From Candidatus Hemicellulosilyticus sp. P3 (lineage in GTDB: Bacteria; Bacteroidota; Bacteroidia; Bacteroidales; P3): 64,000 bases of DNA. The stretch lies in NCBI GenBank assembly GCA_001543385.1, contig LPNH01000014.1, positions 58,457 through 122,456 on the forward strand, in the 5' to 3' direction. Positions 1 through 64,000 of the stretch are shown piece by piece. Below the pieces are notes generated by a model, which saw nothing but the letters and a program-made list of their open reading frames with translations, searched no databases and was not told where the DNA came from. How positions within the stretch are numbered: the stretch's first letter is position 1; the number at the start of each line of letters is the position of its first letter. A program made the position numbers and the translations under genes.

Positions 1-90
1 TTTGCCACCCGCCCGCTTGACCCTTGTTCCAGACTTGCCGGCGCTGGCCGGCGAACCTGTTAGCAGGCTTCGGCGAGTGGAATGACGATG

Positions 91-98
91 CAAAGGTA
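91..98 (-). promoter_or_regulatory. Bacteroidota -7 promoter element reading off the left edge
   Basis: The minus strand reads TACCTTTG, an exact match to the Bacteroidota -7 consensus TAnnTTTG. It points leftward, so it should drive a gene that starts beyond the left edge. Bases 1-90 would be its leader; I see no start codon with a convincing reading frame there. Confidence 0.5.
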
Positions 99-132
99 CA
101 AAAAAATCAATAAGAGCAGGGGCGGGAGGGGT

Positions 133-166
133 AAAAAAACCGCACCTGCGCGGGCGCAGGTGCGGT
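133..166 (-). terminator. Rho-independent terminator, minus strand
   Basis: A perfect 12-bp GC-rich stem (139-150 pairs with 155-166) closes a CGGG loop. It is followed on the minus strand by seven T residues (the A-run at 133-139). It could end a long transcript from the sigma factor gene at 568-1158 or from the reading-frame remnant at 243-509. Confidence 0.75.
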
Positions 167-242
167 TCAAGATCAGGAAGGGATGGCGGGAGTCACCGCC
201 CCGGCAGGGAAGCAGGAGGCCTGCGTCGGGCTTGCCGGAGAG

Positions 243-509
243 CTAATTTAAACAGATCCGTAACTTCACCTTTTGCGTGGTGATGTGCTGGCAGCAGCGG
301 GCGAAGTCGAGGATGTTTTGTACAACTTGTTGCGGGGGTTGTACCGGCGATGCTTCTGATTTCAATGATGTATTGGTGCCTGGCTCTTCCGTCAAGGGAA
401 GGAAATCGTAGTCATGCTTCATACACGCCTGAATTAAGTTGGACAGTTTCTGTTTGGGCTGTCTGCCCTGATTGAGACAGCTTTTATAGTAACTGACGAG
501 GGAGGCGAA
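243..509 (-). pseudogene. Open reading frame remnant without a start codon
   Basis: A minus-strand frame stays open for about 88 codons between an upstream TAA (510-512) and a TAG at 243-245. It has no ATG, GTG or TTG near its upstream end. The first in-frame ATG is at 422 and would leave only 59 residues. The composition is protein-like, with a Gln/Pro-rich middle and a Cys/His-containing C terminus. I do not recognise a family. It could be the 3' end of a decayed gene or chance. The rest of bases 1-567 holds only the promoter and two hairpins listed separately. Confidence 0.25.
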
Positions 510-532
510 TTATTGCCTCCCTCGTATTTTTT
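496..532 (+). terminator. Rho-independent terminator, plus strand
   Basis: An 11-bp perfect stem (496-506 pairs with 515-525) with an 8-base AT-rich loop is followed by ATTTTTT. The T-run is on the plus strand, although no convincing plus-strand gene precedes it. It lies just beyond the 3' end of the minus-strand sigma factor gene, where it could still act as an mRNA-stabilising hairpin. Confidence 0.55.
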
Positions 533-567
533 AACATTTATATGGGATCGGGCGCGGGCGGAGCCGG

Positions 568-1158
568 CTATAGCTCGATGTACATGTCATTTTCCTGGGC
601 GAGGCGGCGCAGGTTGATGATGGCGTAGCGCATGCGGCCGAGGGCGGTGTTGATGCTGACTCCGGTGCGGGCGGCGATGTCTTTGAAGTCGCATTTGCCG
701 TAGTGGCGCAGGATGACGACACGGCGCTGCTCGGGGGGGAGCATCTTGACGAGTTTGCGGATGCTCTGGCTGGTCTGTTTGCGCATGATGGCGTGCTCGA
801 CGTTTTCTTCTTCGATGCGAAGGGTGTCGACGACGTTGCACTCGGGACGGTTGGGGACGAGGGGCATCTTGTTGTTGCGGCGGTAGTAGTCGACGATGAG
901 GTTGTGGGCGATGCGCATGACCCAATGGATGAATTTGTTTTCGTCTTTGTAGACGCCCTGGCTGAGGGTCATGACGACTTTGAAGAAGGTGTCTTGGAAG
1001 ATGTCGTCGGCCATGTCTTTGTCTTTGACGACGGAGAAGATGTAGCCGTAGACTTTTGCCTGGTAGCGCGCGAGCAATTCCTCGAAGCAGGAATAATCAC
1101 CGTTCTTGTAACCTTTTATCAGCTCGTTGTCAGTGAGCGCTTTTAATGACTGGTCCAT
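568..1158 (-). CDS. ECF-type RNA polymerase sigma factor
   Basis: A 196-residue protein with the two-domain layout of extracytoplasmic-function sigma factors. Region 2 (about residues 20-95) includes the core-binding DxFQDTFFKV-like stretch and HWVMRIAHNLIVDYYRR. Region 4 (about 130-185) carries the helix-turn-helix LPPEQRRVVILRHY then DIAARTGVSINTALGRMRYA. ECF factors direct RNA polymerase to stress or envelope promoters. No anti-sigma factor gene is adjacent: miaA lies upstream on the same strand and no membrane protein follows. It therefore resembles stand-alone Bacteroidota sigma factors rather than a SusCD-linked pair. A TACCTTTG promoter lies about 80 bases upstream of the start, so it is probably transcribed separately from miaA. 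The family call is firm; the regulon is unknown. Confidence 0.93.
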   Translation of the reverse strand: MDQSLKALTDNELIKGYKNGDYSCFEELLARYQAKVYGYIFSVVKDKDMADDIFQDTFFKVVMTLSQGVYKDENKFIHWVMRIAHNLIVDYYRRNNKMPLVPNRPECNVVDTLRIEEENVEHAIMRKQTSQSIRKLVKMLPPEQRRVVILRHYGKCDFKDIAARTGVSINTALGRMRYAIINLRRLAQENDMYIEL

Positions 1159-1239
1159 AGGACTTGAGGTGTGGGGGTTAGAAACTGATAATTATTTCCC
1201 GATGGCTACAGTTTTGGTGAAACGAAAGGATCTCAGGTG

Positions 1240-1247
1240 CAAAGGTA
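1240..1247 (-). promoter_or_regulatory. Promoter -7 element for the sigma factor gene
   Basis: The minus strand reads TACCTTTG, matching TAnnTTTG. It lies between the miaA stop (1308) and the sigma factor start (1158), giving a leader of roughly 75 bases. Confidence 0.7.
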
Positions 1248-1307
1248 CAAATTTATTGTCAATGGACAAGGGGTGTACGGATGTTTTTTATTTTTAGTAT
1301 GCCTTTG

Positions 1308-2228
1308 TCAAAAAAAATTGCGGAGGATTTGCGACGCGAGGTTTTCGGTGCCGTCGCGGCCGTCGAGCCAATGGATGGCGACGCCGTGGCGCTCCATGTG
1401 GCGCAGGTAGGTCATCTGGCGCTTGGCGAAGCGGCGGATGTCGCGAAAGAGGGTGTCGTACATCTGCCCGTAGGTGCATTCACCAAGCAGGTAGGCGGTG
1501 AGGTGGCGGTATTCGAGGCCGTAGCGTTTGAGGCGGTCGGAGGGGACGCCGGCGGCAAGGAGTGAACGCACTTCGTCGACCATGCCGGACTGGAGGCGCT
1601 GCAGGAGGCGCCACTCGATGCGGCGGACGAGGATGTCGCGGGGGAAGGTGACGGCGAAGACGAGGTGGTCCATGGGGGGCATGACGACGTGGTGGCCGGG
1701 GTGGCGCAAGGCGTATTCCTGTATTTCGAGGGCACGGACGAGGCGGTCGCGGTCGTCGGTGTCGGTGTGGTTGTGGAGGGCGACGAGGGAGGAGAGGCGA
1801 CGGATGAGCTCTGCGTCGCTGAGATGGGCGACGCTGGCACGGAAGGCGGCGTCGACGGGGGCGTGGGAGAGCGGAAAGCTGCGAACAACGGCGTCGACGT
1901 AGAGGCCGCTGCCGCCGCAGAGGATGGGGAGACGGCCGGCGGAGACGACGGAACGGAAGGCGCGGAGGAAGTCGTTCTGGAACTGGTAGAGGTTGTATTC
2001 GTAGCCGGGGTCGTGGATGTCGATGAGGTGGTGGCGGACGGCAGGACCGCCTTCGGTGTATTCGGAGAGGTCTTTGCCGGTGCCGAGGTCCATGCCGCGG
2101 AAGACCTGGCGCGAGTCGGCGCTGATAATCTCACCACCGAGGGCACGGGCCAGCACGACGGCGAGCGAGGTTTTGCCGCTGGCTGTCGGACCGGTGACGG
2201 TGAGCAGGCGCTGGAGCTGGTCAGTCAA
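1308..2228 (-). CDS. miaA: tRNA dimethylallyltransferase
   Basis: MiaA transfers a dimethylallyl group to the N6 of adenosine 37 in tRNAs that read UNN codons. The N terminus has the P-loop GPTASGKT (about residues 13-20), followed by ISADSRQVFRGMDLGTGK, a MiaA substrate-binding signature. Further on are LCGGSGLYVDA and the C-terminal RRFAKRQMTYLR motif. The frame stays open upstream of the homology, but those residues are low-complexity and come from antisense to the neighbouring gene. I place the start at TTG 2228, which gives 306 residues, the usual family length. This start overlaps the stop of the PorE-like gene by eight bases, which suggests translational coupling. An alternative start cannot be excluded. 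Confidence 0.93.
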   Translation of the reverse strand: MTDQLQRLLTVTGPTASGKTSLAVVLARALGGEIISADSRQVFRGMDLGTGKDLSEYTEGGPAVRHHLIDIHDPGYEYNLYQFQNDFLRAFRSVVSAGRLPILCGGSGLYVDAVVRSFPLSHAPVDAAFRASVAHLSDAELIRRLSSLVALHNHTDTDDRDRLVRALEIQEYALRHPGHHVVMPPMDHLVFAVTFPRDILVRRIEWRLLQRLQSGMVDEVRSLLAAGVPSDRLKRYGLEYRHLTAYLLGECTYGQMYDTLFRDIRRFAKRQMTYLRHMERHGVAIHWLDGRDGTENLASQILRNFF

Positions 2229-4887
2229 GGAAGAAGAGTTTGCCGCTCTTTTTGTCGAATTCGTAGCCGCCGAAACGGGAGAGGCCGCTGCGGTTGATGG
2301 TGAATTTGTAGTCGACACCTTTGACGACGACGACTTCGACGTTGGCCAGCTTGCGCGGGCCTATCTGCATTTCTTTGAAGATGACGGTGGCTTTGTCGAG
2401 GATGTTGCCCTCGGGGTCGAAGGCGTTGTCGCGCTCGGGGAAGTCTTCTTTGTTGATACGGCGCTGGTAGAGGAGGCTCATGGCTTCTTCCCAGGCGATG
2501 GCGACGGGCTCGGGGAAACGCTCGTCGATGAGCATGGGCATGCGGGCGCCGTTGACGATGCAGGAGATTTCACCTTTGGAGGAGTGTATCATGGCGACGG
2601 GGAGCATGTTTTCGTCGTGGATGATGGCGACCTCTTCGGCGGACTCTTCAAGCGGCTTGTTGACGAGGTCGATGATTTTGCCGTCTTCGGTCTGCCGCAC
2701 GAGGGGCGTGTCGGAGCTCATGTTGTCGACGACACGGCGCGGCACGTAGTCGGTGCGGAGGATCTGGAATTCGATGCGGCGGTTGAGCTGGTGGGCCACC
2801 TCGCGGTAGTCGTCGCCAGGGAGGCGGTTGATGTAGTCGCATTCGAGGGTGGTGCCGGCGGAGAAGTTGTAGGCACGGCCGCCGCGACGGACGGTGATGT
2901 CGCGGTCGAGGGTGCGGGGCATGCGCTCGGCGTAGCCTTTGGCCACGAGACGGTCACGCTCGATGCCGCGCGAGACGAGGTAGTCGACGACGGACTGGGC
3001 CCGCCGCTGGGAGAGGGTGTCGTTGGTGAGGCCGATGAAGGGCTGGCAGTCGGTGTGGGCACGGATCTCGACGACGATGTCGGGGTTGTTCATCATGACG
3101 AGGTAGAGGTCCATGAGGGAGTCCATGAATTCTTCTTTGAGGTCCCATTTGGAGAGGTCGTAGCGTATCTCGGGCAGCACGACGGGCTGTTTGGGGACGG
3201 GCTCGATGCGCATGTCGTGGACGATGTCTTTGTCGGTGGTGTAGCCCCGGGTGCTCTCGGACTCTTCGAGGGTGAAGTAGTCGACTTTGGAGACGAAGAG
3301 TTTGTAGATGACGTCGCGACGGACCCGGTCGGTGCCGAAGCGGTAGAAGCCTTTTTTGTCGGTGTAGACCTCGCTCTCGCTGCCGTCAGAACCGACGAGG
3401 AGGATGCGGGCGCCCTCGACGAGCTGCATGGATTTTTCGTCGCGCACGATGCCTTCGATGCTGTAGCGCAAGGGGGGAAGCTCGAAGTAGAAGAGGTCGT
3501 CGTGCAGCTGGCCTATTTTTTTGCCTTTGTTGTCGATCTTGGGGTTATGGGGGTCGTCGAAGGGACGGTTGGAGGAGAAGTAGCCTCGCTCTATCATGTA
3601 GTGGGTGGAGGAGGGGTAGTAGATGATGCTCATCTCGTCGTAGGAGGAGTTGATGGGCACGCCCAGGTTTTGGGGCTTGGTGCAGCGGGTGCCGCGTATC
3701 GCGGTGCAGAAGAGGTCCTGGCCGCCGACACCGGGCAGGCCGTTGGAGGAGAAGTAGAGGAGGGTGTCGTCGCGCAGCACGGGGAAGACTTCGCGGCCGG
3801 CGGTGTTGACGACGCTGCCGAGGTTGACGGGCTTGCCGAAGTCGTCGGCCTGCGACGGACGGGTGGCCACCCAGAGGTCGTAGTCGCCGGAGCCACCGGG
3901 CATGTCGGAGGAGAAGTAGAGGGTGAGCCCGTCGCTGGTGACGGCAGGATAGAGGTAGTTGTAGGCGGTGTCGCCCAGCTCGATGCGCACGGCGGGCTCC
4001 CACTCGGCGGAGGGAGCGTCGCTGTCGGATCTGCCTTTTTTCTTGCTTTTGCGGTCTTTGGCATCGGCGGCGGATTTGCTGGTGACGTAGATGTAGCAGC
4101 CCTGGGTCTGGTTGCGGCGGGCGTCGCAACGCGAGAAGTAGACGGTACGGCCGTCGGGGGAGAAGCAGGCTTCGCCTTCGTTGGCGGGGCTGTTGATGCG
4201 GCCGTCTTTCTCGAAGCGCTCGGGGGTGGCGGACCAGTTGCCTTTGCGGTCGCGGAAGACGTGGTAGAGGTCGGAGAAGGCCTGGCCGGTCCAGGCGTCG
4301 ATGGCGGCGTCGGCCTCGTCGTCGATGCGCGAGGAGGTGAAGACGAGACGGTTGGTGTCGGCACCCATGAAACGCGGCGCCCAGTCATTGTATTCGGTGT
4401 TCCAGCTGTCGAGGCGTTTCATGACGTGGCGGGTGCGGTTGGCGAAGAGCTCGCCGACGTAGGCCAGCGAGTTGAGACGCGAGACGGCATATTTGTCGTT
4501 GGGAGCGATCTCGATGTAGCGCTTGTAGCTCTCTTCGGCTTCTTCGAGCTTGTTTTCGAAGCGGTACATCTCGGCGAGGTAGAAGTATATTTTCGGCTCG
4601 GTGGTGTAGAATTTGCTGCCGACGAGCTGCCGGTAGATGTGCTCCGCCTTGGGGAAGTTGTTCATCAGGCGGTAGCATTCGGCCATCTGGAAGTAAAGGC
4701 GGTTTTTCTCTATCTTGTTGCCTTTGATGCTACCGTAGGCCTCTTCGTATTTTGCAAGGGCGGCTATGTATTGCTTTTGGTCGAACAGTGCGTCCGCTTT
4801 TTGGGCAAGGGACTTTGACTGGGCCAGCGCCGCGGCCGCCAAAGTGACCATGAGGAGCAGGACAATGCCTTTCTTAGCCGTTTTCAT
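2221..4887 (-). CDS. PorE-like TPR/PD40/OmpA outer-membrane protein with a retropepsin-like tail
   Basis: An 888-residue exported protein with signal peptide MKTAKKGIVLLLMVTLAAAA. TPR-like repeats occupy about residues 28-150. PD40/WD40-type beta-propeller repeats follow (about 165-450) with recurring FSPDGRTVYFSR-, DGLTLYFSSD- and YFSSNG-type motifs. Next comes a carboxypeptidase-regulatory-like segment (about 475-560), then an OmpA peptidoglycan-binding domain (about 575-720) with VEIRAHTDCQ and LSQRRAQSVVDYLVSRGI. This is the architecture of PorE, a type IX secretion component that ties the machine to peptidoglycan, although related proteins occur without that system. After OmpA there are about 165 extra residues. 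The last 120 look like a retropepsin-fold domain (NGARMPMLIDERF, then IGPRKLANVEVVVV and a closing RSGLSRFGGYEFD) with the catalytic DTGA altered to DERF. The function in this organism is inferred. Confidence 0.85.
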   Translation of the reverse strand: MKTAKKGIVLLLMVTLAAAALAQSKSLAQKADALFDQKQYIAALAKYEEAYGSIKGNKIEKNRLYFQMAECYRLMNNFPKAEHIYRQLVGSKFYTTEPKIYFYLAEMYRFENKLEEAEESYKRYIEIAPNDKYAVSRLNSLAYVGELFANRTRHVMKRLDSWNTEYNDWAPRFMGADTNRLVFTSSRIDDEADAAIDAWTGQAFSDLYHVFRDRKGNWSATPERFEKDGRINSPANEGEACFSPDGRTVYFSRCDARRNQTQGCYIYVTSKSAADAKDRKSKKKGRSDSDAPSAEWEPAVRIELGDTAYNYLYPAVTSDGLTLYFSSDMPGGSGDYDLWVATRPSQADDFGKPVNLGSVVNTAGREVFPVLRDDTLLYFSSNGLPGVGGQDLFCTAIRGTRCTKPQNLGVPINSSYDEMSIIYYPSSTHYMIERGYFSSNRPFDDPHNPKIDNKGKKIGQLHDDLFYFELPPLRYSIEGIVRDEKSMQLVEGARILLVGSDGSESEVYTDKKGFYRFGTDRVRRDVIYKLFVSKVDYFTLEESESTRGYTTDKDIVHDMRIEPVPKQPVVLPEIRYDLSKWDLKEEFMDSLMDLYLVMMNNPDIVVEIRAHTDCQPFIGLTNDTLSQRRAQSVVDYLVSRGIERDRLVAKGYAERMPRTLDRDITVRRGGRAYNFSAGTTLECDYINRLPGDDYREVAHQLNRRIEFQILRTDYVPRRVVDNMSSDTPLVRQTEDGKIIDLVNKPLEESAEEVAIIHDENMLPVAMIHSSKGEISCIVNGARMPMLIDERFPEPVAIAWEEAMSLLYQRRINKEDFPERDNAFDPEGNILDKATVIFKEMQIGPRKLANVEVVVVKGVDYKFTINRSGLSRFGGYEFDKKSGKLFFLD

Positions 4888-4980
4888 ATTGTCAGTTTGT
4901 GTTGATCTGTTTCTTATTTATATAAATGTCAAACAGTTGCAGCACTTTTACGGTTTAAAGCGATGCACTGAAAGGACTTG

Positions 4981-4988
4981 CTAAGATA
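4981..4988 (-). promoter_or_regulatory. Probable promoter for the PorE-like gene
   Basis: The minus strand reads TATCTTAG, one mismatch from TAnnTTTG. A TTTG about 20 bases upstream fits the -33 element. It lies about 95 bases before the ATG at 4887. Confidence 0.4.
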
Positions 4989-5018
4989 CATATATTTTTC
5001 CGAATGAGCAAATCAGGC

Positions 5019-5777
5019 TCAGAGGGGGGATCGATGCAGGAAGGGGTAGTCGATGCCGAAAACCTGCCTGACGGTGGCAGGGGTGAGGCCGTCGTGCATG
5101 GGGCCCTGGTAATGGATGCGGCGGTTGTGGAGGAGGAGGAGCGAGGGGCAGTAGCGGTAGGCAAGGTTGAGGTCGTGCATGACGATGAGGATGGTTTTAC
5201 GCCGGCTGCGGTTGATGTCGCTCAGCAGCTCCATGATTTCGAACTGGTGGGCTATGTCCAGATTGGAGGTGGGCTCGTCGAAGAGCATGACGGGGGTGTC
5301 CTGGGCCAGGGCACGGGCTATCATGACTCGCTGCCACTCGCCGCCGCTCATCTCGTGGGGCTTGGAGAGACGGTGCTCCCAGGTGTGGGTGAGGCGCATG
5401 CAGCGCTCGACGATGGCCCAGTCGCGCCGAGACTCGTTTTGCAGCCGGCGCTGGTAGGGGTTGCGGCCCATCAGCACTGTCTCGAAGGCGGAGAACTCGA
5501 AGTCGGTGTGGCTGTGCTGGCGCACCATGGAGATTTGCCGGGCCAGCTGCCGTGTGGTGTAGCGGCGGATGTCGGTGCCGCCGACGAGGACGGCGCCACG
5601 CTGCGGCTGCAGGAGGTTGCCGATGCAGCGCAGCAGGGTGGTCTTGCCGCATCCGTTGAGGCCCATGAGGGCGTACATGCCGCCCTGCTCGATGTCGGCG
5701 CAGATGTCGCTGAGGACCTGCTTTGTGCCGAAGGCGCAGTCAAGGTGTTGTATGGATATCATGGGGGAGGCTGTCAT
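5019..5777 (-). CDS. ABC transporter ATPase, FecE/BtuD type
   Basis: A 252-residue cytoplasmic ATPase that would power uptake of an iron-siderophore, haem or cobalamin together with the permease encoded just upstream. Visible motifs are Walker A GLNGCGKTTL (about residues 38-47), a Q-loop region around MVRQHSHTD, ABC signature MSGGEWQRV, Walker B VMLFDEPTSNLD and switch histidine VMHDLNLAY. The start at 5777 is chosen because its ATG overlaps the permease TGA as ATGA, and the frame upstream is only antisense to other genes. A second ATG at 5762 is possible. Substrate specificity cannot be read from the ATPase, and no periplasmic binding protein or TonB receptor gene lies beside it. Confidence 0.92.
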   Translation of the reverse strand: MTASPMISIQHLDCAFGTKQVLSDICADIEQGGMYALMGLNGCGKTTLLRCIGNLLQPQRGAVLVGGTDIRRYTTRQLARQISMVRQHSHTDFEFSAFETVLMGRNPYQRRLQNESRRDWAIVERCMRLTHTWEHRLSKPHEMSGGEWQRVMIARALAQDTPVMLFDEPTSNLDIAHQFEIMELLSDINRSRRKTILIVMHDLNLAYRYCPSLLLLHNRRIHYQGPMHDGLTPATVRQVFGIDYPFLHRSPL

Positions 5778-6721
5778 AGGGCCTGTTTGCTGCGGTAGAG
5801 GAGGTAGATGAAGAGGGGGGCGCCGACGAGGGCCGTCAGACTGCCGACGGGCAGCTCGCCGGGTTGGAGCACGGTGCGGGCGAGGGTGTCGCAGAGCAGG
5901 ACGAAGATGCCGCCGACGACGATGCTGTAGGGCAGCACCCGACGGTTGTCGGGACCGACGAGCAGCCGCACGCAGTGGGGCACGACGAGACCTACGAAGC
6001 CGATGACACCGGAGCAGCTCACGGTGAAGGAGATCATCAGGGTGGTGGCAAGGAGGAGGCGTTTTTTGACTTTTTCGACTTCCACGCCCATGCTCTGGGC
6101 TTCTTCCGAGCCTACCAACAGGAGGTTGAGGTCGCGGGCGTGGCGCAAGACGACGAGGACGCCCAGCACGACGACGGGAAGCAGGGTGAGGACGGCGCCC
6201 CAGGTGGCGCCGGAGAAGCTGCCCATGGTCCAGAAGATGATGCTTTCCATTTTGTCTTGGTGGAGGACCATGAGCAATGACACCAGGGCCGCGATGAGGA
6301 AGGTGAGGCAGACCCCGGTGAGCAGGAGCGTGGTGCTGTGGAGCCGGTTGCCGATGGTGGCGATGCGGTAGATGAGCCAGATGGTCAGCAGCGCACTGAC
6401 GAGGGCACAGCCGCCGATGCCGAGAAGGGAGTGCTGCAGCCCCGCGACGATGGCGACGGCGGCGCCAAGGGATGCGCCGGAGGAGATGCCCAGCACGTAG
6501 GGGTCGGTGAGGGAGTTGCGGAAGATGGCTTGGTAGGAGGCGCCGGAGACGGAGAGGGCGGCACCGGCAAGGACGCAGAGCAGTATGCGGGGCAGACGCA
6601 GGTTGAGGAATACGGGCGACCGCCACAGTTCGTCCCAACTGAGACGGACGGCGCCCATGGCGGCACTCGCGGCCATCAGGAGGAGGAGCGCAAGGAGGAG
6701 GTATGGCAGCAGACGTTTCAT
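5774..6721 (-). CDS. FecCD/BtuC-family ABC permease
   Basis: A 315-residue hydrophobic protein with about nine to ten membrane segments, starting MKRLLPYLLLALLLLMAASA. Family hallmarks include RLPRILLCVLAGAALSVSG, the DPYVLGISSGASLGA motif, GFVGLVVPHCVRLLVGPDNR near the ATPase-coupling loop, and a closing ELPVGSLTALVGAPLFIYLL. It forms the channel of an iron/haem/cobalamin importer with the downstream ATPase. Its ATG overlaps the dapB TGA as ATGA, so the three genes form one tightly coupled operon. The binding protein is missing locally and must be encoded elsewhere. Family call firm, substrate unknown. Confidence 0.93.
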   Translation of the reverse strand: MKRLLPYLLLALLLLMAASAAMGAVRLSWDELWRSPVFLNLRLPRILLCVLAGAALSVSGASYQAIFRNSLTDPYVLGISSGASLGAAVAIVAGLQHSLLGIGGCALVSALLTIWLIYRIATIGNRLHSTTLLLTGVCLTFLIAALVSLLMVLHQDKMESIIFWTMGSFSGATWGAVLTLLPVVVLGVLVVLRHARDLNLLLVGSEEAQSMGVEVEKVKKRLLLATTLMISFTVSCSGVIGFVGLVVPHCVRLLVGPDNRRVLPYSIVVGGIFVLLCDTLARTVLQPGELPVGSLTALVGAPLFIYLLYRSKQAL

Positions 6722-7410
6722 GCCTCGGAGAGGAGATCGCCCATGGTGTAGAAACCTTTGCGGCCGTGGAGGTATTCGGCGGCGACGAGGGCGCCGACGG
6801 CCAGCCCGCGGCGGCTTTTGGCGCTGTGGCGCAAGGTGAGGGTGTCGTCGTCGCTGTCGTAGACGACCTCGTGGATGCCTGCGACCTCGCCTTCGCGGAT
6901 GGAGACGATGCCGGAAGGGGGAAGGCAGCCGGCACGGCAGGCCTGGTTGATGTCGTGCGCCAGGGCGAGGGCGGTGCCGCTGGGCGCATCGAGTTTGTGG
7001 ATGTGGTGGGTCTCGCTGAGCGCGACACGGTATTCGGGATGGGCGGCCATGAGGGCGGCCAGCCGGCGGTTGAGCTCGAACATGATGTTCATGCCGATGC
7101 TGAAGTTGGAGGCGACGAGGAGGGCTTGGCCGTGTTCGCGGCAGCGGGCGGCAAGGGCGTCGAGGCGGTCGTACCAGCCTGTGGTGCCGCAGACAACGGG
7201 CAGGTTGAGCCCGAAGCAGCGTTCGATGTTGCGGACGGCGCAGGATGGCTGGGTGAACTCAAGGGCGATGTCGCAGCGCCGCAGGGCGTCGGCGTGGCGG
7301 CGCCAGTCGTCGTCGCTGTCGACGATGCAGTGTATGGTGTGGCCCCGCTGCGGCGCCAGCGTCTCGAGGGCATGGCCCATTTTGCCGTATCCTATCAGTG
7401 CTATGTTCAT
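6718..7410 (-). CDS. dapB: 4-hydroxy-tetrahydrodipicolinate reductase
   Basis: DapB reduces hydroxytetrahydrodipicolinate with NAD(P)H in the lysine and meso-diaminopimelate pathway that supplies peptidoglycan. The 230-residue protein opens with the Rossmann motif IALIGYGKMG. It then has DIALEFTQPS and VVCGTTGW (nucleotide-binding loop), SNFSIGMNIMFEL, and the catalytic ETHHIHKLDAPSGTA segment with its His and Lys. The start at 7410 follows the recognisable N terminus; the longer open frame upstream is antisense to the radical SAM gene. It is the first gene of an operon with the two ABC importer genes, an unusual pairing of amino-acid biosynthesis with metal or cofactor uptake. A good promoter lies 26 bases upstream. 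Confidence 0.95.
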   Translation of the reverse strand: MNIALIGYGKMGHALETLAPQRGHTIHCIVDSDDDWRRHADALRRCDIALEFTQPSCAVRNIERCFGLNLPVVCGTTGWYDRLDALAARCREHGQALLVASNFSIGMNIMFELNRRLAALMAAHPEYRVALSETHHIHKLDAPSGTALALAHDINQACRAGCLPPSGIVSIREGEVAGIHEVVYDSDDDTLTLRHSAKSRRGLAVGALVAAEYLHGRKGFYTMGDLLSEA

Positions 7411-7435
7411 GGGTGGTGTCGGTGGAAGGAGGGTG

Positions 7436-7443
7436 CAAAGATA
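7436..7443 (-). promoter_or_regulatory. Promoter -7 element for dapB operon
   Basis: The minus strand reads TATCTTTG, an exact TAnnTTTG match, 26 bases before the dapB ATG. It separates the dapB-ABC operon from the radical SAM gene upstream. Confidence 0.7.
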
Positions 7444-7465
7444 AGCATTTTTGTGCGACGGCGGA

Positions 7466-8386
7466 TCAGGGCAGCGCACGTCGACGCAGCTCTGCGTCGA
7501 CGAGCTGCACGACTTCTTCGTTGCGCACAAGGCGGCCGTCGGGATGGCGCCAGCTGTGACCGGGCTGCGCCTGAAAGCGGGGCGGCACCTCGCCGGCGTA
7601 GCGCTCGATGACGATGTCGGGCCGCAGGCGCTGACGGAAGTCGCAGACGAGGCTGATGTAGTCCTGCAGGGTGAAGGGGGTGACGGAGACGAGGCCTTGC
7701 TCAAGCTGCCGCTGCAGGAGGCTGCCACGCAGTATCTGCAGCTGGTGCAGCTTGAGGGTCTCGATGGGGAGCCGGCTGAGGATGTCGGCTTCGCGCAACA
7801 TGTCGCCGCGGCTTTCGCCAGGCAGCCCGAGGATGAGGTGGGCTCCGCAATGGATGCCACGACGACGGGTGCGGCGGATGGCGTCGCAGGCGACGGCGAA
7901 GGTGTGGCCCCGGCGGATGAGCTGCAATGTGCGGTCGTAGCAACTCTCGACGCCGTATTCGACGGCGACGTAGTGGCGGGCGGAGAGGGAGGCTATGTAA
8001 TCGAGGGTGGCGTCGTCGACGCAGTCGGGGCGCGTGCCTATGACCAAGCCGGCTACAGCGGGATGGCTCAACGCCTCGCCGTAGCGTTGCCGAAGGACTT
8101 CGAGCGGGGCGTAGGTGTTGCTGTAGGCCTGGAAGTAGGCAAGGTAGCGGACGGCGTTGCGGTAGCGCCGACGGTGGAAGGCGATGCCTTCGTCTATCTG
8201 GCGGGTGATGCTTTTGTACGGCTGGCAGTAGGAGGGGTTGAAGGCGTCGTTGACACAGAAGGTGCACCCCTGCCGGCCCAGTGTGCCGTCGCGGTTGGGA
8301 CAGGTGAAGCCTGCGTCGATGGAGAGTTTCTGGACACGGCATCCGAAGAGCTGCCGCAGACGGTCGGCGTAGCGGGTGTAGGGCAT
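7466..8386 (-). CDS. YhcC/TIGR01212-type radical SAM protein
   Basis: A 306-residue radical SAM enzyme. The N-terminal KLSIDAGFTCPNRDGT followed by GRQGCTFC carries the characteristic cysteine set of the TIGR01212 (YhcC) family, which would bind a 4Fe-4S cluster. GTRPDCVDDATLDYIA and VEYGVESCYDRTL continue the TIM-barrel motifs, and HLILGLPGESR is a family signature. The biochemical role of the family is not established; it lies near tRNA or redox genes in several genomes. It begins five bases after the recQ stop, so the two are probably co-transcribed. Confidence 0.9.
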   Translation of the reverse strand: MPYTRYADRLRQLFGCRVQKLSIDAGFTCPNRDGTLGRQGCTFCVNDAFNPSYCQPYKSITRQIDEGIAFHRRRYRNAVRYLAYFQAYSNTYAPLEVLRQRYGEALSHPAVAGLVIGTRPDCVDDATLDYIASLSARHYVAVEYGVESCYDRTLQLIRRGHTFAVACDAIRRTRRRGIHCGAHLILGLPGESRGDMLREADILSRLPIETLKLHQLQILRGSLLQRQLEQGLVSVTPFTLQDYISLVCDFRQRLRPDIVIERYAGEVPPRFQAQPGHSWRHPDGRLVRNEEVVQLVDAELRRRALP

Positions 8387-8391
8387 GGCGG

Positions 8392-10593
<2,202 letters not shown>

Positions 10594-10607
10594 TTTGAAA
10601 AAACGTG

Positions 10608-10615
10608 TACCTTTG
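10608..10615 (+). promoter_or_regulatory. Promoter -7 element for kdsD-lptB
   Basis: TACCTTTG, an exact consensus match. It lies 50 bases before the preferred TTG start of the kdsD-like gene. The recQ -7 element is only six bases further along on the opposite strand, so the two promoters overlap. Confidence 0.7.
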
Positions 10616-10621
10616 CAATTT

Positions 10622-10629
10622 CAAAGTTA
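10622..10629 (-). promoter_or_regulatory. Promoter -7 element for recQ
   Basis: The minus strand reads TAACTTTG, an exact TAnnTTTG match, about 29 bases before the recQ ATG. It forms a compact divergent pair with the plus-strand element at 10608-10615. Confidence 0.65.
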
Positions 10630-10664
10630 TACCTTTTTTTTGTAACGACAAAATATTTTTCGGA

Positions 10665-11636
10665 TTGAAAAGTTCTGACGAGATAAAACGTATTGCTGTT
10701 CAAGTTATTGACGAGGAGGAAAAAGCCGTTGCAAATCTTAAGAACTATGTCGACGACGCATTTGTCAAAGCGGTGGAGACGCTGTATTCGACACGCGGAC
10801 GTGTGGTGGTGACGGGCATCGGCAAGAGCGCCAATATTGCCACGAAGATTGTGTCAACGCTTAATTCCACGGGCACGCCGGCTCTGTTTCTGCACGCCGC
10901 CGACGCTATACACGGCGACTTGGGCATGGTGCAGCCCGACGATGTGGTTGTCTGTATCTCGAAAAGCGGCAACACGCCGGAGATTAAGGTGCTGGCACCG
11001 CTTATCAAGAATTTCGGCAATACGCTGATTGCGCTGGTGGGCAATACGGACTCTTTTCTTGCCGCGCAGGCTGACATTGTGTTGAACTGCACGGTGGCTC
11101 ACGAGGCTTGCCCGAATAATTTGGCGCCGACTTCGTCGACGACCGCCCAGCTGGTCTTAGGCGACGCCCTGGCTGTGGCGCTGATAGCGTGCCGCGGCTT
11201 CTCGGCCAGCGATTTCGCCCGTTTCCACCCGGGCGGCGCGTTGGGCAAGCAGCTGTATCTGCATGTCGACAATCTGTTCCGCCAGAATGAACGTCCGCAG
11301 GTGGGGACGGAGACGACGGTGCGCGACACGATTCTGGAGATGACAACGAAGCGGCTGGGCTGCGCCGTGGTGACTGACGACGGAGGGCATGTGCTGGGCA
11401 TTGTCACTGACGGGGACCTGCGACGCATGATGAAGTCGCACCGCGATATTGAGGCGCTTACCGCCGGCGACATAATGTCGCATGACCCTAAGTGCGTCGC
11501 CGCCTCGGAGTATGCTGTGAATGCGCTGCATATCATGCGGGCCAACGCCATCACGCAGCTGGTGGTGGTCGACGACAGGGGACGCTATGAGGGGGTGTTG
11601 CATCTGCACGATATTCTGAGGGAGGGCATTATTTAA
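10665..11636 (+). CDS. kdsD: D-arabinose-5-phosphate isomerase, KpsF/GutQ/KdsD family
   Basis: This enzyme interconverts ribulose-5-phosphate and arabinose-5-phosphate, the first step to Kdo for lipopolysaccharide. A SIS domain (about residues 30-190) shows VVVTGIGKSANIATKI, HGDLGMVQPDDVV and ISKSGNTPE. The joining segment ASDFARFHPGGALGK is the family hallmark. Two CBS domains fill the C terminus (about 205-320), with GIVTDGDLRR and ITQLVVVDD. The frame is open from 10605, but that ATG lies upstream of the promoter's expected transcription start. The first sensible downstream start is TTG 10665, giving about 323 residues. The next gene is lptB, so both genes serve lipopolysaccharide production. 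Confidence 0.9.
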   Translation: MKSSDEIKRIAVQVIDEEEKAVANLKNYVDDAFVKAVETLYSTRGRVVVTGIGKSANIATKIVSTLNSTGTPALFLHAADAIHGDLGMVQPDDVVVCISKSGNTPEIKVLAPLIKNFGNTLIALVGNTDSFLAAQADIVLNCTVAHEACPNNLAPTSSTTAQLVLGDALAVALIACRGFSASDFARFHPGGALGKQLYLHVDNLFRQNERPQVGTETTVRDTILEMTTKRLGCAVVTDDGGHVLGIVTDGDLRRMMKSHRDIEALTAGDIMSHDPKCVAASEYAVNALHIMRANAITQLVVVDDRGRYEGVLHLHDILREGII

Positions 11637-11676
11637 TACCGGCTGCGTTTAATTTTTAGAGAACAGGGTTGACGTC

Positions 11677-12438
11677 ATGGAGCTCCGTACCGACAAGGTT
11701 GTCAAAATTTACCGTTCACGCACTGTGGTCAAAGAGGTGACTGTCGATGTGCATCAAGGTGAGATTGTGGGTCTGCTCGGACCTAACGGTGCCGGCAAGA
11801 CGACCACGTTTTATATGATGGTGGGGATCATCAAGCCTTATTCGGGGCGTGTCTTCCTGGATGATATGGAGATCACGAGGATGCCGATGTTCCGGCGCGC
11901 CCAGCTGGGAGTGGGGTATCTGGCGCAGGAGGCGTCGGTGTTCCGACAGATGTCGGTGGCCGACAATATCAGCTCGATTTTGGAGTTCCGCCGCGACCTG
12001 GACAAGGCCGGCCGCGCCGAGCAGCTGGAGTCGCTGCTGACGGAGTTCGGCCTGCAGAAGATCCGCGACAGCAAGGGCATACAGCTGTCGGGCGGCGAAC
12101 GGCGACGGACGGAGATAGCCCGCGCCCTGGCAAACGACCCGAAGTTTCTGCTGCTGGACGAGCCTTTCGCCGGCGTAGACCCGATTGCGGTGCAGGATAT
12201 CCAGGATATTGTGGCGCACCTGAAGGAGAAGAATATCGGGATTCTTATCACCGACCATAATGTGAATGAAACGCTGCGTATCACCGACCGCGCCTATCTG
12301 CTGTATGAAGGCAAGGTGCTGCACCACGGCACACCGGAAGAGATGGCCAATGACCCCGATGTGCGCGAGAAGTATCTGGGACGGGATTTCGAGTGGCGCG
12401 GCAAGAAGCAGACCAAACGGCTGGATAGCCAGGAGTAA
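11677..12438 (+). CDS. lptB: Lipopolysaccharide export ATPase LptB
   Basis: The cytoplasmic ATPase that drives extraction of LPS from the inner membrane, with LptF/G. The 253 residues contain Walker A GPNGAGKTTTFYMM (about 36-49), the Q-loop GYLAQEASVFRQ, signature LSGGERRRTEIARAL, Walker B LLLDEPFAGVDP and switch ITDHNV. The GERRR signature and the VFRQMSV stretch distinguish LptB from other ABC ATPases. It lies 40 bases after kdsD and is followed by a strong hairpin terminator. Confidence 0.95.
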   Translation: MELRTDKVVKIYRSRTVVKEVTVDVHQGEIVGLLGPNGAGKTTTFYMMVGIIKPYSGRVFLDDMEITRMPMFRRAQLGVGYLAQEASVFRQMSVADNISSILEFRRDLDKAGRAEQLESLLTEFGLQKIRDSKGIQLSGGERRRTEIARALANDPKFLLLDEPFAGVDPIAVQDIQDIVAHLKEKNIGILITDHNVNETLRITDRAYLLYEGKVLHHGTPEEMANDPDVREKYLGRDFEWRGKKQTKRLDSQE

Positions 12439-12445
12439 AATGAAT

Positions 12446-12480
12446 AACCGCCCGGTGTCGTGACACCGGGCGGTTTTGTT
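12446..12480 (+). terminator. Terminator after lptB (between convergent genes)
   Basis: A 12-bp stem CCGCCCGGTGTC (12448-12459) pairs with 12462-12473 and is followed by TTTTGTTTT. It lies between the convergent lptB and fabD genes and may partly serve both. Confidence 0.8.
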
Positions 12481-12507
12481 TTGACTGGCTGCCGCCGACA
12501 GGCAGAG

Positions 12508-13395
12508 TCACTCGGCCGAGCGTGCGTCGGCGTCGGGCGCGATGCGCTTGACCATGCCTTGCAGCACGGTGCCGGGGCCCACCTCGATGAATGCGGCGGC
12601 ACCGTCGGAGAGCATGTTCTGCACGGTGGCCGTCCACCGCACCGGCGCGGTGAGCTGCTTGTTGAGGTTGGACTGTATCTCGACGGGGTCGGTCACCGGA
12701 CGGGCGCACACGTTTTGGTAGACGGGGCAGACCGGGGCGCTGAAGCGGCACTGACCTATGGCTTCGGCCAGCTCCAGACGGGCCGGCTCCATGAGGGGGC
12801 TGTGGAAGGCTCCGCCCACAGCCAGGGGCAGGGCACGACCGCCGGCGGCTTTGAGGCGCTCGCAGGCACGGGCCACGCCTTCGTTGGTGCCGCTGATGAC
12901 AAGCTGGCCCGGCGTGTTGTAGTTGGCCGGCACCACGGTCTCACCCTCGGCGCTGACGGCGGCGCAGATGTCTTCGACGGTTTTATCGTCGAGCTTGAGG
13001 ACGGCAGCCATGGTGGAGGGGTGCCGCTCGCAGCATTTCTGCATGGCGTTGGCACGGGCCACGACGAGGCGCAGGCCGTCTTCGAAGGAGAGGGCTCCTG
13101 CCGCCACCAGCGCGGAGAATTCGCCTAACGAGTGGCCTGCCGCCATGGCGGGGCGGAAGGTGTCGCCGAGCGAGGCGGCCAGGATGACGCTGTGCAGGAA
13201 GATGGCGGGCTGGGTCACCTTGGTCTGCTTGAGGTCGTCGGGGGTGCCGCCAAACATGAGGTCTGTGATGCGGAAGCCGATGATGCCGTTGGCGGTCTCG
13301 AACATGTCGCGGCACTGACTGTTGCTGTCGTAGAGCTCTTTGCCCATGCCTACAAATTGGGCGCCTTGGCCCGGAAATAGGTATGCAGTTTTCAT
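12508..13395 (-). CDS. fabD: Malonyl-CoA:ACP transacylase
   Basis: FabD loads malonyl groups onto acyl carrier protein for fatty-acid synthesis. The 295 residues begin TAYLFPGQGAQFVGMG and contain the nucleophile elbow AAGHSLGEFSALVAAGAL (Ser about residue 91). QKCCERHPSTMAAVL, then VPANYNTPGQLVISG and the catalytic His in GGAFHSPLM complete the family set. It is last in a minus-strand run after an Ig-like lipoprotein and a flippase, 42 bases behind the flippase. Confidence 0.96.
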   Translation of the reverse strand: MKTAYLFPGQGAQFVGMGKELYDSNSQCRDMFETANGIIGFRITDLMFGGTPDDLKQTKVTQPAIFLHSVILAASLGDTFRPAMAAGHSLGEFSALVAAGALSFEDGLRLVVARANAMQKCCERHPSTMAAVLKLDDKTVEDICAAVSAEGETVVPANYNTPGQLVISGTNEGVARACERLKAAGGRALPLAVGGAFHSPLMEPARLELAEAIGQCRFSAPVCPVYQNVCARPVTDPVEIQSNLNKQLTAPVRWTATVQNMLSDGAAAFIEVGPGTVLQGMVKRIAPDADARSAE

Positions 13396-13437
13396 AATGA
13401 TGGTGTGTTTAGGGGTTGGTTATGGTTGTATGATTTT

Positions 13438-14946
13438 TTAATGTTGTTGTATGATGCGGATGATTTCGCGGGTGTCGACCAGCTTGAGCACAAAGGCCAG
13501 CACGAGCGCGACGGCGGCGACAACGGGAATGTTTATCCACCATACGAAGTGCGGGGCGCAGCAGGTGCAGGCTATTATTATAAACGTGAAATAGAACAGT
13601 TTTGATATGTAGGCCCGCGACGGACGCAGGGAAAAGATGCGCAATGAGGCTATTATCTGGGCCACCGCCATGAAGGTCTGGGCGGAAAGAGCCGCCCAGG
13701 CGCTGCCGACGGCACCCCAGCGGGGGATGCACAGCAGGTTGACGAGGAGGTTGAGGAGCAACGACGCGGCGGCGTAGCGGTTGAGGAGCCGTAGCTGCCC
13801 GGCAGCGGTGAGCAGTGTGCCGAAGAGGTAGGTGCATGAGACGGGGATGAGGCAGAAGATGAGTATGCGGAAAACGGCGGCGTGGTCTGCTATATGGTCG
13901 TTGTAGAAGAGCGCCATCAGGCCGGCGCCGGCGCTGGAGAGGGTGCAGGCGGCTGTGACGGAGAAGACGAGCATCAGGGATGTCATGGTCTTGACGGTCG
14001 ACGACAGGGGCTGCAGCCCGCGCGATGAGACAGACAGCGGGTCTGTCATCTTGGAGAAGACGGGCAGCAGGACGACGGAGACAAGGTATGCCACCATGGT
14101 CAGCGCATCGAGCAGCCGGAACGCGCCGGCATATATGCCGGCATTGAAGTTGCCCGCGCCTCCGCGCGAGAGACGTTGCAGCAGCACCGGGTCGAGGCGG
14201 TTGTAGCTGGCCATGAGCAGCACCAACAGGGCGAAGGGGAGGCTCTGTTTGAGGACCGCCAGCGTGAAGAGGCGGTTGAAGCGCAGCCGGCGGAAGGATG
14301 TCTTGCGAGAAAGCACTGCCAACGCGGTGAGGGCGGTGGCAAGATAGGCGGCGGTCTGCGCGTAGACAAAATGAAAGATGGTGAAGCGCCCGCCGGAGAT
14401 ATGCGCCGGCCCCCATAGCAGGAGCCCGCAGATGAGAATCATGAGCAGGCGGTCGAGAACGCTCAACAGACTGTCCCACCGAAAGAGCAGCAGTCCCTCG
14501 AAGTTGCTGCGGAGGTAGAGTATCAGCGAGCTGAGGAACTGGTTGAGGCTGAGCCATGCCAACAGACGGAACTGGTATGAGTCGTAGCCCAGCATGAGCC
14601 CGGCGCCAAAGGTGATGACGGCATACAGCGCCAGCAGAAGGATTTTGACGCCTAATATGCCGGAGAGATGTTTGTTTATCAGGACCGGATGGCGGGCAAT
14701 GTTGCGCGTGTTGAAGTTGGTGATGCCGAGGTCGAGCACGATGTTGAAGATGTAGCTCAGGTTGAAGACTGCGAAGTAGAGGCCGTAGGCTTCGCTGCCT
14801 ACAGCGTTCTGCACCCCCACCTCGACACCGAGAATCCAGAATGGCTTGACGAGCAGGTTGAGCAGCAACAGCCAGAACACGCCTGTGAAGAGGCGACGCT
14901 GCAGGCCCGACGGACGGTCGACGGTATTTAACGCAGCATCTGCCAT
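13438..14946 (-). CDS. Polysaccharide flippase-like membrane protein (Wzx/MOP superfamily)
   Basis: A 502-residue integral membrane protein with about 12-14 hydrophobic segments and few long polar loops, resembling oligosaccharide flippases of the MOP superfamily. N-terminal features such as AYGLYFAVFNLSYIFNIVLDLGITNFNTRN and a mid-protein GIYAGAFRLLDALTMVAYLVS match that family. Such proteins move lipid-linked sugars across the inner membrane. No glycosyltransferases are adjacent, so its substrate is unknown. The ATG overlaps the 3' end of the upstream lipoprotein gene by 19 bases, pointing to coupled translation. Confident about the superfamily, not the cargo. Confidence 0.82.
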   Translation of the reverse strand: MADAALNTVDRPSGLQRRLFTGVFWLLLLNLLVKPFWILGVEVGVQNAVGSEAYGLYFAVFNLSYIFNIVLDLGITNFNTRNIARHPVLINKHLSGILGVKILLLALYAVITFGAGLMLGYDSYQFRLLAWLSLNQFLSSLILYLRSNFEGLLLFRWDSLLSVLDRLLMILICGLLLWGPAHISGGRFTIFHFVYAQTAAYLATALTALAVLSRKTSFRRLRFNRLFTLAVLKQSLPFALLVLLMASYNRLDPVLLQRLSRGGAGNFNAGIYAGAFRLLDALTMVAYLVSVVLLPVFSKMTDPLSVSSRGLQPLSSTVKTMTSLMLVFSVTAACTLSSAGAGLMALFYNDHIADHAAVFRILIFCLIPVSCTYLFGTLLTAAGQLRLLNRYAAASLLLNLLVNLLCIPRWGAVGSAWAALSAQTFMAVAQIIASLRIFSLRPSRAYISKLFYFTFIIIACTCCAPHFVWWINIPVVAAVALVLAFVLKLVDTREIIRIIQQH

Positions 14947-16598
14947 GTCTCTTCGATATCCCAGTTTTCGCGCACGTCGAATGTTTTCTCAAAACGGTAG
15001 ACCGGCTCGGGCTGACGGTGCAGCCAATAGCTGCCCGGTGTCCAACGGCCGTTGCTGTCGAGGTCGCCAAAGGCTTGTATGCGGTATTTGCCCGGCGACA
15101 GGTTCTTGAATGCGATGCGGGGGATGCTGTCAGGCCACGGCTGGCTGAGACGCACACGACCCTGCTCGTCGGTCAGCTGGACGACGGTGTTGGGCGGCAA
15201 CGGGCCTTGGCACGTCAGGAAGATGTTGCCATAGCGCTCTTCACCCTGGATGTCAACGGAGGCTGTGAGCTCGGCATTCTTGCCGCCCCATAGGTCAACG
15301 AGGGCACCGGCAGGCACTGTGAGCTGGTATTTGCAGCCGGCGGAGAGCACGGTGTCGATGCGGGCCCGCAGACCTAAGCTGTCGAAACGCAACGGCAACG
15401 AGGTGCGGACGCTGTCGGCCAGGTTGAGCAACTGCAACGCTGTGTCGGAAGAGTGTACGACGGGATTGACGGAGGTCAGGCTGAGGGTGTCGAAGACTCC
15501 CGCCGTCTGGCCGAACTGGAAGTGGAGCGCAAAGGAGGGCTCGGCGTCGGCAGGGGCGGCGTCGGCCTGACGGCGGCGCGCGGAGGTTTTCTTGCGCAGC
15601 TGCAGTTTCAGCGTGTCGTCAAGGCCGCTGGCGTCACAGAGCCTCAGCACGGTGGAGTTGCAGCCGGGCCGGCGCATCCAGATGTGCAGGGTGTCGGCGC
15701 CCGGGGTGAGCCGCCAGACGAGGCTGTCGTCGCAAAGAAGGCGGGGCTGCTGCATGGGGCCGGCAGTGGCCACGACAATTCTGCCGGGAGCGACGAAGTC
15801 GCTCTTGGTGACACGCTGCACTATCTGCGACGAGTCGCAGGAGATGCGCAGGGTGAGCCCCGGCCGGGATGTGTCGGGCGGCGCGGCGGCGCCGGCAGGT
15901 ATGTGGACAGGACGGAGCAGGGTGTCAAGACTGGCCACCGCCTCGTTGCCATTGTAGCGCAGGTTGCGGTCGGCGTCGTCGATGGCGACGATGCGGTAGA
16001 GACCGTCGGCCATGTAGTTGAAGCGGAAGGTGCCGTCGGCATTGCAGCGTGCTACGTATGAAGGAGGGCTCAGCGTGACTGTGGAGTCGGACCAGAGGCT
16101 GTCGGCGGTGTGACGATAGAGCATTACGGTGACGGTCTTGCCATAGGGCTTGTCGAGATAGGCGTCGACGACACGGCCCTGCAGCGAGAGGCTGTCGATG
16201 AGGGCGCCTGTCGAGAAGGCGTACTCCAACGGCCCGATGCGGTTGCCTTCGGTGAAGTCGGCGACCGCCCCGTGCATCTGGAAGAGATAGGTGACGCCGG
16301 GCTGCAACGTGTCGGGCAGTTGCACGACCAGACTTTTGCCTTTGACGCTGTATTGCGGCTTGGGCCGGACGGGGGGGGAGACGATGATGTTGTTGTCGGC
16401 ATCGTTCAGCACGATGAACTCGTCGAAGTTGATGCGGAATGTGCGGGCGCTGAAATGAGTCGTCGCCGACGCGGGGTGCATGGACACCACGGCAGGCGGC
16501 GTCACATCGCGCGGGCCGCCGCCGGGGTAGCCTTGTTTGGCACACGACACCAGCAAAAACGCCACCGGCACGGCAAGGAGCATTGTCAACCGTTTCAT
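14928..16598 (-). CDS. Ig-like domain lipoprotein
   Basis: A surface or periplasmic lipoprotein of about 556 residues. The signal MKRLTMLLAVPVAFLLVSC ends in a lipobox (VSC). It is followed directly by GGPRDVTPPAVV, typical of Bacteroidota lipoproteins whose first domain is a bacterial Ig-like (Big_5) fold. The rest has repeated beta-rich segments, for example a CarboxypepD-like stretch near residues 135-220 and a C-terminal GKYRIQAFGDLDSNGRWTPGSY motif. The frame can be extended six codons to a TTG, but ATG 16598 gives a standard signal. It heads an operon with the flippase and fabD. No enzymatic motif was seen. Confidence 0.8.
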   Translation of the reverse strand: MKRLTMLLAVPVAFLLVSCAKQGYPGGGPRDVTPPAVVSMHPASATTHFSARTFRINFDEFIVLNDADNNIIVSPPVRPKPQYSVKGKSLVVQLPDTLQPGVTYLFQMHGAVADFTEGNRIGPLEYAFSTGALIDSLSLQGRVVDAYLDKPYGKTVTVMLYRHTADSLWSDSTVTLSPPSYVARCNADGTFRFNYMADGLYRIVAIDDADRNLRYNGNEAVASLDTLLRPVHIPAGAAAPPDTSRPGLTLRISCDSSQIVQRVTKSDFVAPGRIVVATAGPMQQPRLLCDDSLVWRLTPGADTLHIWMRRPGCNSTVLRLCDASGLDDTLKLQLRKKTSARRRQADAAPADAEPSFALHFQFGQTAGVFDTLSLTSVNPVVHSSDTALQLLNLADSVRTSLPLRFDSLGLRARIDTVLSAGCKYQLTVPAGALVDLWGGKNAELTASVDIQGEERYGNIFLTCQGPLPPNTVVQLTDEQGRVRLSQPWPDSIPRIAFKNLSPGKYRIQAFGDLDSNGRWTPGSYWLHRQPEPVYRFEKTFDVRENWDIEETWQMLR

Positions 16599-16773
16599 AC
16601 GAACCAAGAAACGCAAGAAGCGCTTTTTTATTGTCCTGGAGCGATATTCTGTCTCGCCGCGGCGTGGCGGAACGGACCGGCGGAGAAAGTTTTTGTGTGC
16701 GGAGATACGAAAAACGGATGCTCCGACGTTATTGTTTTCAATTATATTAAACTGAACATAATATTTTTTTCAC

Positions 16774-18333
16774 GTGTCGAACTCCAACTTCCGCCCTAAC
16801 AAACTGATGCCCCTGTTGATTGCTTTGCTGTCGGGCATTTTGACCGGCCTGCTGATCGCCCCGCAACGCACGTCAAAGGCTGTGATGGGGCTGTCGGAGA
16901 AGGTGATGGAGATTGTGCAGCTGGTGGAGGACGAATATGTCGACCCGACCGACGGCGACACATTGTGTGACGCCATGCTCAACGCCATGCTGCTCTCGCT
17001 GGACCCGCACAGCCGCTATCTGTCGGCCGACGAACTGCGCAAAGAGCAGGAGTCGATGCAGGGCAATTTTGACGGCATCGGGGTGGTGCTACGCTATCTG
17101 GGCGACACGGTCTATGTGGGCGAAGTGATGGCTGACGGCCCGTCGGCCCGCTCGGGACTGACACCGGGTGACTGTATTGTGACGGTCGACGGCGACACAG
17201 TGTCGGGGGTCGGGCTGAGCAATGAGGAGACGGTGGGGCGCATCCGCGGGCCACACGGCTCGAAGGTGACGCTCGGCGTGTTGCGCCACGGGTCGGCCAA
17301 GCCGCTGCATTTCACCATCGTCCGCGGCCGTGTGGCGATGCCCAGTGTGGCGTATGCCGGCATGTTGCCAAAGCAGACCGGATATATCCATCTGGCCCGC
17401 TTCGGCGAGACGACCACCCGTGAGGTGCATGCCGCACTGCAGCAGCTACGGCAGCAGGGGATGCGCCGTCTGGTGCTCGACCTGCGCGGAAACGGCGGCG
17501 GACTGCTGGAGGCCGCTATCGATGTGGCCGACGAGCTGCTGCCGGCAGGTGACGCGATTGTCTATACACAGGGGCATCATCAGCGCAAACAGCACGTGTA
17601 CGCCTCCGGCGGAGGCTGCTTCGAGCAGGGTGAGCTTATGGTGCTCATCGACGAATACTCGGCCTCGGCCAGCGAGATTGTGGCCGGCGCGGTGCAGGAC
17701 AATGACCGCGGCCTCGTCGTGGGCCGGCGCAGCTTCGGCAAGGGGCTGGTGCAGCGGCAGTATGATCTGGCCGACGGCTCGGCGCTATGGCTCACCGTGG
17801 CCCGCTACTACACCCCGTCGGGACGTTGCATCCAGCGACCTTACAGCCACGGCAGCGACGAGTATTATATGAGTTTCATTGAGCGTCTGCAGGCGGCACC
17901 CACCACGGCCGACAGCTCGTATCTGACCCAGCCCCTCGACGACAGCACACGCTATTACACCAAGCAGCGACGGGTGGTGTATGGCGGCGGCGGTATCTGC
18001 CCGGACAAGGTGCTGCCCTACCGTTCGGACAATGAGGTCAAGGCTTTTAATATACTGGTCAACAGCGGAAAACCGTCACGCGCGGCTTTCGAGTATGTTA
18101 TCCATGAGGCATCGGCGCTGCAACGCGCCTACGGCAGTGAGGATGATTTTGTGCGCCGGTTCCGGATGCCGGACATTGACCGGATGGTGCCCGACGCAAC
18201 GCTCCTGTCGGCAGGACAGCACCGACGGCTGGAGACGCTGATGAAGGCCTATGTAGCTCAGTCGCTGTTTGGACAGTATGCTTTCTACCGCATTTATAAC
18301 ACCATTGACGACGACCTCGGTCGTCTGCCCTAA
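16774..18333 (+). CDS. S41 family C-terminal processing peptidase
   Basis: A 519-residue CtpA/Prc-like serine protease anchored by an N-terminal membrane segment (about residues 11-30). The order is: N-terminal helical region with DPHSRYLSADELRKEQES, PDZ domain (about 95-170, with GLTPGDCIVTVDGD), then the peptidase core. The catalytic Ser lies in EYSASASEIVAGAVQDN (about residue 297) and the Lys in SFGKGLVQ (about 322). DLRGNGGGLLEAA is also a family motif. The start is GTG. CtpA-like enzymes trim or degrade envelope proteins. The next gene, a thioredoxin-fold exported protein, begins 14 bases downstream. Confidence 0.93.
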   Translation: MSNSNFRPNKLMPLLIALLSGILTGLLIAPQRTSKAVMGLSEKVMEIVQLVEDEYVDPTDGDTLCDAMLNAMLLSLDPHSRYLSADELRKEQESMQGNFDGIGVVLRYLGDTVYVGEVMADGPSARSGLTPGDCIVTVDGDTVSGVGLSNEETVGRIRGPHGSKVTLGVLRHGSAKPLHFTIVRGRVAMPSVAYAGMLPKQTGYIHLARFGETTTREVHAALQQLRQQGMRRLVLDLRGNGGGLLEAAIDVADELLPAGDAIVYTQGHHQRKQHVYASGGGCFEQGELMVLIDEYSASASEIVAGAVQDNDRGLVVGRRSFGKGLVQRQYDLADGSALWLTVARYYTPSGRCIQRPYSHGSDEYYMSFIERLQAAPTTADSSYLTQPLDDSTRYYTKQRRVVYGGGGICPDKVLPYRSDNEVKAFNILVNSGKPSRAAFEYVIHEASALQRAYGSEDDFVRRFRMPDIDRMVPDATLLSAGQHRRLETLMKAYVAQSLFGQYAFYRIYNTIDDDLGRLP

Positions 18334-18346
18334 TGCCCCGGACAGT

Positions 18347-19411
18347 ATGTTTTTTCACCGACGTTTGTTATTGATATGTGTTTTATTGACGGCTGTCTTG
18401 CTCCCTGCACGGGCGGCGGCGCAGCACAGCGCCTTGCAGGCCCATGTGGATGGCGGCGGCCGGCCGATACAGGCGGCGGTGCTCGCCATAGACCATGGAA
18501 AGCCGGTGTCTGTCGACACTGTCGGCCTCGACGCGGAGGGGAATTTCCGCATTGAGGCTTCGGAATCACGTCCTGTTTTTTTTCTCCTGCGGATAATGTC
18601 GCCGTCGCTGCGGCATGAGGCTCAGCCGCTGTATGTGCTGCTGCTGCCGGGCGAGCAGGTGTCGATGACGCTGCAGTTGGACACTGTCGGCGGGAATGTG
18701 TATATCACGGATGTGACAGGCTCGGACAATATGGACGAATACCGCATTTTCCATAATATGCTGGCCGACGCCGCCAACGACCAGTCGCGGCAGAGCCAGC
18801 TGCCCCACCGCGTGGAGCAGCTGCTTGTAGAGCGCCGGAGCAACCTGATGAGTGCATTCTTAGTCACTTTTTTTGAGAATGACTTCAACCGCTACGCCCC
18901 TCTGTATAAGTATATCCACGATGCGCTTGCCGGCACCTATCCCGACCATGAGTTTGTGCGCTATCTGCAGGGCAAGACCCAGCATCTGCTGTTGGCCGGC
19001 ATGGCGGCACCCGAGATTGAGATGGCCGACCGCAACGGACAGCTCCGCAAGCTGAGCGCACTGCGCGGCAAGGTGGTGCTGCTCGACTTCTGGGCTTCGT
19101 GGTGCCGGCCTTGCCGTATGGAGAACCCCAATGTGGTCAGGCTTTACAAGGCGTATCATGACCGCGGATTCGAAGTGTTCAGCGTGTCGCTGGACAAGAG
19201 CCGCGACAGCTGGCTGGAAGCCATTGCGCAGGACGGCCTCGAATGGGATAACCACGTCAGCGACCTGAAGGGATGGTCGTCGTCGGGCGGCAAGACATAC
19301 GGCATTTCGTCTATCCCCGCGACGGTGCTCATCGGACCGGACGGCACTATCCTGGCCCGCAACCTGCGCGGCAGCGAGCTGGAAAAGAAACTGGAAGAGA
19401 TTTTCAAATAA
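18347..19411 (+). CDS. TlpA-like thioredoxin-fold exported protein
   Basis: A 354-residue periplasmic protein starting with a signal peptide (RRLLLICVLLTAVLLPARAAA). The first half resembles the DUF4369-type N-terminal beta domain that precedes many Bacteroidota TlpA proteins. The C-terminal third is a thioredoxin fold with LRGKVVLLDFWASWCRPCRM, where CRPC is the redox pair (about residues 252-255), and a cis-Pro in ISSIPATVLIGPDG. It probably reduces or isomerises disulfides, or supports cytochrome c maturation. The ATG at 18347 is preferred to an upstream in-frame ATG that lies inside the S41 gene. Confidence 0.9.
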   Translation: MFFHRRLLLICVLLTAVLLPARAAAQHSALQAHVDGGGRPIQAAVLAIDHGKPVSVDTVGLDAEGNFRIEASESRPVFFLLRIMSPSLRHEAQPLYVLLLPGEQVSMTLQLDTVGGNVYITDVTGSDNMDEYRIFHNMLADAANDQSRQSQLPHRVEQLLVERRSNLMSAFLVTFFENDFNRYAPLYKYIHDALAGTYPDHEFVRYLQGKTQHLLLAGMAAPEIEMADRNGQLRKLSALRGKVVLLDFWASWCRPCRMENPNVVRLYKAYHDRGFEVFSVSLDKSRDSWLEAIAQDGLEWDNHVSDLKGWSSSGGKTYGISSIPATVLIGPDGTILARNLRGSELEKKLEEIFK

Positions 19412-19423
19412 TAATTACCATTG

Positions 19424-20488
19424 ATGATTACAAAGACGCAAATAGAGATGGCGCTGAGCCATGTCAACGACCCGGACCTGGGGCAGAGTCTCACACAGCT
19501 GGGCATGATTGAGAATATCACTGTCGAGGGCAAGAAGGTGGCTTTCGACCTGGTGCTGACAACGCCGGCATGCCCGATGAAACAAAAGATGAGCGACGAC
19601 TGTGTGGCAGCTATCCACGAGTATGTGGACCGGGATGCGGAGGTGGAGGTGCGGCTGACCTCACGCCCCGCCCGGCAGCAAGAGGACGAATTGTTGTCGC
19701 TGAAAGATGTTCGCAACATTATTGTCGTGGCATCGGGCAAAGGCGGTGTGGGCAAGAGCACCGTGGCGGTCAATCTGGCCATTTCGCTGGCACGCACCGG
19801 CGCCAAGGTGGCGCTTGTCGACGCCGATATTTACGGACCTTCCATCCCCATCATGTTCGACCTGAGCCAACAGGATATCTATAGCTACAGCCATGAGGGC
19901 AAGACTTATATGCAACCTGTGGAGAAATATGGTGTCAAGCTGATGTCGGTGGGCTTTTTTGTCGACCCGGCCAAGGCTATCGCCTGGCGCGGCCCCATGG
20001 CCAGCGGCGCACTGAAACAATTGATTAACGAGACATGGTGGGGCGAGGTGGATTATATGGTGGTCGATATGCCGCCGGGAACCGGAGACATTCAGCTGAC
20101 GCTGGCACAGTCCATCCCCGTGTCGGGCGCCATCATTGTGAGCACCCCGCAGCAGGTGGCACTGGCCGACGTGGTGCGCGGTGTCGAGCTGTTCCGCAAC
20201 CCCGGTCTCAATATCCCGGTGCTGGGATTTGTGGAGAATATGGCATATTTCACCCCGGCCGAACTGCCCGCGAACCGCTATTATATCTTCGGCAAGGGTG
20301 GATACCGCCAACTGGCCGAAGAGATGAAAATACCGCTGCTGGCGGAGATCCCGCTGGTGCAACGCATTGCCGAAAGCGGCGACTCGGGACGCCCCGCCGC
20401 CCTGTGGAGCGACCAGCCGCGCCCCGAACGCGACGCCTTCGACGAACTGGCCGCCAATACGGTACGCGAACTTTGCAAACTGGCATGA
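19424..20488 (+). CDS. Mrp/ApbC-family Fe-S cluster carrier ATPase
   Basis: A P-loop ATPase that shuttles iron-sulfur clusters. An N-terminal MIP18/DUF59 domain (about residues 4-80, with VNDPDLGQSLTQLGMI and TTPACPMK) precedes the deviant Walker A SGKGGVGKSTVAVNLA (about 104-119). VDADIYGPSIP, MPPGTGDIQLT and STPQQVALADV are the family motifs. The CxxC cluster ligands of many Mrp proteins are replaced by ENMAYFTPAELPANRYYIFG, a form common in Bacteroidota. The ATG at 19424 follows an in-frame TTG. It is followed by a NifU-like scaffold gene, consistent with an Fe-S assembly pair. Confidence 0.93.
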   Translation: MITKTQIEMALSHVNDPDLGQSLTQLGMIENITVEGKKVAFDLVLTTPACPMKQKMSDDCVAAIHEYVDRDAEVEVRLTSRPARQQEDELLSLKDVRNIIVVASGKGGVGKSTVAVNLAISLARTGAKVALVDADIYGPSIPIMFDLSQQDIYSYSHEGKTYMQPVEKYGVKLMSVGFFVDPAKAIAWRGPMASGALKQLINETWWGEVDYMVVDMPPGTGDIQLTLAQSIPVSGAIIVSTPQQVALADVVRGVELFRNPGLNIPVLGFVENMAYFTPAELPANRYYIFGKGGYRQLAEEMKIPLLAEIPLVQRIAESGDSGRPAALWSDQPRPERDAFDELAANTVRELCKLA

Positions 20489-20540
20489 GCGGCCGGAACT
20501 TGAAACCGATGTTTAACAGTAACAATAATTTTTTAATGTC

Positions 20541-20789
20541 ATGACAGACCAAGAGAAAACTATCGTTGAAGAGAAAGTGAAGAGCGCTATCCAGCAAATC
20601 CGCCCTTACCTGCAGCAAGACGGCGGCGACGTGGAGTATGTCGATATGACGAACGAAGGCGTTGTCATGGTGCGCCTGCAAGGCCACTGCGGCAGCTGCC
20701 CGCACGCCATGATGTCACTCAAGCAGGGCATCGAGACCTCTATCAAAGAGGTGATACCCGAAGTCAAATCAGTGGAACGGGTGCTTTAG
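20541..20789 (+). CDS. NifU-like Fe-S scaffold protein
   Basis: An 82-residue protein matching the NifU C-terminal domain. LQQDGGDVEYVDMTNEGVV leads to GHCGSCPHAMMSLKQGIE, whose CxxC ligands bind a cluster shared between two subunits. It is immediately downstream of the Mrp-like ATPase, so the pair probably forms a cluster assembly and delivery unit. Length and motif are complete. Confidence 0.93.
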   Translation: MTDQEKTIVEEKVKSAIQQIRPYLQQDGGDVEYVDMTNEGVVMVRLQGHCGSCPHAMMSLKQGIETSIKEVIPEVKSVERVL

Positions 20790-20810
20790 CACCGCTTACA
20801 GCCCGATCCT

Positions 20811-21359
20811 ATGATTTATACAAAAACAGGGGACAACGGCACCACCTCGCTGGTGGGCGGCGCCCGCGTGGACAAGGACGACGCCCGTGTGGAGGCCTAC
20901 GGCACTGTCGACGAACTGAACGCCCAGATGGCGCTGATGGCCGAACTGATGGGACACGACGCCGACGATTACGCGATTGTCAAAACGGTGCAACGCCATC
21001 TTTTTATTATCCAGACGCTGCTTGCCACAGAGGACAGGGAGCTGGCGCAGAAGCTGCCGCAGCTGGAGGAGGAGCAGGTGCAATGGATGGAACGGCAGAT
21101 CGACCGCATCGACGGCGGCCTGCCCCGGCTGCGCTCCTTTGTGCTGCCTGGCGGCACGACGGCAGGCGCACAGTGCCACGTGGCCCGGTGTGTGTGCCGG
21201 CGGGCCGAACGGCGTGTCGTCACGATGCAGCACGAGGCACCCGGCGTATCCGCCGCCACCATCCTGGCCTATCTGAACCGGCTCTCCGACTGGCTCTTCG
21301 TATTGGGACGGAAATGGACGCTGAAAGGCGGTGGAGAAGACTGTGTATCAGTCGGCTGA
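20811..21359 (+). CDS. PduO-type cob(I)alamin adenosyltransferase
   Basis: A 182-residue enzyme that transfers the adenosyl group of ATP to cob(I)alamin to make coenzyme B12. The N terminus has the ATP-binding motif YTKTGDNGTTSLVGGARVDKD. YGTVDELNAQMAL and the later CHVARCVCRRAERRVV and LNRLSDWLFVLGR are the family's helical signatures. It starts 21 bases after the NifU-like gene. Presence implies cobalamin-dependent metabolism, such as methylmalonyl-CoA mutase, elsewhere in the genome. Confidence 0.94.
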   Translation: MIYTKTGDNGTTSLVGGARVDKDDARVEAYGTVDELNAQMALMAELMGHDADDYAIVKTVQRHLFIIQTLLATEDRELAQKLPQLEEEQVQWMERQIDRIDGGLPRLRSFVLPGGTTAGAQCHVARCVCRRAERRVVTMQHEAPGVSAATILAYLNRLSDWLFVLGRKWTLKGGGEDCVSVG

Positions 21360-21401
21360 CATTTTATCTCAGGTGTATATTGCATTTCTCGGAAAAAGAC
21401 G

Positions 21402-21409
21402 TACTTTTG
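21402..21409 (+). promoter_or_regulatory. Promoter for the DUF2795 gene
   Basis: TACTTTTG matches TAnnTTTG, with a TTG at 21380-21382 exactly 19 bases upstream as the -33 element. It lies 32 bases before the DUF2795 ATG. Confidence 0.7.
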
Positions 21410-21441
21410 CAAAAAATATCGCTTCATAGCACATCTGATTT

Positions 21442-21663
21442 ATGTATTGGACACTTGAATTGGCATCAAAGTTAGAGGACGCGCCTTGGCCTGCGACGAA
21501 GGAGGAACTGATTGACTATGCCCAACGCACAGGAGCTCCGATGGAAGTTATTGAGAATCTGCAGGAAATAGAGGACGAAGGCGACGCCTATGAAAGCATC
21601 GAAGACATCTGGCCCGACTATCCCACCAAAGAGGACTTTTTCTTCCAGGAAGACGAGTATTAG
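21442..21663 (+). CDS. DUF2795 domain protein
   Basis: A 73-residue acidic cytoplasmic protein starting MYWTLELASKLEDAPWPATK and ending in a strongly acidic tail (EDFFFQEDEY). The middle ATKEELIDYAQRTGAPMEVIENLQ fits the DUF2795 fold. The role of the family is unknown. It has its own promoter and overlaps the following DUF2520 gene by a few bases, so the two appear to be translated together. Confidence 0.85.
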   Translation: MYWTLELASKLEDAPWPATKEELIDYAQRTGAPMEVIENLQEIEDEGDAYESIEDIWPDYPTKEDFFFQEDEY

Positions 21664-22429
21664 TGTCTCATTTGTCGGGGCCGGCCATGTGGCCACCCAT
21701 TTTGCTTTGGCATTTCACGCGGCAGGATGCCGCGTTGTGGAGGTGTGTGCACGCAACATAGACCATGCGGCGGCATTGGCGGCGCAAGTTGGGGCGCAAG
21801 CGGTGTCCGGGCCTGCGGAGCTCGACACGGCGGTGGATTTTTGCATTGTCGCCGTCAACGACGATGCACTACCGGCTGTCGCCGGACAGCTGCATCTCCC
21901 CCACTCCGTCACAGTCCACACCTCGGGCGCAACAGAGGCGGAGGTGCTGCGCGGCGTATCGCCGCATTACGGTGTGCTGTGGTCGCCCATGTCTTTTGTA
22001 CGGCAGGAGGCAATGGATTATTCGTCGCTGCCGTTCTGTATCGAGGGCTCCGACGCGGCGGCCGCCGACGCGGTGGAACGACTGGCTCGCCGGGTGAGCG
22101 GCAGGGTCTGCCGGATGGATGCCGGCCAACGGCGCTGGGCACATCTGTCGGCAACGGTGGTCAACAATTTCGGCAATGCTATGCTGGCTGAGGTGCAGCG
22201 GATGGCGGCGCAAGAGCGGCTGCCCTTTGACCTGTTGCTGCCTATTGTCAATCAGACGGCGCAACGGGCCGCCCTCGACAACCTGTGGAGCCGGCAGACG
22301 GGACCCGCTGTCCGGCAGGACCGCAACACCATCGCCGCCCACAGGGCCATGCTGGCCGGACACCCCCGGATGCTGGAGCTGTATGATGTGTTCACCCGGC
22401 TGATTGCCGACAGGGACTCTTCGCAATGA
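21659..22429 (+). CDS. Rossmann-fold DUF2520 protein
   Basis: A protein of about 256 residues with an N-terminal NAD(P)-binding fold (VSFVGAGHVATHFALAFHAAG) and a C-terminal DUF2520 helical domain containing GQRRWAHLSATVVNNFGNAML. The family resembles ketopantoate reductase and pyrroline-carboxylate reductase, but its substrate is unknown. No ATG, GTG or TTG lies at the expected place. The open frame reaches back to an ATG at 21590, but that N terminus is antisense-like residue usage inside the DUF2795 gene. ATT at 21659, overlapping the DUF2795 TAG, fits the family start best and would be a rare start codon. The 3' end overlaps tatD as ATGA. Confidence 0.8.
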   Translation: MSVSFVGAGHVATHFALAFHAAGCRVVEVCARNIDHAAALAAQVGAQAVSGPAELDTAVDFCIVAVNDDALPAVAGQLHLPHSVTVHTSGATEAEVLRGVSPHYGVLWSPMSFVRQEAMDYSSLPFCIEGSDAAAADAVERLARRVSGRVCRMDAGQRRWAHLSATVVNNFGNAMLAEVQRMAAQERLPFDLLLPIVNQTAQRAALDNLWSRQTGPAVRQDRNTIAAHRAMLAGHPRMLELYDVFTRLIADRDSSQ

Positions 22430-23193
22430 TTGACACGCATAGCCATATTTACGACGAGGCGTTCGACGCCGACAGGGAGGAGACCCTGCGTCGCGCCTGC
22501 GATGCAGGGGTCGAGATGTTGCTGCTGCCGGCCATCGACAGCCACTCGCTGCCGCAACAGGAGCGGCTGGCTGCAACGCACGCGGATATGTGCCGCCAGA
22601 TGGCGGGGCTGCACCCCACCTCGGTCGACGCGCACTTTGAGGAGGAGCTGGCGCTCGTGCAACAACGGCTTTTCGACCCCGCAAGACACTATGTGGCCGT
22701 GGGTGAGATAGGTCTCGACTTGTACCGGGACTCGTCCTGGCTGGAAGAGCAGCGCGAGGTGCTGCGGCGCCAGATGCAATGGGCCCGGGAGCTACACCTG
22801 CCGGTGGCTTTGCATGTGCGGAAAGCGTACAATGAGCTTTTCGCACTGCTGCGCCAACTCAACTATGGCCGGTATGCGGGGGTGATGCATTGTTTCGGAG
22901 GCAGCGTGCAGGAGGCTCTACGGGCTGTGGAGATGGGTTTTTATATCGGGGTGGGCGGCGTCGTTACATTTAAGAACGCCACCCTTGCCAAGGTGGCAGC
23001 CGCCGTGCCGCTGGAACGTGTCGTGCTGGAGACCGATGCGCCCTACTTAGCTCCTGTGCCTTACCGCGGACAGCGCAACGAGCCCGCCTATCTTGTCGAG
23101 GTGGCACGCACGATAGCGGCGCTGCGCGGCATCACGACGGATGAAGTGGACGAGGTGACAACGGATAACGCCCGCCGGCTCTTTGCTTTATAG
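22426..23193 (+). CDS. TatD-family metal-dependent hydrolase
   Basis: A 255-residue TIM-barrel hydrolase. The metal ligands begin with MIDTHSHIYD, continue with GEIGLDLYRD (Glu), PVALHVRKAY (His), MHCFGGS (His) and end with LETDAPYLAPVPYRGQRNEP. TatD proteins are DNases, some acting on 3' ends during repair. This is complete and standard. The ATG overlaps the upstream TGA by four bases, so it is coupled to the DUF2520 gene. Confidence 0.94.
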   Translation: MIDTHSHIYDEAFDADREETLRRACDAGVEMLLLPAIDSHSLPQQERLAATHADMCRQMAGLHPTSVDAHFEEELALVQQRLFDPARHYVAVGEIGLDLYRDSSWLEEQREVLRRQMQWARELHLPVALHVRKAYNELFALLRQLNYGRYAGVMHCFGGSVQEALRAVEMGFYIGVGGVVTFKNATLAKVAAAVPLERVVLETDAPYLAPVPYRGQRNEPAYLVEVARTIAALRGITTDEVDEVTTDNARRLFAL

Positions 23194-23255
23194 GCACCGG
23201 GACCCCCTATTTCCAAATTCTTCTGAACTCGCGTGTAAGGTAAATAAAAATTTTA

Positions 23256-23263
23256 TATCTTTG
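23256..23263 (+). promoter_or_regulatory. Promoter for the carboxyltransferase gene
   Basis: TATCTTTG, an exact -7 consensus match, followed by a leader of about 75 bases before the TTG start at 23342. Confidence 0.65.
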
Positions 23264-23341
23264 CACTCCATTGCTTGTCTTTACGCGCGGAAGATGTGCG
23301 AAAGACGGTTCATTATTCATTAACCTATAAATAATACAATA

Positions 23342-25126
23342 TTGAAAGAGATAAAGTTTTCACTTGTCTATCGGGACATGTGGCAGTCGTCAGGCAAATA
23401 TCAGCCCCGCGTCGACCAGTTGGTGTCGGTGGCGCCGGCCATTGTGGACATGGGTTGCTTTGACCGCGTCGAGACCAACGGCGGCGCGTTTGAGCAGGTG
23501 AACCTCATGTATGGAGAGAATCCGAACAAGGCGGTGCGCGCCTGGACCCACGCTTTCAACAAGGCCGGCATCCAGACCCACATGCTTGAACGCGCGCTCA
23601 ACGGACTGCGTATGTATGGTGTGCCGAAAGATGTGCGCCAGCTGATGCCGCGTGTGAAAAAGGCGCAGGGGGTGGATATCATGCGTTCGTTCTGCGGACT
23701 GAACGACCCCCGCAACTTGGAGCTGTCGATACGCTATGCCAAGGAGGCCGGCATGATCTCGCAGGCGGCCCTGAGCATCACGCACTCGCCGGTCCATACG
23801 GTGGATTACTATCTGGGGCTGGTGGACAAGCTGGTGGAGTTCGGCGCCGACGAGATTGCCCTCAAGGATATGGCCGGCGTCGGCCGCCCCGCTACCTTAG
23901 GCAAACTGGTCTATGAGATTAAAAAGAAGTATCCACATATCGTTATACAGTACCACGGACACACCGGGCCGGGGCTGTCGATGGCCTCGACACTGGAGGT
24001 GGCCAAAGCCGGCGCCGATGTGATTGACTGTGCCATGGAGCCGCTGTCGTGGGGAATGGTGCACCCCGATGTCATCTCGGTGCAGGCGATGCTGAAAGAC
24101 GCGGGGTTCCTCGTCAAGGATATCAACATGAAGGCCTATATGGAGGCCCGCCGCCTGACGCAGACGTTCATTGATGACTTTCTGGGCCTCTATATCAACC
24201 CCAAGAACAAGATCAGCACCTCCATGCTGGTGGGATGCGGACTGCCGGGCGGCATGATGGGTTCGATGATGACCGACCTCAAGGGAATGCACAATGCCAT
24301 CAATATGGCGTTGAAGAAGAATGGCAAACCCGAGGTGTCGTTCGACGATCTCACTATCCAGCTTTTCCAAGAGGTGGAGTATATCTGGCCCAAGCTGGGC
24401 TACCCGCCATTGGTGACCCCGTTCAGCCAGTATACAAAAAACATCGCCTTGATGAACATCATGGCTATGGCCAACAACCAGCCCCGGTTCAGCAATATCG
24501 ACAAGGACAGCTGGAGCATGATACTGGGCAAGGCGGGCCGCCTGCCCGGCAAGCTGGACGACGAGATTGTCGCTTTGGCCAAAAAGAACGGCCATGAATT
24601 TTTCGAGGGCAACCCGCAGGATGCCTATCCGGACGCCCTGCCACAGTATATTGAAGAGATGAAGCAGAATGGCTGGGAGCGCGGCGAAGACGACGAGGAG
24701 CTCTTTGAGCTGGCCATGCATGACCGCCAATACCGCGACTATAAGTCAGGTGTCGCCAAGGAACGCTTCAACAAGGAGATTGCGCAGTTACGCGCCGAGG
24801 CCTCGGCCAAGACGGCGCCTGCCGCCGCACCGAAAGAGGAACCCCGGAGCGGAGTCAGCCTCAACTTCCTCTCCAGCAGCCACCCCGATGCGGTGCCGGT
24901 GGTGGCCGCCGCGACAGGGCAGATTCTGTGGCAGCTTGACTTCAACGACCGCTCAGTGCCTCCCGCACCGGGCCGTGCCTACAAGGCCGGCGACACATTC
25001 TGCGTTATCCAGGCCTCCTACGCCCTGATGCCTGTGACGCTGGAGCAAGACGGCAAACTGGTCGACACCTGTGTGGCGCAAGGGCAGATGGTGAGCAAAG
25101 GCGATATCATCGGCTGGATGAAGTGA
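23342..25126 (+). CDS. Carboxyltransferase (oxaloacetate decarboxylase alpha/pyruvate carboxylase B type) with a non-biotinylatable carrier domain
   Basis: A 594-residue protein. The N-terminal carboxyltransferase TIM barrel (about 5-300) contains RDMWQSSGKYQPRVDQ, metal-binding EIALKDMAG and IQYHGHTGPG. The conserved PYC_OADA domain follows (about 310-475, with LGYPPLVTPFSQY and DAYPDAL). An Ala/Pro linker leads to a C-terminal biotin-carrier-like domain. In that domain the biotinylation motif AMK is read as ASY, so Tyr560 (codon 25019-25021) replaces the lysine. The barrel still looks intact. It would need a separate biotin carrier or a different role. The start is TTG, after a good promoter. 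The next gene is rnfA, with its own promoter. In this family's usual setting it decarboxylates oxaloacetate or carboxylates pyruvate with biotin. Confidence 0.88.
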   Translation: MKEIKFSLVYRDMWQSSGKYQPRVDQLVSVAPAIVDMGCFDRVETNGGAFEQVNLMYGENPNKAVRAWTHAFNKAGIQTHMLERALNGLRMYGVPKDVRQLMPRVKKAQGVDIMRSFCGLNDPRNLELSIRYAKEAGMISQAALSITHSPVHTVDYYLGLVDKLVEFGADEIALKDMAGVGRPATLGKLVYEIKKKYPHIVIQYHGHTGPGLSMASTLEVAKAGADVIDCAMEPLSWGMVHPDVISVQAMLKDAGFLVKDINMKAYMEARRLTQTFIDDFLGLYINPKNKISTSMLVGCGLPGGMMGSMMTDLKGMHNAINMALKKNGKPEVSFDDLTIQLFQEVEYIWPKLGYPPLVTPFSQYTKNIALMNIMAMANNQPRFSNIDKDSWSMILGKAGRLPGKLDDEIVALAKKNGHEFFEGNPQDAYPDALPQYIEEMKQNGWERGEDDEELFELAMHDRQYRDYKSGVAKERFNKEIAQLRAEASAKTAPAAAPKEEPRSGVSLNFLSSSHPDAVPVVAAATGQILWQLDFNDRSVPPAPGRAYKAGDTFCVIQASYALMPVTLEQDGKLVDTCVAQGQMVSKGDIIGWMK

Positions 25127-25158
25127 CACCCGGATTTGGCTATATAAAAAATAATATG

Positions 25159-25166
25159 TATTTTTG
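25159..25166 (+). promoter_or_regulatory. Promoter for rnfA
   Basis: TATTTTTG matches TAnnTTTG and lies 30 bases before the rnfA ATG, so rnfA can be transcribed separately from the upstream gene. Confidence 0.6.
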
Positions 25167-25196
25167 CCCGATTGTATGACATTAGCAATGTGACTT

Positions 25197-25787
25197 ATGG
25201 AAGGCATTAGTATTTTTGCGTTGATTATCGGCGCCATATTTGTCAACAATGTGGTGCTGGCACAGTTTTTAGGCATCTGCCCTTTCCTGGGCGTGTCGAA
25301 GGATGTCAAGAGCTCGCTGGGCATGGGCGGCGCCGTGCTGTTTGTCATGCTGCTGGCCACGCTGGTGACCTATCTGATTATGCAGTATGTGCTGGTCCCG
25401 CTGAATGTCGTCTACCTGCAGACCATCGCCTATATTCTTGTCATCGCCACCTTGGTGCAGATGGTCGAGATTGTGCTCAAAAAAGTCGCCCCGGCGCTCT
25501 ATCAAGCTTTGGGTGTCTTTCTGCCGCTTATCACCACCAACTGTGCCGTGCTGGGCGTGGCGTTGCTGGTGGTGCAGAAGGAGATGAACCTGATGCAGAG
25601 CGTCGTTTACGCCACCTCTATCGCTGTCGGCTTCACACTGGCGTTGGTCATTTTTGCCGGCATCCGCGAACAGATGGAACTGACCGGCGTCCCAAAGGGG
25701 ATGAAGGGAACCCCTATCGCCCTTGTCACCGCCGGTATTTTGGCTATGGCATTTATGGGTTTCAACGGTTTAGTACCTCTTCCTTAA
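25197..25787 (+). CDS. rnfA: Electron transport complex subunit RnfA
   Basis: A 196-residue, six-helix inner-membrane subunit of the Rnf ferredoxin:NAD+ oxidoreductase, which couples electron transfer to Na+ or H+ export. The hallmarks are FVNNVVLAQFLGICPFLGVSKD near the N terminus and LPLITTNCAVLGVALLVVQ in the middle, two half-repeats each with a conserved Cys. The NNVVL form points to RnfA rather than the paralogue NqrE. The other rnf genes (B, C, D, G, E) are not on either side. It is therefore an isolated subunit gene or the tail of a rearranged operon. Confidence 0.92.
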   Translation: MEGISIFALIIGAIFVNNVVLAQFLGICPFLGVSKDVKSSLGMGGAVLFVMLLATLVTYLIMQYVLVPLNVVYLQTIAYILVIATLVQMVEIVLKKVAPALYQALGVFLPLITTNCAVLGVALLVVQKEMNLMQSVVYATSIAVGFTLALVIFAGIREQMELTGVPKGMKGTPIALVTAGILAMAFMGFNGLVPLP

Positions 25788-25904
25788 ATGCAGTCAACAG
25801 TATTTGTTAAAATTTAACACTTTGCAGACACACTGCAAATCAGCATTTTACAATCAAACGGAGTGGTTTTTTATTTTTTTAAACTCTGTTATTAAAATTG
25901 TTTG

Positions 25905-25912
25905 TACCTTTG
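25905..25912 (+). promoter_or_regulatory. Promoter for the small acidic lipoprotein
   Basis: TACCTTTG, an exact consensus match, 45 bases before the lipoprotein ATG. The rest of the 170-base gap after rnfA is AT-rich with no gene. Confidence 0.75.
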
Positions 25913-25956
25913 CACTGAAAACAATTTCAAAGATAACAACTTAAACACTTAACAAG

Positions 25957-26148
25957 ATGAAAAAAGTATTCTTTCTGTTAGCAGTTGCCGGTATGTTCTC
26001 GTTTGCCGCCTGTAACAACAACAACGCTGAAGCTCCTGTTGAGGAGGCTCCCGTCGAGGAGATCGTTGAGGCTCCCGCCGAGATGACTGACAGCACCACC
26101 GTTGAGGCTCCCGTCGAGGAGGCTGCTCAGGAGGTTGTCGCCGAATAA
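25957..26148 (+). CDS. Small acidic repeat lipoprotein
   Basis: A 63-residue protein. MKKVFFLLAVAGMFSFAAC is a lipoprotein signal ending in the lipobox AAC. The mature part is about 44 residues of Glu, Ala, Pro and Val built from the repeated unit APVEE, occurring three times, plus variants such as EIVEAPAE. It has no hydrophobic or catalytic feature. A consensus promoter and a strong terminator flank it, so it is a single-gene and probably abundant transcript. Similar tiny lipoproteins are common in Bacteroidota. Function unknown. Confidence 0.85.
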   Translation: MKKVFFLLAVAGMFSFAACNNNNAEAPVEEAPVEEIVEAPAEMTDSTTVEAPVEEAAQEVVAE

Positions 26149-26165
26149 GGCCGACTGCTCGTCAC

Positions 26166-26204
26166 AAAAAAAACGGATTGTCCGATGGACAATCCGTTTT
26201 TTTT
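26166..26204. terminator. Bidirectional terminator between lipoprotein gene and trpS
   Basis: An 11-bp stem (26173-26183 pairs with 26187-26197) with a GAT loop. It is flanked by an A-run on the left and TTTTTTT on the right, so it should stop the lipoprotein transcript (plus) and the trpS transcript (minus). Confidence 0.85.
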
Positions 26205-26220
26205 GTGGTATATCCTTCCA

Positions 26221-27219
26221 CTACTGGCGATAGCCTATGACATGACGCACTTCGTCGAGGGTGTGGCGGGCGCTTTCGTGTGCGCGTTCCTTGCCATGGT
26301 CCATGATGCGGCGCAGCGACACTTCGTCGGCACCCAGCTCGGCAATACGGGCTCTGAAGGGCTCGGTGAAACGGATCATGTCTTCGGCCAGTTGTTTTTT
26401 CATGTCACCGTAGCGTATCTGACAACTGTCGTACTGCTCTTCAAAGTAGCGGACTGCGTCGGCGGACGACACGGCCCGCATCAAGGCAAACAGGTTTTCT
26501 ATCTCGACCGGCTTGGCCTGTCCGGGCTCGACGGGGCCGCTGTCGGTCTTGGCTTTCATGATCTTCTTGCGGATGACGGAGGGGTCGTCATTGAGAAAGA
26601 TGGCGTTGCCTTCGCCCTCTGACTTGCCCATCTTGCCACTGCCATTGAGACCCGGTATCTTGACCAAGTCGTGACCGTAGTTGTAGGCCTGCGGCAAGGG
26701 GAAGAGCTCGGTATGGTACATGCTGTTGAAGCGCTGCGCGAAGGTCCGCGTCATCTCAAGGTGCTGCTCTTGGTCTTTGCCCACGGGCACCCGCGTGGCT
26801 TTGTGGATGAGTATGTCGGCGGCCATCAGCGTGGGATAGGTCAACAGACCGGCATTGACGTTGCCGGGCTGCTGCCGCACTTTGTCTTTGAAGGAGGTGA
26901 CGCGCTCCAACTCACCCAGATAGGCGTTCATGTTGAGAAAGAGGTAGAGCTCGACGGTCTCAGGCAGGTCGCTCTGCAGGTAGATGGTGGACTTCTCCGG
27001 GTCAAGGCCGGCCGCCAGGTATTGCACCAGAATCTGGCGTGCGTTGTTGTAAAGATTGTCCGGCGTGGGATGGGTGGTCAGCGAATGGTAGTCGGCGACA
27101 AAAAAGAAGCATTCGTGCTCGTCCTGCATCTTTACAAAGTTGCGTAAGGCGCCGAAATAGTTGCCAAGATGCAGGTTGCCCGTCGGACGGATGCCGCTGC
27201 ATACAATCTCTCGTTTCAT
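26221..27219 (-). CDS. trpS: Tryptophanyl-tRNA synthetase
   Basis: A class I aminoacyl-tRNA synthetase of 332 residues. The HIGH-like motif is PTGNLHLGNYFG near the N terminus, and the KMSKS loop is KMGKSEG (about residue 195). DQEQHLEMTR and a DILIHKATRVPVG stretch are TrpS features. The start at 27219 (MKREIVCSG) matches the family; the longer open frame upstream crosses the promoter. TrpS is the known target of HipT kinase in the E. coli HipBST system, and two hipBST-like modules lie about 22-26 kb away in this window. That link is only an inference. Confidence 0.96.
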   Translation of the reverse strand: MKREIVCSGIRPTGNLHLGNYFGALRNFVKMQDEHECFFFVADYHSLTTHPTPDNLYNNARQILVQYLAAGLDPEKSTIYLQSDLPETVELYLFLNMNAYLGELERVTSFKDKVRQQPGNVNAGLLTYPTLMAADILIHKATRVPVGKDQEQHLEMTRTFAQRFNSMYHTELFPLPQAYNYGHDLVKIPGLNGSGKMGKSEGEGNAIFLNDDPSVIRKKIMKAKTDSGPVEPGQAKPVEIENLFALMRAVSSADAVRYFEEQYDSCQIRYGDMKKQLAEDMIRFTEPFRARIAELGADEVSLRRIMDHGKERAHESARHTLDEVRHVIGYRQ

Positions 27220-27252
27220 GATGGGAAGGGGTGATGTTAGACGTTCTGTGTG

Positions 27253-27260
27253 CAAAGTTA
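27253..27260 (-). promoter_or_regulatory. Promoter -7 element for trpS
   Basis: The minus strand reads TAACTTTG, an exact consensus match 34 bases before the trpS ATG. It is divergent from the manC element at 27272. Confidence 0.65.
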
Positions 27261-27271
27261 CAAAAAAAAAG

Positions 27272-27279
27272 TATCTTTG
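27272..27279 (+). promoter_or_regulatory. Promoter -7 element for manC
   Basis: TATCTTTG, an exact consensus match, 32 bases before the manC ATG. The trpS element is 11 bases away on the other strand. Confidence 0.65.
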
Positions 27280-27310
27280 CATTTTGTCGCTTTACATCAA
27301 GCCCACTGCA

Positions 27311-28384
27311 ATGAATGAACGTTACTGCATCATTATGGCCGGCGGCGTCGGAAGCCGGTTCTGGCCGCTGAGCAAGGATAACTGCCCGAAGCAGTTTCTC
27401 GATATCTTGGGAACCGGAAAGAGCTTTATTCGCAGCACTTTCGAGCGTTTCCGCCCCTTGGTGCCGGACCGTAACTTTGTCGTTGTCACCAATGCAGCCT
27501 ATAGGGAGCTTGTGAGACAGCACCTTCCGGAGTTGGACGACAGCCAGGTGTTGTGCGAACCGATGCGGCGCAACACGGCACCCTGCATTGCATACGCCAC
27601 CTACCATATACAGGCCCGCTGCAGCCAGGCCAGCATCGCGGTGACACCTGCAGACCACCTGGTGACGAACGAGCAGGAGTTTCAGCGGGTTATCGCGACT
27701 GGACTGGACTTTGTGGAACAACGCAGCCATGAAGAGGCGTTACTGACTATCGGCATACGACCCTCGCGCCCCGAGACGGGCTATGGATATATCCAGGTGG
27801 ATCCGGACAAACTGGGGCCAAGCGCCGACGGCGTTGTCGAGACGGCGGGGTTTAAGGAGAAACCCGACCTTCCTACGGCGCAACGTTTTCTGGAGGCAGG
27901 CAACTATTTCTGGAATTCGGGCATCTTTATCTGGTCTCTGAAGGGCATACGGCAGGCTTTCCACCGCCACCTGCCCGAGATGGAGCGTCTGTTCGACCAA
28001 GGCACCGCTCATTTCGGCACCCCGTCGGAGCAATCATTTGTTGACAGCATGTTCGCCCGGTGTGAAAACATATCTGTCGACTATGGTATTATGGAACGTT
28101 CCGACCGTTGCTACACCATCCCGGCGGAGTTCGGCTGGAGCGATATCGGGACATGGGGCTCGCTTTTTGCACACGCCCGCCACGACGACGACGGCAATGC
28201 AAAAACGGGCAACGCACTGCTGGTGGACACCCGCAACTCGATTGTCAATATCGAAACAGGGACTACGGCTATCGTGCAGGGGCTGGACCACTGCCTTGTC
28301 GCCTACCGCGACCACTCGCTGCTTGTATGCCGGATCGACGACGAACAAGAAATCAAACACTGGGTGGAACGGCTGGGGCAATAG
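27311..28384 (+). CDS. manC: Mannose-1-phosphate guanylyltransferase
   Basis: This enzyme makes GDP-mannose from mannose-1-phosphate and GTP for glycan and capsule synthesis. The 357 residues start with the nucleotidyltransferase signature MAGGVGSRFWPLSKDNCPKQ. They contain EPMRRNTAPCIAYA, TPADHLV, GIRPSRPETGYGYIQ, FKEKP and NSGIFIW, all typical of ManC. The isomerase domain of bifunctional forms is absent. ATG 27311 is chosen since the longer frame begins before the promoter. Enolase follows 55 bases downstream and may be co-transcribed. Confidence 0.95.
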   Translation: MNERYCIIMAGGVGSRFWPLSKDNCPKQFLDILGTGKSFIRSTFERFRPLVPDRNFVVVTNAAYRELVRQHLPELDDSQVLCEPMRRNTAPCIAYATYHIQARCSQASIAVTPADHLVTNEQEFQRVIATGLDFVEQRSHEEALLTIGIRPSRPETGYGYIQVDPDKLGPSADGVVETAGFKEKPDLPTAQRFLEAGNYFWNSGIFIWSLKGIRQAFHRHLPEMERLFDQGTAHFGTPSEQSFVDSMFARCENISVDYGIMERSDRCYTIPAEFGWSDIGTWGSLFAHARHDDDGNAKTGNALLVDTRNSIVNIETGTTAIVQGLDHCLVAYRDHSLLVCRIDDEQEIKHWVERLGQ

Positions 28385-28436
28385 CCGGCGACCGCCATCG
28401 CATACATATTTTACAACATTATAATAAACATATTAA

Positions 28437-29729
<1,293 letters not shown>

Positions 29730-29760
29730 CGGACTCTTTTCAGGTTTGACTTTTGATAAA

Positions 29761-30459
29761 ATGAACGTCATGAAGCAGAATCTTTTTTTCTTTGCCGGTG
29801 CGGCGCTGCTGTTTGCCGCATGCGGAACAAAACAAGAAGACAACCCTGTTGAACAACTTAATGCATTACAGACTATGGAAATTAAAAATGTTGACGGACG
29901 CGAGAATATGGGCGCCAAACTTTATGTCACCCCGCAACCGGCGCTGATGATTGCCACCTACGATGAATCGGGCAAGGCTGACGTGATGATGGCGGCATGG
30001 GGCGGCCAGTATAGCAACAACCAGGTGTGTTTCAGCCTCTCCAAGCACAAGACGACTGACAATTTGCGGCTCAACAAGGCTTTCACGCTCAGCTATGCCG
30101 ACGCCAGGACCATTGTACAAAGCGACTTTTTCGGTATTGTCAGCGGCAACGATGTGCCCGACAAGGTTGAGAAGGCAGGTTTCACCGTTACTCCCAGCCC
30201 CAATGTAAAAGCCCCTATTATCAACGAATATCCGTTGACCATGGAGTGCCGTGTGGTCGAGATGCACGACGACCCCGGCGGAGGAGCCTGGGTTGTGGGT
30301 GAGATTGTCAACGCCAGCGCCGACCCGTCCATCCTCACCGACGGGAAAATCGACATCCGCAAACTGAACCCCGTGGCGTGGGACGCCTCGAGCCTCAACT
30401 ACTTTACGCTTGGCGACAGCGTGGGCAAGGCCTGGCACAGCGGCATGGCACTGAAATAG
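29761..30459 (+). CDS. Flavin-reductase-like lipoprotein
   Basis: A 232-residue protein with a lipoprotein signal (KQNLFFFAGAALLFAAC). After a short linker it has a split-barrel FMN-binding fold of the flavin reductase family: PALMIATYDESGKADVMMAAWGG, CFSLSKHKTTDNLRLNKAF and GIVSGNDVPDKVEKAGF. Family members are normally cytoplasmic and reduce flavins with NAD(P)H. The lipobox implies an exported, membrane-tethered version. The start could be ATG 29761 or ATG 29770. It converges on the C69 dipeptidase gene with only three bases between stops. Confidence 0.82.
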   Translation: MNVMKQNLFFFAGAALLFAACGTKQEDNPVEQLNALQTMEIKNVDGRENMGAKLYVTPQPALMIATYDESGKADVMMAAWGGQYSNNQVCFSLSKHKTTDNLRLNKAFTLSYADARTIVQSDFFGIVSGNDVPDKVEKAGFTVTPSPNVKAPIINEYPLTMECRVVEMHDDPGGGAWVVGEIVNASADPSILTDGKIDIRKLNPVAWDASSLNYFTLGDSVGKAWHSGMALK

Positions 30460-30462
30460 AGC

Positions 30463-32142
30463 CTACCGCACCTGCAAGACTTCGCCGCGCTCGTCGACGA
30501 TTTGACGATAGAACCATTCCGGATAGGGTGGCTGCTGAGGGAATCGCACCACCCCTTCCGGAGTGGTTTTGATGTTGCCGTCGGCATCGTGATGTTTGAT
30601 GTTGCCGTCGATGTATTTCATTAGCAGGAAGCGGTCGAGCTCTGTCCAACGGCGCATCATGCGCTCGGCACGGTCGTTGCTGAAACGGTTGAGCGCTCCC
30701 ACCAGCCGACGGTCGTTCTCCTCGCGGGCCCACTGTTCGGCATAACGCCGCTCGTCGGCAACGAAACCCTCCTCCAGTTCGCGCTGAGCTTTGACGACAT
30801 CCTGTATCATGCTGTCGTAGCGCAGGTAGCAGAAGTTGCTCACCCGGTTGAAGAGCCAGAAGGCGGCCGTCTCGGAATACTGCGACATGGAGCCGTTGCC
30901 TTCTTCGAAACAGACTGGCACCTGTGTGACACCACAATAAACCGGACAGTAGACGGTGGAGTAGGTGTCGTCGACACCGAACCAAAGGACTCCGCCCAAC
31001 TTGGAGGGAAGCCATCGGCGGCACTGCGCCACGAAGCTGAAACCTGTCTGCTGTGTCGAGATGGCCCGTTCGTGGACGTATTTCTTGCCGTCCACCTCGA
31101 AATCCATCGGACGCCAGCGGTAGGGACAGTGAAAGGGGCCCGCCCCTACATCCTGGGTCATGTCCATCGGCGTGCCCTCGAAGTGGTCGCGCATCAGCGC
31201 CATGACATCCTGCACGCCAAGTTTGCGGTTGGGCTTCACCCACAGCGGCAAGCGCTCGGCGGAAGGGTCGCCCATGGCGTAGGCCTCATAGCGCTGCATG
31301 TCGTCGGCGCAGCGGCGGAACAGGGAATAGACACGGGCCTCGCAGGCACGCAGGCCGGAAAAGGTGAGCGGATTGTATGTGTCGGCAAAGCTGAAATCGG
31401 CGTCGGCGCCGCTGTACCACCCCTTGCGCCGCGCAAACGACACGACATCGTCGCTATAGACGCACTCCACCTCGGGGTCGGCGATGTGCTTGATGTTTTT
31501 GCTGCTGAGACTCCGGCGCGAGCGTTTCTGCTCCAGCGGGAATGTGGTGACACGGGCTTGGTTGGCATGGCCGCTGATGTAGCCGTCGGGCACACGCCGC
31601 GCCACCCACACAGCCCCCTTCCCGTCGTCTTTGCCCACGATCTCGAAGATCCACACCTCGTCGGGGTCGGCCAGCGAGAAGCTCTCGCCTCCGTCGCTAT
31701 AGCCGTAGGCGCTCACCAGCTCGTGCATCACCCGGATGGCTTCGCGGCAGTTGCGGGCCCGTTGCAGGGTGACATAGATAAGGTTGCCGTAGTCTATTCC
31801 TATGCCGCTGCCGTGCTCCAGTTCTTTGCGCCCGCCCCATGTGGTCTCGCCGATGGCCAACTGGTGTTCGTTGATGAAGCCTACAACCTGGTAGGTGTGG
31901 GCCGGCTGCGCAATCTCCAACTGGAATTTGAGATTGCCGTAGTTGTAGAGGCGCAGCGTCTCGCCGGGCTGATGGTCGGCGGCAGGGCAATAGCGCAACT
32001 GCCCGTAGCGGGTGTGGCTGTCGGCGGCGTAGGTGATAAAGGTGCTGCCGTCGGCCGAGGCGCCACGGCTGACGATGAGGTTGGTGCAGGCGGGTGCCTG
32101 AAGGACCGCCATTAACATCAGGAAGAGGATGGTGTGTCTCAT
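30463..32142 (-). CDS. C69 family dipeptidase
   Basis: An exported N-terminal-nucleophile peptidase of 559 residues. A signal peptide (MRHTILFLMLMAVLQAPA) is removed to expose the catalytic Cys in ACTNLIVSRGASADGS. ITYAADSHTRYG, AIGETTWGGRKEL, the GESFSLADPDEVWIFE stretch and a GHANQARVTTF motif are family features. The C-terminal half has GVDDTYSTVYCPVYCG and SAFWLFNRVSNF-type segments. C69 enzymes cleave dipeptides and help peptide fermentation. A close paralogue lies at 55267-57027. The N-terminal Cys and ADSH motif are intact, so it should be active. Confidence 0.92.
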   Translation of the reverse strand: MRHTILFLMLMAVLQAPACTNLIVSRGASADGSTFITYAADSHTRYGQLRYCPAADHQPGETLRLYNYGNLKFQLEIAQPAHTYQVVGFINEHQLAIGETTWGGRKELEHGSGIGIDYGNLIYVTLQRARNCREAIRVMHELVSAYGYSDGGESFSLADPDEVWIFEIVGKDDGKGAVWVARRVPDGYISGHANQARVTTFPLEQKRSRRSLSSKNIKHIADPEVECVYSDDVVSFARRKGWYSGADADFSFADTYNPLTFSGLRACEARVYSLFRRCADDMQRYEAYAMGDPSAERLPLWVKPNRKLGVQDVMALMRDHFEGTPMDMTQDVGAGPFHCPYRWRPMDFEVDGKKYVHERAISTQQTGFSFVAQCRRWLPSKLGGVLWFGVDDTYSTVYCPVYCGVTQVPVCFEEGNGSMSQYSETAAFWLFNRVSNFCYLRYDSMIQDVVKAQRELEEGFVADERRYAEQWAREENDRRLVGALNRFSNDRAERMMRRWTELDRFLLMKYIDGNIKHHDADGNIKTTPEGVVRFPQQPPYPEWFYRQIVDERGEVLQVR

Positions 32143-32337
32143 ATCTATCTATCTATTATTCAACTTTTTTGAAGGATGTGTGTATCTTTTATCAAGTTAT
32201 AAAGTAACAAAAAATCCGCCAGCTGTGCAAGTCGAGTTCTTCACGGTTTGTGCACGGAAAGATGAAAATCACTACAATTAGCGATGGCTGTTTCGAGCTA
32301 ATTGTACGATTTTTGCATTGAAAAATCTTGCGATAAG

Positions 32338-33624
32338 ATGGATTTATACAGAAGATTATCAGCATTTTGCATTGTCGCTGCAGCCTTCCTTCCCATAGAG
32401 GCCGCGGCACAGACAGACACCGCCGCGCAACACAGCCGGCGCCTGACGGTGGGCGGCTACGGCGAAGCGGTCTACAGCCGCCATTTTTACAGCGACAATG
32501 TGTTCCGCTATTCGTTTGCTGACAAATACAAGGACGACAAAGGCTACGGACGTGTGGACCTGCCGCATGCTGTCATCATGCTGGGCTATGACTTTGGCCA
32601 CGGCTGGAGCATGGGCACAGAGATCGAGTTTGAGCACGGCGGTGTCGAGGCGGCCACCGAGAAGGAGACCGAGGAGACGGGCGAGTTTGAACAGGAGGTT
32701 GAACGCGGAGGCGAGGTGGCGCTGGAGCAGTTCTGGGTGCAGAAGAGCATCCGCCCGTGGCTGAATATCCGCGCGGGACATATTGTGGTGCCGGTGGGCA
32801 TGACGAACCAAAATCATACACCCAATATGTTTTTCGGAGTCTACCGACCCGAGGGCGAGAACACGATCATGCCCTGCACCTGGCATGAGACGGGCGTCGC
32901 GGTGTGGGGCCGTGCCGGCGACTGGCGCTACGAGGTACAGCTGTTGCCCGCGCTGAACAGCAATCTGTTCAACGATGCCGGATGGGTGCACGACGGCAGC
33001 GCGTCGCCCTATGAGTTCCGCCCGGCCAACCGGATGGCCGGCGCCGCCCGGATAGACTGGACCGGAGTGAACGGACTGCGCCTGAGTGTGAGCGGCTATG
33101 TCGGCAAGAGCAATAACAATGACATCACCACCGACAGGAACGGAAAATATTATTCATACGACGGGCTGGTCACCATCGGCTCGTTTGACTTCGCCTACCG
33201 GAACCGCCTCCTGACCGTGCGCGGCAACGCCGACTACGGCCATCTGGGCGACGCATCCGCCATCTCGGCACGCAACAAGAACCAGACCACCATGACCGGA
33301 AACCCCTACCCTCACAGCCCCGTTGGAGAAAGTGCATGGGATGTGGCGATAGAGGCCGGTGTGAACGTGCTGGCCGAATGGTCCGAGAAGCAATGTCTCT
33401 ATCTCTTCGGGCGCTACGACCACTATGACAGTTATGTGCCGGCCGACCAGATGACCGACATCGGGTGGTGTGAGCGGCAGGTGCTGTCGGGCGGCATCAA
33501 CTATTTCCCGGTTCCCGAAATCGCCGTCAAGGCGGAGGCCGGTGTGCGGATGCTGGCCAGCCAGTACAACAACGAGCCTTTTGTGGCGCTGGGCATCACC
33601 TGGTGCGGATTTTTTAAACACTAA
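32338..33624 (+). CDS. Outer-membrane porin
   Basis: A 428-residue beta-barrel protein with signal peptide (AFCIVAAAFLPIEAAAQ). Amphipathic strands alternate through the length, starting RRLTVGGYGEAVYSRHFYSD, a start seen in Bacteroidota porins related to the phosphate-selective porin O/P group. It ends in a Phe-containing C-terminal strand (ITWCGFFKH). An acidic insertion EKETEETGEFEQEVERGG lies near residue 110, probably a loop. It is the first gene of a run with imelysin and the di-haem oxidoreductase, pointing to a role in iron or another metal. ATG 32338 is used; upstream in-frame residues are not signal-like. No consensus promoter is clear in the 195-base gap before it. Confidence 0.85.
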   Translation: MDLYRRLSAFCIVAAAFLPIEAAAQTDTAAQHSRRLTVGGYGEAVYSRHFYSDNVFRYSFADKYKDDKGYGRVDLPHAVIMLGYDFGHGWSMGTEIEFEHGGVEAATEKETEETGEFEQEVERGGEVALEQFWVQKSIRPWLNIRAGHIVVPVGMTNQNHTPNMFFGVYRPEGENTIMPCTWHETGVAVWGRAGDWRYEVQLLPALNSNLFNDAGWVHDGSASPYEFRPANRMAGAARIDWTGVNGLRLSVSGYVGKSNNNDITTDRNGKYYSYDGLVTIGSFDFAYRNRLLTVRGNADYGHLGDASAISARNKNQTTMTGNPYPHSPVGESAWDVAIEAGVNVLAEWSEKQCLYLFGRYDHYDSYVPADQMTDIGWCERQVLSGGINYFPVPEIAVKAEAGVRMLASQYNNEPFVALGITWCGFFKH

Positions 33625-33645
33625 CCAACATCTCATACTACAACA

Positions 33646-34815
33646 ATGAAAAACATTTTCAGAACTTCCGCCATGTTTATGGCGGCGGCAGCGATGACCC
33701 TTGGTATGGCATCCTGCAACAAAGACGACGATGACGATGCGATTTACAACGAGGATGACTCGGCAGCATTGGCCATCATTGAACAATTTGTAGACAACAC
33801 GGTGGCCCCCACCTATACGGCTTTGGCCGCCCACGCCGAACAGCTGGCCGACGAGCTGGCTGTATTGAAGGAAGGTGCCACCAACGCAGGTGTGGATCAG
33901 GCATGCAGCACTTTCCTGGCCGCCCGCGAGCAGTGGGAGAAAAGCGAGGCTTTCCTCTTCGGCGCAGCCGGCGATTTCGGCATCGACCCGCACATTGACA
34001 GCTGGCCTCTGGACGAGGATGCTTTCAACAGGCTGATGAGCAGCCCCGACATGCTGGCCGCGCTAAACGGTGAGGACGGCGACGTGGTGGCCGGCGAGCG
34101 GCTGGGCAACGCGCTGCTGGGATTCCACGGCATCGAGTATATCCTCTTCGCCAACGGGCAGCCCAAAGCGGCCGACGCCATCAGCGAAAATGAGTGGATT
34201 TATGTCGTCGCGGTGGCCGGCGACCTGCGCAACCGCTGCTATCAGCTCGAGGTGGGTTGGCTGGGCGACGATGCTCCCGAGGCACACATTGAGAAACTCG
34301 ACGACTTAGAGATGCAGTACACTGTGGCCAGCGGCGATTACAGCTATGGTGAGAACATGGAGAACGCCGGACAGGCCGGCAGCACCTACCGCACCCGCAA
34401 AGCTGCCTTGATGGCCATCGTGCAGGGATGCATCGACATCGCCGACGAGGTGGGAAGCTCCAAGATAGGCGCCGCCTACACGGGCGAGGACGTGACCTAT
34501 ATCGAGTCGCCCTACAGCCAGACGTCTATCGTCGACTTCCACAACAACATTGTCAGCATCCGCAACGCTTATATGGGCGGCGTGGAGAATGCCCGGGATG
34601 AAAGCAAGTCGATACACAACCACGTGAAGAACATCAACGCTGCCCTCGACACCGAGGTGCAGGAGGCCATCGAGGCCGCCCTTGCCGCCATCGATGCAAT
34701 GCCCGCCCCCTTCGTCAACCATATCAGTGACGCCCGGAACGGTGCGGCCATGGAAGCCTGCGCCGCCCTCAGCGAGAAACTCGACGAGGTGGTCGATGCA
34801 CTCAGAAATAACTAA
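33646..34815 (+). CDS. Imelysin-family lipoprotein
   Basis: A 389-residue lipoprotein (signal ending GMASC). The helical imelysin domain carries the GxHxxE motif as GFHGIEY (about residues 158-164) and a GIDPHIDSWPLD segment. Imelysins are periplasmic or outer-membrane proteins tied to iron uptake; the GxHxxE site is a proposed metal site. It lies 21 bases after the porin and 14 bases before the di-haem oxidoreductase, a neighbourhood seen in other bacteria where imelysin and DUF1111 proteins are iron-regulated. A DDDDD stretch just after the lipidation site is a charged tether. Confidence 0.92.
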   Translation: MKNIFRTSAMFMAAAAMTLGMASCNKDDDDDAIYNEDDSAALAIIEQFVDNTVAPTYTALAAHAEQLADELAVLKEGATNAGVDQACSTFLAAREQWEKSEAFLFGAAGDFGIDPHIDSWPLDEDAFNRLMSSPDMLAALNGEDGDVVAGERLGNALLGFHGIEYILFANGQPKAADAISENEWIYVVAVAGDLRNRCYQLEVGWLGDDAPEAHIEKLDDLEMQYTVASGDYSYGENMENAGQAGSTYRTRKAALMAIVQGCIDIADEVGSSKIGAAYTGEDVTYIESPYSQTSIVDFHNNIVSIRNAYMGGVENARDESKSIHNHVKNINAALDTEVQEAIEAALAAIDAMPAPFVNHISDARNGAAMEACAALSEKLDEVVDALRNN

Positions 34816-34829
34816 AAAGATTCTCAGTT

Positions 34830-36407
34830 ATGAAACAAAGCATCTATCTGTTGACTACAGCCCTGCTGGCCGCCAGCCTCTTCACGGCCTGCAAGAACGA
34901 TGAGGAGGACTACACCTCTGTGCCCGAAGGAGTGAACGAGGAGGTTTATGCCGGCGGCCTGCTGGGCACCACTTTCAACCAGTCGGCTTCGGCTTACGAG
35001 GACCCCACTCCCGCCACGGAACAGGCCGGCTTGGCCACGGCTTTTAAATACGGTGAGTTTTTCTTTGAGCACACCATCACCCAGAGCAACCCGCCTTTCA
35101 ACGGCCTCGGACCGCTGTATGTGCGTTCGAGCTGCGAGAACTGCCACCCCGGCTATGGCCACGGCCGGCGCATGGAGCGCTACCGTGCCGACGACTGGGG
35201 CAACGGTTATCTGCTGGTGGTCTATAACAAGAACACCGACGCTTATGAGACGTCTGTGGCCGGCATGCCGCAGACCAAGGCTGTGGCTCCTTTCAAACCT
35301 TCTATCGATGAGACCAAGATTGACATCCAGTGGCTCCCTTACACCGATGAGTGGGGAAACCGCTTCCCCGACGGCGAGGGGTATGACCTCATCTATCCCG
35401 AGGTCATCATCCCGCAAGATGCTTTCTACGCCCCTTTCTCGTCCGGAACCTCGTACAGCGACCTGGCGTTCCGTCTGGAGACGACCATCGGCATCTATGG
35501 CACCGGCCTGCTCGACGCAATCCCGGACGACTCGCTGAAGGCACAATATCAGCGCGAATATGACGCCGGAGCCAACCTCAATCCCGCCATCTGGGGCGGC
35601 AGCGACTGGGCGTCGCTGTACGGCAGCACCTCGCACCCCAAGCGTTTCACCTATGCCCTCAGCCGCGGCCCGCTGCAGGATGCCGCCGGAGCCAACGCTA
35701 TCTGGAATATCCCCAATGTGACGCGCAGCGACCGGCGCAGCCACTACCTCAGCCTCAACAAGAGCATCTATGCCACCGCAGCGTCGCAGGACCCTGACGT
35801 GCAGGCTGACTTCTACCGATATTTCCCCGAATGGAACAAGACGGGCAACCCGCAGACGGATATCTATAATTATCTGATGTGTGACACGCTGCCCATCGAG
35901 ATGAGCGACCAGGATTATGTGAACTTTATGGTCTGGCACCGCGGATTGGCTGTGCCGGCCGCCCGCGACCTTGACGACGCCACGGTGCAGCGCGGACGCA
36001 CCCTGTTCCGCGAAATCGGCTGCGCCACCTGCCACCGCCCCAGCTGGACCACCGGCGCCGACAATTTCACGGACCCGAACGGATTCTTCCGCGACGGCGA
36101 CAGCCGCCTGCCACGCTACCCCTACCAGAAGATTTGGCCGTATAGCGACATGGTGCAGCACCGTCTCTTTATGAAGAATGACATCCGCACGGGCTGGTGC
36201 CGCACCACTCCGCTGTGGGGCCGCGGCCTGGCACCGATATGCTCCGGCCACGCAGACCGGCTGCACGACTGCCGCGCCCGCAATGTCATCGAGGCCATCA
36301 TGTGGCACGGTTCAGCGCAAAGCGACGCCCGCAGAAGTGTGGAGAAATTCCGCCAGCTGAGCAAAGCCGACCGCGATGCGGTGGTGAAATTCATCAACGC
36401 CATTTAA
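34830..36407 (+). CDS. Di-haem oxidoreductase (DUF1111/thiol oxidoreductase family) lipoprotein
   Basis: A 525-residue lipoprotein (signal with lipobox FTAC). There are two c-type haem attachment sites: CENCH at about residue 102 and CATCH at about 397. NGLGPLYVRSSCENCHPGYG and the closing WHGSAQSDARRSVEKFRQLSKADR are family hallmarks. Proteins of this group are related to MauG and bacterial di-haem peroxidases, and are linked to imelysin and copper or iron handling. The haems would be attached by the ResB-CcsA protein encoded next. A strong terminator follows, so porin, imelysin and this gene form one operon. Confidence 0.93.
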   Translation: MKQSIYLLTTALLAASLFTACKNDEEDYTSVPEGVNEEVYAGGLLGTTFNQSASAYEDPTPATEQAGLATAFKYGEFFFEHTITQSNPPFNGLGPLYVRSSCENCHPGYGHGRRMERYRADDWGNGYLLVVYNKNTDAYETSVAGMPQTKAVAPFKPSIDETKIDIQWLPYTDEWGNRFPDGEGYDLIYPEVIIPQDAFYAPFSSGTSYSDLAFRLETTIGIYGTGLLDAIPDDSLKAQYQREYDAGANLNPAIWGGSDWASLYGSTSHPKRFTYALSRGPLQDAAGANAIWNIPNVTRSDRRSHYLSLNKSIYATAASQDPDVQADFYRYFPEWNKTGNPQTDIYNYLMCDTLPIEMSDQDYVNFMVWHRGLAVPAARDLDDATVQRGRTLFREIGCATCHRPSWTTGADNFTDPNGFFRDGDSRLPRYPYQKIWPYSDMVQHRLFMKNDIRTGWCRTTPLWGRGLAPICSGHADRLHDCRARNVIEAIMWHGSAQSDARRSVEKFRQLSKADRDAVVKFINAI

Positions 36408-36423
36408 CGGAACGTGAGATTTT

Positions 36424-36462
36424 AAAGTCCTTAAGGTCTTTCATGACCTTAAGGACTTTTTT
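36424..36462. terminator. Terminator after the porin-imelysin-oxidoreductase operon
   Basis: A perfect 15-bp inverted repeat (36424-36438 pairs with 36445-36459) with a six-base loop, ending in TTTTTT. Confidence 0.85.
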
Positions 36463-36602
36463 AACCCGAAGCGGTCATCAGGATTTATGCCGGAACAGCG
36501 GTTGTTTCGAGCAGATATGGCATGAATAGACCTATAAAAGGGGCATTATAACGAATAGTCGGTCTAATGACCGATTTGGGTTTAATTATAGCGAGTTGAA
36601 AA

Positions 36603-38738
36603 ATGAGAACAGCAAGAGTTATACTGACCGCAGCGCTGATGACGGCACTTGCCGCAGGCACGGTCTTTGAGAAGTATCACGGCAGCGAATGGGCGTCGGA
36701 CCATTTCTACACCAGCTGGTGGTTTGTCGCACTGCTGGCGCTGGTGGCCTGCGGCGCCATTGTCAGCATCGTGCAGGGCCGGATGTGGAAACGCCCGGCG
36801 ACGTTGCTCATCCACCTCTCGGTGCCCGTTATCCTGCTGGGCGGCGCCCTCACTACCTGGGTGGGCGAACACGGCACGATGACTTTGCACCCCGGCGAGC
36901 CCGCCACACAGTTTGAATGCAAGGACAAGACGGTGCGGCAGCTGCCGTTCGCTGTCACCCTGCAACAGTTCGAGGTGGTGCCCTATGCCGGCACCCACAC
37001 CCCGATGGACTTTGTGAGCCACATCACCGCCGACGGCGAGGCTTTCGACATCTCGATGAACCACATCTACCGCCGCGACAGCTACCGCTTCTACCAACAG
37101 GACTATGACGAGGCGGGCAACTCTGTCCTCGCGGTGGCCCACGACCCCTGGGGCATCGCCGTGACCTATTGCGGCTATGCGCTGCTGCTCATCGGCCTGC
37201 TGTGGATGATGCTGTCGCCCCGCGAACGGTTCCGCAAACTGATGAAAGGCAGCGCCGCGACCGCCGTGCTGCTGCTCTTGCTGGCAGCGCCCGCCCGTGC
37301 CATGGCGACGCCACGCACACTGCCCGCCGCCTCGGCACGGGAGATGGGCGAGATGTACGTCCTCTACAAAGGACGTGTCTGCCCGGTGCAGACTTTTGCC
37401 AAGGACTTCACCACCAAACTCACAGGCAAGGCCTCATGGAGAGGCTACAGTTCCGAACAGGTGCTGGCGGGATTCATCTTCTACCCCTCAGACTGGTGCA
37501 GCGAACCCCTCATCAAGGTGAAGGGCGACGCATGGAAGGCAGACTACGGCATCGACGGCCGGCGCGCCAGCTATATGCAGCTGCTGCGCCTCGAAGGGGA
37601 GAACTTCACCCCCGCCACAGAAAAAAGCCTGCGGGAGGCATCTGAAAAATATAACCTCGTCAAGGCACTGGTGGCCGGCAAATCGCTCAAGCTGTTTCCG
37701 GTCGCGGACAGCACCGGCCACATCGGCTGGTATGGACAGAACGACGAGTTGCCGCTGACCGTCAGCGATGACGAATATCTCTTCATCCGCAAACAGCTCA
37801 GCTACTGTCAGGAACTGGTTGTCAAAGGCGACTACCAGACGCTGGGGCTGGTCTTTGCCAAGACACGAGCCTACCAGGAACGGCAGGCCGCCGGGGCGTT
37901 GCCTCCGGCAGGCCGCATCAGCGCCGAACGGCTCTACAACAACCTCACCACAGGCCGATGGGTGGCCATGCTCAGCATCACGCTGGGCCTGCTGTATTTC
38001 GCCTATAACCTCGTCCTGACGGGACGGCGGCGGCCCATGCCCAAGGCGCTGCGCAGGGTCGGCATCCTGTGGGTGACGGCGCTGAGCCTCTTCCTGACGC
38101 TCATCTTCGTGCTGCGGTGGGTGGCGGGAGGCCATGTGCCCATGGCGGGCGGATTCGACAGCATGAACCTCATGGCCATCGCCATCGGCGTGGTCGCCCT
38201 GTGCATGAACCGCCGCTACTCCATCGCCATCCCGGCCGGCATGCTCACCATGGGGTTCTGCCTGCTGGTGGCCATGATGAGCGGCAGCAACCCGCCGGTG
38301 ACCAACCTGATGCCGGTGCTCAACTCACCGCTGCTCACACTGCACGTCACTGTCATCATGTTCTCCTACGCCCTGTTCTTCTTCATCATGACGGGCGGCA
38401 TCGCCGGCCTGATTATGAACCGACGGACCGACATTGCCGACGGCTTCCGTCGCGTCAACCTGATGCTGCTCTACCCTGCCGTCTTCCTGCTGGCGCTGGG
38501 CATCGTCATCGGCGCCGTGTGGGCCAACATCTCGTGGGGCAGCTATTGGTCGTGGGACCCTAAAGAGGTGTGGGCGCTCATCACGCTCATCATCTACGCC
38601 ATACCGATGCACGCTTCGCTGCACGTCAACCAATCGCCACGCCGCTTCCATCTTTACTGTACGCTGGCTTTCCTCAGCGTCGTCATCACCTACTTCGGGG
38701 TCAACCTTATCCTGGGCGGCATACACGCCTACAACTAA
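36603..38738 (+). CDS. Cytochrome c biogenesis ResB-CcsA fusion protein
   Basis: A 711-residue inner-membrane protein. The N-terminal part (about residues 1-215) resembles ResB/CcsB with membrane spans and the periplasmic MTLHPGEPATQFECKD region. A signal-like span near 225-240 leads to a long periplasmic section (about 245-440). The C-terminal part is a CcsA-type module with several spans and the haem-handling WWD motif WGSYWSWDPKEVWALITL (about residues 643-660). System II machinery exports haem and joins it to CxxCH motifs. The neighbouring oxidoreductase has two such motifs. It has its own start after a terminator, so it is a separate transcription unit. Confidence 0.92.
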   Translation: MRTARVILTAALMTALAAGTVFEKYHGSEWASDHFYTSWWFVALLALVACGAIVSIVQGRMWKRPATLLIHLSVPVILLGGALTTWVGEHGTMTLHPGEPATQFECKDKTVRQLPFAVTLQQFEVVPYAGTHTPMDFVSHITADGEAFDISMNHIYRRDSYRFYQQDYDEAGNSVLAVAHDPWGIAVTYCGYALLLIGLLWMMLSPRERFRKLMKGSAATAVLLLLLAAPARAMATPRTLPAASAREMGEMYVLYKGRVCPVQTFAKDFTTKLTGKASWRGYSSEQVLAGFIFYPSDWCSEPLIKVKGDAWKADYGIDGRRASYMQLLRLEGENFTPATEKSLREASEKYNLVKALVAGKSLKLFPVADSTGHIGWYGQNDELPLTVSDDEYLFIRKQLSYCQELVVKGDYQTLGLVFAKTRAYQERQAAGALPPAGRISAERLYNNLTTGRWVAMLSITLGLLYFAYNLVLTGRRRPMPKALRRVGILWVTALSLFLTLIFVLRWVAGGHVPMAGGFDSMNLMAIAIGVVALCMNRRYSIAIPAGMLTMGFCLLVAMMSGSNPPVTNLMPVLNSPLLTLHVTVIMFSYALFFFIMTGGIAGLIMNRRTDIADGFRRVNLMLLYPAVFLLALGIVIGAVWANISWGSYWSWDPKEVWALITLIIYAIPMHASLHVNQSPRRFHLYCTLAFLSVVITYFGVNLILGGIHAYN

Positions 38739-38772
38739 CCGGAACGCGGCAGCGAAGACCCCTTCCCTAAAC

Positions 38773-38814
38773 GCAGTCCCGAAGGAGCGGCAAATGCCGC
38801 TCCTTCGGGACTGC
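38773..38814. repeat. Perfect 19-bp inverted repeat after the cytochrome c biogenesis gene
   Basis: Bases 38773-38791 pair perfectly with 38796-38814 around an AAAT loop. No T-run follows on either strand within a few bases, so it is a weak intrinsic terminator at best. It marks the last GC-rich sequence before the AT-rich island. Confidence 0.6.
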
Positions 38815-38907
38815 ACCTTAAAAAAACAGGCACCGGAAGGTAGGAAATCTCTATCGCGCCAGTTGATATATTTTGTTCCGCCACCAGTTTTCTCATTAAT
38901 GGCAGAT

Positions 38908-39263
38908 ATGACAGATAGAAACATCTGTCTTTACAATTTTCCCGTCAAGGGCATTCTCCCATGAGGCAAGCCCCATGTGCTCCTGCTCTGCATCAGCCCT
39001 TTCCACTATTAACTCTGGGCAGTCCGTCCATGCACGGCGTAGTGCATCTTGTTCTGCATCATCTTAAAGGATACCCCACGCTTATAACGGCATCAAGGTT
39101 GTAGAACTGCAAGGTTCTGTTGACCATTCTGTCCCCTTCTTGACGAACTACCGAGATTTTCTCGGCAGTTGCTCCTTCTTGCAGTTCACCGCTTTCATAA
39201 ATATTCTTTAGGTGAAGCCCACTGTTGTCTGACGAACAGTCAAATAGCATACCCATTGCTTTC
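38908..39263 (-). pseudogene. RhuM-family protein remnant
   Basis: Two separate frames on the minus strand match different parts of RhuM virulence-associated proteins. The first (39263 down to about 39065) reads AMGMLFDCSSDNSGLHLKNI and later QFYNLDAVISVGY, the conserved N-terminal RhuM segment, then hits a stop after three alien residues. The second, in another frame (about 39050 down to 38913), reads PELIVERADAEQEHMGL then DGKIVKTDVSI, a segment from much further along RhuM. So the middle has been deleted and the C terminus is gone. Its N terminus is joined to a Nudix fragment. It is clearly decayed. Confidence 0.7.
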
Positions 39264-39387
39264 CGAGTTCCATCTTCCCACCCGGGAATTCCCACCAGTC
39301 TTTCCATTCACCATCCCCCCGCTGCGTAGCGAAGATATGCCCTTTGTCATCATGGATGATGGCTGCTACTACCTCTATTTGTTTCAT
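39208..39387 (-). pseudogene. Truncated Nudix (MutT-like) hydrolase gene
   Basis: The ATG at 39387 lies three bases after the helicase stop, as expected for the next gene of the operon. The first 42 residues (starting MKQIEVVAAIIHDDKGHIFA and reaching EFPGGKMELG) are the start of a MutT-type nucleotide pyrophosphohydrolase, up to the beginning of the Nudix box. From about 39265 the DNA switches to a RhuM remnant and the frame ends at TAA 39208-39210. The catalytic REUxEE part of the Nudix box is missing, so the product cannot be active. Nudix genes beside or fused to DUF3427 helicases are a known arrangement. Confidence 0.75.
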
Positions 39388-39390
39388 ATC

Positions 39391-42300
39391 TTATGCGATT
39401 TCTTTTATCCTTGCAAAATGCATCACACTTCCTGGAATCGGTTCTACCATATTCCAGCGAATCCGCATCTGCATACGTGTACCTAAATTCTTATACTCCC
39501 ACGAACTTAACGTGACGCGGCCTAAATAGACATAGCCCAAGGTGCGTGATTTGTCCTCCACGAAGTTTTTCTGTTCGCGGACAAATAGCAACATCGTCTG
39601 TGCCTGTTTGATATACGCCTGTCCTTCCTTGGATTCTGGCTTCACGCGATTCTGTGCATCCCATTGGAATAGATACGGTGAAAGGGCCTTATCATCATAG
39701 TCTGTTGTAGAACCCTCTTCACGATTCTTGATAATGTCCACAAACATCGCTTCTACACGCAGGCCTTTGTTTCGCTCCACGCCTTCTCGTGCCGATGATT
39801 TGCGTGTCAGCGTTGACGTACCTATGGCTACTTGTATCTGCGCCTTTGTATATACACCATGTAACTTCAACGGGAAGTCTGGCAACAGGGAATTATCAGC
39901 CTTTTCGTATGCCTTGTTTTCCTGAAGCAATAAGGGTAGCACCTCCTTCAGTTCTGCACAAAAGATGGTATCATTCGACAATTCGTCAACCATTTGCTGA
40001 AGGCTACCAAATCGGCCGGCATTTTCAAACATATCATAATAGAACATCAACAATCGTTTTTGGTCAATGGCACTCATTTCGTTCACCTTCACATTAAATG
40101 ACTGCCCAGCCAACCTCTCAACGAAACTCAGATATGAATATGCGTCTGTAGCTAACCATTTGCGGAACACAGCACGACTCAACTCATCGTTGTATGCGGA
40201 TTGATTCTCCCTTAGACCTGCCTCAAAGAGCAGTTGATTCCAGGTCCTGCCTTTATATAGCTTATCCAGTGGCAATTGGTATATCCTGACAAAATTGGCA
40301 AGAGTAAGCGGTGCAGAGTGATGCCTTTCGAAGTTCTGCACCAATGCCATGACCTTACGAGCCGTGAAACGCAGAATGGCTCCTCTGATATTGCTCATAA
40401 TGTACTCTTTTGCTTTGGGTTCCAGAATAATCCGGCATCCAAGTGGCAGATGAGGACAGTCACGCTCCATTTCCTCTACTACACTCATCGAGGTTCGACC
40501 TAACATCACACGCATACGATCGGCATAATTGAACTCAACCCGGCTATTACCTACGAAGTCCAGAATATCCACATGTGTTTTTCCCTCGGCTTTACGCAAA
40601 CCTCGGCCAAACTGCTGGATAAATACTGTAAGACTCTCCGTAGGACGAAGGAAGAGGATGGTGTCAATTTCTGGTATATCTACGCCCTCGTTGAACATAT
40701 CCACGACAAACAGGTAGTTGATGTCCTTTCGCTTCAGCCGGTTGTACAACGCCGTTCGCATCTGATCGTTCTCGCTGATCAGCACATCGGCCTTCAGTCC
40801 ACACAACGTGAATTTCGAAGCCATGTACTTGGCATGTTGTTGGTCTACACAGAAACACAAAGCCCTGACATCACGGATGTTGGTCAAGTACCGCTGGAGC
40901 GCTTGCAGGATGACAGCCGTGCGAGCATCGTTGTAGCTATAGATGCGCGAAAGTTCAGATGCTACGTAGTGTCCCTTATCCCATGCGACTTCTGAATAAT
41001 CTACCGAGTCAGTAATGCCATAGTAGTAGAATGGAGCCAACAATCCCTTGTTCAATGCATCATCCAGGCGAATCTCGGCAGATATGGTTCCGTCAAAGTC
41101 TTGGGTTATATCCTCGCCGTCCATACGTTCTGGCGTAGCCGTCAGGCCTAACAGCACCTTTGGTGCAAAATAATCGAGAATTTTACGATAAGATGATGCC
41201 GCAACGTGGTGAACCTCATCAACGACAATGTAATCGTAGTAGTCGGCTGGTAAATGTAAAGTTTCTAAGCGATTGTTGAGCGTATCTTTTGAGGCAAACA
41301 CAAATTCATAGTTGGCCGGTTCTTCGCCACCATACCATTTCTCACCAAAGTTATAATCGGAGAGCACCTGACGGAATGTGAGAAGGCTTTGACGGAGAAT
41401 CTCTTCACGATGGGCCACGAATAGCAGGTGAGCACGCTCGTGTTTCTCTGCAAATGCCTTATAATCGCTGGCAGCCATGACTGTCTTTCCTGTTCCTGTT
41501 GCGGCCACGACCAAGTTGCGCCAATGTCCCCGCACTTCACGCTCGACATGAAGTCGTTCTAAGATTTCCTGCTGATAGTCAAAAGGGCGTATCAGCCCTT
41601 TGAGATTTGTGAAATCAATCTCGTTGTCAACCTTACCGTTAAGGGCAGTTTTCAGCCGCTCGTTATCCTCACCATCCACAAATGTTTCATAGCCTTCGGC
41701 CCACCACGAGGCATCGAAAGCGCCCATGATGGTTTTCATCATCTGCGGCTGCTCCATCTGCGTCACCTTCACGTTCCATTCAGCGCCTGTATCAAGAGCT
41801 TGCTCTGAGATATTCGACGAACCTATATATGCTGTGTTGAAACCCGTGTTACGCAGGAAAATGTATGCTTTTGCATGCAGACGCTCGGAGGTAGTGTCGT
41901 AGGTAATCTTGATTTCTGTGTTCCTTAAAGACGCTAACTGAGTAACAGCCTCGTAATCTGTGGCTTGCATATATGTGGTGGTGATTACCTTCAGTTGTCC
42001 ACCTCTATGGGTGAACTCTTTCAACTGGGGCAATATAAGAGCGAGGCCACGTTTTTTGATGAACGACACCATTAGTCTGATTTCATCTGCCGAGGCTATT
42101 TCCTTTTGCAGCTCGGTGTACATCTTCATTCCCTTGCCCGTGAACAAAAACCCATTTACCAGGCCTTTTAAGGGCATCATCTCCTTCAGCCGTTTTGCCA
42201 GATCGGGATAATCAGCCTGTGTCTTATCGATAACTGCTGTCAGAATTTTAGCTTGGGCGGACACCAAATTGCCCGAATCCAAATGAAACTCATTGACCAA

Positions 42301-42558
42301 TTTCCTGATGATGGCATTAGCTAAGTCCAGGCCCTTCTTAACGGAATGCTCTGTCTGCTCCTCTTCCTCGCCATCATCCGCATCAATCACATCCGAAAGA
42401 ACCTGTTCAAAGATACTTGTCAAGTACATTGATAGCAGTTTCGCAACCTCATCTTTCTTGATAACCCGCTCTCCAACATAAAATCGATTCTGGTCAATCG
42501 AAGAGATTTTCTCTTCAAACAACTGATTGATTATTTGTTCGTATATTCCTGTCTTCAT
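39391..42558 (-). CDS. PLD-nuclease-like/DEAH helicase with DUF3427
   Basis: A large (about 1055-residue) protein. An N-terminal helical part (about 1-130) precedes a phospholipase-D-like domain (about 130-270) with the HxK motif in LHAKAYIFLRN and GSSNISEQAL. Superfamily II helicase motors follow: Walker A VVAATGTGKTVMA (about 358-370), DEVHH (about 445), GLTATPERMDGED, then the C-terminal lobe with FNEGVDIPEIDTILFLRPT and QQFGRGLRKAEGK. The last 350 residues fit DUF3427. This is the layout of nuclease-helicase proteins of defence islands. It starts 12 bases after the RecQ-UvrD fusion stop and is followed by a truncated Nudix gene, so the three were one operon. ATG 42558 is preferred to a TTG two codons earlier. 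Confidence 0.88.
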   Translation of the reverse strand: MKTGIYEQIINQLFEEKISSIDQNRFYVGERVIKKDEVAKLLSMYLTSIFEQVLSDVIDADDGEEEEQTEHSVKKGLDLANAIIRKLVNEFHLDSGNLVSAQAKILTAVIDKTQADYPDLAKRLKEMMPLKGLVNGFLFTGKGMKMYTELQKEIASADEIRLMVSFIKKRGLALILPQLKEFTHRGGQLKVITTTYMQATDYEAVTQLASLRNTEIKITYDTTSERLHAKAYIFLRNTGFNTAYIGSSNISEQALDTGAEWNVKVTQMEQPQMMKTIMGAFDASWWAEGYETFVDGEDNERLKTALNGKVDNEIDFTNLKGLIRPFDYQQEILERLHVEREVRGHWRNLVVAATGTGKTVMAASDYKAFAEKHERAHLLFVAHREEILRQSLLTFRQVLSDYNFGEKWYGGEEPANYEFVFASKDTLNNRLETLHLPADYYDYIVVDEVHHVAASSYRKILDYFAPKVLLGLTATPERMDGEDITQDFDGTISAEIRLDDALNKGLLAPFYYYGITDSVDYSEVAWDKGHYVASELSRIYSYNDARTAVILQALQRYLTNIRDVRALCFCVDQQHAKYMASKFTLCGLKADVLISENDQMRTALYNRLKRKDINYLFVVDMFNEGVDIPEIDTILFLRPTESLTVFIQQFGRGLRKAEGKTHVDILDFVGNSRVEFNYADRMRVMLGRTSMSVVEEMERDCPHLPLGCRIILEPKAKEYIMSNIRGAILRFTARKVMALVQNFERHHSAPLTLANFVRIYQLPLDKLYKGRTWNQLLFEAGLRENQSAYNDELSRAVFRKWLATDAYSYLSFVERLAGQSFNVKVNEMSAIDQKRLLMFYYDMFENAGRFGSLQQMVDELSNDTIFCAELKEVLPLLLQENKAYEKADNSLLPDFPLKLHGVYTKAQIQVAIGTSTLTRKSSAREGVERNKGLRVEAMFVDIIKNREEGSTTDYDDKALSPYLFQWDAQNRVKPESKEGQAYIKQAQTMLLFVREQKNFVEDKSRTLGYVYLGRVTLSSWEYKNLGTRMQMRIRWNMVEPIPGSVMHFARIKEIA

Positions 42559-42570
42559 ATGCAAAAAACA

Positions 42571-45500
42571 TTAGCGGTTATCACCTTCCACCTTTGACAA
42601 ATCAATATTAGCCAAGCAGACAGCGTACTCTATTTGAGAGTTCATAGGCCTCCAAGCCAATGTAAAACTAACCTTCGCACCCGCAACAGCATAGCCCTTG
42701 TCGGTCCACGCCTTCAATTTTTCCTTCCCTGCTGCTGACAATGCTGCAATGCTGACATCTTGTTTATTGAGTAAATAGCCGTCTTGATAATGCAAACTGT
42801 CACCGCTCCTGAGCTGTAGTACAATCTTCTTGCGGACTTTGAAGAAATCAAGGATGACATCATGCATGTTCAAGGCGATTGAAATGGCAGCATAGTCAGC
42901 AGGCGGTTCTGTGACGAGATAGAGATTCTTCTTGGCGCGTGTCAATCCTACGTAATAGGCCCGCATATCGTTTATGTCCCGACCATCGGGAACGGGTGAT
43001 AGCAGATAGACCGTATCAAACTCACGGCCTTTAGCTTTATGTATAGTGCTAACAAACACCGAGTGTTCGTCAGCTGCGATAAAATCTTCAATATTCGACT
43101 CAAAAATGTATTCACGCAGGTCGCTATGATAATAGGCATGGTGTGTGACTTCAAAGTCGGCAAAAAAATGCTTCATGATACTCAAGCACGTGCTTGTGGC
43201 GTATGCTTCAAGTGTGCGTTGCTTAGCCTCTTGCCATCGTTCGGTGGAAATGATGGCTTCCTCTTTGTTCCCGAGTTGCTTAAGGAAATATCTTACTTCT
43301 GCCAGATTGCCGAAGCGGAAACCGCCCATTGATTGGGCAACTGTAGCATGCAGTCCACGACGCTCCAATTCGTAAGCAAACTGCATGGTCTCTTCGTTGG
43401 TGCGGGTCAAGATGGCTGTACTACCTTGGGTACTTATCTCTGCATCAATGAGTGATTTCAATGTAACGACCTTACCTTCCTCGCCTATGGCAGATTGGAG
43501 AGACGTATGTTTCAAACGACCGGGTATGCGTTGTACAAAACGGTTGGCGCACCTCACGACGGCATGATCAGAACGATAGTTGTCGGTCATCTCATACAAC
43601 TTGGCACCCTCTTCGCTGACAAGCGACTGCATGTAACGGGAGTCGGAACCACGGAAAGCATAGATGTTCTGGTCGTCGTCGCCCACAGCGATGACACGCA
43701 TCTCCTCGTTTTGTCGCATCAGGGCCTGCACCAATCGAAAGTCATCTTTCCCCATATCCTGTGCTTCGTCGATGACCAATACGCTCTTGGCTATCTTCGA
43801 TGGTTCCACCTCGCCACGTTCTATCATTTCCGCCGCACGCTGCACCACGTCTTTTGCTTCGTCCAAACTTCCTTGTTTGCCAATGAGGTCGAAACTATAG
43901 GAATGGAATGTCTTGATATCTACATAATGAGCAGCATTGCCCACCAGGTCGATGAGACGCTTCTTGAATTCGGTTGCTGCAGCCCGCGAAAAAGTGAGCA
44001 TCAACAACTGTTCATGCTTAACATCTTCCAACAGCAACAGCGAGGCTAACTTATGCACCAGTACCCGCGTCTTACCGCTCCCCGGTCCTGCCGCCACCAC
44101 GATGTATTTCGAATGATTGTCATCAATAATATCAAGTTGGCGGTGGGATAGTTCGCCAAAGAGTTGGTTGTATTTGGCAGGTGTGATGTTTTGGTCAATC
44201 TGTGCCCGTCGTTCTTCTTTGAAGTAGTCATTGATAAACTTGCGGAAGTCCATCGTGAAGTAGTCGTTGACGAACTGAAGGGCCGTGTTGTAGTCGCGCA
44301 CCATCAGATTTGCATATTCTCCAACGATATGTATCTGGCGAATGCGCTGTTTGTAGAACTCATCCAACAGTCGGTATTGCTCCTTGCCATAACGTGTTCG
44401 ACGGTCGGCCAAACGTCCTATCTGCATGGTGTTGTAGATGACGATGAATCCACCTTCAATCTTCATCAGCTCCATTTTGGTGAGATAGAGCAAGGCTTCT
44501 TCGATGTCGGCAATCGTAGGCTTCTCTTTTTCTTGATTTTCAAATATCGTAGCCTGTTTAGTAGCGATAAACTGTTGCAGCAGTTCCACCTCCGAGAAGT
44601 TGACTATTGTCATTTCCTTGCTATTGTCTCGTTTGGCACTCAGCGTCTCCACTATATACCGGCAGATGTCCGTACGCCTTTCAAAACGGGTATTTGCTGC
44701 TTCTATAGAGTCTTGTAAACGTACGCTCACACTGCCAATTGATCCGTGCTCCTGCTTGTGGATATAGCCTTTCAGCGATAGGAAATGAAGCAGCATCCTC
44801 AGGCGCTTGACATTCGAATAGGTCAAATTTGCCTTCTGCGCTTCTTCATTCAACTCCTTATAGTTGATTCTATGCGACTGTTGCCCGATTCGCCGCAATA
44901 GGTATTGCTCCAGTTTCAGTACGATGTCAAGATTACGCAAAGAGGTGCCTTTGCTGACCCAGGCCTGCATGTCATGACTGTCGGACAGCAGTCCGTCCTG
45001 TCGCATCAGGTTGATATTCCTGATGACGTTCGCCTTGCTCATGCCAAGAATATCTGCCAGATAGTCCACTCGGCTTTCTGCTTCCGCTCCACGTCCTTCC
45101 GCTGTGGCACGTGCACTGATGAGCGACTTGATGATGCGGGCAGCCTCCTCACGCGACTGTTCGTCGAAGAGTGGCGAGACGGTCAATTTCCGTCGGGCCT
45201 CATCCATATTCTTCACCGTTATGCCAGTTGCAAAGATGTGTGGCGAGTTGCTCCCTCGCTGAATAAATCCTGCATCTTCAAGTGCAGCAATGGCGGCCTT
45301 CACACGTGTTTCGATATCGTCTATCTCGTCTCCCCATCCAGCTTGTCTAGCAATGTCCAATGGCGAGCAACTCACTTTGTCACGCTTGGCCGTCAGGTCT
45401 TTAATGGCTTTCCACACCTGTTGGATCTCGCTAATGCTGAGTTTGGTCTGGTTGAGCAGGATGAAGTGTTTGTCCAGGTCGCTATCGGCATAGAGCACAT

Positions 45501-47283
45501 AACATTCGGCCCGCATCTGCGGGTCACGTCCTGCACGCCCGGCCTCCTGCACATAATTCTCCAACGAGTCGCTGATATTATAGTGAACCACCAATCCTAC
45601 ATCTTTCTTGTCAACACCCATTCCGAAGGCAGAAGTGGCCACGATGACCTGTGCCTCACCACTCATAAAGGCGTTCTGATTTTTTACCTTCTCGGCAGCT
45701 TCCATCTTGCCGTTAAATGGCAATGCCCGTATGCCGTCACTGAATAGATGTTCTGCTAGTTGCCTGGTACGTCTGGTTCGAGATACATAAACTATCGTCG
45801 GACAATTGTGTCCAAGTATCAGCGAACGTAACAGATTGTATTTCTCGTCTGCAGTATCAGCATGGAGCACCGAATAGCGCAGATTCTTGCGCTCGGCATT
45901 GGCCGCAAAGACCTTTAACTCCAACCCTAACTTTACCCTAAAGTAGTCGCAGATATCGCTGATAACCTTCTGCTTAGCGGTTGCCGTAAAACACGAGATG
46001 GCAATGGGCTTGTCCTGTTGTTTCTTTTCCTGCAACTGCTTGATGAAATCACCAATATACAAATAGTCCACACGGAAATCATGTCCCCATGCAGAGAAGC
46101 AGTGGGCTTCGTCAATCACAAAGCGCACCACATTCCTGCCTAAAAGCAGTCGTTCAATGGTTTTCGAACGCAACATCTCTGGGGCGATATATAGCAGATT
46201 TGCCGTACCATCTGCCACCTGCTGAATGGCGGTGGCTCGCTCTATGGGGTCAAGCAGTCCGTTGATAGTCACTGCCTCGCTGATTCCACGGGCAGCGAGA
46301 TTGTCCACCTGGTCTTTCATCAACGACTGTAATGGCGTGATGACCACCGTCAGTCCTTGTGTATTCCGACCAACCATCAACGCTGGCAACTGGAAGGTAA
46401 GGCTCTTGCCTCCACCAGTGGGGAATATCGTCAGCAGCGATTCTCCCCGAATGGCCGACTCCACCGCCTGTTGCTGCATGGGAACACCATCAAACAGACG
46501 GAATTCATCATAACCAAAGAATTCTTTCAGTCCATAGTGGGCATCCAACCGCTGACGGCAGTATTCGCAATCGCCACACGATGTGTTGCACAGCAGGTTC
46601 ATCACGTTGACTACCTGCGGATAGTTGCGTATCACCCAAGCGGGTGTGATAGAAAAGATATCGTCGGCACCAATCACAGCTAAGCAATAAGCCAACTCTA
46701 TGGGGTATTGCTTGACAAGCACCTCTAAATCTGCATTGCTGCACACCTTCTTCTTAAATTCCTTTGAAATAAGTTTCAACCAATCCGGTTGAGTGTTCAG
46801 AATTTTTCCAATAAATGATTGCGAAGAAGTAGGAACATATCGAATGTATTTGAAAAAACTTTCAAACTCAGTTGTATGATGAAGCAGCTGGTAGTAGATT
46901 TCCTGTCTATCTATAGTTAACTCGTTCCATGCCGCAATTTCATCATTCAGCAAGTCACGGGCTTTTATCGAATCATTCACAGGGTTGTTCAACTCATCCA
47001 CTTGCAATTTGTCGTCCTTCACCAAATGATGATATGGACGCTTAGGGAAGAGTAACGGCGACAAGAATAACGTATCGATAATCGCGGGTTTGCCACTCAA
47101 TGCCGTATACTTCAGGTCATGGTTGATAATATTGTGCCCACACACCGTGTCACATCTTGATACAAAGTCATCAAAAACTGCCTTGGAGTGAGTGTGCATC
47201 ACAGCTCCATCCTCCCTTAGCGCTCCATAATCCGCAACCTTCTTCGTCTTCGGATTCACCTCTGTATCAATGAATACTATCAT
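42571..47283 (-). CDS. DEDD exonuclease-RecQ-UvrD fusion protein
   Basis: A 1570-residue protein with three catalytic modules. Residues about 1-170 resemble a DEDD 3'-5' exonuclease: FIDTEVNP, then CGHNIINHDLKY, and a third acidic/His motif near NDSIKARDLL. Residues about 260-600 are a RecQ-type helicase with FPTGGGKSLTFQL, DEAHCFSAWGHDFR, FTATAK and FGMGVDKKDVGLVVHYN, followed by QEAGRAGRD. A wing-helix-rich middle follows. From about 1045 a UvrD/Rep helicase starts: VAAGPGSGKTRVLVHK (about 1060-1075), VIDEAQDMG (about 1172), GDDDQNIYAFRGSDS and STIHKAKGREFDTVYL (about 1413). So two opposed helicase families and an exonuclease lie on one chain. An Xre gene precedes it and the PLD helicase follows. 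The start is the ATG at 47283; no consensus promoter is visible directly ahead. Confidence 0.9.
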   Translation of the reverse strand: MIVFIDTEVNPKTKKVADYGALREDGAVMHTHSKAVFDDFVSRCDTVCGHNIINHDLKYTALSGKPAIIDTLFLSPLLFPKRPYHHLVKDDKLQVDELNNPVNDSIKARDLLNDEIAAWNELTIDRQEIYYQLLHHTTEFESFFKYIRYVPTSSQSFIGKILNTQPDWLKLISKEFKKKVCSNADLEVLVKQYPIELAYCLAVIGADDIFSITPAWVIRNYPQVVNVMNLLCNTSCGDCEYCRQRLDAHYGLKEFFGYDEFRLFDGVPMQQQAVESAIRGESLLTIFPTGGGKSLTFQLPALMVGRNTQGLTVVITPLQSLMKDQVDNLAARGISEAVTINGLLDPIERATAIQQVADGTANLLYIAPEMLRSKTIERLLLGRNVVRFVIDEAHCFSAWGHDFRVDYLYIGDFIKQLQEKKQQDKPIAISCFTATAKQKVISDICDYFRVKLGLELKVFAANAERKNLRYSVLHADTADEKYNLLRSLILGHNCPTIVYVSRTRRTRQLAEHLFSDGIRALPFNGKMEAAEKVKNQNAFMSGEAQVIVATSAFGMGVDKKDVGLVVHYNISDSLENYVQEAGRAGRDPQMRAECYVLYADSDLDKHFILLNQTKLSISEIQQVWKAIKDLTAKRDKVSCSPLDIARQAGWGDEIDDIETRVKAAIAALEDAGFIQRGSNSPHIFATGITVKNMDEARRKLTVSPLFDEQSREEAARIIKSLISARATAEGRGAEAESRVDYLADILGMSKANVIRNINLMRQDGLLSDSHDMQAWVSKGTSLRNLDIVLKLEQYLLRRIGQQSHRINYKELNEEAQKANLTYSNVKRLRMLLHFLSLKGYIHKQEHGSIGSVSVRLQDSIEAANTRFERRTDICRYIVETLSAKRDNSKEMTIVNFSEVELLQQFIATKQATIFENQEKEKPTIADIEEALLYLTKMELMKIEGGFIVIYNTMQIGRLADRRTRYGKEQYRLLDEFYKQRIRQIHIVGEYANLMVRDYNTALQFVNDYFTMDFRKFINDYFKEERRAQIDQNITPAKYNQLFGELSHRQLDIIDDNHSKYIVVAAGPGSGKTRVLVHKLASLLLLEDVKHEQLLMLTFSRAAATEFKKRLIDLVGNAAHYVDIKTFHSYSFDLIGKQGSLDEAKDVVQRAAEMIERGEVEPSKIAKSVLVIDEAQDMGKDDFRLVQALMRQNEEMRVIAVGDDDQNIYAFRGSDSRYMQSLVSEEGAKLYEMTDNYRSDHAVVRCANRFVQRIPGRLKHTSLQSAIGEEGKVVTLKSLIDAEISTQGSTAILTRTNEETMQFAYELERRGLHATVAQSMGGFRFGNLAEVRYFLKQLGNKEEAIISTERWQEAKQRTLEAYATSTCLSIMKHFFADFEVTHHAYYHSDLREYIFESNIEDFIAADEHSVFVSTIHKAKGREFDTVYLLSPVPDGRDINDMRAYYVGLTRAKKNLYLVTEPPADYAAISIALNMHDVILDFFKVRKKIVLQLRSGDSLHYQDGYLLNKQDVSIAALSAAGKEKLKAWTDKGYAVAGAKVSFTLAWRPMNSQIEYAVCLANIDLSKVEGDNR

Positions 47284-47423
47284 TCAATGTCCCTTTATTA
47301 TCATATTTGTCATCCGTTCTTGATATATAGCCACTGAACCTAAATGCCACATTCTTGTGGATTTATCTTCTAAACGCCTATACATGTCTGAAGAATATAC
47401 CCTCTTGACGGTTTGAACAATGT

Positions 47424-47654
47424 TTACTTTGATTCCTGTGACAAGAGATATTGCTTATATTCTCTCACAAGCAGTTCTTTTATATCCACCTCTAACAGAT
47501 CGGATATTTTCAGCAGACTGGCGACATCGGGCTGAGAAGTATTAGTGCACCACTTGCTGACAGTTGAAGGAGTGACACCCATTTCACCTGCCAACCATCG
47601 AGCCGTTTTCTTCTTCTCGAACAACACCATCTTAATTCTGTTGATATCTTCCAT
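47424..47654 (-). CDS. Small Xre-family transcriptional regulator
   Basis: A 76-residue DNA-binding protein consisting of one helix-turn-helix: KKKTARWLAGEMGVTPSTVSKWC followed by QPDVASLLKISDLLEVD. It lies 140 bases upstream of the exonuclease-RecQ-UvrD gene on the same strand and has a consensus promoter just ahead. That is the usual place for a controller that represses or times a defence operon. No enzymatic domain. The link to the operon is inferred from position. Confidence 0.85.
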   Translation of the reverse strand: MEDINRIKMVLFEKKKTARWLAGEMGVTPSTVSKWCTNTSQPDVASLLKISDLLEVDIKELLVREYKQYLLSQESK

Positions 47655-47674
47655 CTATTCGAATTTTGATGGTA

Positions 47675-47682
47675 CAAAGGTA
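47675..47682 (-). promoter_or_regulatory. Promoter for the Xre-helicase operon
   Basis: The minus strand reads TACCTTTG, an exact consensus match about 20 bases before the Xre ATG. This gives a very short leader and is the only clear promoter for the whole leftward operon. Confidence 0.7.
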
Positions 47683-47757
47683 GTGATTTATCTTCAACTT
47701 CTTACATCTGTCATTAAATAATCTCTGCTATGTTCTATATTTTACACTTTTTATTTG

Positions 47758-47793
47758 GCGGTTTGAACTCGGAACCTCCAGATTATGAGTCTC
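47758..47793 (-). other. tRNA-Met-like 3' half, possible attachment-site remnant
   Basis: The minus strand reads GACTCATAATCTGGAGGTTC and continues CGAGTTCAAACC, which resembles the anticodon loop (CTCATAA, anticodon CAT), variable loop and T-loop of a methionine tRNA. The 5' half of the anticodon stem and the T-stem pairing are broken, so it is not a functional tRNA. A shortened inverted variant (AGACTGTAATCTGGAGGTTT) lies at 47949-47968. Mobile elements often recombine at tRNA 3' ends, so this may be an old att site. No integrase gene is present. Confidence 0.35.
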
Positions 47794-47894
47794 ATAAAGT
47801 GACATTTCGTCGCTTTAAGAGTGGGCTGAAAATCAACGATTTACAAAAGTGCGATTTTCTCTGAATATCAAAAATACAACTAACTGAAACAAAA

Positions 47895-48061
47895 TGTTTA
47901 CGCATTGTTTACGCAGAATTTTGGGGTAAAATAGTGGTTGATAGCAACAGACTGTAATCTGGAGGTTTCAAAAATTCGTATTTAAAGATGCTTGAAATTT
48001 GAAACTCCAGACCATAAATTTGAGGCCATCATACCCATTTTGTTTACGCATTGTTTACGCA
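47895..48061 (+). repeat. Direct repeats of tandem TGTTTACGCA
   Basis: A 21-base sequence consisting of TGTTTACGCA twice with one T between occurs at 47895-47915 and again at 48041-48061. They lie in the 560-base gene-free gap between the Xre gene and the first hipB. The rest of this gap is AT-rich and holds the tRNA-like piece and the hipB operators listed separately. The repeats may be recombination or regulator sites. Confidence 0.6.
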
Positions 48062-48075
48062 AGATTCTCGCTGAA

Positions 48076-48096
48076 AAATCGCACTATATTGGGATT
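48076..48096 (+). promoter_or_regulatory. Candidate HipB operator 1
   Basis: AATCGCACTATATTGGGATT, nearly identical to the site at 48198-48218 and related to the palindrome at 48136-48158. The two half-sites (TCGCA and TGGGA) form an imperfect dyad. Confidence 0.5.
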
Positions 48097-48135
48097 TTAT
48101 ACAAATTATGTAACTTTTCAAGTAATCCGAAGCCA

Positions 48136-48158
48136 AAATCGCCATTTTATTGCGATTT
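48136..48158 (+). promoter_or_regulatory. Candidate HipB operator 2
   Basis: A perfect dyad: AAATCGC, nine spacer bases, GCGATTT. It lies just upstream of the -33 region of the hipB promoter. Confidence 0.5.
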
Positions 48159-48162
48159 TGAC

Positions 48163-48192
48163 TTTGTATTTGAAGATTTATTGCTAACTTTG
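48163..48192 (+). promoter_or_regulatory. Promoter of the first hipBST-like operon
   Basis: TAACTTTG at 48185-48192 matches the -7 consensus, and TTTG at 48163-48166 is the -33 element 18 bases upstream. Candidate operators lie on both sides. Confidence 0.7.
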
Positions 48193-48197
48193 TACCG

Positions 48198-48218
48198 AAA
48201 TCGCAATATAATGGGATT
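48198..48218 (+). promoter_or_regulatory. Candidate HipB operator 3
   Basis: AATCGCAATATAATGGGATT lies between the -7 element and the hipB ATG, covering the expected transcription start. It differs from operator 1 at only two positions. Binding here would block transcription directly. Confidence 0.55.
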
Positions 48219-48440
48219 ATGACGCAGCAAGAAATTGGAAATGCCATCAAAGAAAGAAGAAAGAAACTCGGCATCAACCAACAGACGTTGGCTGATTTGG
48301 CGAGTGTGGCTGTAAACACCGTTGTAGCAATTGAACGTGGCGAAGGTAATCCGCAGTTGACAACCTTGCTGACAATTCTCGACACGTTAGGGCTTCAAAT
48401 GGATGTTAATATCAAGCAATTGGACTATGAGACAATGTAA
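48219..48440 (+). CDS. hipB: HipB-like antitoxin regulator (module 1)
   Basis: A 73-residue Xre-type DNA-binding protein. The helix-turn-helix is LGINQQTLADLASVAVNTVVAIERGEGNPQL, followed by a dimerisation tail (TILDTLGLQMDVNI). In HipBA and HipBST systems HipB represses its own operon and helps neutralise the kinase. The ATG follows an operator-like site directly. Its 3' end overlaps the hipS-like ATG by 14 bases, typical of coupled toxin-antitoxin genes. Confidence 0.88.
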   Translation: MTQQEIGNAIKERRKKLGINQQTLADLASVAVNTVVAIERGEGNPQLTTLLTILDTLGLQMDVNIKQLDYETM

Positions 48441-48735
48441 GGTTTACGTTCATGATTTAGAAGCCGGCATACTTCAGGAAACCGATGCCAGGGAATATGT
48501 GTTCACCTATGATGAGAATTATAAAGGTGAACCAGTATGTTTGTCCATGCCAGTACGGACAGAGCCTTATCGTTCTGCACATCTTTTCCCGTATTTCTTT
48601 AATATGCTCTCTGAGGGTGAAAACCGTCAGATGCAATCACTGCTGCTACATATCGATGAAAGCGATGATTTTGGCATTATGTTAGCAACAGCCCAGCATG
48701 ATACTATTGGAGCAGTAACCGTAAAACCGATTTGA
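48427..48735 (+). CDS. hipS: HipS-like small protein (HipA N-subdomain, module 1)
   Basis: A 102-residue protein equal to the N-terminal subdomain of HipA (RQCKVYVHDLEAGILQETDA, then LSMPVRTEPY and FPYFFNMLSEG). In one-chain HipA this region is fused to the kinase. Here it is a separate gene, as in E. coli HipBST, where HipS acts as the antitoxin. The TGA is two bases before the kinase ATG. It is assigned by order and homology; whether it neutralises the kinase is not shown. Confidence 0.82.
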   Translation: MRQCKVYVHDLEAGILQETDAREYVFTYDENYKGEPVCLSMPVRTEPYRSAHLFPYFFNMLSEGENRQMQSLLLHIDESDDFGIMLATAQHDTIGAVTVKPI

Positions 48736-48737
48736 AA

Positions 48738-49745
48738 ATGATAGAACTTTGCGTTTGCCCATCTACCTTGCAGGAAGGTTTTACCACCTATTCCCCTGCA
48801 GCCCGAAAACTATTGTTTGACGGGAAGGAGATTTTTCATGTGTTGGATTTTGACAGTCCCAACAATGAAAGTGCCGACAATGAAGCCTATCTGAAGAATG
48901 TAGGACGAATCTCGCTTTCTGGCGTACAACCCAAAGCGAGTTTGGTCTTGAACACTGAAAACAAGTTGATGAAGCCTGCCGAAGGTGAACGAGGTACATA
49001 TATTTTGAAGCCGGCGCCATCATCATATGCCTTGCTTGACCGCAAGTATTGTCCTGCCAATGAACATCTGACCATGCAGTTGGCTTCTCAGGTCTATCAA
49101 ATCGAAACGGCTGCCAACTCTATCTGTTTTTTCCGTGATGGCGAAGCCGCCTACCTGTGCCGACGTTTTGACGTGGGTCCTGATGGACAAAAGTATAGTC
49201 AGGAAGATTTCGCCTCGCTGGCAGGATTGACCAATGCCAACGGTGGTAGTGATTTCAAGTATAGCAATCTGAGTTATGAGGAATGTGCAGACATCATCCG
49301 CAAGTATGTTAAGGCTGCACCCGTAGAAATTCTGAAGTTTTTCCGTATCATCGTGTTCAACTACCTCACCCTCAATGATGATGCCCACATGAAGAACTTC
49401 TCGCTCATCAACCGTGGTGACGGAGAATATCATCTTGCTCCAGCATACGACCTCATAAACACCAGTCTCCACTTGAGTGTGCCACGCATTTTCGCCCTTG
49501 ACAAAGGTTTGTTCAAAGAGGGAATGAAGTTATCTGATACAAGAACTGTTGGCCGTAAGGACTTTGAGGAGTTTGGACATCGCATAGGTTTGCCTGAACG
49601 ATTGATAAAACGAGAAATGGATTTCTTTGCTACGGAGCATCCATTGGCAAAGGAACTTGTTGATCATTCCTTCCTGTCCGACTCCTTGAAACGAAGTTAC
49701 TGGCTTTCGTACAGCTATCGACGTGTGACGTTGGGATTTAAATGA
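48738..49745 (+). CDS. hipT: HipT-like serine/threonine kinase toxin (module 1)
   Basis: A kinase of about 335 residues with the HipA C-terminal fold. The Gly-rich loop GRISLSGVQPKASL carries Ser59 and Ser61, matching the SxS autophosphorylation loop of HipT. TYILKP supplies the ATP-binding Lys, LNDDAHMKNFSL (about residue 212) the catalytic Asp and Asn, and LAPAYDLINT the metal Asp. Bacterial HipA kinases phosphorylate aminoacyl-tRNA synthetases (GltX, TrpS). The N terminus MIELCVCPSTLQEG keeps two Cys of the zinc-knuckle seen in module 2, but the HxxC half has become YSPAARK. ATG 48738 is used rather than an in-frame TTG six bases earlier. Confidence 0.88.
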   Translation: MIELCVCPSTLQEGFTTYSPAARKLLFDGKEIFHVLDFDSPNNESADNEAYLKNVGRISLSGVQPKASLVLNTENKLMKPAEGERGTYILKPAPSSYALLDRKYCPANEHLTMQLASQVYQIETAANSICFFRDGEAAYLCRRFDVGPDGQKYSQEDFASLAGLTNANGGSDFKYSNLSYEECADIIRKYVKAAPVEILKFFRIIVFNYLTLNDDAHMKNFSLINRGDGEYHLAPAYDLINTSLHLSVPRIFALDKGLFKEGMKLSDTRTVGRKDFEEFGHRIGLPERLIKREMDFFATEHPLAKELVDHSFLSDSLKRSYWLSYSYRRVTLGFK

Positions 49746-49810
49746 TGTGATTACACTTTTCCAAGGTGTTTTTGCCTCTTTTTGTACACTTTTCCAACAT
49801 TTACATAAAA

Positions 49811-49852
49811 ATGCCCAAATGATTACCTGTTGTCAGTAATTCATTTGGGCAT
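49811..49852 (-). terminator. Hairpin after hipT module 1
   Basis: ATGCCCAAATGA (49811-49822) pairs with TCATTTGGGCAT (49841-49852), and the stem extends inward with one bulge. The T-run is on the minus strand. No minus-strand gene uses it, so it may be a relic or an RNA-processing hairpin for the plus-strand operon. Confidence 0.5.
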
Positions 49853-49923
49853 TCATGCTTTGTACTAATGTGTGAGGAAGAACGTGCTGCACTCATGGCA
49901 GAGGCTTCAAAATAGTTTATAAC

Positions 49924-49988
49924 TTGGCACAATCTGGCAAAAAAGTTGAGATTACGCCAGTTTATAGGGTTATTATTTGGCGCAATCT
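49924..49988 (+). repeat. TTGGCrCAATCT repeat cluster before the ATPase gene
   Basis: TTGGCACAATCT (49924-49935) and TTGGCGCAATCT (49977-49988) are direct copies. A near-inverted copy, AGATTACGCCAG, lies between them (about 49949-49960). The second copy abuts the promoter of the ATPase gene, so these may be regulator-binding sites. Confidence 0.45.
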
Positions 49989-49999
49989 AATATTTTTAT

Positions 50000-50007
50000 T
50001 AACTTTG
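50000..50007 (+). promoter_or_regulatory. Promoter for the AAA ATPase gene
   Basis: TAACTTTG, an exact consensus match, with TTTG at 49976-49979 as a possible -33. It lies 24 bases before the ATG at 50031. Confidence 0.65.
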
Positions 50008-50030
50008 CGTCAAAATATAAATGCAGTGAG

Positions 50031-51491
50031 ATGGAAAAATCTATTGTAGGTCGTGAAAAAGAGATAATGGAGCTGAAGAAATATCTTTCTTCGGAACAGT
50101 CGGAGTTTATAGCTATCTATGGAAGACGACGTGTTGGTAAGACATATCTTATTAAAGAGCTTTTGGAGGGGCAATTCTGTTTTAGAATGACGGGTAAGGA
50201 AAATGCTCGTCTTGGAGAGCAGTTGCTGAATTTCTCGTATGCATTATCGGATTATTTTGATGATAACCGTGTGCCTCAGAATTGGACAGAGGCGTTTCGC
50301 ATGCTCTCTAAAAATATTGAGAAGCAAGGGGGTGGCGCAAAAATCATCTTCATTGACGAACTTCCATGGCTTGACACGCAGAAATCCAGATTCCTTGGGG
50401 CATTGGAACATTTCTGGAACAACTGGGCATACTATCGGAAGGATATAAAGCTAATCGTCTGTGGTTCTGCCACCTCATGGATGCTGAACAAACTGATTAA
50501 CTCCAGGGGAGGGCTACATAACCATGTGACTCACAAAATGTTGATTTCTCCATTCTGTTTGGAAGAAATGGAGCAATATTTTCGGAGCAGAGGCTTCAAC
50601 TATGAGCGCCCGGAAATGATAGACTGCTACATGGCTGTGGGTGGTGTTGCCTATTATTTATCATTGTTTGACAAGGACAAAAGCGTGGCAGAGAATATCA
50701 ACAGCTTATGTTTTACTAATGGTGGAGCGTTGACAGATGAGTTTAACCGGCTCTATGACTCGCTATTCAAAAAGGCAGAGCATCATATTGCTGTTATAAA
50801 TGCGCTCAGCAGCGCCCGGAAAGGAATGACGCGCCTTGAGTTAATTAACAAGACAAGACTGCTAAATAATGGTAATTTCACCACGTTGCTCAAAGAATTG
50901 GAAACATGTGAATTCATACATTCATACTACCCATTCGGCAAAGAGAAGAAGAACAAAATGTTTCAACTCACAGACCAATTTTCTCTCTTCTATCTTCACT
51001 TTATGAAGGATAAGAGTAATGTCGGAAAGAACTACTGGCTCCAGAAGATGGGTACACCCGAATATGCAGCATGGTCCGGCTATTCTTTCGAGACTGTATG
51101 CCTGCATCACATCGAACAAATCGTCAACGCTTTGGGCATCAGTGGAACATTCCATTCGCCATGTTCATGGGCTTATCGTCCATCGGAAGCAGTTCTTAAT
51201 GATGTAGATGCAGACGAAGACATGAAGACTGGCGCTCAGATTGATTTGCTTATTGATAGAAATGATAAGACCGTAAGCGTATGTGAAATGAAATATGCAA
51301 GTGGAGAATACGAGATAACAAAAACCTATGCCAGCCATGTAGAGCAAAGGCTCCGTACATTTAGGAAGGTGACATCCACCAAGAAATCCTTTTCAATAGT
51401 TTATGTAACACCTTTCGGTCTTCATAATAATATGTACGCAAGGAAAGTCAATAAACAGATAATAGCAGATGATCTATTCAGAAAAGTGTGA
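50031..51491 (+). CDS. AAA ATPase with C-terminal nuclease-like (DUF234) domain
   Basis: A 486-residue protein of the archaeal-type ATPase family frequent in Bacteroidota. Walker A is GRRRVGKT (residues 31-38), Walker B IIFIDELPWLD (about 107). A sensor region has CGSATSWMLNKLI. A winged helix (about 255-320) follows, then a C-terminal DUF234 region with GAQIDLLIDRNDKTVSVCEMKYA (about 400-422), which has the D-ExK pattern of PD-(D/E)xK nucleases. Function of the family is unknown; roles in element maintenance or toxicity have been suggested. ATG 50031 is chosen because it follows a consensus promoter. It lies between two hipBST-like modules. Confidence 0.88.
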   Translation: MEKSIVGREKEIMELKKYLSSEQSEFIAIYGRRRVGKTYLIKELLEGQFCFRMTGKENARLGEQLLNFSYALSDYFDDNRVPQNWTEAFRMLSKNIEKQGGGAKIIFIDELPWLDTQKSRFLGALEHFWNNWAYYRKDIKLIVCGSATSWMLNKLINSRGGLHNHVTHKMLISPFCLEEMEQYFRSRGFNYERPEMIDCYMAVGGVAYYLSLFDKDKSVAENINSLCFTNGGALTDEFNRLYDSLFKKAEHHIAVINALSSARKGMTRLELINKTRLLNNGNFTTLLKELETCEFIHSYYPFGKEKKNKMFQLTDQFSLFYLHFMKDKSNVGKNYWLQKMGTPEYAAWSGYSFETVCLHHIEQIVNALGISGTFHSPCSWAYRPSEAVLNDVDADEDMKTGAQIDLLIDRNDKTVSVCEMKYASGEYEITKTYASHVEQRLRTFRKVTSTKKSFSIVYVTPFGLHNNMYARKVNKQIIADDLFRKV

Positions 51492-51593
51492 TTTATTTCG
51501 AGTATGATTTTTATACTCTATCCCACTGGCTCTTCAGAGGGCGCGACCGATTAGCATAAGTCCGGTTCCCCTACAGCGACAGGAGAGGCCGAG

Positions 51594-51821
51594 ATGGCAC
51601 AGTTGCACTTGATTATTGCTTCGGCAATGGTCAAACGCGAAAGATTTGAGTTTTTTGCATTGTCAAGCAAAGAAAGTAGCCAAACGGAAGACGACAGTTC
51701 TGACATTGAGGATTATACAGAAAAGGCCTCATCCGGATTCACCAATTTTCCAAATGACCGAATAAAATCGTCACAAATCACCGAAAGAAATAGAAAAACT
51801 ATAATAGTTGAAACCATATAA
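51594..51821 (+). CDS. Hypothetical 75-residue protein, doubtful
   Basis: An ATG-started frame with a short hydrophobic start (MAQLHLIIASAMVK) and a Ser/Glu/Asp-rich remainder. I recognise no family and see no promoter. The neighbouring bases 51492-51593 are locally GC-rich, unlike the surroundings, and could be a fragment from elsewhere. The whole 51492-51908 interval otherwise holds only the promoter of the second hip module. Confidence 0.25.
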   Translation: MAQLHLIIASAMVKRERFEFFALSSKESSQTEDDSSDIEDYTEKASSGFTNFPNDRIKSSQITERNRKTIIVETI

Positions 51822-51850
51822 AAATGTTAAGCATTAGACTTTTTATATTA

Positions 51851-51906
51851 GAAATGATGTAATTTGCAAATAATATTGTAATTTTGCATTCGAAATAATA
51901 TAATTT
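51851..51906 (+). promoter_or_regulatory. Promoter and repeat operator of the second hip module
   Basis: TAATTTTG at 51879-51886 matches TAnnTTTG. It is flanked by two near-identical direct copies, GAAATGATGTAATTT (51851-51865) and GAAATAATATAATTT (51892-51906). The second ends two bases before the ATG. The repeats bracket the promoter, as expected for autorepression by HipB. Confidence 0.6.
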
Positions 51907-51908
51907 AT

Positions 51909-52112
51909 ATGGAGAAGACAAAGTTATCAGTAGTGGTAAAGGCTTTGCGCAAGGAATATGGCCTTACACAAGAAGACCTCGCCTTGAAGTCGGGCGTGGG
52001 ACTTTGCTTCGTCAGAAATCTGGAGCAAGGAAAGCCGACTCTGAGGATGGATAAGGTAAACCAACTACTTGATTTGTTTAACTACGAACTAACGGCAACA
52101 CCCAAGCAATGA
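51909..52112 (+). CDS. hipB: HipB-like antitoxin regulator (module 2)
   Basis: A 67-residue Xre-type protein with helix-turn-helix LTQEDLALKSGVGLCFVRNLEQGKPTLRMDKV and tail LFNYELTATPK. It resembles the y4mF type of HipB. Its ATG follows the repeat operator, and its TGA overlaps the next ATG as ATGA. It is a different subfamily from the module 1 HipB, so the two modules arrived separately or diverged long ago. Confidence 0.88.
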   Translation: MEKTKLSVVVKALRKEYGLTQEDLALKSGVGLCFVRNLEQGKPTLRMDKVNQLLDLFNYELTATPKQ

Positions 52113-52447
52113 GGCAAGCAGAAATATACCGCAAAGACATTCTTGCAGGCATCTTAACAGAAGAAGGTGGCGAATACCGCTTTTGTTATGATGAAGCGTA
52201 TCTCGCTCGTGAGGATGTGCTGCCTGTGAGTCTGACACTTCCATTACAGACGGATGCCTTTGTCAGTCCCGTGCTATTTCCGTTCTTTGACGGACTGATA
52301 CCCGAAGGATGGTTGCTCGATGTGGCGCTCCGCAACACCGACATCAGCATCCTCGACCGCATGTCGTTACTGCTGCTGTGCTGCAAGGATTGCATCGGAT
52401 CTGTCAGTGTCGTACCCATAATAAGGAAGGAGGCGGATGATGTGTAA
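52109..52447 (+). CDS. hipS: HipS-like small protein (HipA N-subdomain, module 2)
   Basis: A 112-residue protein with the HipA N-subdomain pattern: AEIYRKDILAGILTEEGGEY, then LPVSLTLPLQTDAF and FPFFDGLIPEGWLLDVA. IGSVSVVP at the end is the strand that normally continues into the kinase. It overlaps hipB by four bases and the kinase gene by 11 bases, so all three are translationally coupled. Confidence 0.85.
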   Translation: MRQAEIYRKDILAGILTEEGGEYRFCYDEAYLAREDVLPVSLTLPLQTDAFVSPVLFPFFDGLIPEGWLLDVALRNTDISILDRMSLLLLCCKDCIGSVSVVPIIRKEADDV

Positions 52448-53375
52448 GTGTCTGTATTGTTATCAACCTCTGGAGGAAGGCCAGAAAGAGTTCCATCCAG
52501 GTTGCGTCCGGAAGTTCTTCAGGACAAAAGATATCCCATCAATGGAATATCGGCATGAAGACCTTGATCGCCTGGCTGAGCAGGTCATACGCGACCAGAC
52601 TTCACTAACGGGCGTTCAGCCCAAGCTGTCACTGAACCTCAGTAAATATGAGGGCTGCAGCCGACTGACCATCGTGGGACTTTGGGGTGACTATATCTTC
52701 AAACCTCAGACAGATGGTTATCCGCAGTTGCCCGAAAACGAAGACCTGACGATGCACCTTGCTGAAGCAGCAAAGATAAGCGTCGTACCTCATAGCCTCA
52801 TTCGTTTGGCCGACAGAAAACTCGGTTACATTACCAAGCGCATTGACCGCACCAAGAAAGGTGAGAAGATAGACATGGAGGACATGTGCCAACTAACGTT
52901 GCACCCGACAGAGTATAAATACAAGGGCTCGCACGAGCAGATCGCAAAGACAATAGCGCAATATAGCAACACCCCTAAACTCGATCTGACGAACTATATG
53001 CAGCTCTTGCTTTTCTGCTTTGTGACTGGCAACAACGATATGCACCTGAAGAACTTCTCGCTCTATCGTCCTTCTGAGAAATATCAGTTGTCGCCAGCCT
53101 ATGACCTCCTTAACGCTGCTATTGCCAACCCAAAGGACAAAGAGGAGTTGGCACTACCCCTTTCTGGAAAAAGAGCAAACCTTCGTATGGACGATTTCCT
53201 AAGTGCGGCAAAGACAATGGGGCTGGAAGAGAACGTGGTGCAGCGTCTTATTTCAGAACTTCATAAGGCTCTCCCAAAGTGGCAAACCCTCATTCAGGAT
53301 TCCTTCCTCAGCGAAGACATGAAGTCTGCATATATGGAACTCATCATGTCCAGGCTGGCCCGTTTTCAGAAGTGA
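52437..53375 (+). CDS. hipT: HipT-like kinase toxin with N-terminal zinc knuckle (module 2)
   Basis: A 312-residue kinase. The N terminus CKCLYCYQPLEEGQKEFHPGC has CxC, CxxC and HxxC spacing and should bind zinc, a known extension of Bacteroidota HipA kinases. The loop QTSLTGVQPKLSL carries Ser56 and Thr58 in the SxS/T autophosphorylation position. GDYIFKP is the ATP-binding Lys region, TGNNDMHLKNFSL the catalytic loop and LSPAYDLLNA the metal-binding motif. An AAGGAGG sequence lies just before the ATG, an unusually clear ribosome-binding site for this phylum. There are two adjacent ATGs; the first is given. Confidence 0.88.
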   Translation: MMCKCLYCYQPLEEGQKEFHPGCVRKFFRTKDIPSMEYRHEDLDRLAEQVIRDQTSLTGVQPKLSLNLSKYEGCSRLTIVGLWGDYIFKPQTDGYPQLPENEDLTMHLAEAAKISVVPHSLIRLADRKLGYITKRIDRTKKGEKIDMEDMCQLTLHPTEYKYKGSHEQIAKTIAQYSNTPKLDLTNYMQLLLFCFVTGNNDMHLKNFSLYRPSEKYQLSPAYDLLNAAIANPKDKEELALPLSGKRANLRMDDFLSAAKTMGLEENVVQRLISELHKALPKWQTLIQDSFLSEDMKSAYMELIMSRLARFQK

Positions 53376-53476
53376 GCCCCTAAAATTCCTGGGATTTTCA
53401 ATGGAAAACTCCCAAGATTTTCAATTGGGCTTTCATCTTTTGCAAGGGGTGTTTATGGCACAGAACGAAAAAAAAA

Positions 53477-53496
53477 CGAGGACGACCTCGCTTTTT
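53477..53496. terminator. Bidirectional terminator between hipT module 2 and the ImmA gene
   Basis: A CGAGG stem (53477-53481) pairs with CCTCG (53486-53490), loop ACGA. It is followed by CTTTTTCTT on plus and by nine T on minus (the A-run at 53468-53476). It separates two convergent genes. Confidence 0.65.
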
Positions 53497-53513
53497 CTTA
53501 TACTATTATCTTA

Positions 53514-54550
53514 TCAGTGTATCTTAGGAGATCTATATGCCGACGTGTTGTACCAGTTGGCATCATGCTTATATCTTGAAATAGCTATAGACGGGCTGAT
53601 ACCGCGATTAGATGCTTCCTGGGCTATGGTCTTCACAATCTTGTGTGGAGAGAGGCTGCTGCTGCCAACTCGTAAAATTCCAGTCCAAATGTCGTCTGGT
53701 ATAAGCTGTTGCCGGGCAAACTCATTCGCCTCTTTCTCTCTGGAGTCGGTGGAGTATAAGGTGCCCTCCATAGAAATAAAGGCTTTTTGTTCTTCTGAAA
53801 GATGTTTTTCGATATGACATAATTCATGTAGAACATCAAAAGCCAGCTTGTCCATATCATTATAACGATATGTCACAGTCACAGCTGGGTGACCATCCAC
53901 AATAGTGCTATAGGCGTCAACAGGCACCTTATCCAATTTCTCGACCTCCACATATAAGATTCCGAATTGGTTTAGACAATCTCTCATTGACTGAACGGAA
54001 AGAGTGCGAGCATTAGCCATTTTTGCAATAGAATCTGCTGCTTTTAGGCCATTTCCTTTCTCGTAGATTGCTTGAGCTTTCGTTTTTGAAGTTGCCAGCC
54101 AATTCAACAGTAGCCATGTTTGCATGTTTTTCTCATCTATCTGCACCTTCTCACTATGCTTGTATAAGCCTGCAACTTGTAATCTAAGTTCTGTGGAAGA
54201 CAATAGGTCGAAAGAAAACATTTCCTTAACTTTAACTACTCGTTCAAGGCAAGGGAGGATAGACATTCTAAGCTTTTTGTATAACAAATTCAAGTTAAAA
54301 ATTTCCGAACACGCCTTTTCAAAAGCAATAGCTTGTTGCTCTTCGGTCTGTCTTTCTTCCAATGCCTTGCAGTCGTACACATAGCCATTGTGCAGATTCA
54401 TCCATGTCTTAAAAGGAATACAGTTGACTGCACACCAATCATTTGGGCAAAATCCTTTTGCTTGATACCACGTTCCTGCAGCTCATCACGCAAGATTTCT
54501 CCTGGGTGTATTGCCCTGGCAGGAACTAATCTGTTAGTTTTTGTTGCCAT
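53514..54550 (-). pseudogene. higA: HigA-type Xre-ImmA antitoxin with internal deletion
   Basis: Two adjacent frames together make one Xre-ImmA/IrrE protein. ATG 54550 opens MATKTNRLVPARAIHPGEIL, the standard HigA start, and continues to DFAQMIGVQST, the first helices of the helix-turn-helix. It then shifts frame at about 54421 and stops at 54398-54400. In the other frame CIPFKTWMNLHNGYV follows, which is the end of the same domain. About 25-30 residues carrying the recognition helix are missing. The downstream frame (ATG 54401, 295 residues) is intact, with metallopeptidase motif HELCHIEKH and EANEFARQQLIP. Its ATG overlaps the first stop as ATGA, so the peptidase part could still be made. 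Confidence 0.75.
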
Positions 54551-54866
54551 AATGCGTACTATCTATTTCTATTAATTCGACCTCAATACCGTCATTTGTT
54601 TCTACAAACAACAGGCGTTCAACCATTCCATTTACAAGTCTTACCGAACTTTTAGGCTCGTCACGTTGATACTTCAACTTTTCGTAATGAAGAAAACTGA
54701 AGTGCTTCAAATCTTCAGTAGAATCTACATCATACATGATGCGCACTGCCTTAATATAGCCGTCAACCAGTTTCTTATTCTTGCATATTTGTTTGTATTT
54801 TCTATCCTTGGTTTTGCCTGTCTCGTACAATTCAGATAACGCGATGTCACTAAAAGTTACTTTCAT
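54534..54866 (-). CDS. higB: HigB/RelE-type toxin
   Basis: A 110-residue protein of the RelE/HigB superfamily: ELYETGKTKDRKYKQICKNKKLVDGYIKAVRIM, then FSFLHYEKLKYQRDEPKSSVRLV and a closing strand region. HigB toxins cut mRNA on the ribosome. The toxin gene precedes its antitoxin, as in classical higBA, and overlaps the HigA start by 17 bases. The frame is full length with no damage, although its partner antitoxin is deleted internally. Its promoter is 30 bases upstream. Confidence 0.8.
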   Translation of the reverse strand: MKVTFSDIALSELYETGKTKDRKYKQICKNKKLVDGYIKAVRIMYDVDSTEDLKHFSFLHYEKLKYQRDEPKSSVRLVNGMVERLLFVETNDGIEVELIEIDSTHYGNKN

Positions 54867-54895
54867 GCTGCGAATAGTTTTGTACTCTGACGCTG

Positions 54896-54903
54896 CAAAG
54901 ATA
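54896..54903 (-). promoter_or_regulatory. Promoter for higB
   Basis: The minus strand reads TATCTTTG, an exact consensus match 30 bases before the higB ATG. Confidence 0.65.
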
Positions 54904-54920
54904 AGTCAAAATTCCCAAAT

Positions 54921-55121
54921 ATGGTAATTTTTACAAGGAAAATATTGTTGGTGGATTTAACAAGTGAATGCAGCAACTCAAGGAAAATGTACGAAGAATT
55001 TGTTTTTAGGGAAGTCGAAATCCAAGATTTTGCGAGGACGACGATTCGGTTTCAGTTGAACGGAATGGATGAAGTCGGCGAAGATAGCGGAGAAATCGGC
55101 GTGTTTTGGGATGTGATTTAG
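54921..55121 (+). CDS. Hypothetical 66-residue protein, doubtful
   Basis: An ATG-started frame with a charged, protein-like sequence ending EVGEDSGEIGVFWDVI. There is no recognised domain. It starts only 18 bases from the divergent higB promoter. It may be a short unknown gene or a remnant at the right end of the island. The rest of the 54867-55266 interval contains only the higB promoter and an inverted repeat. Confidence 0.25.
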   Translation: MVIFTRKILLVDLTSECSNSRKMYEEFVFREVEIQDFARTTIRFQLNGMDEVGEDSGEIGVFWDVI

Positions 55122-55192
55122 ATTAGAAAAGTTGTCATTTTAGAAGGCAGAAAGGAATCGTGTGCAAAAGTCATTGCGTGGCGGGTTGACGG

Positions 55193-55236
55193 GAAAGCCG
55201 GTTTCCGAGGGCTGAGGCTCTTGGAAACCGGCTTTC
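55193..55236. repeat. 14-bp inverted repeat after the second C69 dipeptidase gene
   Basis: GAAAGCCGGTTTCC (55193-55206) pairs with GGAAACCGGCTTTC (55223-55236), loop 16 bases. It lies 31 bases beyond the dipeptidase stop and probably acts as a transcription end or mRNA-stabilising hairpin. No T-run follows. Confidence 0.55.
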
Positions 55237-55266
55237 GAGGGTTGGATTGCCGCTGGGGCAGGGAGG

Positions 55267-57027
55267 CTATTTTTCGCGGATGACGTCGCCGTGGTCGTTG
55301 ACGATCATGCGCTGCCACGCTTCGCGGTAGTGGGGCTGCAGGGGGAAGGCGGCCTGGCCGGTGGCGGTGCGCTCGAAACTGCCGTTTTTCTCTTTTTTGA
55401 TGTTGCCGTCCATGTATTTGACGAGCAGGTAGCGGTCGAGGTTGTTCCACTCAAGCATCATCTCTTCGGCCTGACGGTTGGAGAAGTCGTTGAGCAGGCG
55501 TTCGAGGGCCTCACCCTCGTTCTGGGCGGCACGTTTGTCGAATTTGTGCACTGCCTCTGCATAGTGCTTTTCCAGGCTGTTTTGCACGCCCTGCACATCT
55601 TTTATCATGTCGCTGTAACGGCTGTAGAGGAAGTTGCTGACGCGGTTGAAGAGCCAGAAGGCTGAGGTTTCGCTGTAGGTGACCATGTCGCCGTTGCCCT
55701 CGCGGAAGCAGAGGGGGATTTCGGTGATGCCGCAGTACATGGGGCAGTAGACGGTGGAGTAGGTGTCGTCGACGCCGAACCAGAGGATGCCGCCTATTTT
55801 GGAGGGCAGCCAGCCGCGGCACTGGGCCACGAAGGAGAAGCCGGTCTGCTGGGTGGAGGTGGCACGCTCGTGGACGTAGGTGTGTCCGTCGAGTTCGAAG
55901 CCCATGGGACGCCAGCGGTAGGGGCAGTTGAAGGGGCCTGCGCCGAGGTCTTTGCTCATGTCCATGGAGGTGCCCTCGTAGTGGTCGCGCATCAGGGCCA
56001 TGGCTTCGAGCACGTCGATTTTGTGGTCGGGTTTGATCCAGAGCGGCAAGCGCTCGGCGGTGGCGTCGCCCATGGCGTATTTTTCGTAGCGCTCCATGCC
56101 GGAGGCCACACGGCGGAACATGGCGTAGACACGGGCGTCGCAGCCGCGCATGGCGCTGAAGGTGAGCGGGGCGTAGGTGTCGGCGAACGAGAAGTCCTCG
56201 TCCTTGCCGTCGAACCAGCCGCAGGCACGGGCGTAGGTGACGACTTCGGCGGAGTAGATACATTCCACCTCGGGCTCGTAGAGGTAGCTCATATGGGCGC
56301 TGCTGATGGTGCTGTGGAGCCCTTTGCCTTTGGCCTTGCTGAAGCGCTTGCCCTCCTGCGGGAAGCGGGTGATGCGGGCCTGGTTGGCATGGCCGCTGAC
56401 GTAGCCGTCGGGTATGCGGCGGGCCACCCAGACAGCTCCGTCGGTGTATTTGTATTTCAGTTTCTTGGCCAGGTCGGCTTGGACGGGGGTGGAGCGCTTG
56501 CCGATCAGCTCCAGAATCCAGACCTCGTCGGGGTCGGCGATGGAGAAGCTCTCACCCTCGCTGCAGTAACCGTAGTCGGCCACCAGTTTGGTCATCCACC
56601 AAATGGCTTCGCGGGCGTTTTTGGCACGCTGCAGGGTGACGTAGATGAGCGAGCCATAGTCGATGCCCTTGACCGGCTCTTTCCAGCACTCCTCTCGGCC
56701 GCCGTAGGTGGTTTCGCCGATGGCCAGCTGGTATTCGTTGATGTTGCCCACCACGCTGTAGGTGTGGGCCACCTGGGGAATTTCGAACAGCTGGCGTCCG
56801 CTGTCCCAGTCGACGAGCATGAACATGGTGCCCGCGGGATAGTCGGCGGCCTTGCGGTAGTAAAGTTCGCCGTAGAGGGTGTGACTGTCGGCGGCATAGG
56901 TGATCATGGTGCTGCCGTCCTTAGTGGCACCTTTGGTGAAAAGGAAATTGGTGCAGGCGTCGGCCACGGAACCGGCCAGAAGGGCGGCTCCGAAGAACGC
57001 TGCCGCCAAGATACGGTTAAGTTTCAT
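55267..57027 (-). CDS. C69 family dipeptidase (second copy)
   Basis: An exported N-terminal-nucleophile peptidase of 586 residues. Signal MKLNRILAAAFFGAALLAGSVADA precedes the catalytic Cys in CTNFLFTKGATKDGSTM. ITYAADSHTLYGELYY, AIGETTYGGREE, GESFSIADPDEVWILEL and GHANQARITRF follow the same order as in the copy at 30463-32142, with which it shares long stretches (for example GVDDTYSTVYCPMYCG). The start at 57027 gives a proper signal; the open frame extends 40 codons upstream without one. A TATCATTG element about 35 bases upstream (57062-57069, one mismatch) may be its promoter. Confidence 0.93.
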   Translation of the reverse strand: MKLNRILAAAFFGAALLAGSVADACTNFLFTKGATKDGSTMITYAADSHTLYGELYYRKAADYPAGTMFMLVDWDSGRQLFEIPQVAHTYSVVGNINEYQLAIGETTYGGREECWKEPVKGIDYGSLIYVTLQRAKNAREAIWWMTKLVADYGYCSEGESFSIADPDEVWILELIGKRSTPVQADLAKKLKYKYTDGAVWVARRIPDGYVSGHANQARITRFPQEGKRFSKAKGKGLHSTISSAHMSYLYEPEVECIYSAEVVTYARACGWFDGKDEDFSFADTYAPLTFSAMRGCDARVYAMFRRVASGMERYEKYAMGDATAERLPLWIKPDHKIDVLEAMALMRDHYEGTSMDMSKDLGAGPFNCPYRWRPMGFELDGHTYVHERATSTQQTGFSFVAQCRGWLPSKIGGILWFGVDDTYSTVYCPMYCGITEIPLCFREGNGDMVTYSETSAFWLFNRVSNFLYSRYSDMIKDVQGVQNSLEKHYAEAVHKFDKRAAQNEGEALERLLNDFSNRQAEEMMLEWNNLDRYLLVKYMDGNIKKEKNGSFERTATGQAAFPLQPHYREAWQRMIVNDHGDVIREK

Positions 57028-57090
57028 ATTGTTTGCTGTTTTATTGTTGTCAAACGGATTGCAATGATACGAATTTTTCCGATATGTGGC

Positions 57091-57123
57091 AAAAAAAACG
57101 CGCCGGCCGGATGGCTGGCGCGT
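57091..57123 (-). terminator. Terminator after the threonine dehydrogenase gene
   Basis: The minus-strand hairpin with outer arms ACGCGCC/GGCGCGT (57098-57104 and 57117-57123) is followed by eight T. It lies 25 bases past the dehydrogenase stop. Confidence 0.8.
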
Positions 57124-57147
57124 CAGGGTTTGACTTGGGCGACTCAA

Positions 57148-58095
57148 TCAAAGCAGTTTTTTCTTCAGGTTGAGTATCATGTCCTCGGTCATGCGCTCGA
57201 GGTCGTACTGTGGGTTCCAGCCCCACTCGTTGCGGGCGCAGCTGTCGTCCATCTTGTCGGGCCAGCTGTCGGCGATGGCTTGCTTGACGGGCTCGGGCTC
57301 GTAGACCATCTCGAAGGCGGGGTAGTGCTTGCGGATGGCATTGTAGATGATTTCGGGGTCGAAGCTCATCGAGGTGACGTTGAAGCTGTTACGATGGACC
57401 AGCTTGGCAGGGTCGGCCTCCATGATGTCGACCATGGCTTTCAGCGCGTCGGGCATGTACATCATGTCCATGTAGGTGCCTTTCTTGAGCGGGCAGACGA
57501 ATTTCTCGCCTTTGACGGCGGCGTAGTAGATTTCCACAGCATAGTCGGTGGTGCCGCCACCCGGAAGGGTCTGGTAGCTGATGAGGCCCGGGAAGCGGAC
57601 GCTGCGGGTGTCGACGCCGAAACGGGTGAAATAGTAGTCGGAGAGGAGCTCGCCGGTGACTTTGGTGACACCGTAGATGGTGTTGGGGCGCTGGATGGTG
57701 TCCTGCGGCGTGTTGTCGTGCGGCGTGGAGGGGCCGAAGGCTCCGATGGAGCTGGGGGTGAAGACGGCGCAGCCGAAGAGGCGGGCCACCTCGAGGCAGT
57801 TGACGAGGCTGCCGATGCCGACGTTCCAGCCCAGCATGGGGTTGAGCTCGGCGGTGGCCGACAGGATGGCGGCGAGGTTGTAGATGGTGTCGATGTTGTA
57901 CTGCTTGACGGCAGCGGCTATCTGCATGATCTGGGTCGAGTCGATGCGCTCGACGGGGCCCCGCTCGTAGGGGTCGCCCTTGAGCGGGCGGAGGTCGCTG
58001 CAGACCACATTGTTGTCACCATAGATGTCGCGCAGGGTGCGGGTGAGTTCGGAGCCGATCTGACCGCCTGCACCAACAATAAGTATCCTTTTCAT
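57148..58095 (-). CDS. SDR-type L-threonine 3-dehydrogenase
   Basis: Oxidises L-threonine to 2-amino-3-ketobutyrate with NAD+. The 315-residue protein is of the short-chain/epimerase-like type, not the zinc alcohol-dehydrogenase type. ILIVGAGGQIGSELTRTL is the NAD fold, TPSSIGAFGP supplies the catalytic Ser region, and Tyr141-Lys145 (YGVTK) the catalytic pair. RFPGLISYQTLPGGGTTDYAVEI is diagnostic of this family within the epimerases. Kbl, which uses the product, lies at 59112-60293 on the same strand, with an HdeD-like gene between, so the two form a threonine-to-glycine pathway. Confidence 0.9.
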   Translation of the reverse strand: MKRILIVGAGGQIGSELTRTLRDIYGDNNVVCSDLRPLKGDPYERGPVERIDSTQIMQIAAAVKQYNIDTIYNLAAILSATAELNPMLGWNVGIGSLVNCLEVARLFGCAVFTPSSIGAFGPSTPHDNTPQDTIQRPNTIYGVTKVTGELLSDYYFTRFGVDTRSVRFPGLISYQTLPGGGTTDYAVEIYYAAVKGEKFVCPLKKGTYMDMMYMPDALKAMVDIMEADPAKLVHRNSFNVTSMSFDPEIIYNAIRKHYPAFEMVYEPEPVKQAIADSWPDKMDDSCARNEWGWNPQYDLERMTEDMILNLKKKLL

Positions 58096-58301
58096 AGTTA
58101 TTTTGAAGTTAATATTATCGCTTAAAATGAGGCTTTCTTTCTCTAACCGACAATCAACCTTGTTTTTGCGGAATCAGGCCGCCTCGATTAGAATCTACGA
58201 AAATACAAAATAAAACTGAAAAAGAGGACTGTTTTCAAAGAAAATGGCACCGGCAAGGCTCCTTTGTCCGCCGGGAGGCCTGCGGCAGCGCCATTGGACA
58301 A

Positions 58302-58347
58302 ATGCAGCGAGGGCGGCCGGCATTGTTGCCGGCCGCCCTCGCTGCAT
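58302..58347. terminator. Perfect 20-bp hairpin after the HdeD gene
   Basis: Bases 58302-58321 pair perfectly with 58328-58347 around an ATTGTT loop, with 16 of 20 pairs being G-C. It is 15 bases past the HdeD-like stop. The minus strand continues TTTGTCC, a weak T-tail. Bases 58096-58301 between it and the dehydrogenase start contain no gene and no clear promoter. Confidence 0.65.
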
Positions 58348-58362
58348 AACATCAAGCGGGGC

Positions 58363-58968
58363 TTAATTGTCCGACACGGCGGAGTCCGGGTTGACATCGT
58401 CAATGGGGATGGCCGTGGCACTTTCGCGAAGGTCGCGCAAGCGGTTGCCGATGTGCTTCAAGGCCACCAGGGCCACCAGGCGCACCACACCGTTGGCGAA
58501 GATGCCGGTGCCGATGAGGAAGCCGAGCACCGACCCTGTCGTCGACGGGTTGTGCAGCGCCAGAAAGCCCAGCACCATGCTGCAAAAACCCAGCAGCAAC
58601 ATGACCCACCATTTGGTGTAGCCGCCACGCTTGTAGTCGAACGCCAGCACCCACAGCGAGATGCCCTCGAACATCACCCACAGCGAGAAGACCACCACCA
58701 TGGTTCCGGCGGCGATGAAGCCGTTGCTGAAGAAGATGAGGCCCACGATGATCTGGAGCACACCCAGCAGGGTTGTCGAGCCCGCGTTGGGCAGCAGGCG
58801 TTGCGCACGCAGGCCGAAAAGCAATGTCGAGCAGCCCGACAACAGGATGAGCAGGCCGGCCAACCACGCCATGGAGACAAAAATCTCGCCCGGATGAATC
58901 ATACAGGCGACTCCCAGCACCATCAATAACAATGCGGTGACAATCAAATAAATGTTTAGTTTCTTCAT
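58363..58968 (-). CDS. HdeD family (DUF308) membrane protein
   Basis: A 201-residue protein with six hydrophobic segments arranged as three hairpins (for example LIVTALLLMVLGVACMI and MAWLAGLLILLSG, then GVLQIIVGLIFFSNGFIAAG). This is the DUF308/HdeD layout; HdeD is linked to acid resistance in enterobacteria, though the family's role elsewhere is unknown. The last 30 residues are polar and cytoplasmic. It lies between the two threonine-degradation genes but has separate flanking terminators, so co-regulation is uncertain. Confidence 0.85.
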   Translation of the reverse strand: MKKLNIYLIVTALLLMVLGVACMIHPGEIFVSMAWLAGLLILLSGCSTLLFGLRAQRLLPNAGSTTLLGVLQIIVGLIFFSNGFIAAGTMVVVFSLWVMFEGISLWVLAFDYKRGGYTKWWVMLLLGFCSMVLGFLALHNPSTTGSVLGFLIGTGIFANGVVRLVALVALKHIGNRLRDLRESATAIPIDDVNPDSAVSDN

Positions 58969-59051
58969 ATCAGTGATTTTAGATTGGTCATTTCGGTTCC
59001 CGTAGTGGAGAATATAACGCCCGACTGTGGCTTTTTATTGCCACCACTGTA

Positions 59052-59086
59052 AAAAGAAGAAGGGTGGGCTGTGTGCGCCCACCCTT
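59052..59086 (-). terminator. Terminator after kbl
   Basis: AAGGGTGGGC (59077-59086, minus sense) pairs with GCCCACCCTT (59060-59069), loop seven bases, followed on the minus strand by a T-rich CTTCTTTTT tail. Confidence 0.75.
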
Positions 59087-59111
59087 CGTGTCATTTTGCT
59101 GCAGAGGTGTC

Positions 59112-60293
59112 TCAGCCCTCGATTTCCTTGCGGACTTTCTTGAAGGCCTCGATGCACTTGTCGAGGTGCTCGTGCTCGTGGGCGGCGCTGATCTGCACGC
59201 GGATGCGGGCCTGGCCTTTTGGCACCACGGGATAGTAGAAGCCGGTGACGAAGATGCCCTCTTCCTGCATCTTGGCGGCATACTGCTGGCTCTTGGCAGC
59301 GTCGTAGATCATGACGGCGCAGATGGCGCTCTCGCTGGGTTTGCAGTCGAAGCCCTCTTCTTTCATGCGGCGCAGGAAGTAGTCGGTGTTTTCGTGCAGC
59401 TTGTCCTGCAGGGTGTTGGTCTCGCTCATCATCTCAAACATACGGATGCCGGCGGCCACGAGGCCCGGAGCCATGGAGTTGGAGAAGAGATAGGGACGGC
59501 TGCGCTGGCGCAGCATGTCGATGATTTCCTTGCGGCCTGTGGTGAAGCCGCCCATGGCGCCGCCGAAGGCCTTGCCCAGTGTGCCGGTCAGTATCTCGAT
59601 CTGGCCGCGCAGGTTGTAGCGCTCTGTGACACCGCGGCCGGTCTTGCCGACCACGCCGGCGCTGTGGCTTTCGTCGACCATCACCATGGCGTCGTATTTC
59701 TGGGCCAGGGCATAGATTTTGTCGAGCGGGCAGACGTTGCCGTCCATGGAAAAGACACCGTCGGTGACGATGACGCGGAAGCGGTTTTTCTGAGCCGCCT
59801 TGAGCTGCTCCTCGAGGTCGGCCATGTCGGCGTTGGCGTAGCGATAGCGCTGTGCCTTGCACAGACGCACGCCGTCGATGATGGAGGCATGGTTGAGGGC
59901 GTCGCTGATGATGGCGTCCTCTTCGGTGAGCAGCGGCTCGAAGACACCGCCGTTGGCGTCGAAGCAGGCGGCATAGAGAATGGTGTCCTCAGTGCCGAAA
60001 AACTCGGCAATCTTCTTTTCAAGCTGTTTGTGGAGATCCTGGCATCCGCAGATGAAACGCACGCTGGCCATACCGTAGCCACGGGCGTCCATGCCTTTTT
60101 TTGCAGCCTCGATCAACTCGGGGTTGTCCGCCAGGCCCAGATAGTTGTTGGCGCAGAAGTTCAGGCACTTTTTGCCTTTCACCATAATCTCGGCTCCCTG
60201 CGGGCTCTCGATGATGCGTTCATGTTTGTACAGACCGGCAGCCTCGATGTCGGCCAACTCTTTCTGAAGATGCTGTTGGAATTTTGTATACAT
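59112..60293 (-). CDS. kbl: Glycine C-acetyltransferase (2-amino-3-ketobutyrate CoA ligase)
   Basis: A PLP enzyme of 393 residues that splits 2-amino-3-ketobutyrate with CoA into glycine and acetyl-CoA. The alpha-oxoamine synthase motifs are complete: NFCANNYLGLADNP, GMASVRFICGCQDLHKQLE, DALNHASIIDG, VDESHSAGVVGKTGRG and the PLP lysine Lys241 in LTGTLGKAFGGAMGG. The GYGMASVRFICG form points to Kbl rather than BioF or HemA. It partners the threonine dehydrogenase at 57148-58095. Promoter TACCTTTG lies 36 bases upstream. Confidence 0.95.
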   Translation of the reverse strand: MYTKFQQHLQKELADIEAAGLYKHERIIESPQGAEIMVKGKKCLNFCANNYLGLADNPELIEAAKKGMDARGYGMASVRFICGCQDLHKQLEKKIAEFFGTEDTILYAACFDANGGVFEPLLTEEDAIISDALNHASIIDGVRLCKAQRYRYANADMADLEEQLKAAQKNRFRVIVTDGVFSMDGNVCPLDKIYALAQKYDAMVMVDESHSAGVVGKTGRGVTERYNLRGQIEILTGTLGKAFGGAMGGFTTGRKEIIDMLRQRSRPYLFSNSMAPGLVAAGIRMFEMMSETNTLQDKLHENTDYFLRRMKEEGFDCKPSESAICAVMIYDAAKSQQYAAKMQEEGIFVTGFYYPVVPKGQARIRVQISAAHEHEHLDKCIEAFKKVRKEIEG

Positions 60294-60328
60294 GGTTTTG
60301 AATGTTTGGAGTTCGGTTTATATCCCTG

Positions 60329-60336
60329 CAAAGGTA
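60329..60336 (-). promoter_or_regulatory. Promoter for kbl
   Basis: The minus strand reads TACCTTTG, an exact consensus match 36 bases before the kbl ATG. Confidence 0.7.
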
Positions 60337-60399
60337 CAATATTTTTCTTTACTGATAAAATTGAGCCTGCCGTCAGAAAACCAATTGAACTTCTTTTTG

Positions 60400-60407
60400 T
60401 AATTTTG
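60400..60407 (+). promoter_or_regulatory. Promoter for the kinase-like/PqqD cassette
   Basis: TAATTTTG matches TAnnTTTG and lies 21 bases before the ATG at 60428. It is divergent from the kbl promoter. Confidence 0.6.
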
Positions 60408-60427
60408 CATTCCTATTTACGGGATCC

Positions 60428-61753
60428 ATGACGGCTCGACATTTCTGTTCTGTAGGAGGCCACCTGTTTGCCGTGTCGCTGCGCGACGGGGCCCTGCCGG
60501 GCAATTACGCCCCTTTCGAGGCGCCGGCGGGTGTGCCGCTTTTTACGCTCGAAGAGACCGATGCGCTGCCCGAACTGGAGTTGACAGCCGTCGCCCTGCC
60601 CCGTGACGCGGAGGACGACACGGCCCACGTCGGGATCTACGAAGCCACCTGGGACAGTGGCAGACGCAGGGGGCTCTGCTTCACCCTGGCGCCTGCCGCC
60701 GGGACGCCCCCCTGTGCGCGGCTGCTGGCGGACCGCGGCGGACGCACCGCCGCGCTGCAATGCTTGGACACACGGCAGCGCAGTTTTGTCGTCAACAGCA
60801 GTCTCATGCTGCTCTACGCGCTCTTCACGGCCGACCGCCGGACACTGCTCATGCATGCCTCGACGGTCGTCTCGAACGGCTGCGGATATCTCTTCCTCGG
60901 CGTCAGCGGCACCGGCAAGAGCACGCACAGCCGCCTGTGGATGGAGACCATACCCGGTGTGACCCTGCTCAACGACGACAACCCGGTGCTGCGGGTCGCC
61001 GACGACGGCACAGTGCGCGTGTACGGCACTCCTTGGAGCGGCAAGACACCCTGCTACGTCAACCGTGACGCGCCGGCAGGCGCCATCGTCGACCTTGAGC
61101 AAGCCCCCTGTAACGCCATCGAACGGCTTGCGCTGCCCGAAGCCTATGCCGCGCTGCTCTCGTCGTCGTCGGGCTTGAAGCACGACAGCGACACCGCCGA
61201 CAGCATGCACGCCACACTGTCGGCCCTGCTGACGCAGGTGCCTTGCTATCATCTGCGTTGCCTGCCCGACCACGCCGCCGCACGGCTCTGCCACAACACC
61301 GTGGCCGCCGCGGCGCCACTGGGCAAAGCGGTGGTGGAGATACCCAACGCCATCTTGCTCAAAGAGGTCGGCGGCCTGCTGCAAGACGGCAAGCAGGTGA
61401 CCCTTTCCACCAAAGGGTACAGCATGCTGCCCTTTATCCGCGGCGGTCGCGACAGTGTGCGGCTGGCGCGTTGCGGACGCTACGCCGCAGGCGACGCGGT
61501 GCTGGCCGAGGTGGCGCCCGACTGCTACGTGTTGCACCGCATCGCCGCCATCGACGGCGAAAACGTGACGCTGGCCGGCGACGGGAACCTGGGACGCACC
61601 GAGCATTGCCTTACGTCACACATCGCCGGCAAGGTAGAAGCCATCGTCTCGCCGTCGGGCAGAGAACGGCGTGTGCCCGACGCCCGTGTCTGGCTGGCGC
61701 TACCGCGCTGGATGCGGCGCTGCACGCTGGCCGTCATGCGAAGAGTGCTATGA
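60428..61753 (+). CDS. HPr-kinase-like/S26 peptidase-like fusion protein
   Basis: A 441-residue protein with two modules. The first 300 residues resemble the HPr kinase/PEP carboxykinase-like P-loop proteins that sit beside PqqD genes. LLMHASTVVSNGCGYLFLG is followed by Walker A GVSGTGKSTHSRLW (about 158-171) and LLNDDNPVL. Residues about 310-420 look like an S24/S26 signal-peptidase fold: TKGYSMLPFIRGG with Ser332, GDAVLAEV, YVLHRIAAIDG with His370 and GDGNLGRTE. A Ser-His pair resembles the SipW/SEC11 type rather than Ser-Lys. There is no membrane anchor apart from a weak C-terminal segment. The next gene, PqqD-like, overlaps by four bases. Together they may process or phosphorylate a peptide. 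The function is inferred. Confidence 0.72.
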   Translation: MTARHFCSVGGHLFAVSLRDGALPGNYAPFEAPAGVPLFTLEETDALPELELTAVALPRDAEDDTAHVGIYEATWDSGRRRGLCFTLAPAAGTPPCARLLADRGGRTAALQCLDTRQRSFVVNSSLMLLYALFTADRRTLLMHASTVVSNGCGYLFLGVSGTGKSTHSRLWMETIPGVTLLNDDNPVLRVADDGTVRVYGTPWSGKTPCYVNRDAPAGAIVDLEQAPCNAIERLALPEAYAALLSSSSGLKHDSDTADSMHATLSALLTQVPCYHLRCLPDHAAARLCHNTVAAAAPLGKAVVEIPNAILLKEVGGLLQDGKQVTLSTKGYSMLPFIRGGRDSVRLARCGRYAAGDAVLAEVAPDCYVLHRIAAIDGENVTLAGDGNLGRTEHCLTSHIAGKVEAIVSPSGRERRVPDARVWLALPRWMRRCTLAVMRRVL

Positions 61754-62061
61754 GAACAGTAAAGGAATCACCCCATCATAAATCACCCATGAGACAGAAA
61801 TCCGGATTCAAACTACGCCAACTGGGCGACGAATATATCCTCACCGCCGAGGGTGCCAGCCACGTCAACTTCAACAAGCTGATGGTGATGAACCACAGCG
61901 CCGCCTACCTGTGGCGGAGCGTCGCCGGCAACGATTTCGACGCGGAGCGCCTGGCCGCCCTGCTGGTACAGGAATATGCCATTGACGAAGCGGCGGCGCG
62001 ACACGACGCCGAGGCCATCATGCAGTCGTGGGAGGAGGCCGGCCTGATCTGCGGGTCGTGA
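61750..62061 (+). CDS. PqqD-like peptide-binding protein
   Basis: A 103-residue protein with the PqqD/RiPP-recognition fold: FKLRQLGDEYILTAEGASHVNFNKLMVMN, then SAAYLWRSVAGNDFDAERLAALLVQEYAIDEAAARHDAEAIMQSWEEAGLI. These proteins bind leader peptides for modifying enzymes. The start codon overlaps the kinase-like stop as ATGA; the second ATG at 61789 (MRQKSGFKL) would remove a low-complexity 13-residue lead. No precursor peptide gene is seen nearby. It ends 63 bases before ribBA, which has its own promoter. Confidence 0.85.
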   Translation: MRTVKESPHHKSPMRQKSGFKLRQLGDEYILTAEGASHVNFNKLMVMNHSAAYLWRSVAGNDFDAERLAALLVQEYAIDEAAARHDAEAIMQSWEEAGLICGS

Positions 62062-62076
62062 CACGGCAAAAAAATG

Positions 62077-62084
62077 TATCTTTG
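62077..62084 (+). promoter_or_regulatory. Promoter for ribBA
   Basis: TATCTTTG, an exact consensus match, 41 bases before the preferred ribBA ATG. It makes the upstream in-frame start at 62074 impossible. Confidence 0.7.
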
Positions 62085-62124
62085 CACCTGCGGACTGGAG
62101 CACCGCCTTTCACCACAGACCACT

Positions 62125-63336
62125 ATGGAGATAAAACTGAACACAATAGAAGAAGCCATCGCTGATTTCAAAGCAGGCAAATTTGTGATTGTCGTCGACG
62201 ACGAGGACCGCGAGAATGAGGGCGATTTCATTATCGCCGCCGAGATGATCACACCCGAGCATGTCAACTTCATGCTCAAAAACGGCCGCGGCGTGCTCTG
62301 CGCCCCGATCACCGAACAGCGGTGCAAGGAGCTCAACCTTGACATGCAGGTGCACGACAACACGTCGCTTTTAGGCACCCCCTTCACTGTCACCGTGGAC
62401 CTGCTGGGCAAAGGGTGCACGACAGGGGTGTCGATGTACGACCGCGCCACCACCATCCGGGCCCTCGCCGACCCGGCCACCCAAGCGTCGGACCTGGGCC
62501 GGCCGGGCCACATCAACCCGTTGCGGGCCCGCAATGGCGGTGTGCTGGTGCGTGCCGGCCACACCGAGGCGGCAGTCGACCTGGCTCGTCTCGCCGGGCT
62601 CTACCCTGCCGGAGCGCTCATCGAAATCATCAACGACGACGGCACCATGGCACGGCTGCCCCAACTGATGGAGGTGAGCCGCCGTTTCGGCATAAAGATT
62701 GTCACCATCAAAGACCTCATCGCCTACCGTGTGGCCCACGAGACGCTCATCCGTAAGGAGGAAGAGGTGTTTCTGCCCACCCGCTGGGGCAACTTTAAGC
62801 TCATCGCCTACACCCAGCTCGACAACGGAACCACCCACATGGCTCTTACAAAAGGCGAGTGGCGCGATGACGAGCCGGTGTTGGTGCGCGTACACTCCAG
62901 CTGCGCCACCGGCGACATATTCGGCAGCTGCAAATGCGACTGCGGCGACCAGCTGCATGAAGCCATGCGCATGGTTGAGCAGGAAGGGCGCGGCATAGTC
63001 CTCTACATGAGTCAGGAGGGGCGCGGCATCGGCCTGGTCAACAAACTCAAGGCCTACCACCTGCAGGAGCAGGGCATGGACACGGTCGACGCCAACCTGG
63101 CGCTGGGTTTCAAGGCCGACGAGCGCGATTACGGCATCGGAGCGCAGATGCTGCGCGACTTAGGGGTGCGCAAAATGCGCCTGCTGACCAACAACCCCGT
63201 CAAGCGCAGCGGACTGGAAGGCTACGGGCTCGAAATTGTCGAGACGGTGCCCATCGTCATCCAGCCCAACCGCTACAACGAGCGATACCTGAAGACGAAA
63301 CAGGACCGCATGGGTCACGACTTGCATCTGGATTAA
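62125..63336 (+). CDS. ribBA: Bifunctional 3,4-dihydroxy-2-butanone-4-phosphate synthase/GTP cyclohydrolase II
   Basis: Makes both precursors of riboflavin. The N-terminal half (about residues 1-205) is Rib[19 protein letters not shown], then [27 protein letters not shown] and [26 protein letters not shown]. The C-terminal half is RibA: zinc ligands in [18 protein letters not shown], the [18 protein letters not shown] stretch, then [13 protein letters not shown] and [19 protein letters not shown]. Length is about 403 residues. The frame is open from 62074, but ATG 62125 lies after the promoter and matches the family start. No FMN riboswitch is evident in the short leader. Confidence 0.97.
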
Positions 63337-63376
63337 AACATCTACGCGCCACGGCAGGAAAAAGATCTCTGAAAAC

Positions 63377-63547
63377 ATGGACAACAACTTCAAAATCAAG
63401 ATTGACGCACTGGTCGGAGAAATCAGCCAAGTCAATAACCTCAATATCAAAATAGACATCCTCAACTACCTGGAGCAACAGGCTTCCTACATGTTGTGGC
63501 AGCTGGAAGAGGAGAAGCGTATCGACGACGACTCGCACGATGTCTGA
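63377..63547 (+). CDS. Small acidic protein of unknown function
   Basis: A 56-residue protein, MDNNFKIKIDALVGEISQVN then NIKIDILNYLEQQASYMLWQLEEEKRIDDDSHDV. It looks helical with an acidic end and no signal peptide. The ATG follows 40 bases after ribBA and its stop overlaps the LptE start by eight bases, so it is probably translated with LptE. I do not recognise a family, but the coupling and codon use argue for a real gene. Confidence 0.65.
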   Translation: MDNNFKIKIDALVGEISQVNNLNIKIDILNYLEQQASYMLWQLEEEKRIDDDSHDV

Positions 63548-64000
63548 CACCCTGCACCATATCGCCCGCCACACCGCCTGCCGGCGGCTGTTGCCGTTTC
63601 TGCTGGCGGCGACGGCGCTATTGGTGTCGTGCGTAGGGGGCTACAGCTTTACGGGAGCCTCAATCCCCATCGAGGCCAAGACCTTATCGCTGCAGCCATT
63701 CCCCAACTACGCCACCACTGTCAACCCGCAGCTCAGCCAAAAGCTCTACGACGCGCTGCACAACCTCTACGAGTCGCAGACGCGGCTGAGCGTCACCGGC
63801 AGCGACGGCGACCTGCAGGTGTCGGGCGAAATCACTTCCTACACCACCCAGGCCTCGTCGCTGTCGAGCGATGACAATGTGGCCACCAACCGCCTTACGG
63901 TGACCATCAAGGTGAAGTTTGTCAACCTTGTCACACCCGCTGACGATTTTGAACAGTCGTTTACACGTTATAAGGACTACGACGCCACACGCGACTTCTC
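63540..64000 (+). CDS. lptE: LPS-assembly lipoprotein LptE (partial, runs off the right edge)
   Basis: The first 153 codons of an exported lipoprotein. The signal ends in a lipobox (ATALLVSC) followed by VGGYSFTGASIPIEAKTLSLQ. The first part of the mature protein continues PQLSQKLYDALHNLYESQTRLSV and VSGEITSYTTQASS. This matches LptE-family proteins, which plug LptD at the outer membrane. The C terminus lies outside the window. The start ATG overlaps the preceding small gene. The window also holds lptB at 11677-12438. Confidence 0.82.
   Translation, partial: MSDTLHHIARHTACRRLLPFLLAATALLVSCVGGYSFTGASIPIEAKTLSLQPFPNYATTVNPQLSQKLYDALHNLYESQTRLSVTGSDGDLQVSGEITSYTTQASSLSSDDNVATNRLTVTIKVKFVNLVTPADDFEQSFTRYKDYDATRDF

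Follow-up and report, generated by a model that had tools for sequence, protein, structure and literature searches.

SauUSI is a type IV restriction enzyme in which a PLD nuclease, an SF2 motor, a linker region and an SRA-fold reader follow each other in this order, and no paper on SauUSI that we found in the open-licence PMC literature mentions a Nudix partner. The closest described Nudix enzymes are hydrolases of the NudG/Orf135 type, including Q5LBB1 of Bacteroides fragilis. A DEDD-fold exonuclease placed before a helicase motor is a feature of DinG (DEDD exonuclease and helicase) and of human WRN (exonuclease and RecQ). We analysed a stretch of 64,000 nucleotides from Candidatus Hemicellulosilyticus sp. 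P3 (called the window below), where a SauUSI-like gene lies between a large exonuclease-helicase gene and the start of a broken Nudix gene. Our data indicate that the Nudix gene, and not the large helicase gene, is the recurrent partner of such SauUSI-like genes. The features of the locus are the following:

47675..47682, minus strand: promoter-like -7 box TACCTTTG, matching what we take to be the Bacteroidota -7 consensus
47424..47654, minus strand: Xre/Cro-C1 type HTH regulator, 76 aa (HTH_3, E 8e-9)
42571..47283, minus strand: DEDD exonuclease - RecQ helicase - UvrD helicase protein, 1570 aa, one unbroken frame
46546..47283, minus strand: predicted DEDD-fold exonuclease domain and helical linker (residues 1-246 folded)
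45445..46530, minus strand: RecQ-family motor, residues 252-613 (TIGR00614, 277.6 bits, cut-off 219.8)
42904..44166, minus strand: UvrD-family motor, about residues 1040-1460 (PF00580, E 1.7e-31; PF13361, E 1e-20)
39391..42564, minus strand: SauUSI-like type IV restriction enzyme, 1057 aa, one unbroken frame (PADLOC mREase_IV PDLC03659, 660 bits, residues 144-1050; 7clg, E 5.6e-77)
41695..42135, minus strand: PLD nuclease domain, about residues 144-290, with H230, K232 and N251 (PF13091, PLDc_2, E 3e-11)
39394..39900, minus strand: target-recognition domain, residues 889-1057, with a predicted SRA fold closest to that of SauUSI
39260..39387, minus strand: truncated Nudix gene, about the first 43 residues (PF00293, Pfam NUDIX, E 2e-6)
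39059..39307, minus strand: frame with a RhuM-family remnant (PF13310 positions 1-36, E 4e-7, 29.9 bits, below the cut-off of 33.7)

All genes are on the minus strand, in the order HTH gene, 1570-codon frame, 1057-codon frame (gene 3) and Nudix start. The gap between the two large frames is 6 bases from the listed TTG start of gene 3, and its likely ATG, two codons later, gives the 12 bases that the earlier note had counted; the reading frames were called mechanically, so that small genes and starts are rough. A motif search of the minus strand, where TANNTTTG occurs 0.3 times per kb, placed the one nearest upstream of the Xre gene at a start of 47682 and the next at 47876, and detected none in the 140-base gap between the Xre and helicase genes. 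We infer that the Xre and helicase genes and the SauUSI-like gene probably form one transcription unit in the window.

Pfam matches and the predicted exonuclease fold bear out the Xre gene, the 1570-residue DEDD-RecQ-UvrD fusion and the PLD-DEAH-DUF3427 gene that had been read from the letters alone. The exonuclease domain of the fusion has no Pfam match even at E 1, and we assign it to the DEDD exonucleases because residues 1-246 are predicted to adopt a DnaQ-like DEDD fold and the acidic residues D6, E8, D56 and D104 are present in 40/40 aligned sequences, the window's included. The motif III position five residues before the last Asp is Asn in 36 of the 40 and Ser in four, and never His, which we take to be the usual residue there in DEDDh enzymes. 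The RecQ half passes the broader RecQ-family cut-off and misses the RecQ equivalog cut-off of NCBIfam (312.5 vs 640.2 bits). Compared to the RecQ family, DinG and WRN, the protein differs in its second, UvrD-type motor and in the Asn or Ser that replaces the motif III His. Two PADLOC models match it in part only, i.e. Gabija (GajB) in the UvrD half and Dpd (DpdF) in the RecQ half. No Gabija or Dpd partner gene was found among the 7-8 window proteins scanned, and GajA had no PADLOC match among seven of them.

Sequence and predicted fold place the product of gene 3 among the SauUSI-like type IV restriction enzymes, which are already known. It has the domain order of SauUSI: the PLD residues H230, K232 and N251 (HxK...GSSN motif) are invariant in seven aligned sequences, the window's included, and are followed by an SF2 motor (ResIII, PF04851, E 4e-40, and Helicase_C; 7clg aligns over residues 139-678), a linker region and the SRA-fold reader; DUF3427 is matched as well. 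The pocket residues F941, V942, D958 and W968 align with the base-flip residues F841, I842, D858 and W868 of SauUSI. The protein differs from SauUSI in an N-terminal extension of ~110 residues, a single-sequence search with SauUSI aligns only about half of its length, and many of its relatives have a Nudix partner. Judging from the sequence, the enzyme probably shreds invading DNA that has methylated or hydroxymethylated cytosine. It is the sole SauUSI-like match at E 1e-60 in its own genome, and among viral contigs we found only two distant SauUSI-like matches.

The earlier note had proposed the locus to be an undescribed defence operon of four genes. Defence is the likely role of these genes, as suggested by the PADLOC type IV match, the predicted SRA fold and the defence-rich neighbourhoods described below, but gene 3 is of a kind already named and the set of four is not conserved. 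The co-occurrence of this exact set did not hold up in our survey: within the DNA examined a SauUSI-like gene is present in 3/77 loci of the exo-RecQ-UvrD gene (the window, L089 and G517), 68 of which have at least 400 bases downstream, and the two genes are directly adjacent only in the window and in L089. Both genes are present in two of the 295 genomes of the order, the window's own included, while 0.86 would be expected by chance from 23 and 11 genomes with either gene. In addition, no Nudix gene is at an immediate position beside the helicase gene in 41 tabulated loci. On these numbers we reject a conserved four-gene operon, and on the genome counts we also reject the idea that the exo-RecQ-UvrD gene regularly accompanies the nuclease.

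There is about an even chance that no relation exists between the Xre-helicase unit and the SauUSI-like unit, both being defence genes that happen to lie side by side in an island and each working alone. The rarity of their joint presence favours this explanation, the more so as one of the three loci, L089, was found through the nuclease and not the helicase. The closest relatives of the SauUSI-like gene in L076, L077 and L121 have no exo-RecQ-UvrD gene in ~10 kb upstream (L078 holds only 205 bases upstream of its nuclease). Likewise, L184 and L189 have the helicase gene preceded by a homologue of the window's regulator (76% and 53% identical, respectively) and have no nuclease. Against it stand the tight spacing on the same strand, 12 bases in the window and 39 bases in L089, a Hydrotalea MAG, and the presence of both genes, not adjacent, in one type IV island of G517. 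The helicase and nuclease genes are adjacent in two loci only.

The Nudix gene behaves differently. We scanned 84,980 species genomes with the seven-sequence alignment and kept the best 80 of 440 relatives among the candidate stretches, so that the sample consists of close relatives; Nudix neighbours were found by searching mechanically called frames with a two-round Nudix profile. Seven of the 80 loci end too near the nuclease gene, leaving 73 testable ones. In 31 of these 73 the nuclease gene has a Nudix gene directly beside it on the same strand (within 60 bases), upstream in 24 (16 of them overlapping by 4 bases) and 1-17 bases downstream in seven. Another neighbour, in L155, turned out to be an isopentenyl-diphosphate isomerase and was dropped, hence 31 and not 32. 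At other positions within eight frames the Nudix count is 5/846; in two of the five cases (L076 and L153) the Nudix follows downstream after one additional small frame. When the nucleases are clustered at 70% identity, the pair is present in 10 of 24 clusters, six with the Nudix upstream and four with it downstream. A directly adjacent Nudix is missing from the other 42 testable loci, which include L076 and L153. The idea that a Nudix enzyme cleans the nucleotide pool is strengthened by these data, with the Nudix gene as partner of the SauUSI-like gene and not of the helicase gene. We found no paper describing this pair in the open-licence PMC literature, and the recurrent Nudix partner of SauUSI-like genes is what is new here.

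A quick tree with long branches places the window protein in one group with L078, L121, L076 and L077. Each of these four relatives carries an intact Nudix downstream, which in L076 is separated from the nuclease by one small frame; L078 and L121 have a broken or short nuclease frame. The second large clade of Bacteroidota has the Nudix upstream wherever it is present, and the clade containing proteobacterial members has no adjacent Nudix in 17/17 testable rows. Common inheritance alone does not easily account for two arrangements in different clades. In a more distant SauUSI-like group, both loci that we saw have the Nudix upstream; they are L075 and the second such gene of G517, whose close relatives in the order come from one genome (G031, the source of L075); the first SauUSI-like gene of G517 has no Nudix. 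Among six plasmid records, hand-chosen from 40 matches listed, one has a Nudix beside the SauUSI-like gene, upstream, in Hymenobacter canadensis (L250). Winogradskyella wichelsiae (L080) provides a natural operon with an intact paired Nudix.

The window's own copy is a remnant. It is 79% identical to the Nudix that lies downstream of the relative in L078, over positions 1-42 of the latter, and its frame is lost after about 43 residues, so a complete domain is lacking. The truncated Nudix gene of the earlier note is thus confirmed over these ~43 residues only; the remnant is not purely Nudix, as it runs into a RhuM-family remnant which that note had missed and whose frame overlaps the Nudix end in a different reading frame. 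Two full-length NudG-like genes are encoded elsewhere in the genome.

We know of no measured substrate for any SauUSI-linked Nudix enzyme. The family models do not decide the substrate, because among ten neighbour proteins scanned with the MutT and NudG models (one of them from L155) the two models score alike, none passes the NudG cut-off and two, both from Firmicutes, pass the MutT cut-off. The best score of the ten with NF007834 (pyrimidine (deoxy)nucleoside triphosphate diphosphatase) is 103.5 bits against a cut-off of 156. We also aligned 36 Nudix rows, i.e. the 31 paired ones, L076, L153 and, from the order survey, L070, L072 and L075; as L070 and L107 stand for one gene, the rows represent 35 distinct proteins. 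All 36 have the Nudix-box Arg/Glu residues, and all have Asp at the position of Asn119 of Escherichia coli MutT, a residue which we take to contact 8-oxoguanine; E. coli NudG has Asp there as well. The two other NudG-like genes of the window's genome carry the Asp too, so it is a mark of the subfamily rather than of the pairing. For the three paired Nudix proteins tested, the best solved match in the PDB is 3gwy, i.e. Q5LBB1 of B. fragilis, whose kcat/Km values are 6.7e6 for 5-Me-CTP, 4.8e6 for 5-Me-dCTP and 4.4e6 per molar per second for 5-MeOH-dCTP (PMC5158307). The latter two triphosphates carry the same two modified bases that are attacked by SauUSI in DNA.

We consider it rather unlikely that the recurrent Nudix has an ordinary role in housekeeping or mutation avoidance (cleaning 8-oxo-dGTP or NTPs in general) and is carried along with the restriction gene. 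Such a role would agree with the MutT and NudG models being inseparable here, with the two Firmicutes proteins passing the MutT cut-off, and with the window's genome having two further NudG-like genes yet one SauUSI-like match. It would not easily account for a pairing that occurs in two arrangements and several clades, for the Asp in all 36 rows, or for a best solved relative that prefers 5-substituted (d)CTP.

C5-methyltransferases would be expected to be rare beside a SauUSI-like gene, because the enzyme would cut 5mC-containing DNA. We observed that they are rarer where the SauUSI-like gene is present, the difference being weaker in a second set of genomes. In the order, PF00145 is present in 1/9 genomes with the SauUSI-like gene and in 17/25 without it (Fisher p 0.006), or in 2/10 vs 17/25 (p 0.02) when the positives include G016, which matches over the motor only. 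Two of the nine positives are incomplete (G011, 61%; G157, 83%), and requiring at least 90% on both sides gives 1/7 vs 16/22 (p 0.01). The second set has PF00145 in 3/20 isolates or assemblies, hand-chosen from the 80 loci, and in 11/22 controls of unassessed SauUSI status; without six controls hand-picked from helicase-positive genomes it is 3/20 vs 6/16 (p 0.15). When both sets are combined in a stratified test, p is 0.001 with everything, and without the six picked controls it is 0.004 when G016 is left out and 0.009 when it is kept. The window's own genome has one truncated PF00145 match.

The exo-RecQ-UvrD gene is scattered over 23 of the 295 genomes of the order, its own included; a sample of a different class gave no additional locus, and ten scanned neighbours gave no common partner. 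It is doubtful that its product serves mobile elements in repair or maintenance and is not an immune effector: eight plasmid records (counting those in which a single place accounts for at least 80%), ParA and ParB genes adjoining it in Aliarcobacter and its presence on IMG/VR contigs speak for this, but chromosomal neighbourhoods contain 108 PADLOC families vs 5 in control regions, counted as families and not proteins, with one hand-chosen region of the same contig per genome as control.

Overall we lean towards the explanation that the SauUSI-like gene belongs to a type IV restriction module which also has an arm acting on the nucleotide pool, that the window retains the intact nuclease and a broken Nudix, and that the exo-RecQ-UvrD gene is separate. 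It draws on the domain make-up, the SRA fold, the pocket residues, the Nudix pairing and the lower counts of C5-methyltransferases, all taken from sequence or predicted fold. In this module the SRA domain of gene 3 would read C5-modified cytosine (5mC, and probably 5hmC), the SF2 motor would travel along the DNA and the PLD domain would cut it to pieces. In many relatives the nuclease is co-encoded with a putative NudG-like Nudix hydrolase of 5-substituted dCTP, which could deprive a phage of modified dCTP and could also stop recycled 5-methyl-dCMP from re-entering host DNA as a target of the nuclease. The window would have lost this partner to truncation, with the two full-length NudG-like genes persisting elsewhere. 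The Xre and exo-RecQ-UvrD genes would be a separate component of the defence island, here probably in the same transcription unit, whose helicase-nuclease may unwind or trim the ends made by restriction, or process invading DNA alone. The module is challenged by the 42/73 loci without an adjacent Nudix, including all 17 of the clade with proteobacterial members, by the broken Nudix of the window (in which it differs from the NudG/Orf135-type hydrolases), by an Asp that is not specific to the pairing, by the p of 0.15 in the second methyltransferase contrast and by the truncated PF00145 of the window's genome.

More tentatively, we speculate that SauUSI-like enzymes may commonly be the DNA arm, and a dedicated Nudix the nucleotide arm, of a defence against the same 5mC/5hmC mark, which would starve modifying phages and prevent self-restriction of the host after recycling, and to which some lineages may add a DEDD-RecQ-UvrD protein to finish the degradation. 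The latter protein would represent a large helicase-nuclease family of defence islands, which is named in no title or abstract that we found in the open-licence PMC literature. If the Nudix pairing is functional, restriction of modified DNA would gain a nucleotide-metabolism arm of the same chemical specificity. It would explain how a host that destroys 5mC- and 5hmC-containing DNA avoids being poisoned by recycled modified nucleotides, and would suggest that hydroxymethylating phages may be blocked before their DNA is made.

Two further features of the window were recorded:

48219-49745 (+): HipB/HipN/HipA-like toxin-antitoxin operon, divergent from the adjoining Xre gene
49977-51491 (+): ATPase_2-family protein, a full-length match (634.6 bits) to the PADLOC candidate family PDC-S27

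HipA-like genes were also observed close to the gene of the exonuclease-RecQ-UvrD helicase protein (exo-RecQ-UvrD) at locus L064 of genome G222, and near this gene in the following island of genome G517:

158000-190063, G517 contig 17 (loci L244/L245): dense type IV restriction island

The island encodes two SauUSI-like proteins that differ from each other, GmrSD, an AAA_5 and McrBC-family pair and a Nudix protein, and further carries NADAR and PRTase-CE domain genes as well as HipN/HipA-like genes. Elsewhere, the exo-RecQ-UvrD gene lies directly downstream of GmrSD (L176) or, on a viral contig (L190), adjoins a frame for a putative C5 methyltransferase.

One distant SauUSI-like protein has a C-terminal stretch similar to the S24 (LexA-like) peptidases, with a score slightly below the Pfam cut-off:

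L075 1832-5317 (-): SauUSI-like protein, 1161 aa

In the window's own genome, a domain similar to NudG-type hydrolases of 5-substituted (d)CTP is fused to a further, apparently GAF-like domain:

L224 3510-4529 (-): NudG-like fusion gene

It is overlapped by a gene at 4367-4873 (-), which appears to encode a Vsr-like mismatch endonuclease. The NudG-like fusion and the Vsr-like gene together suggest another possible link to 5mC.
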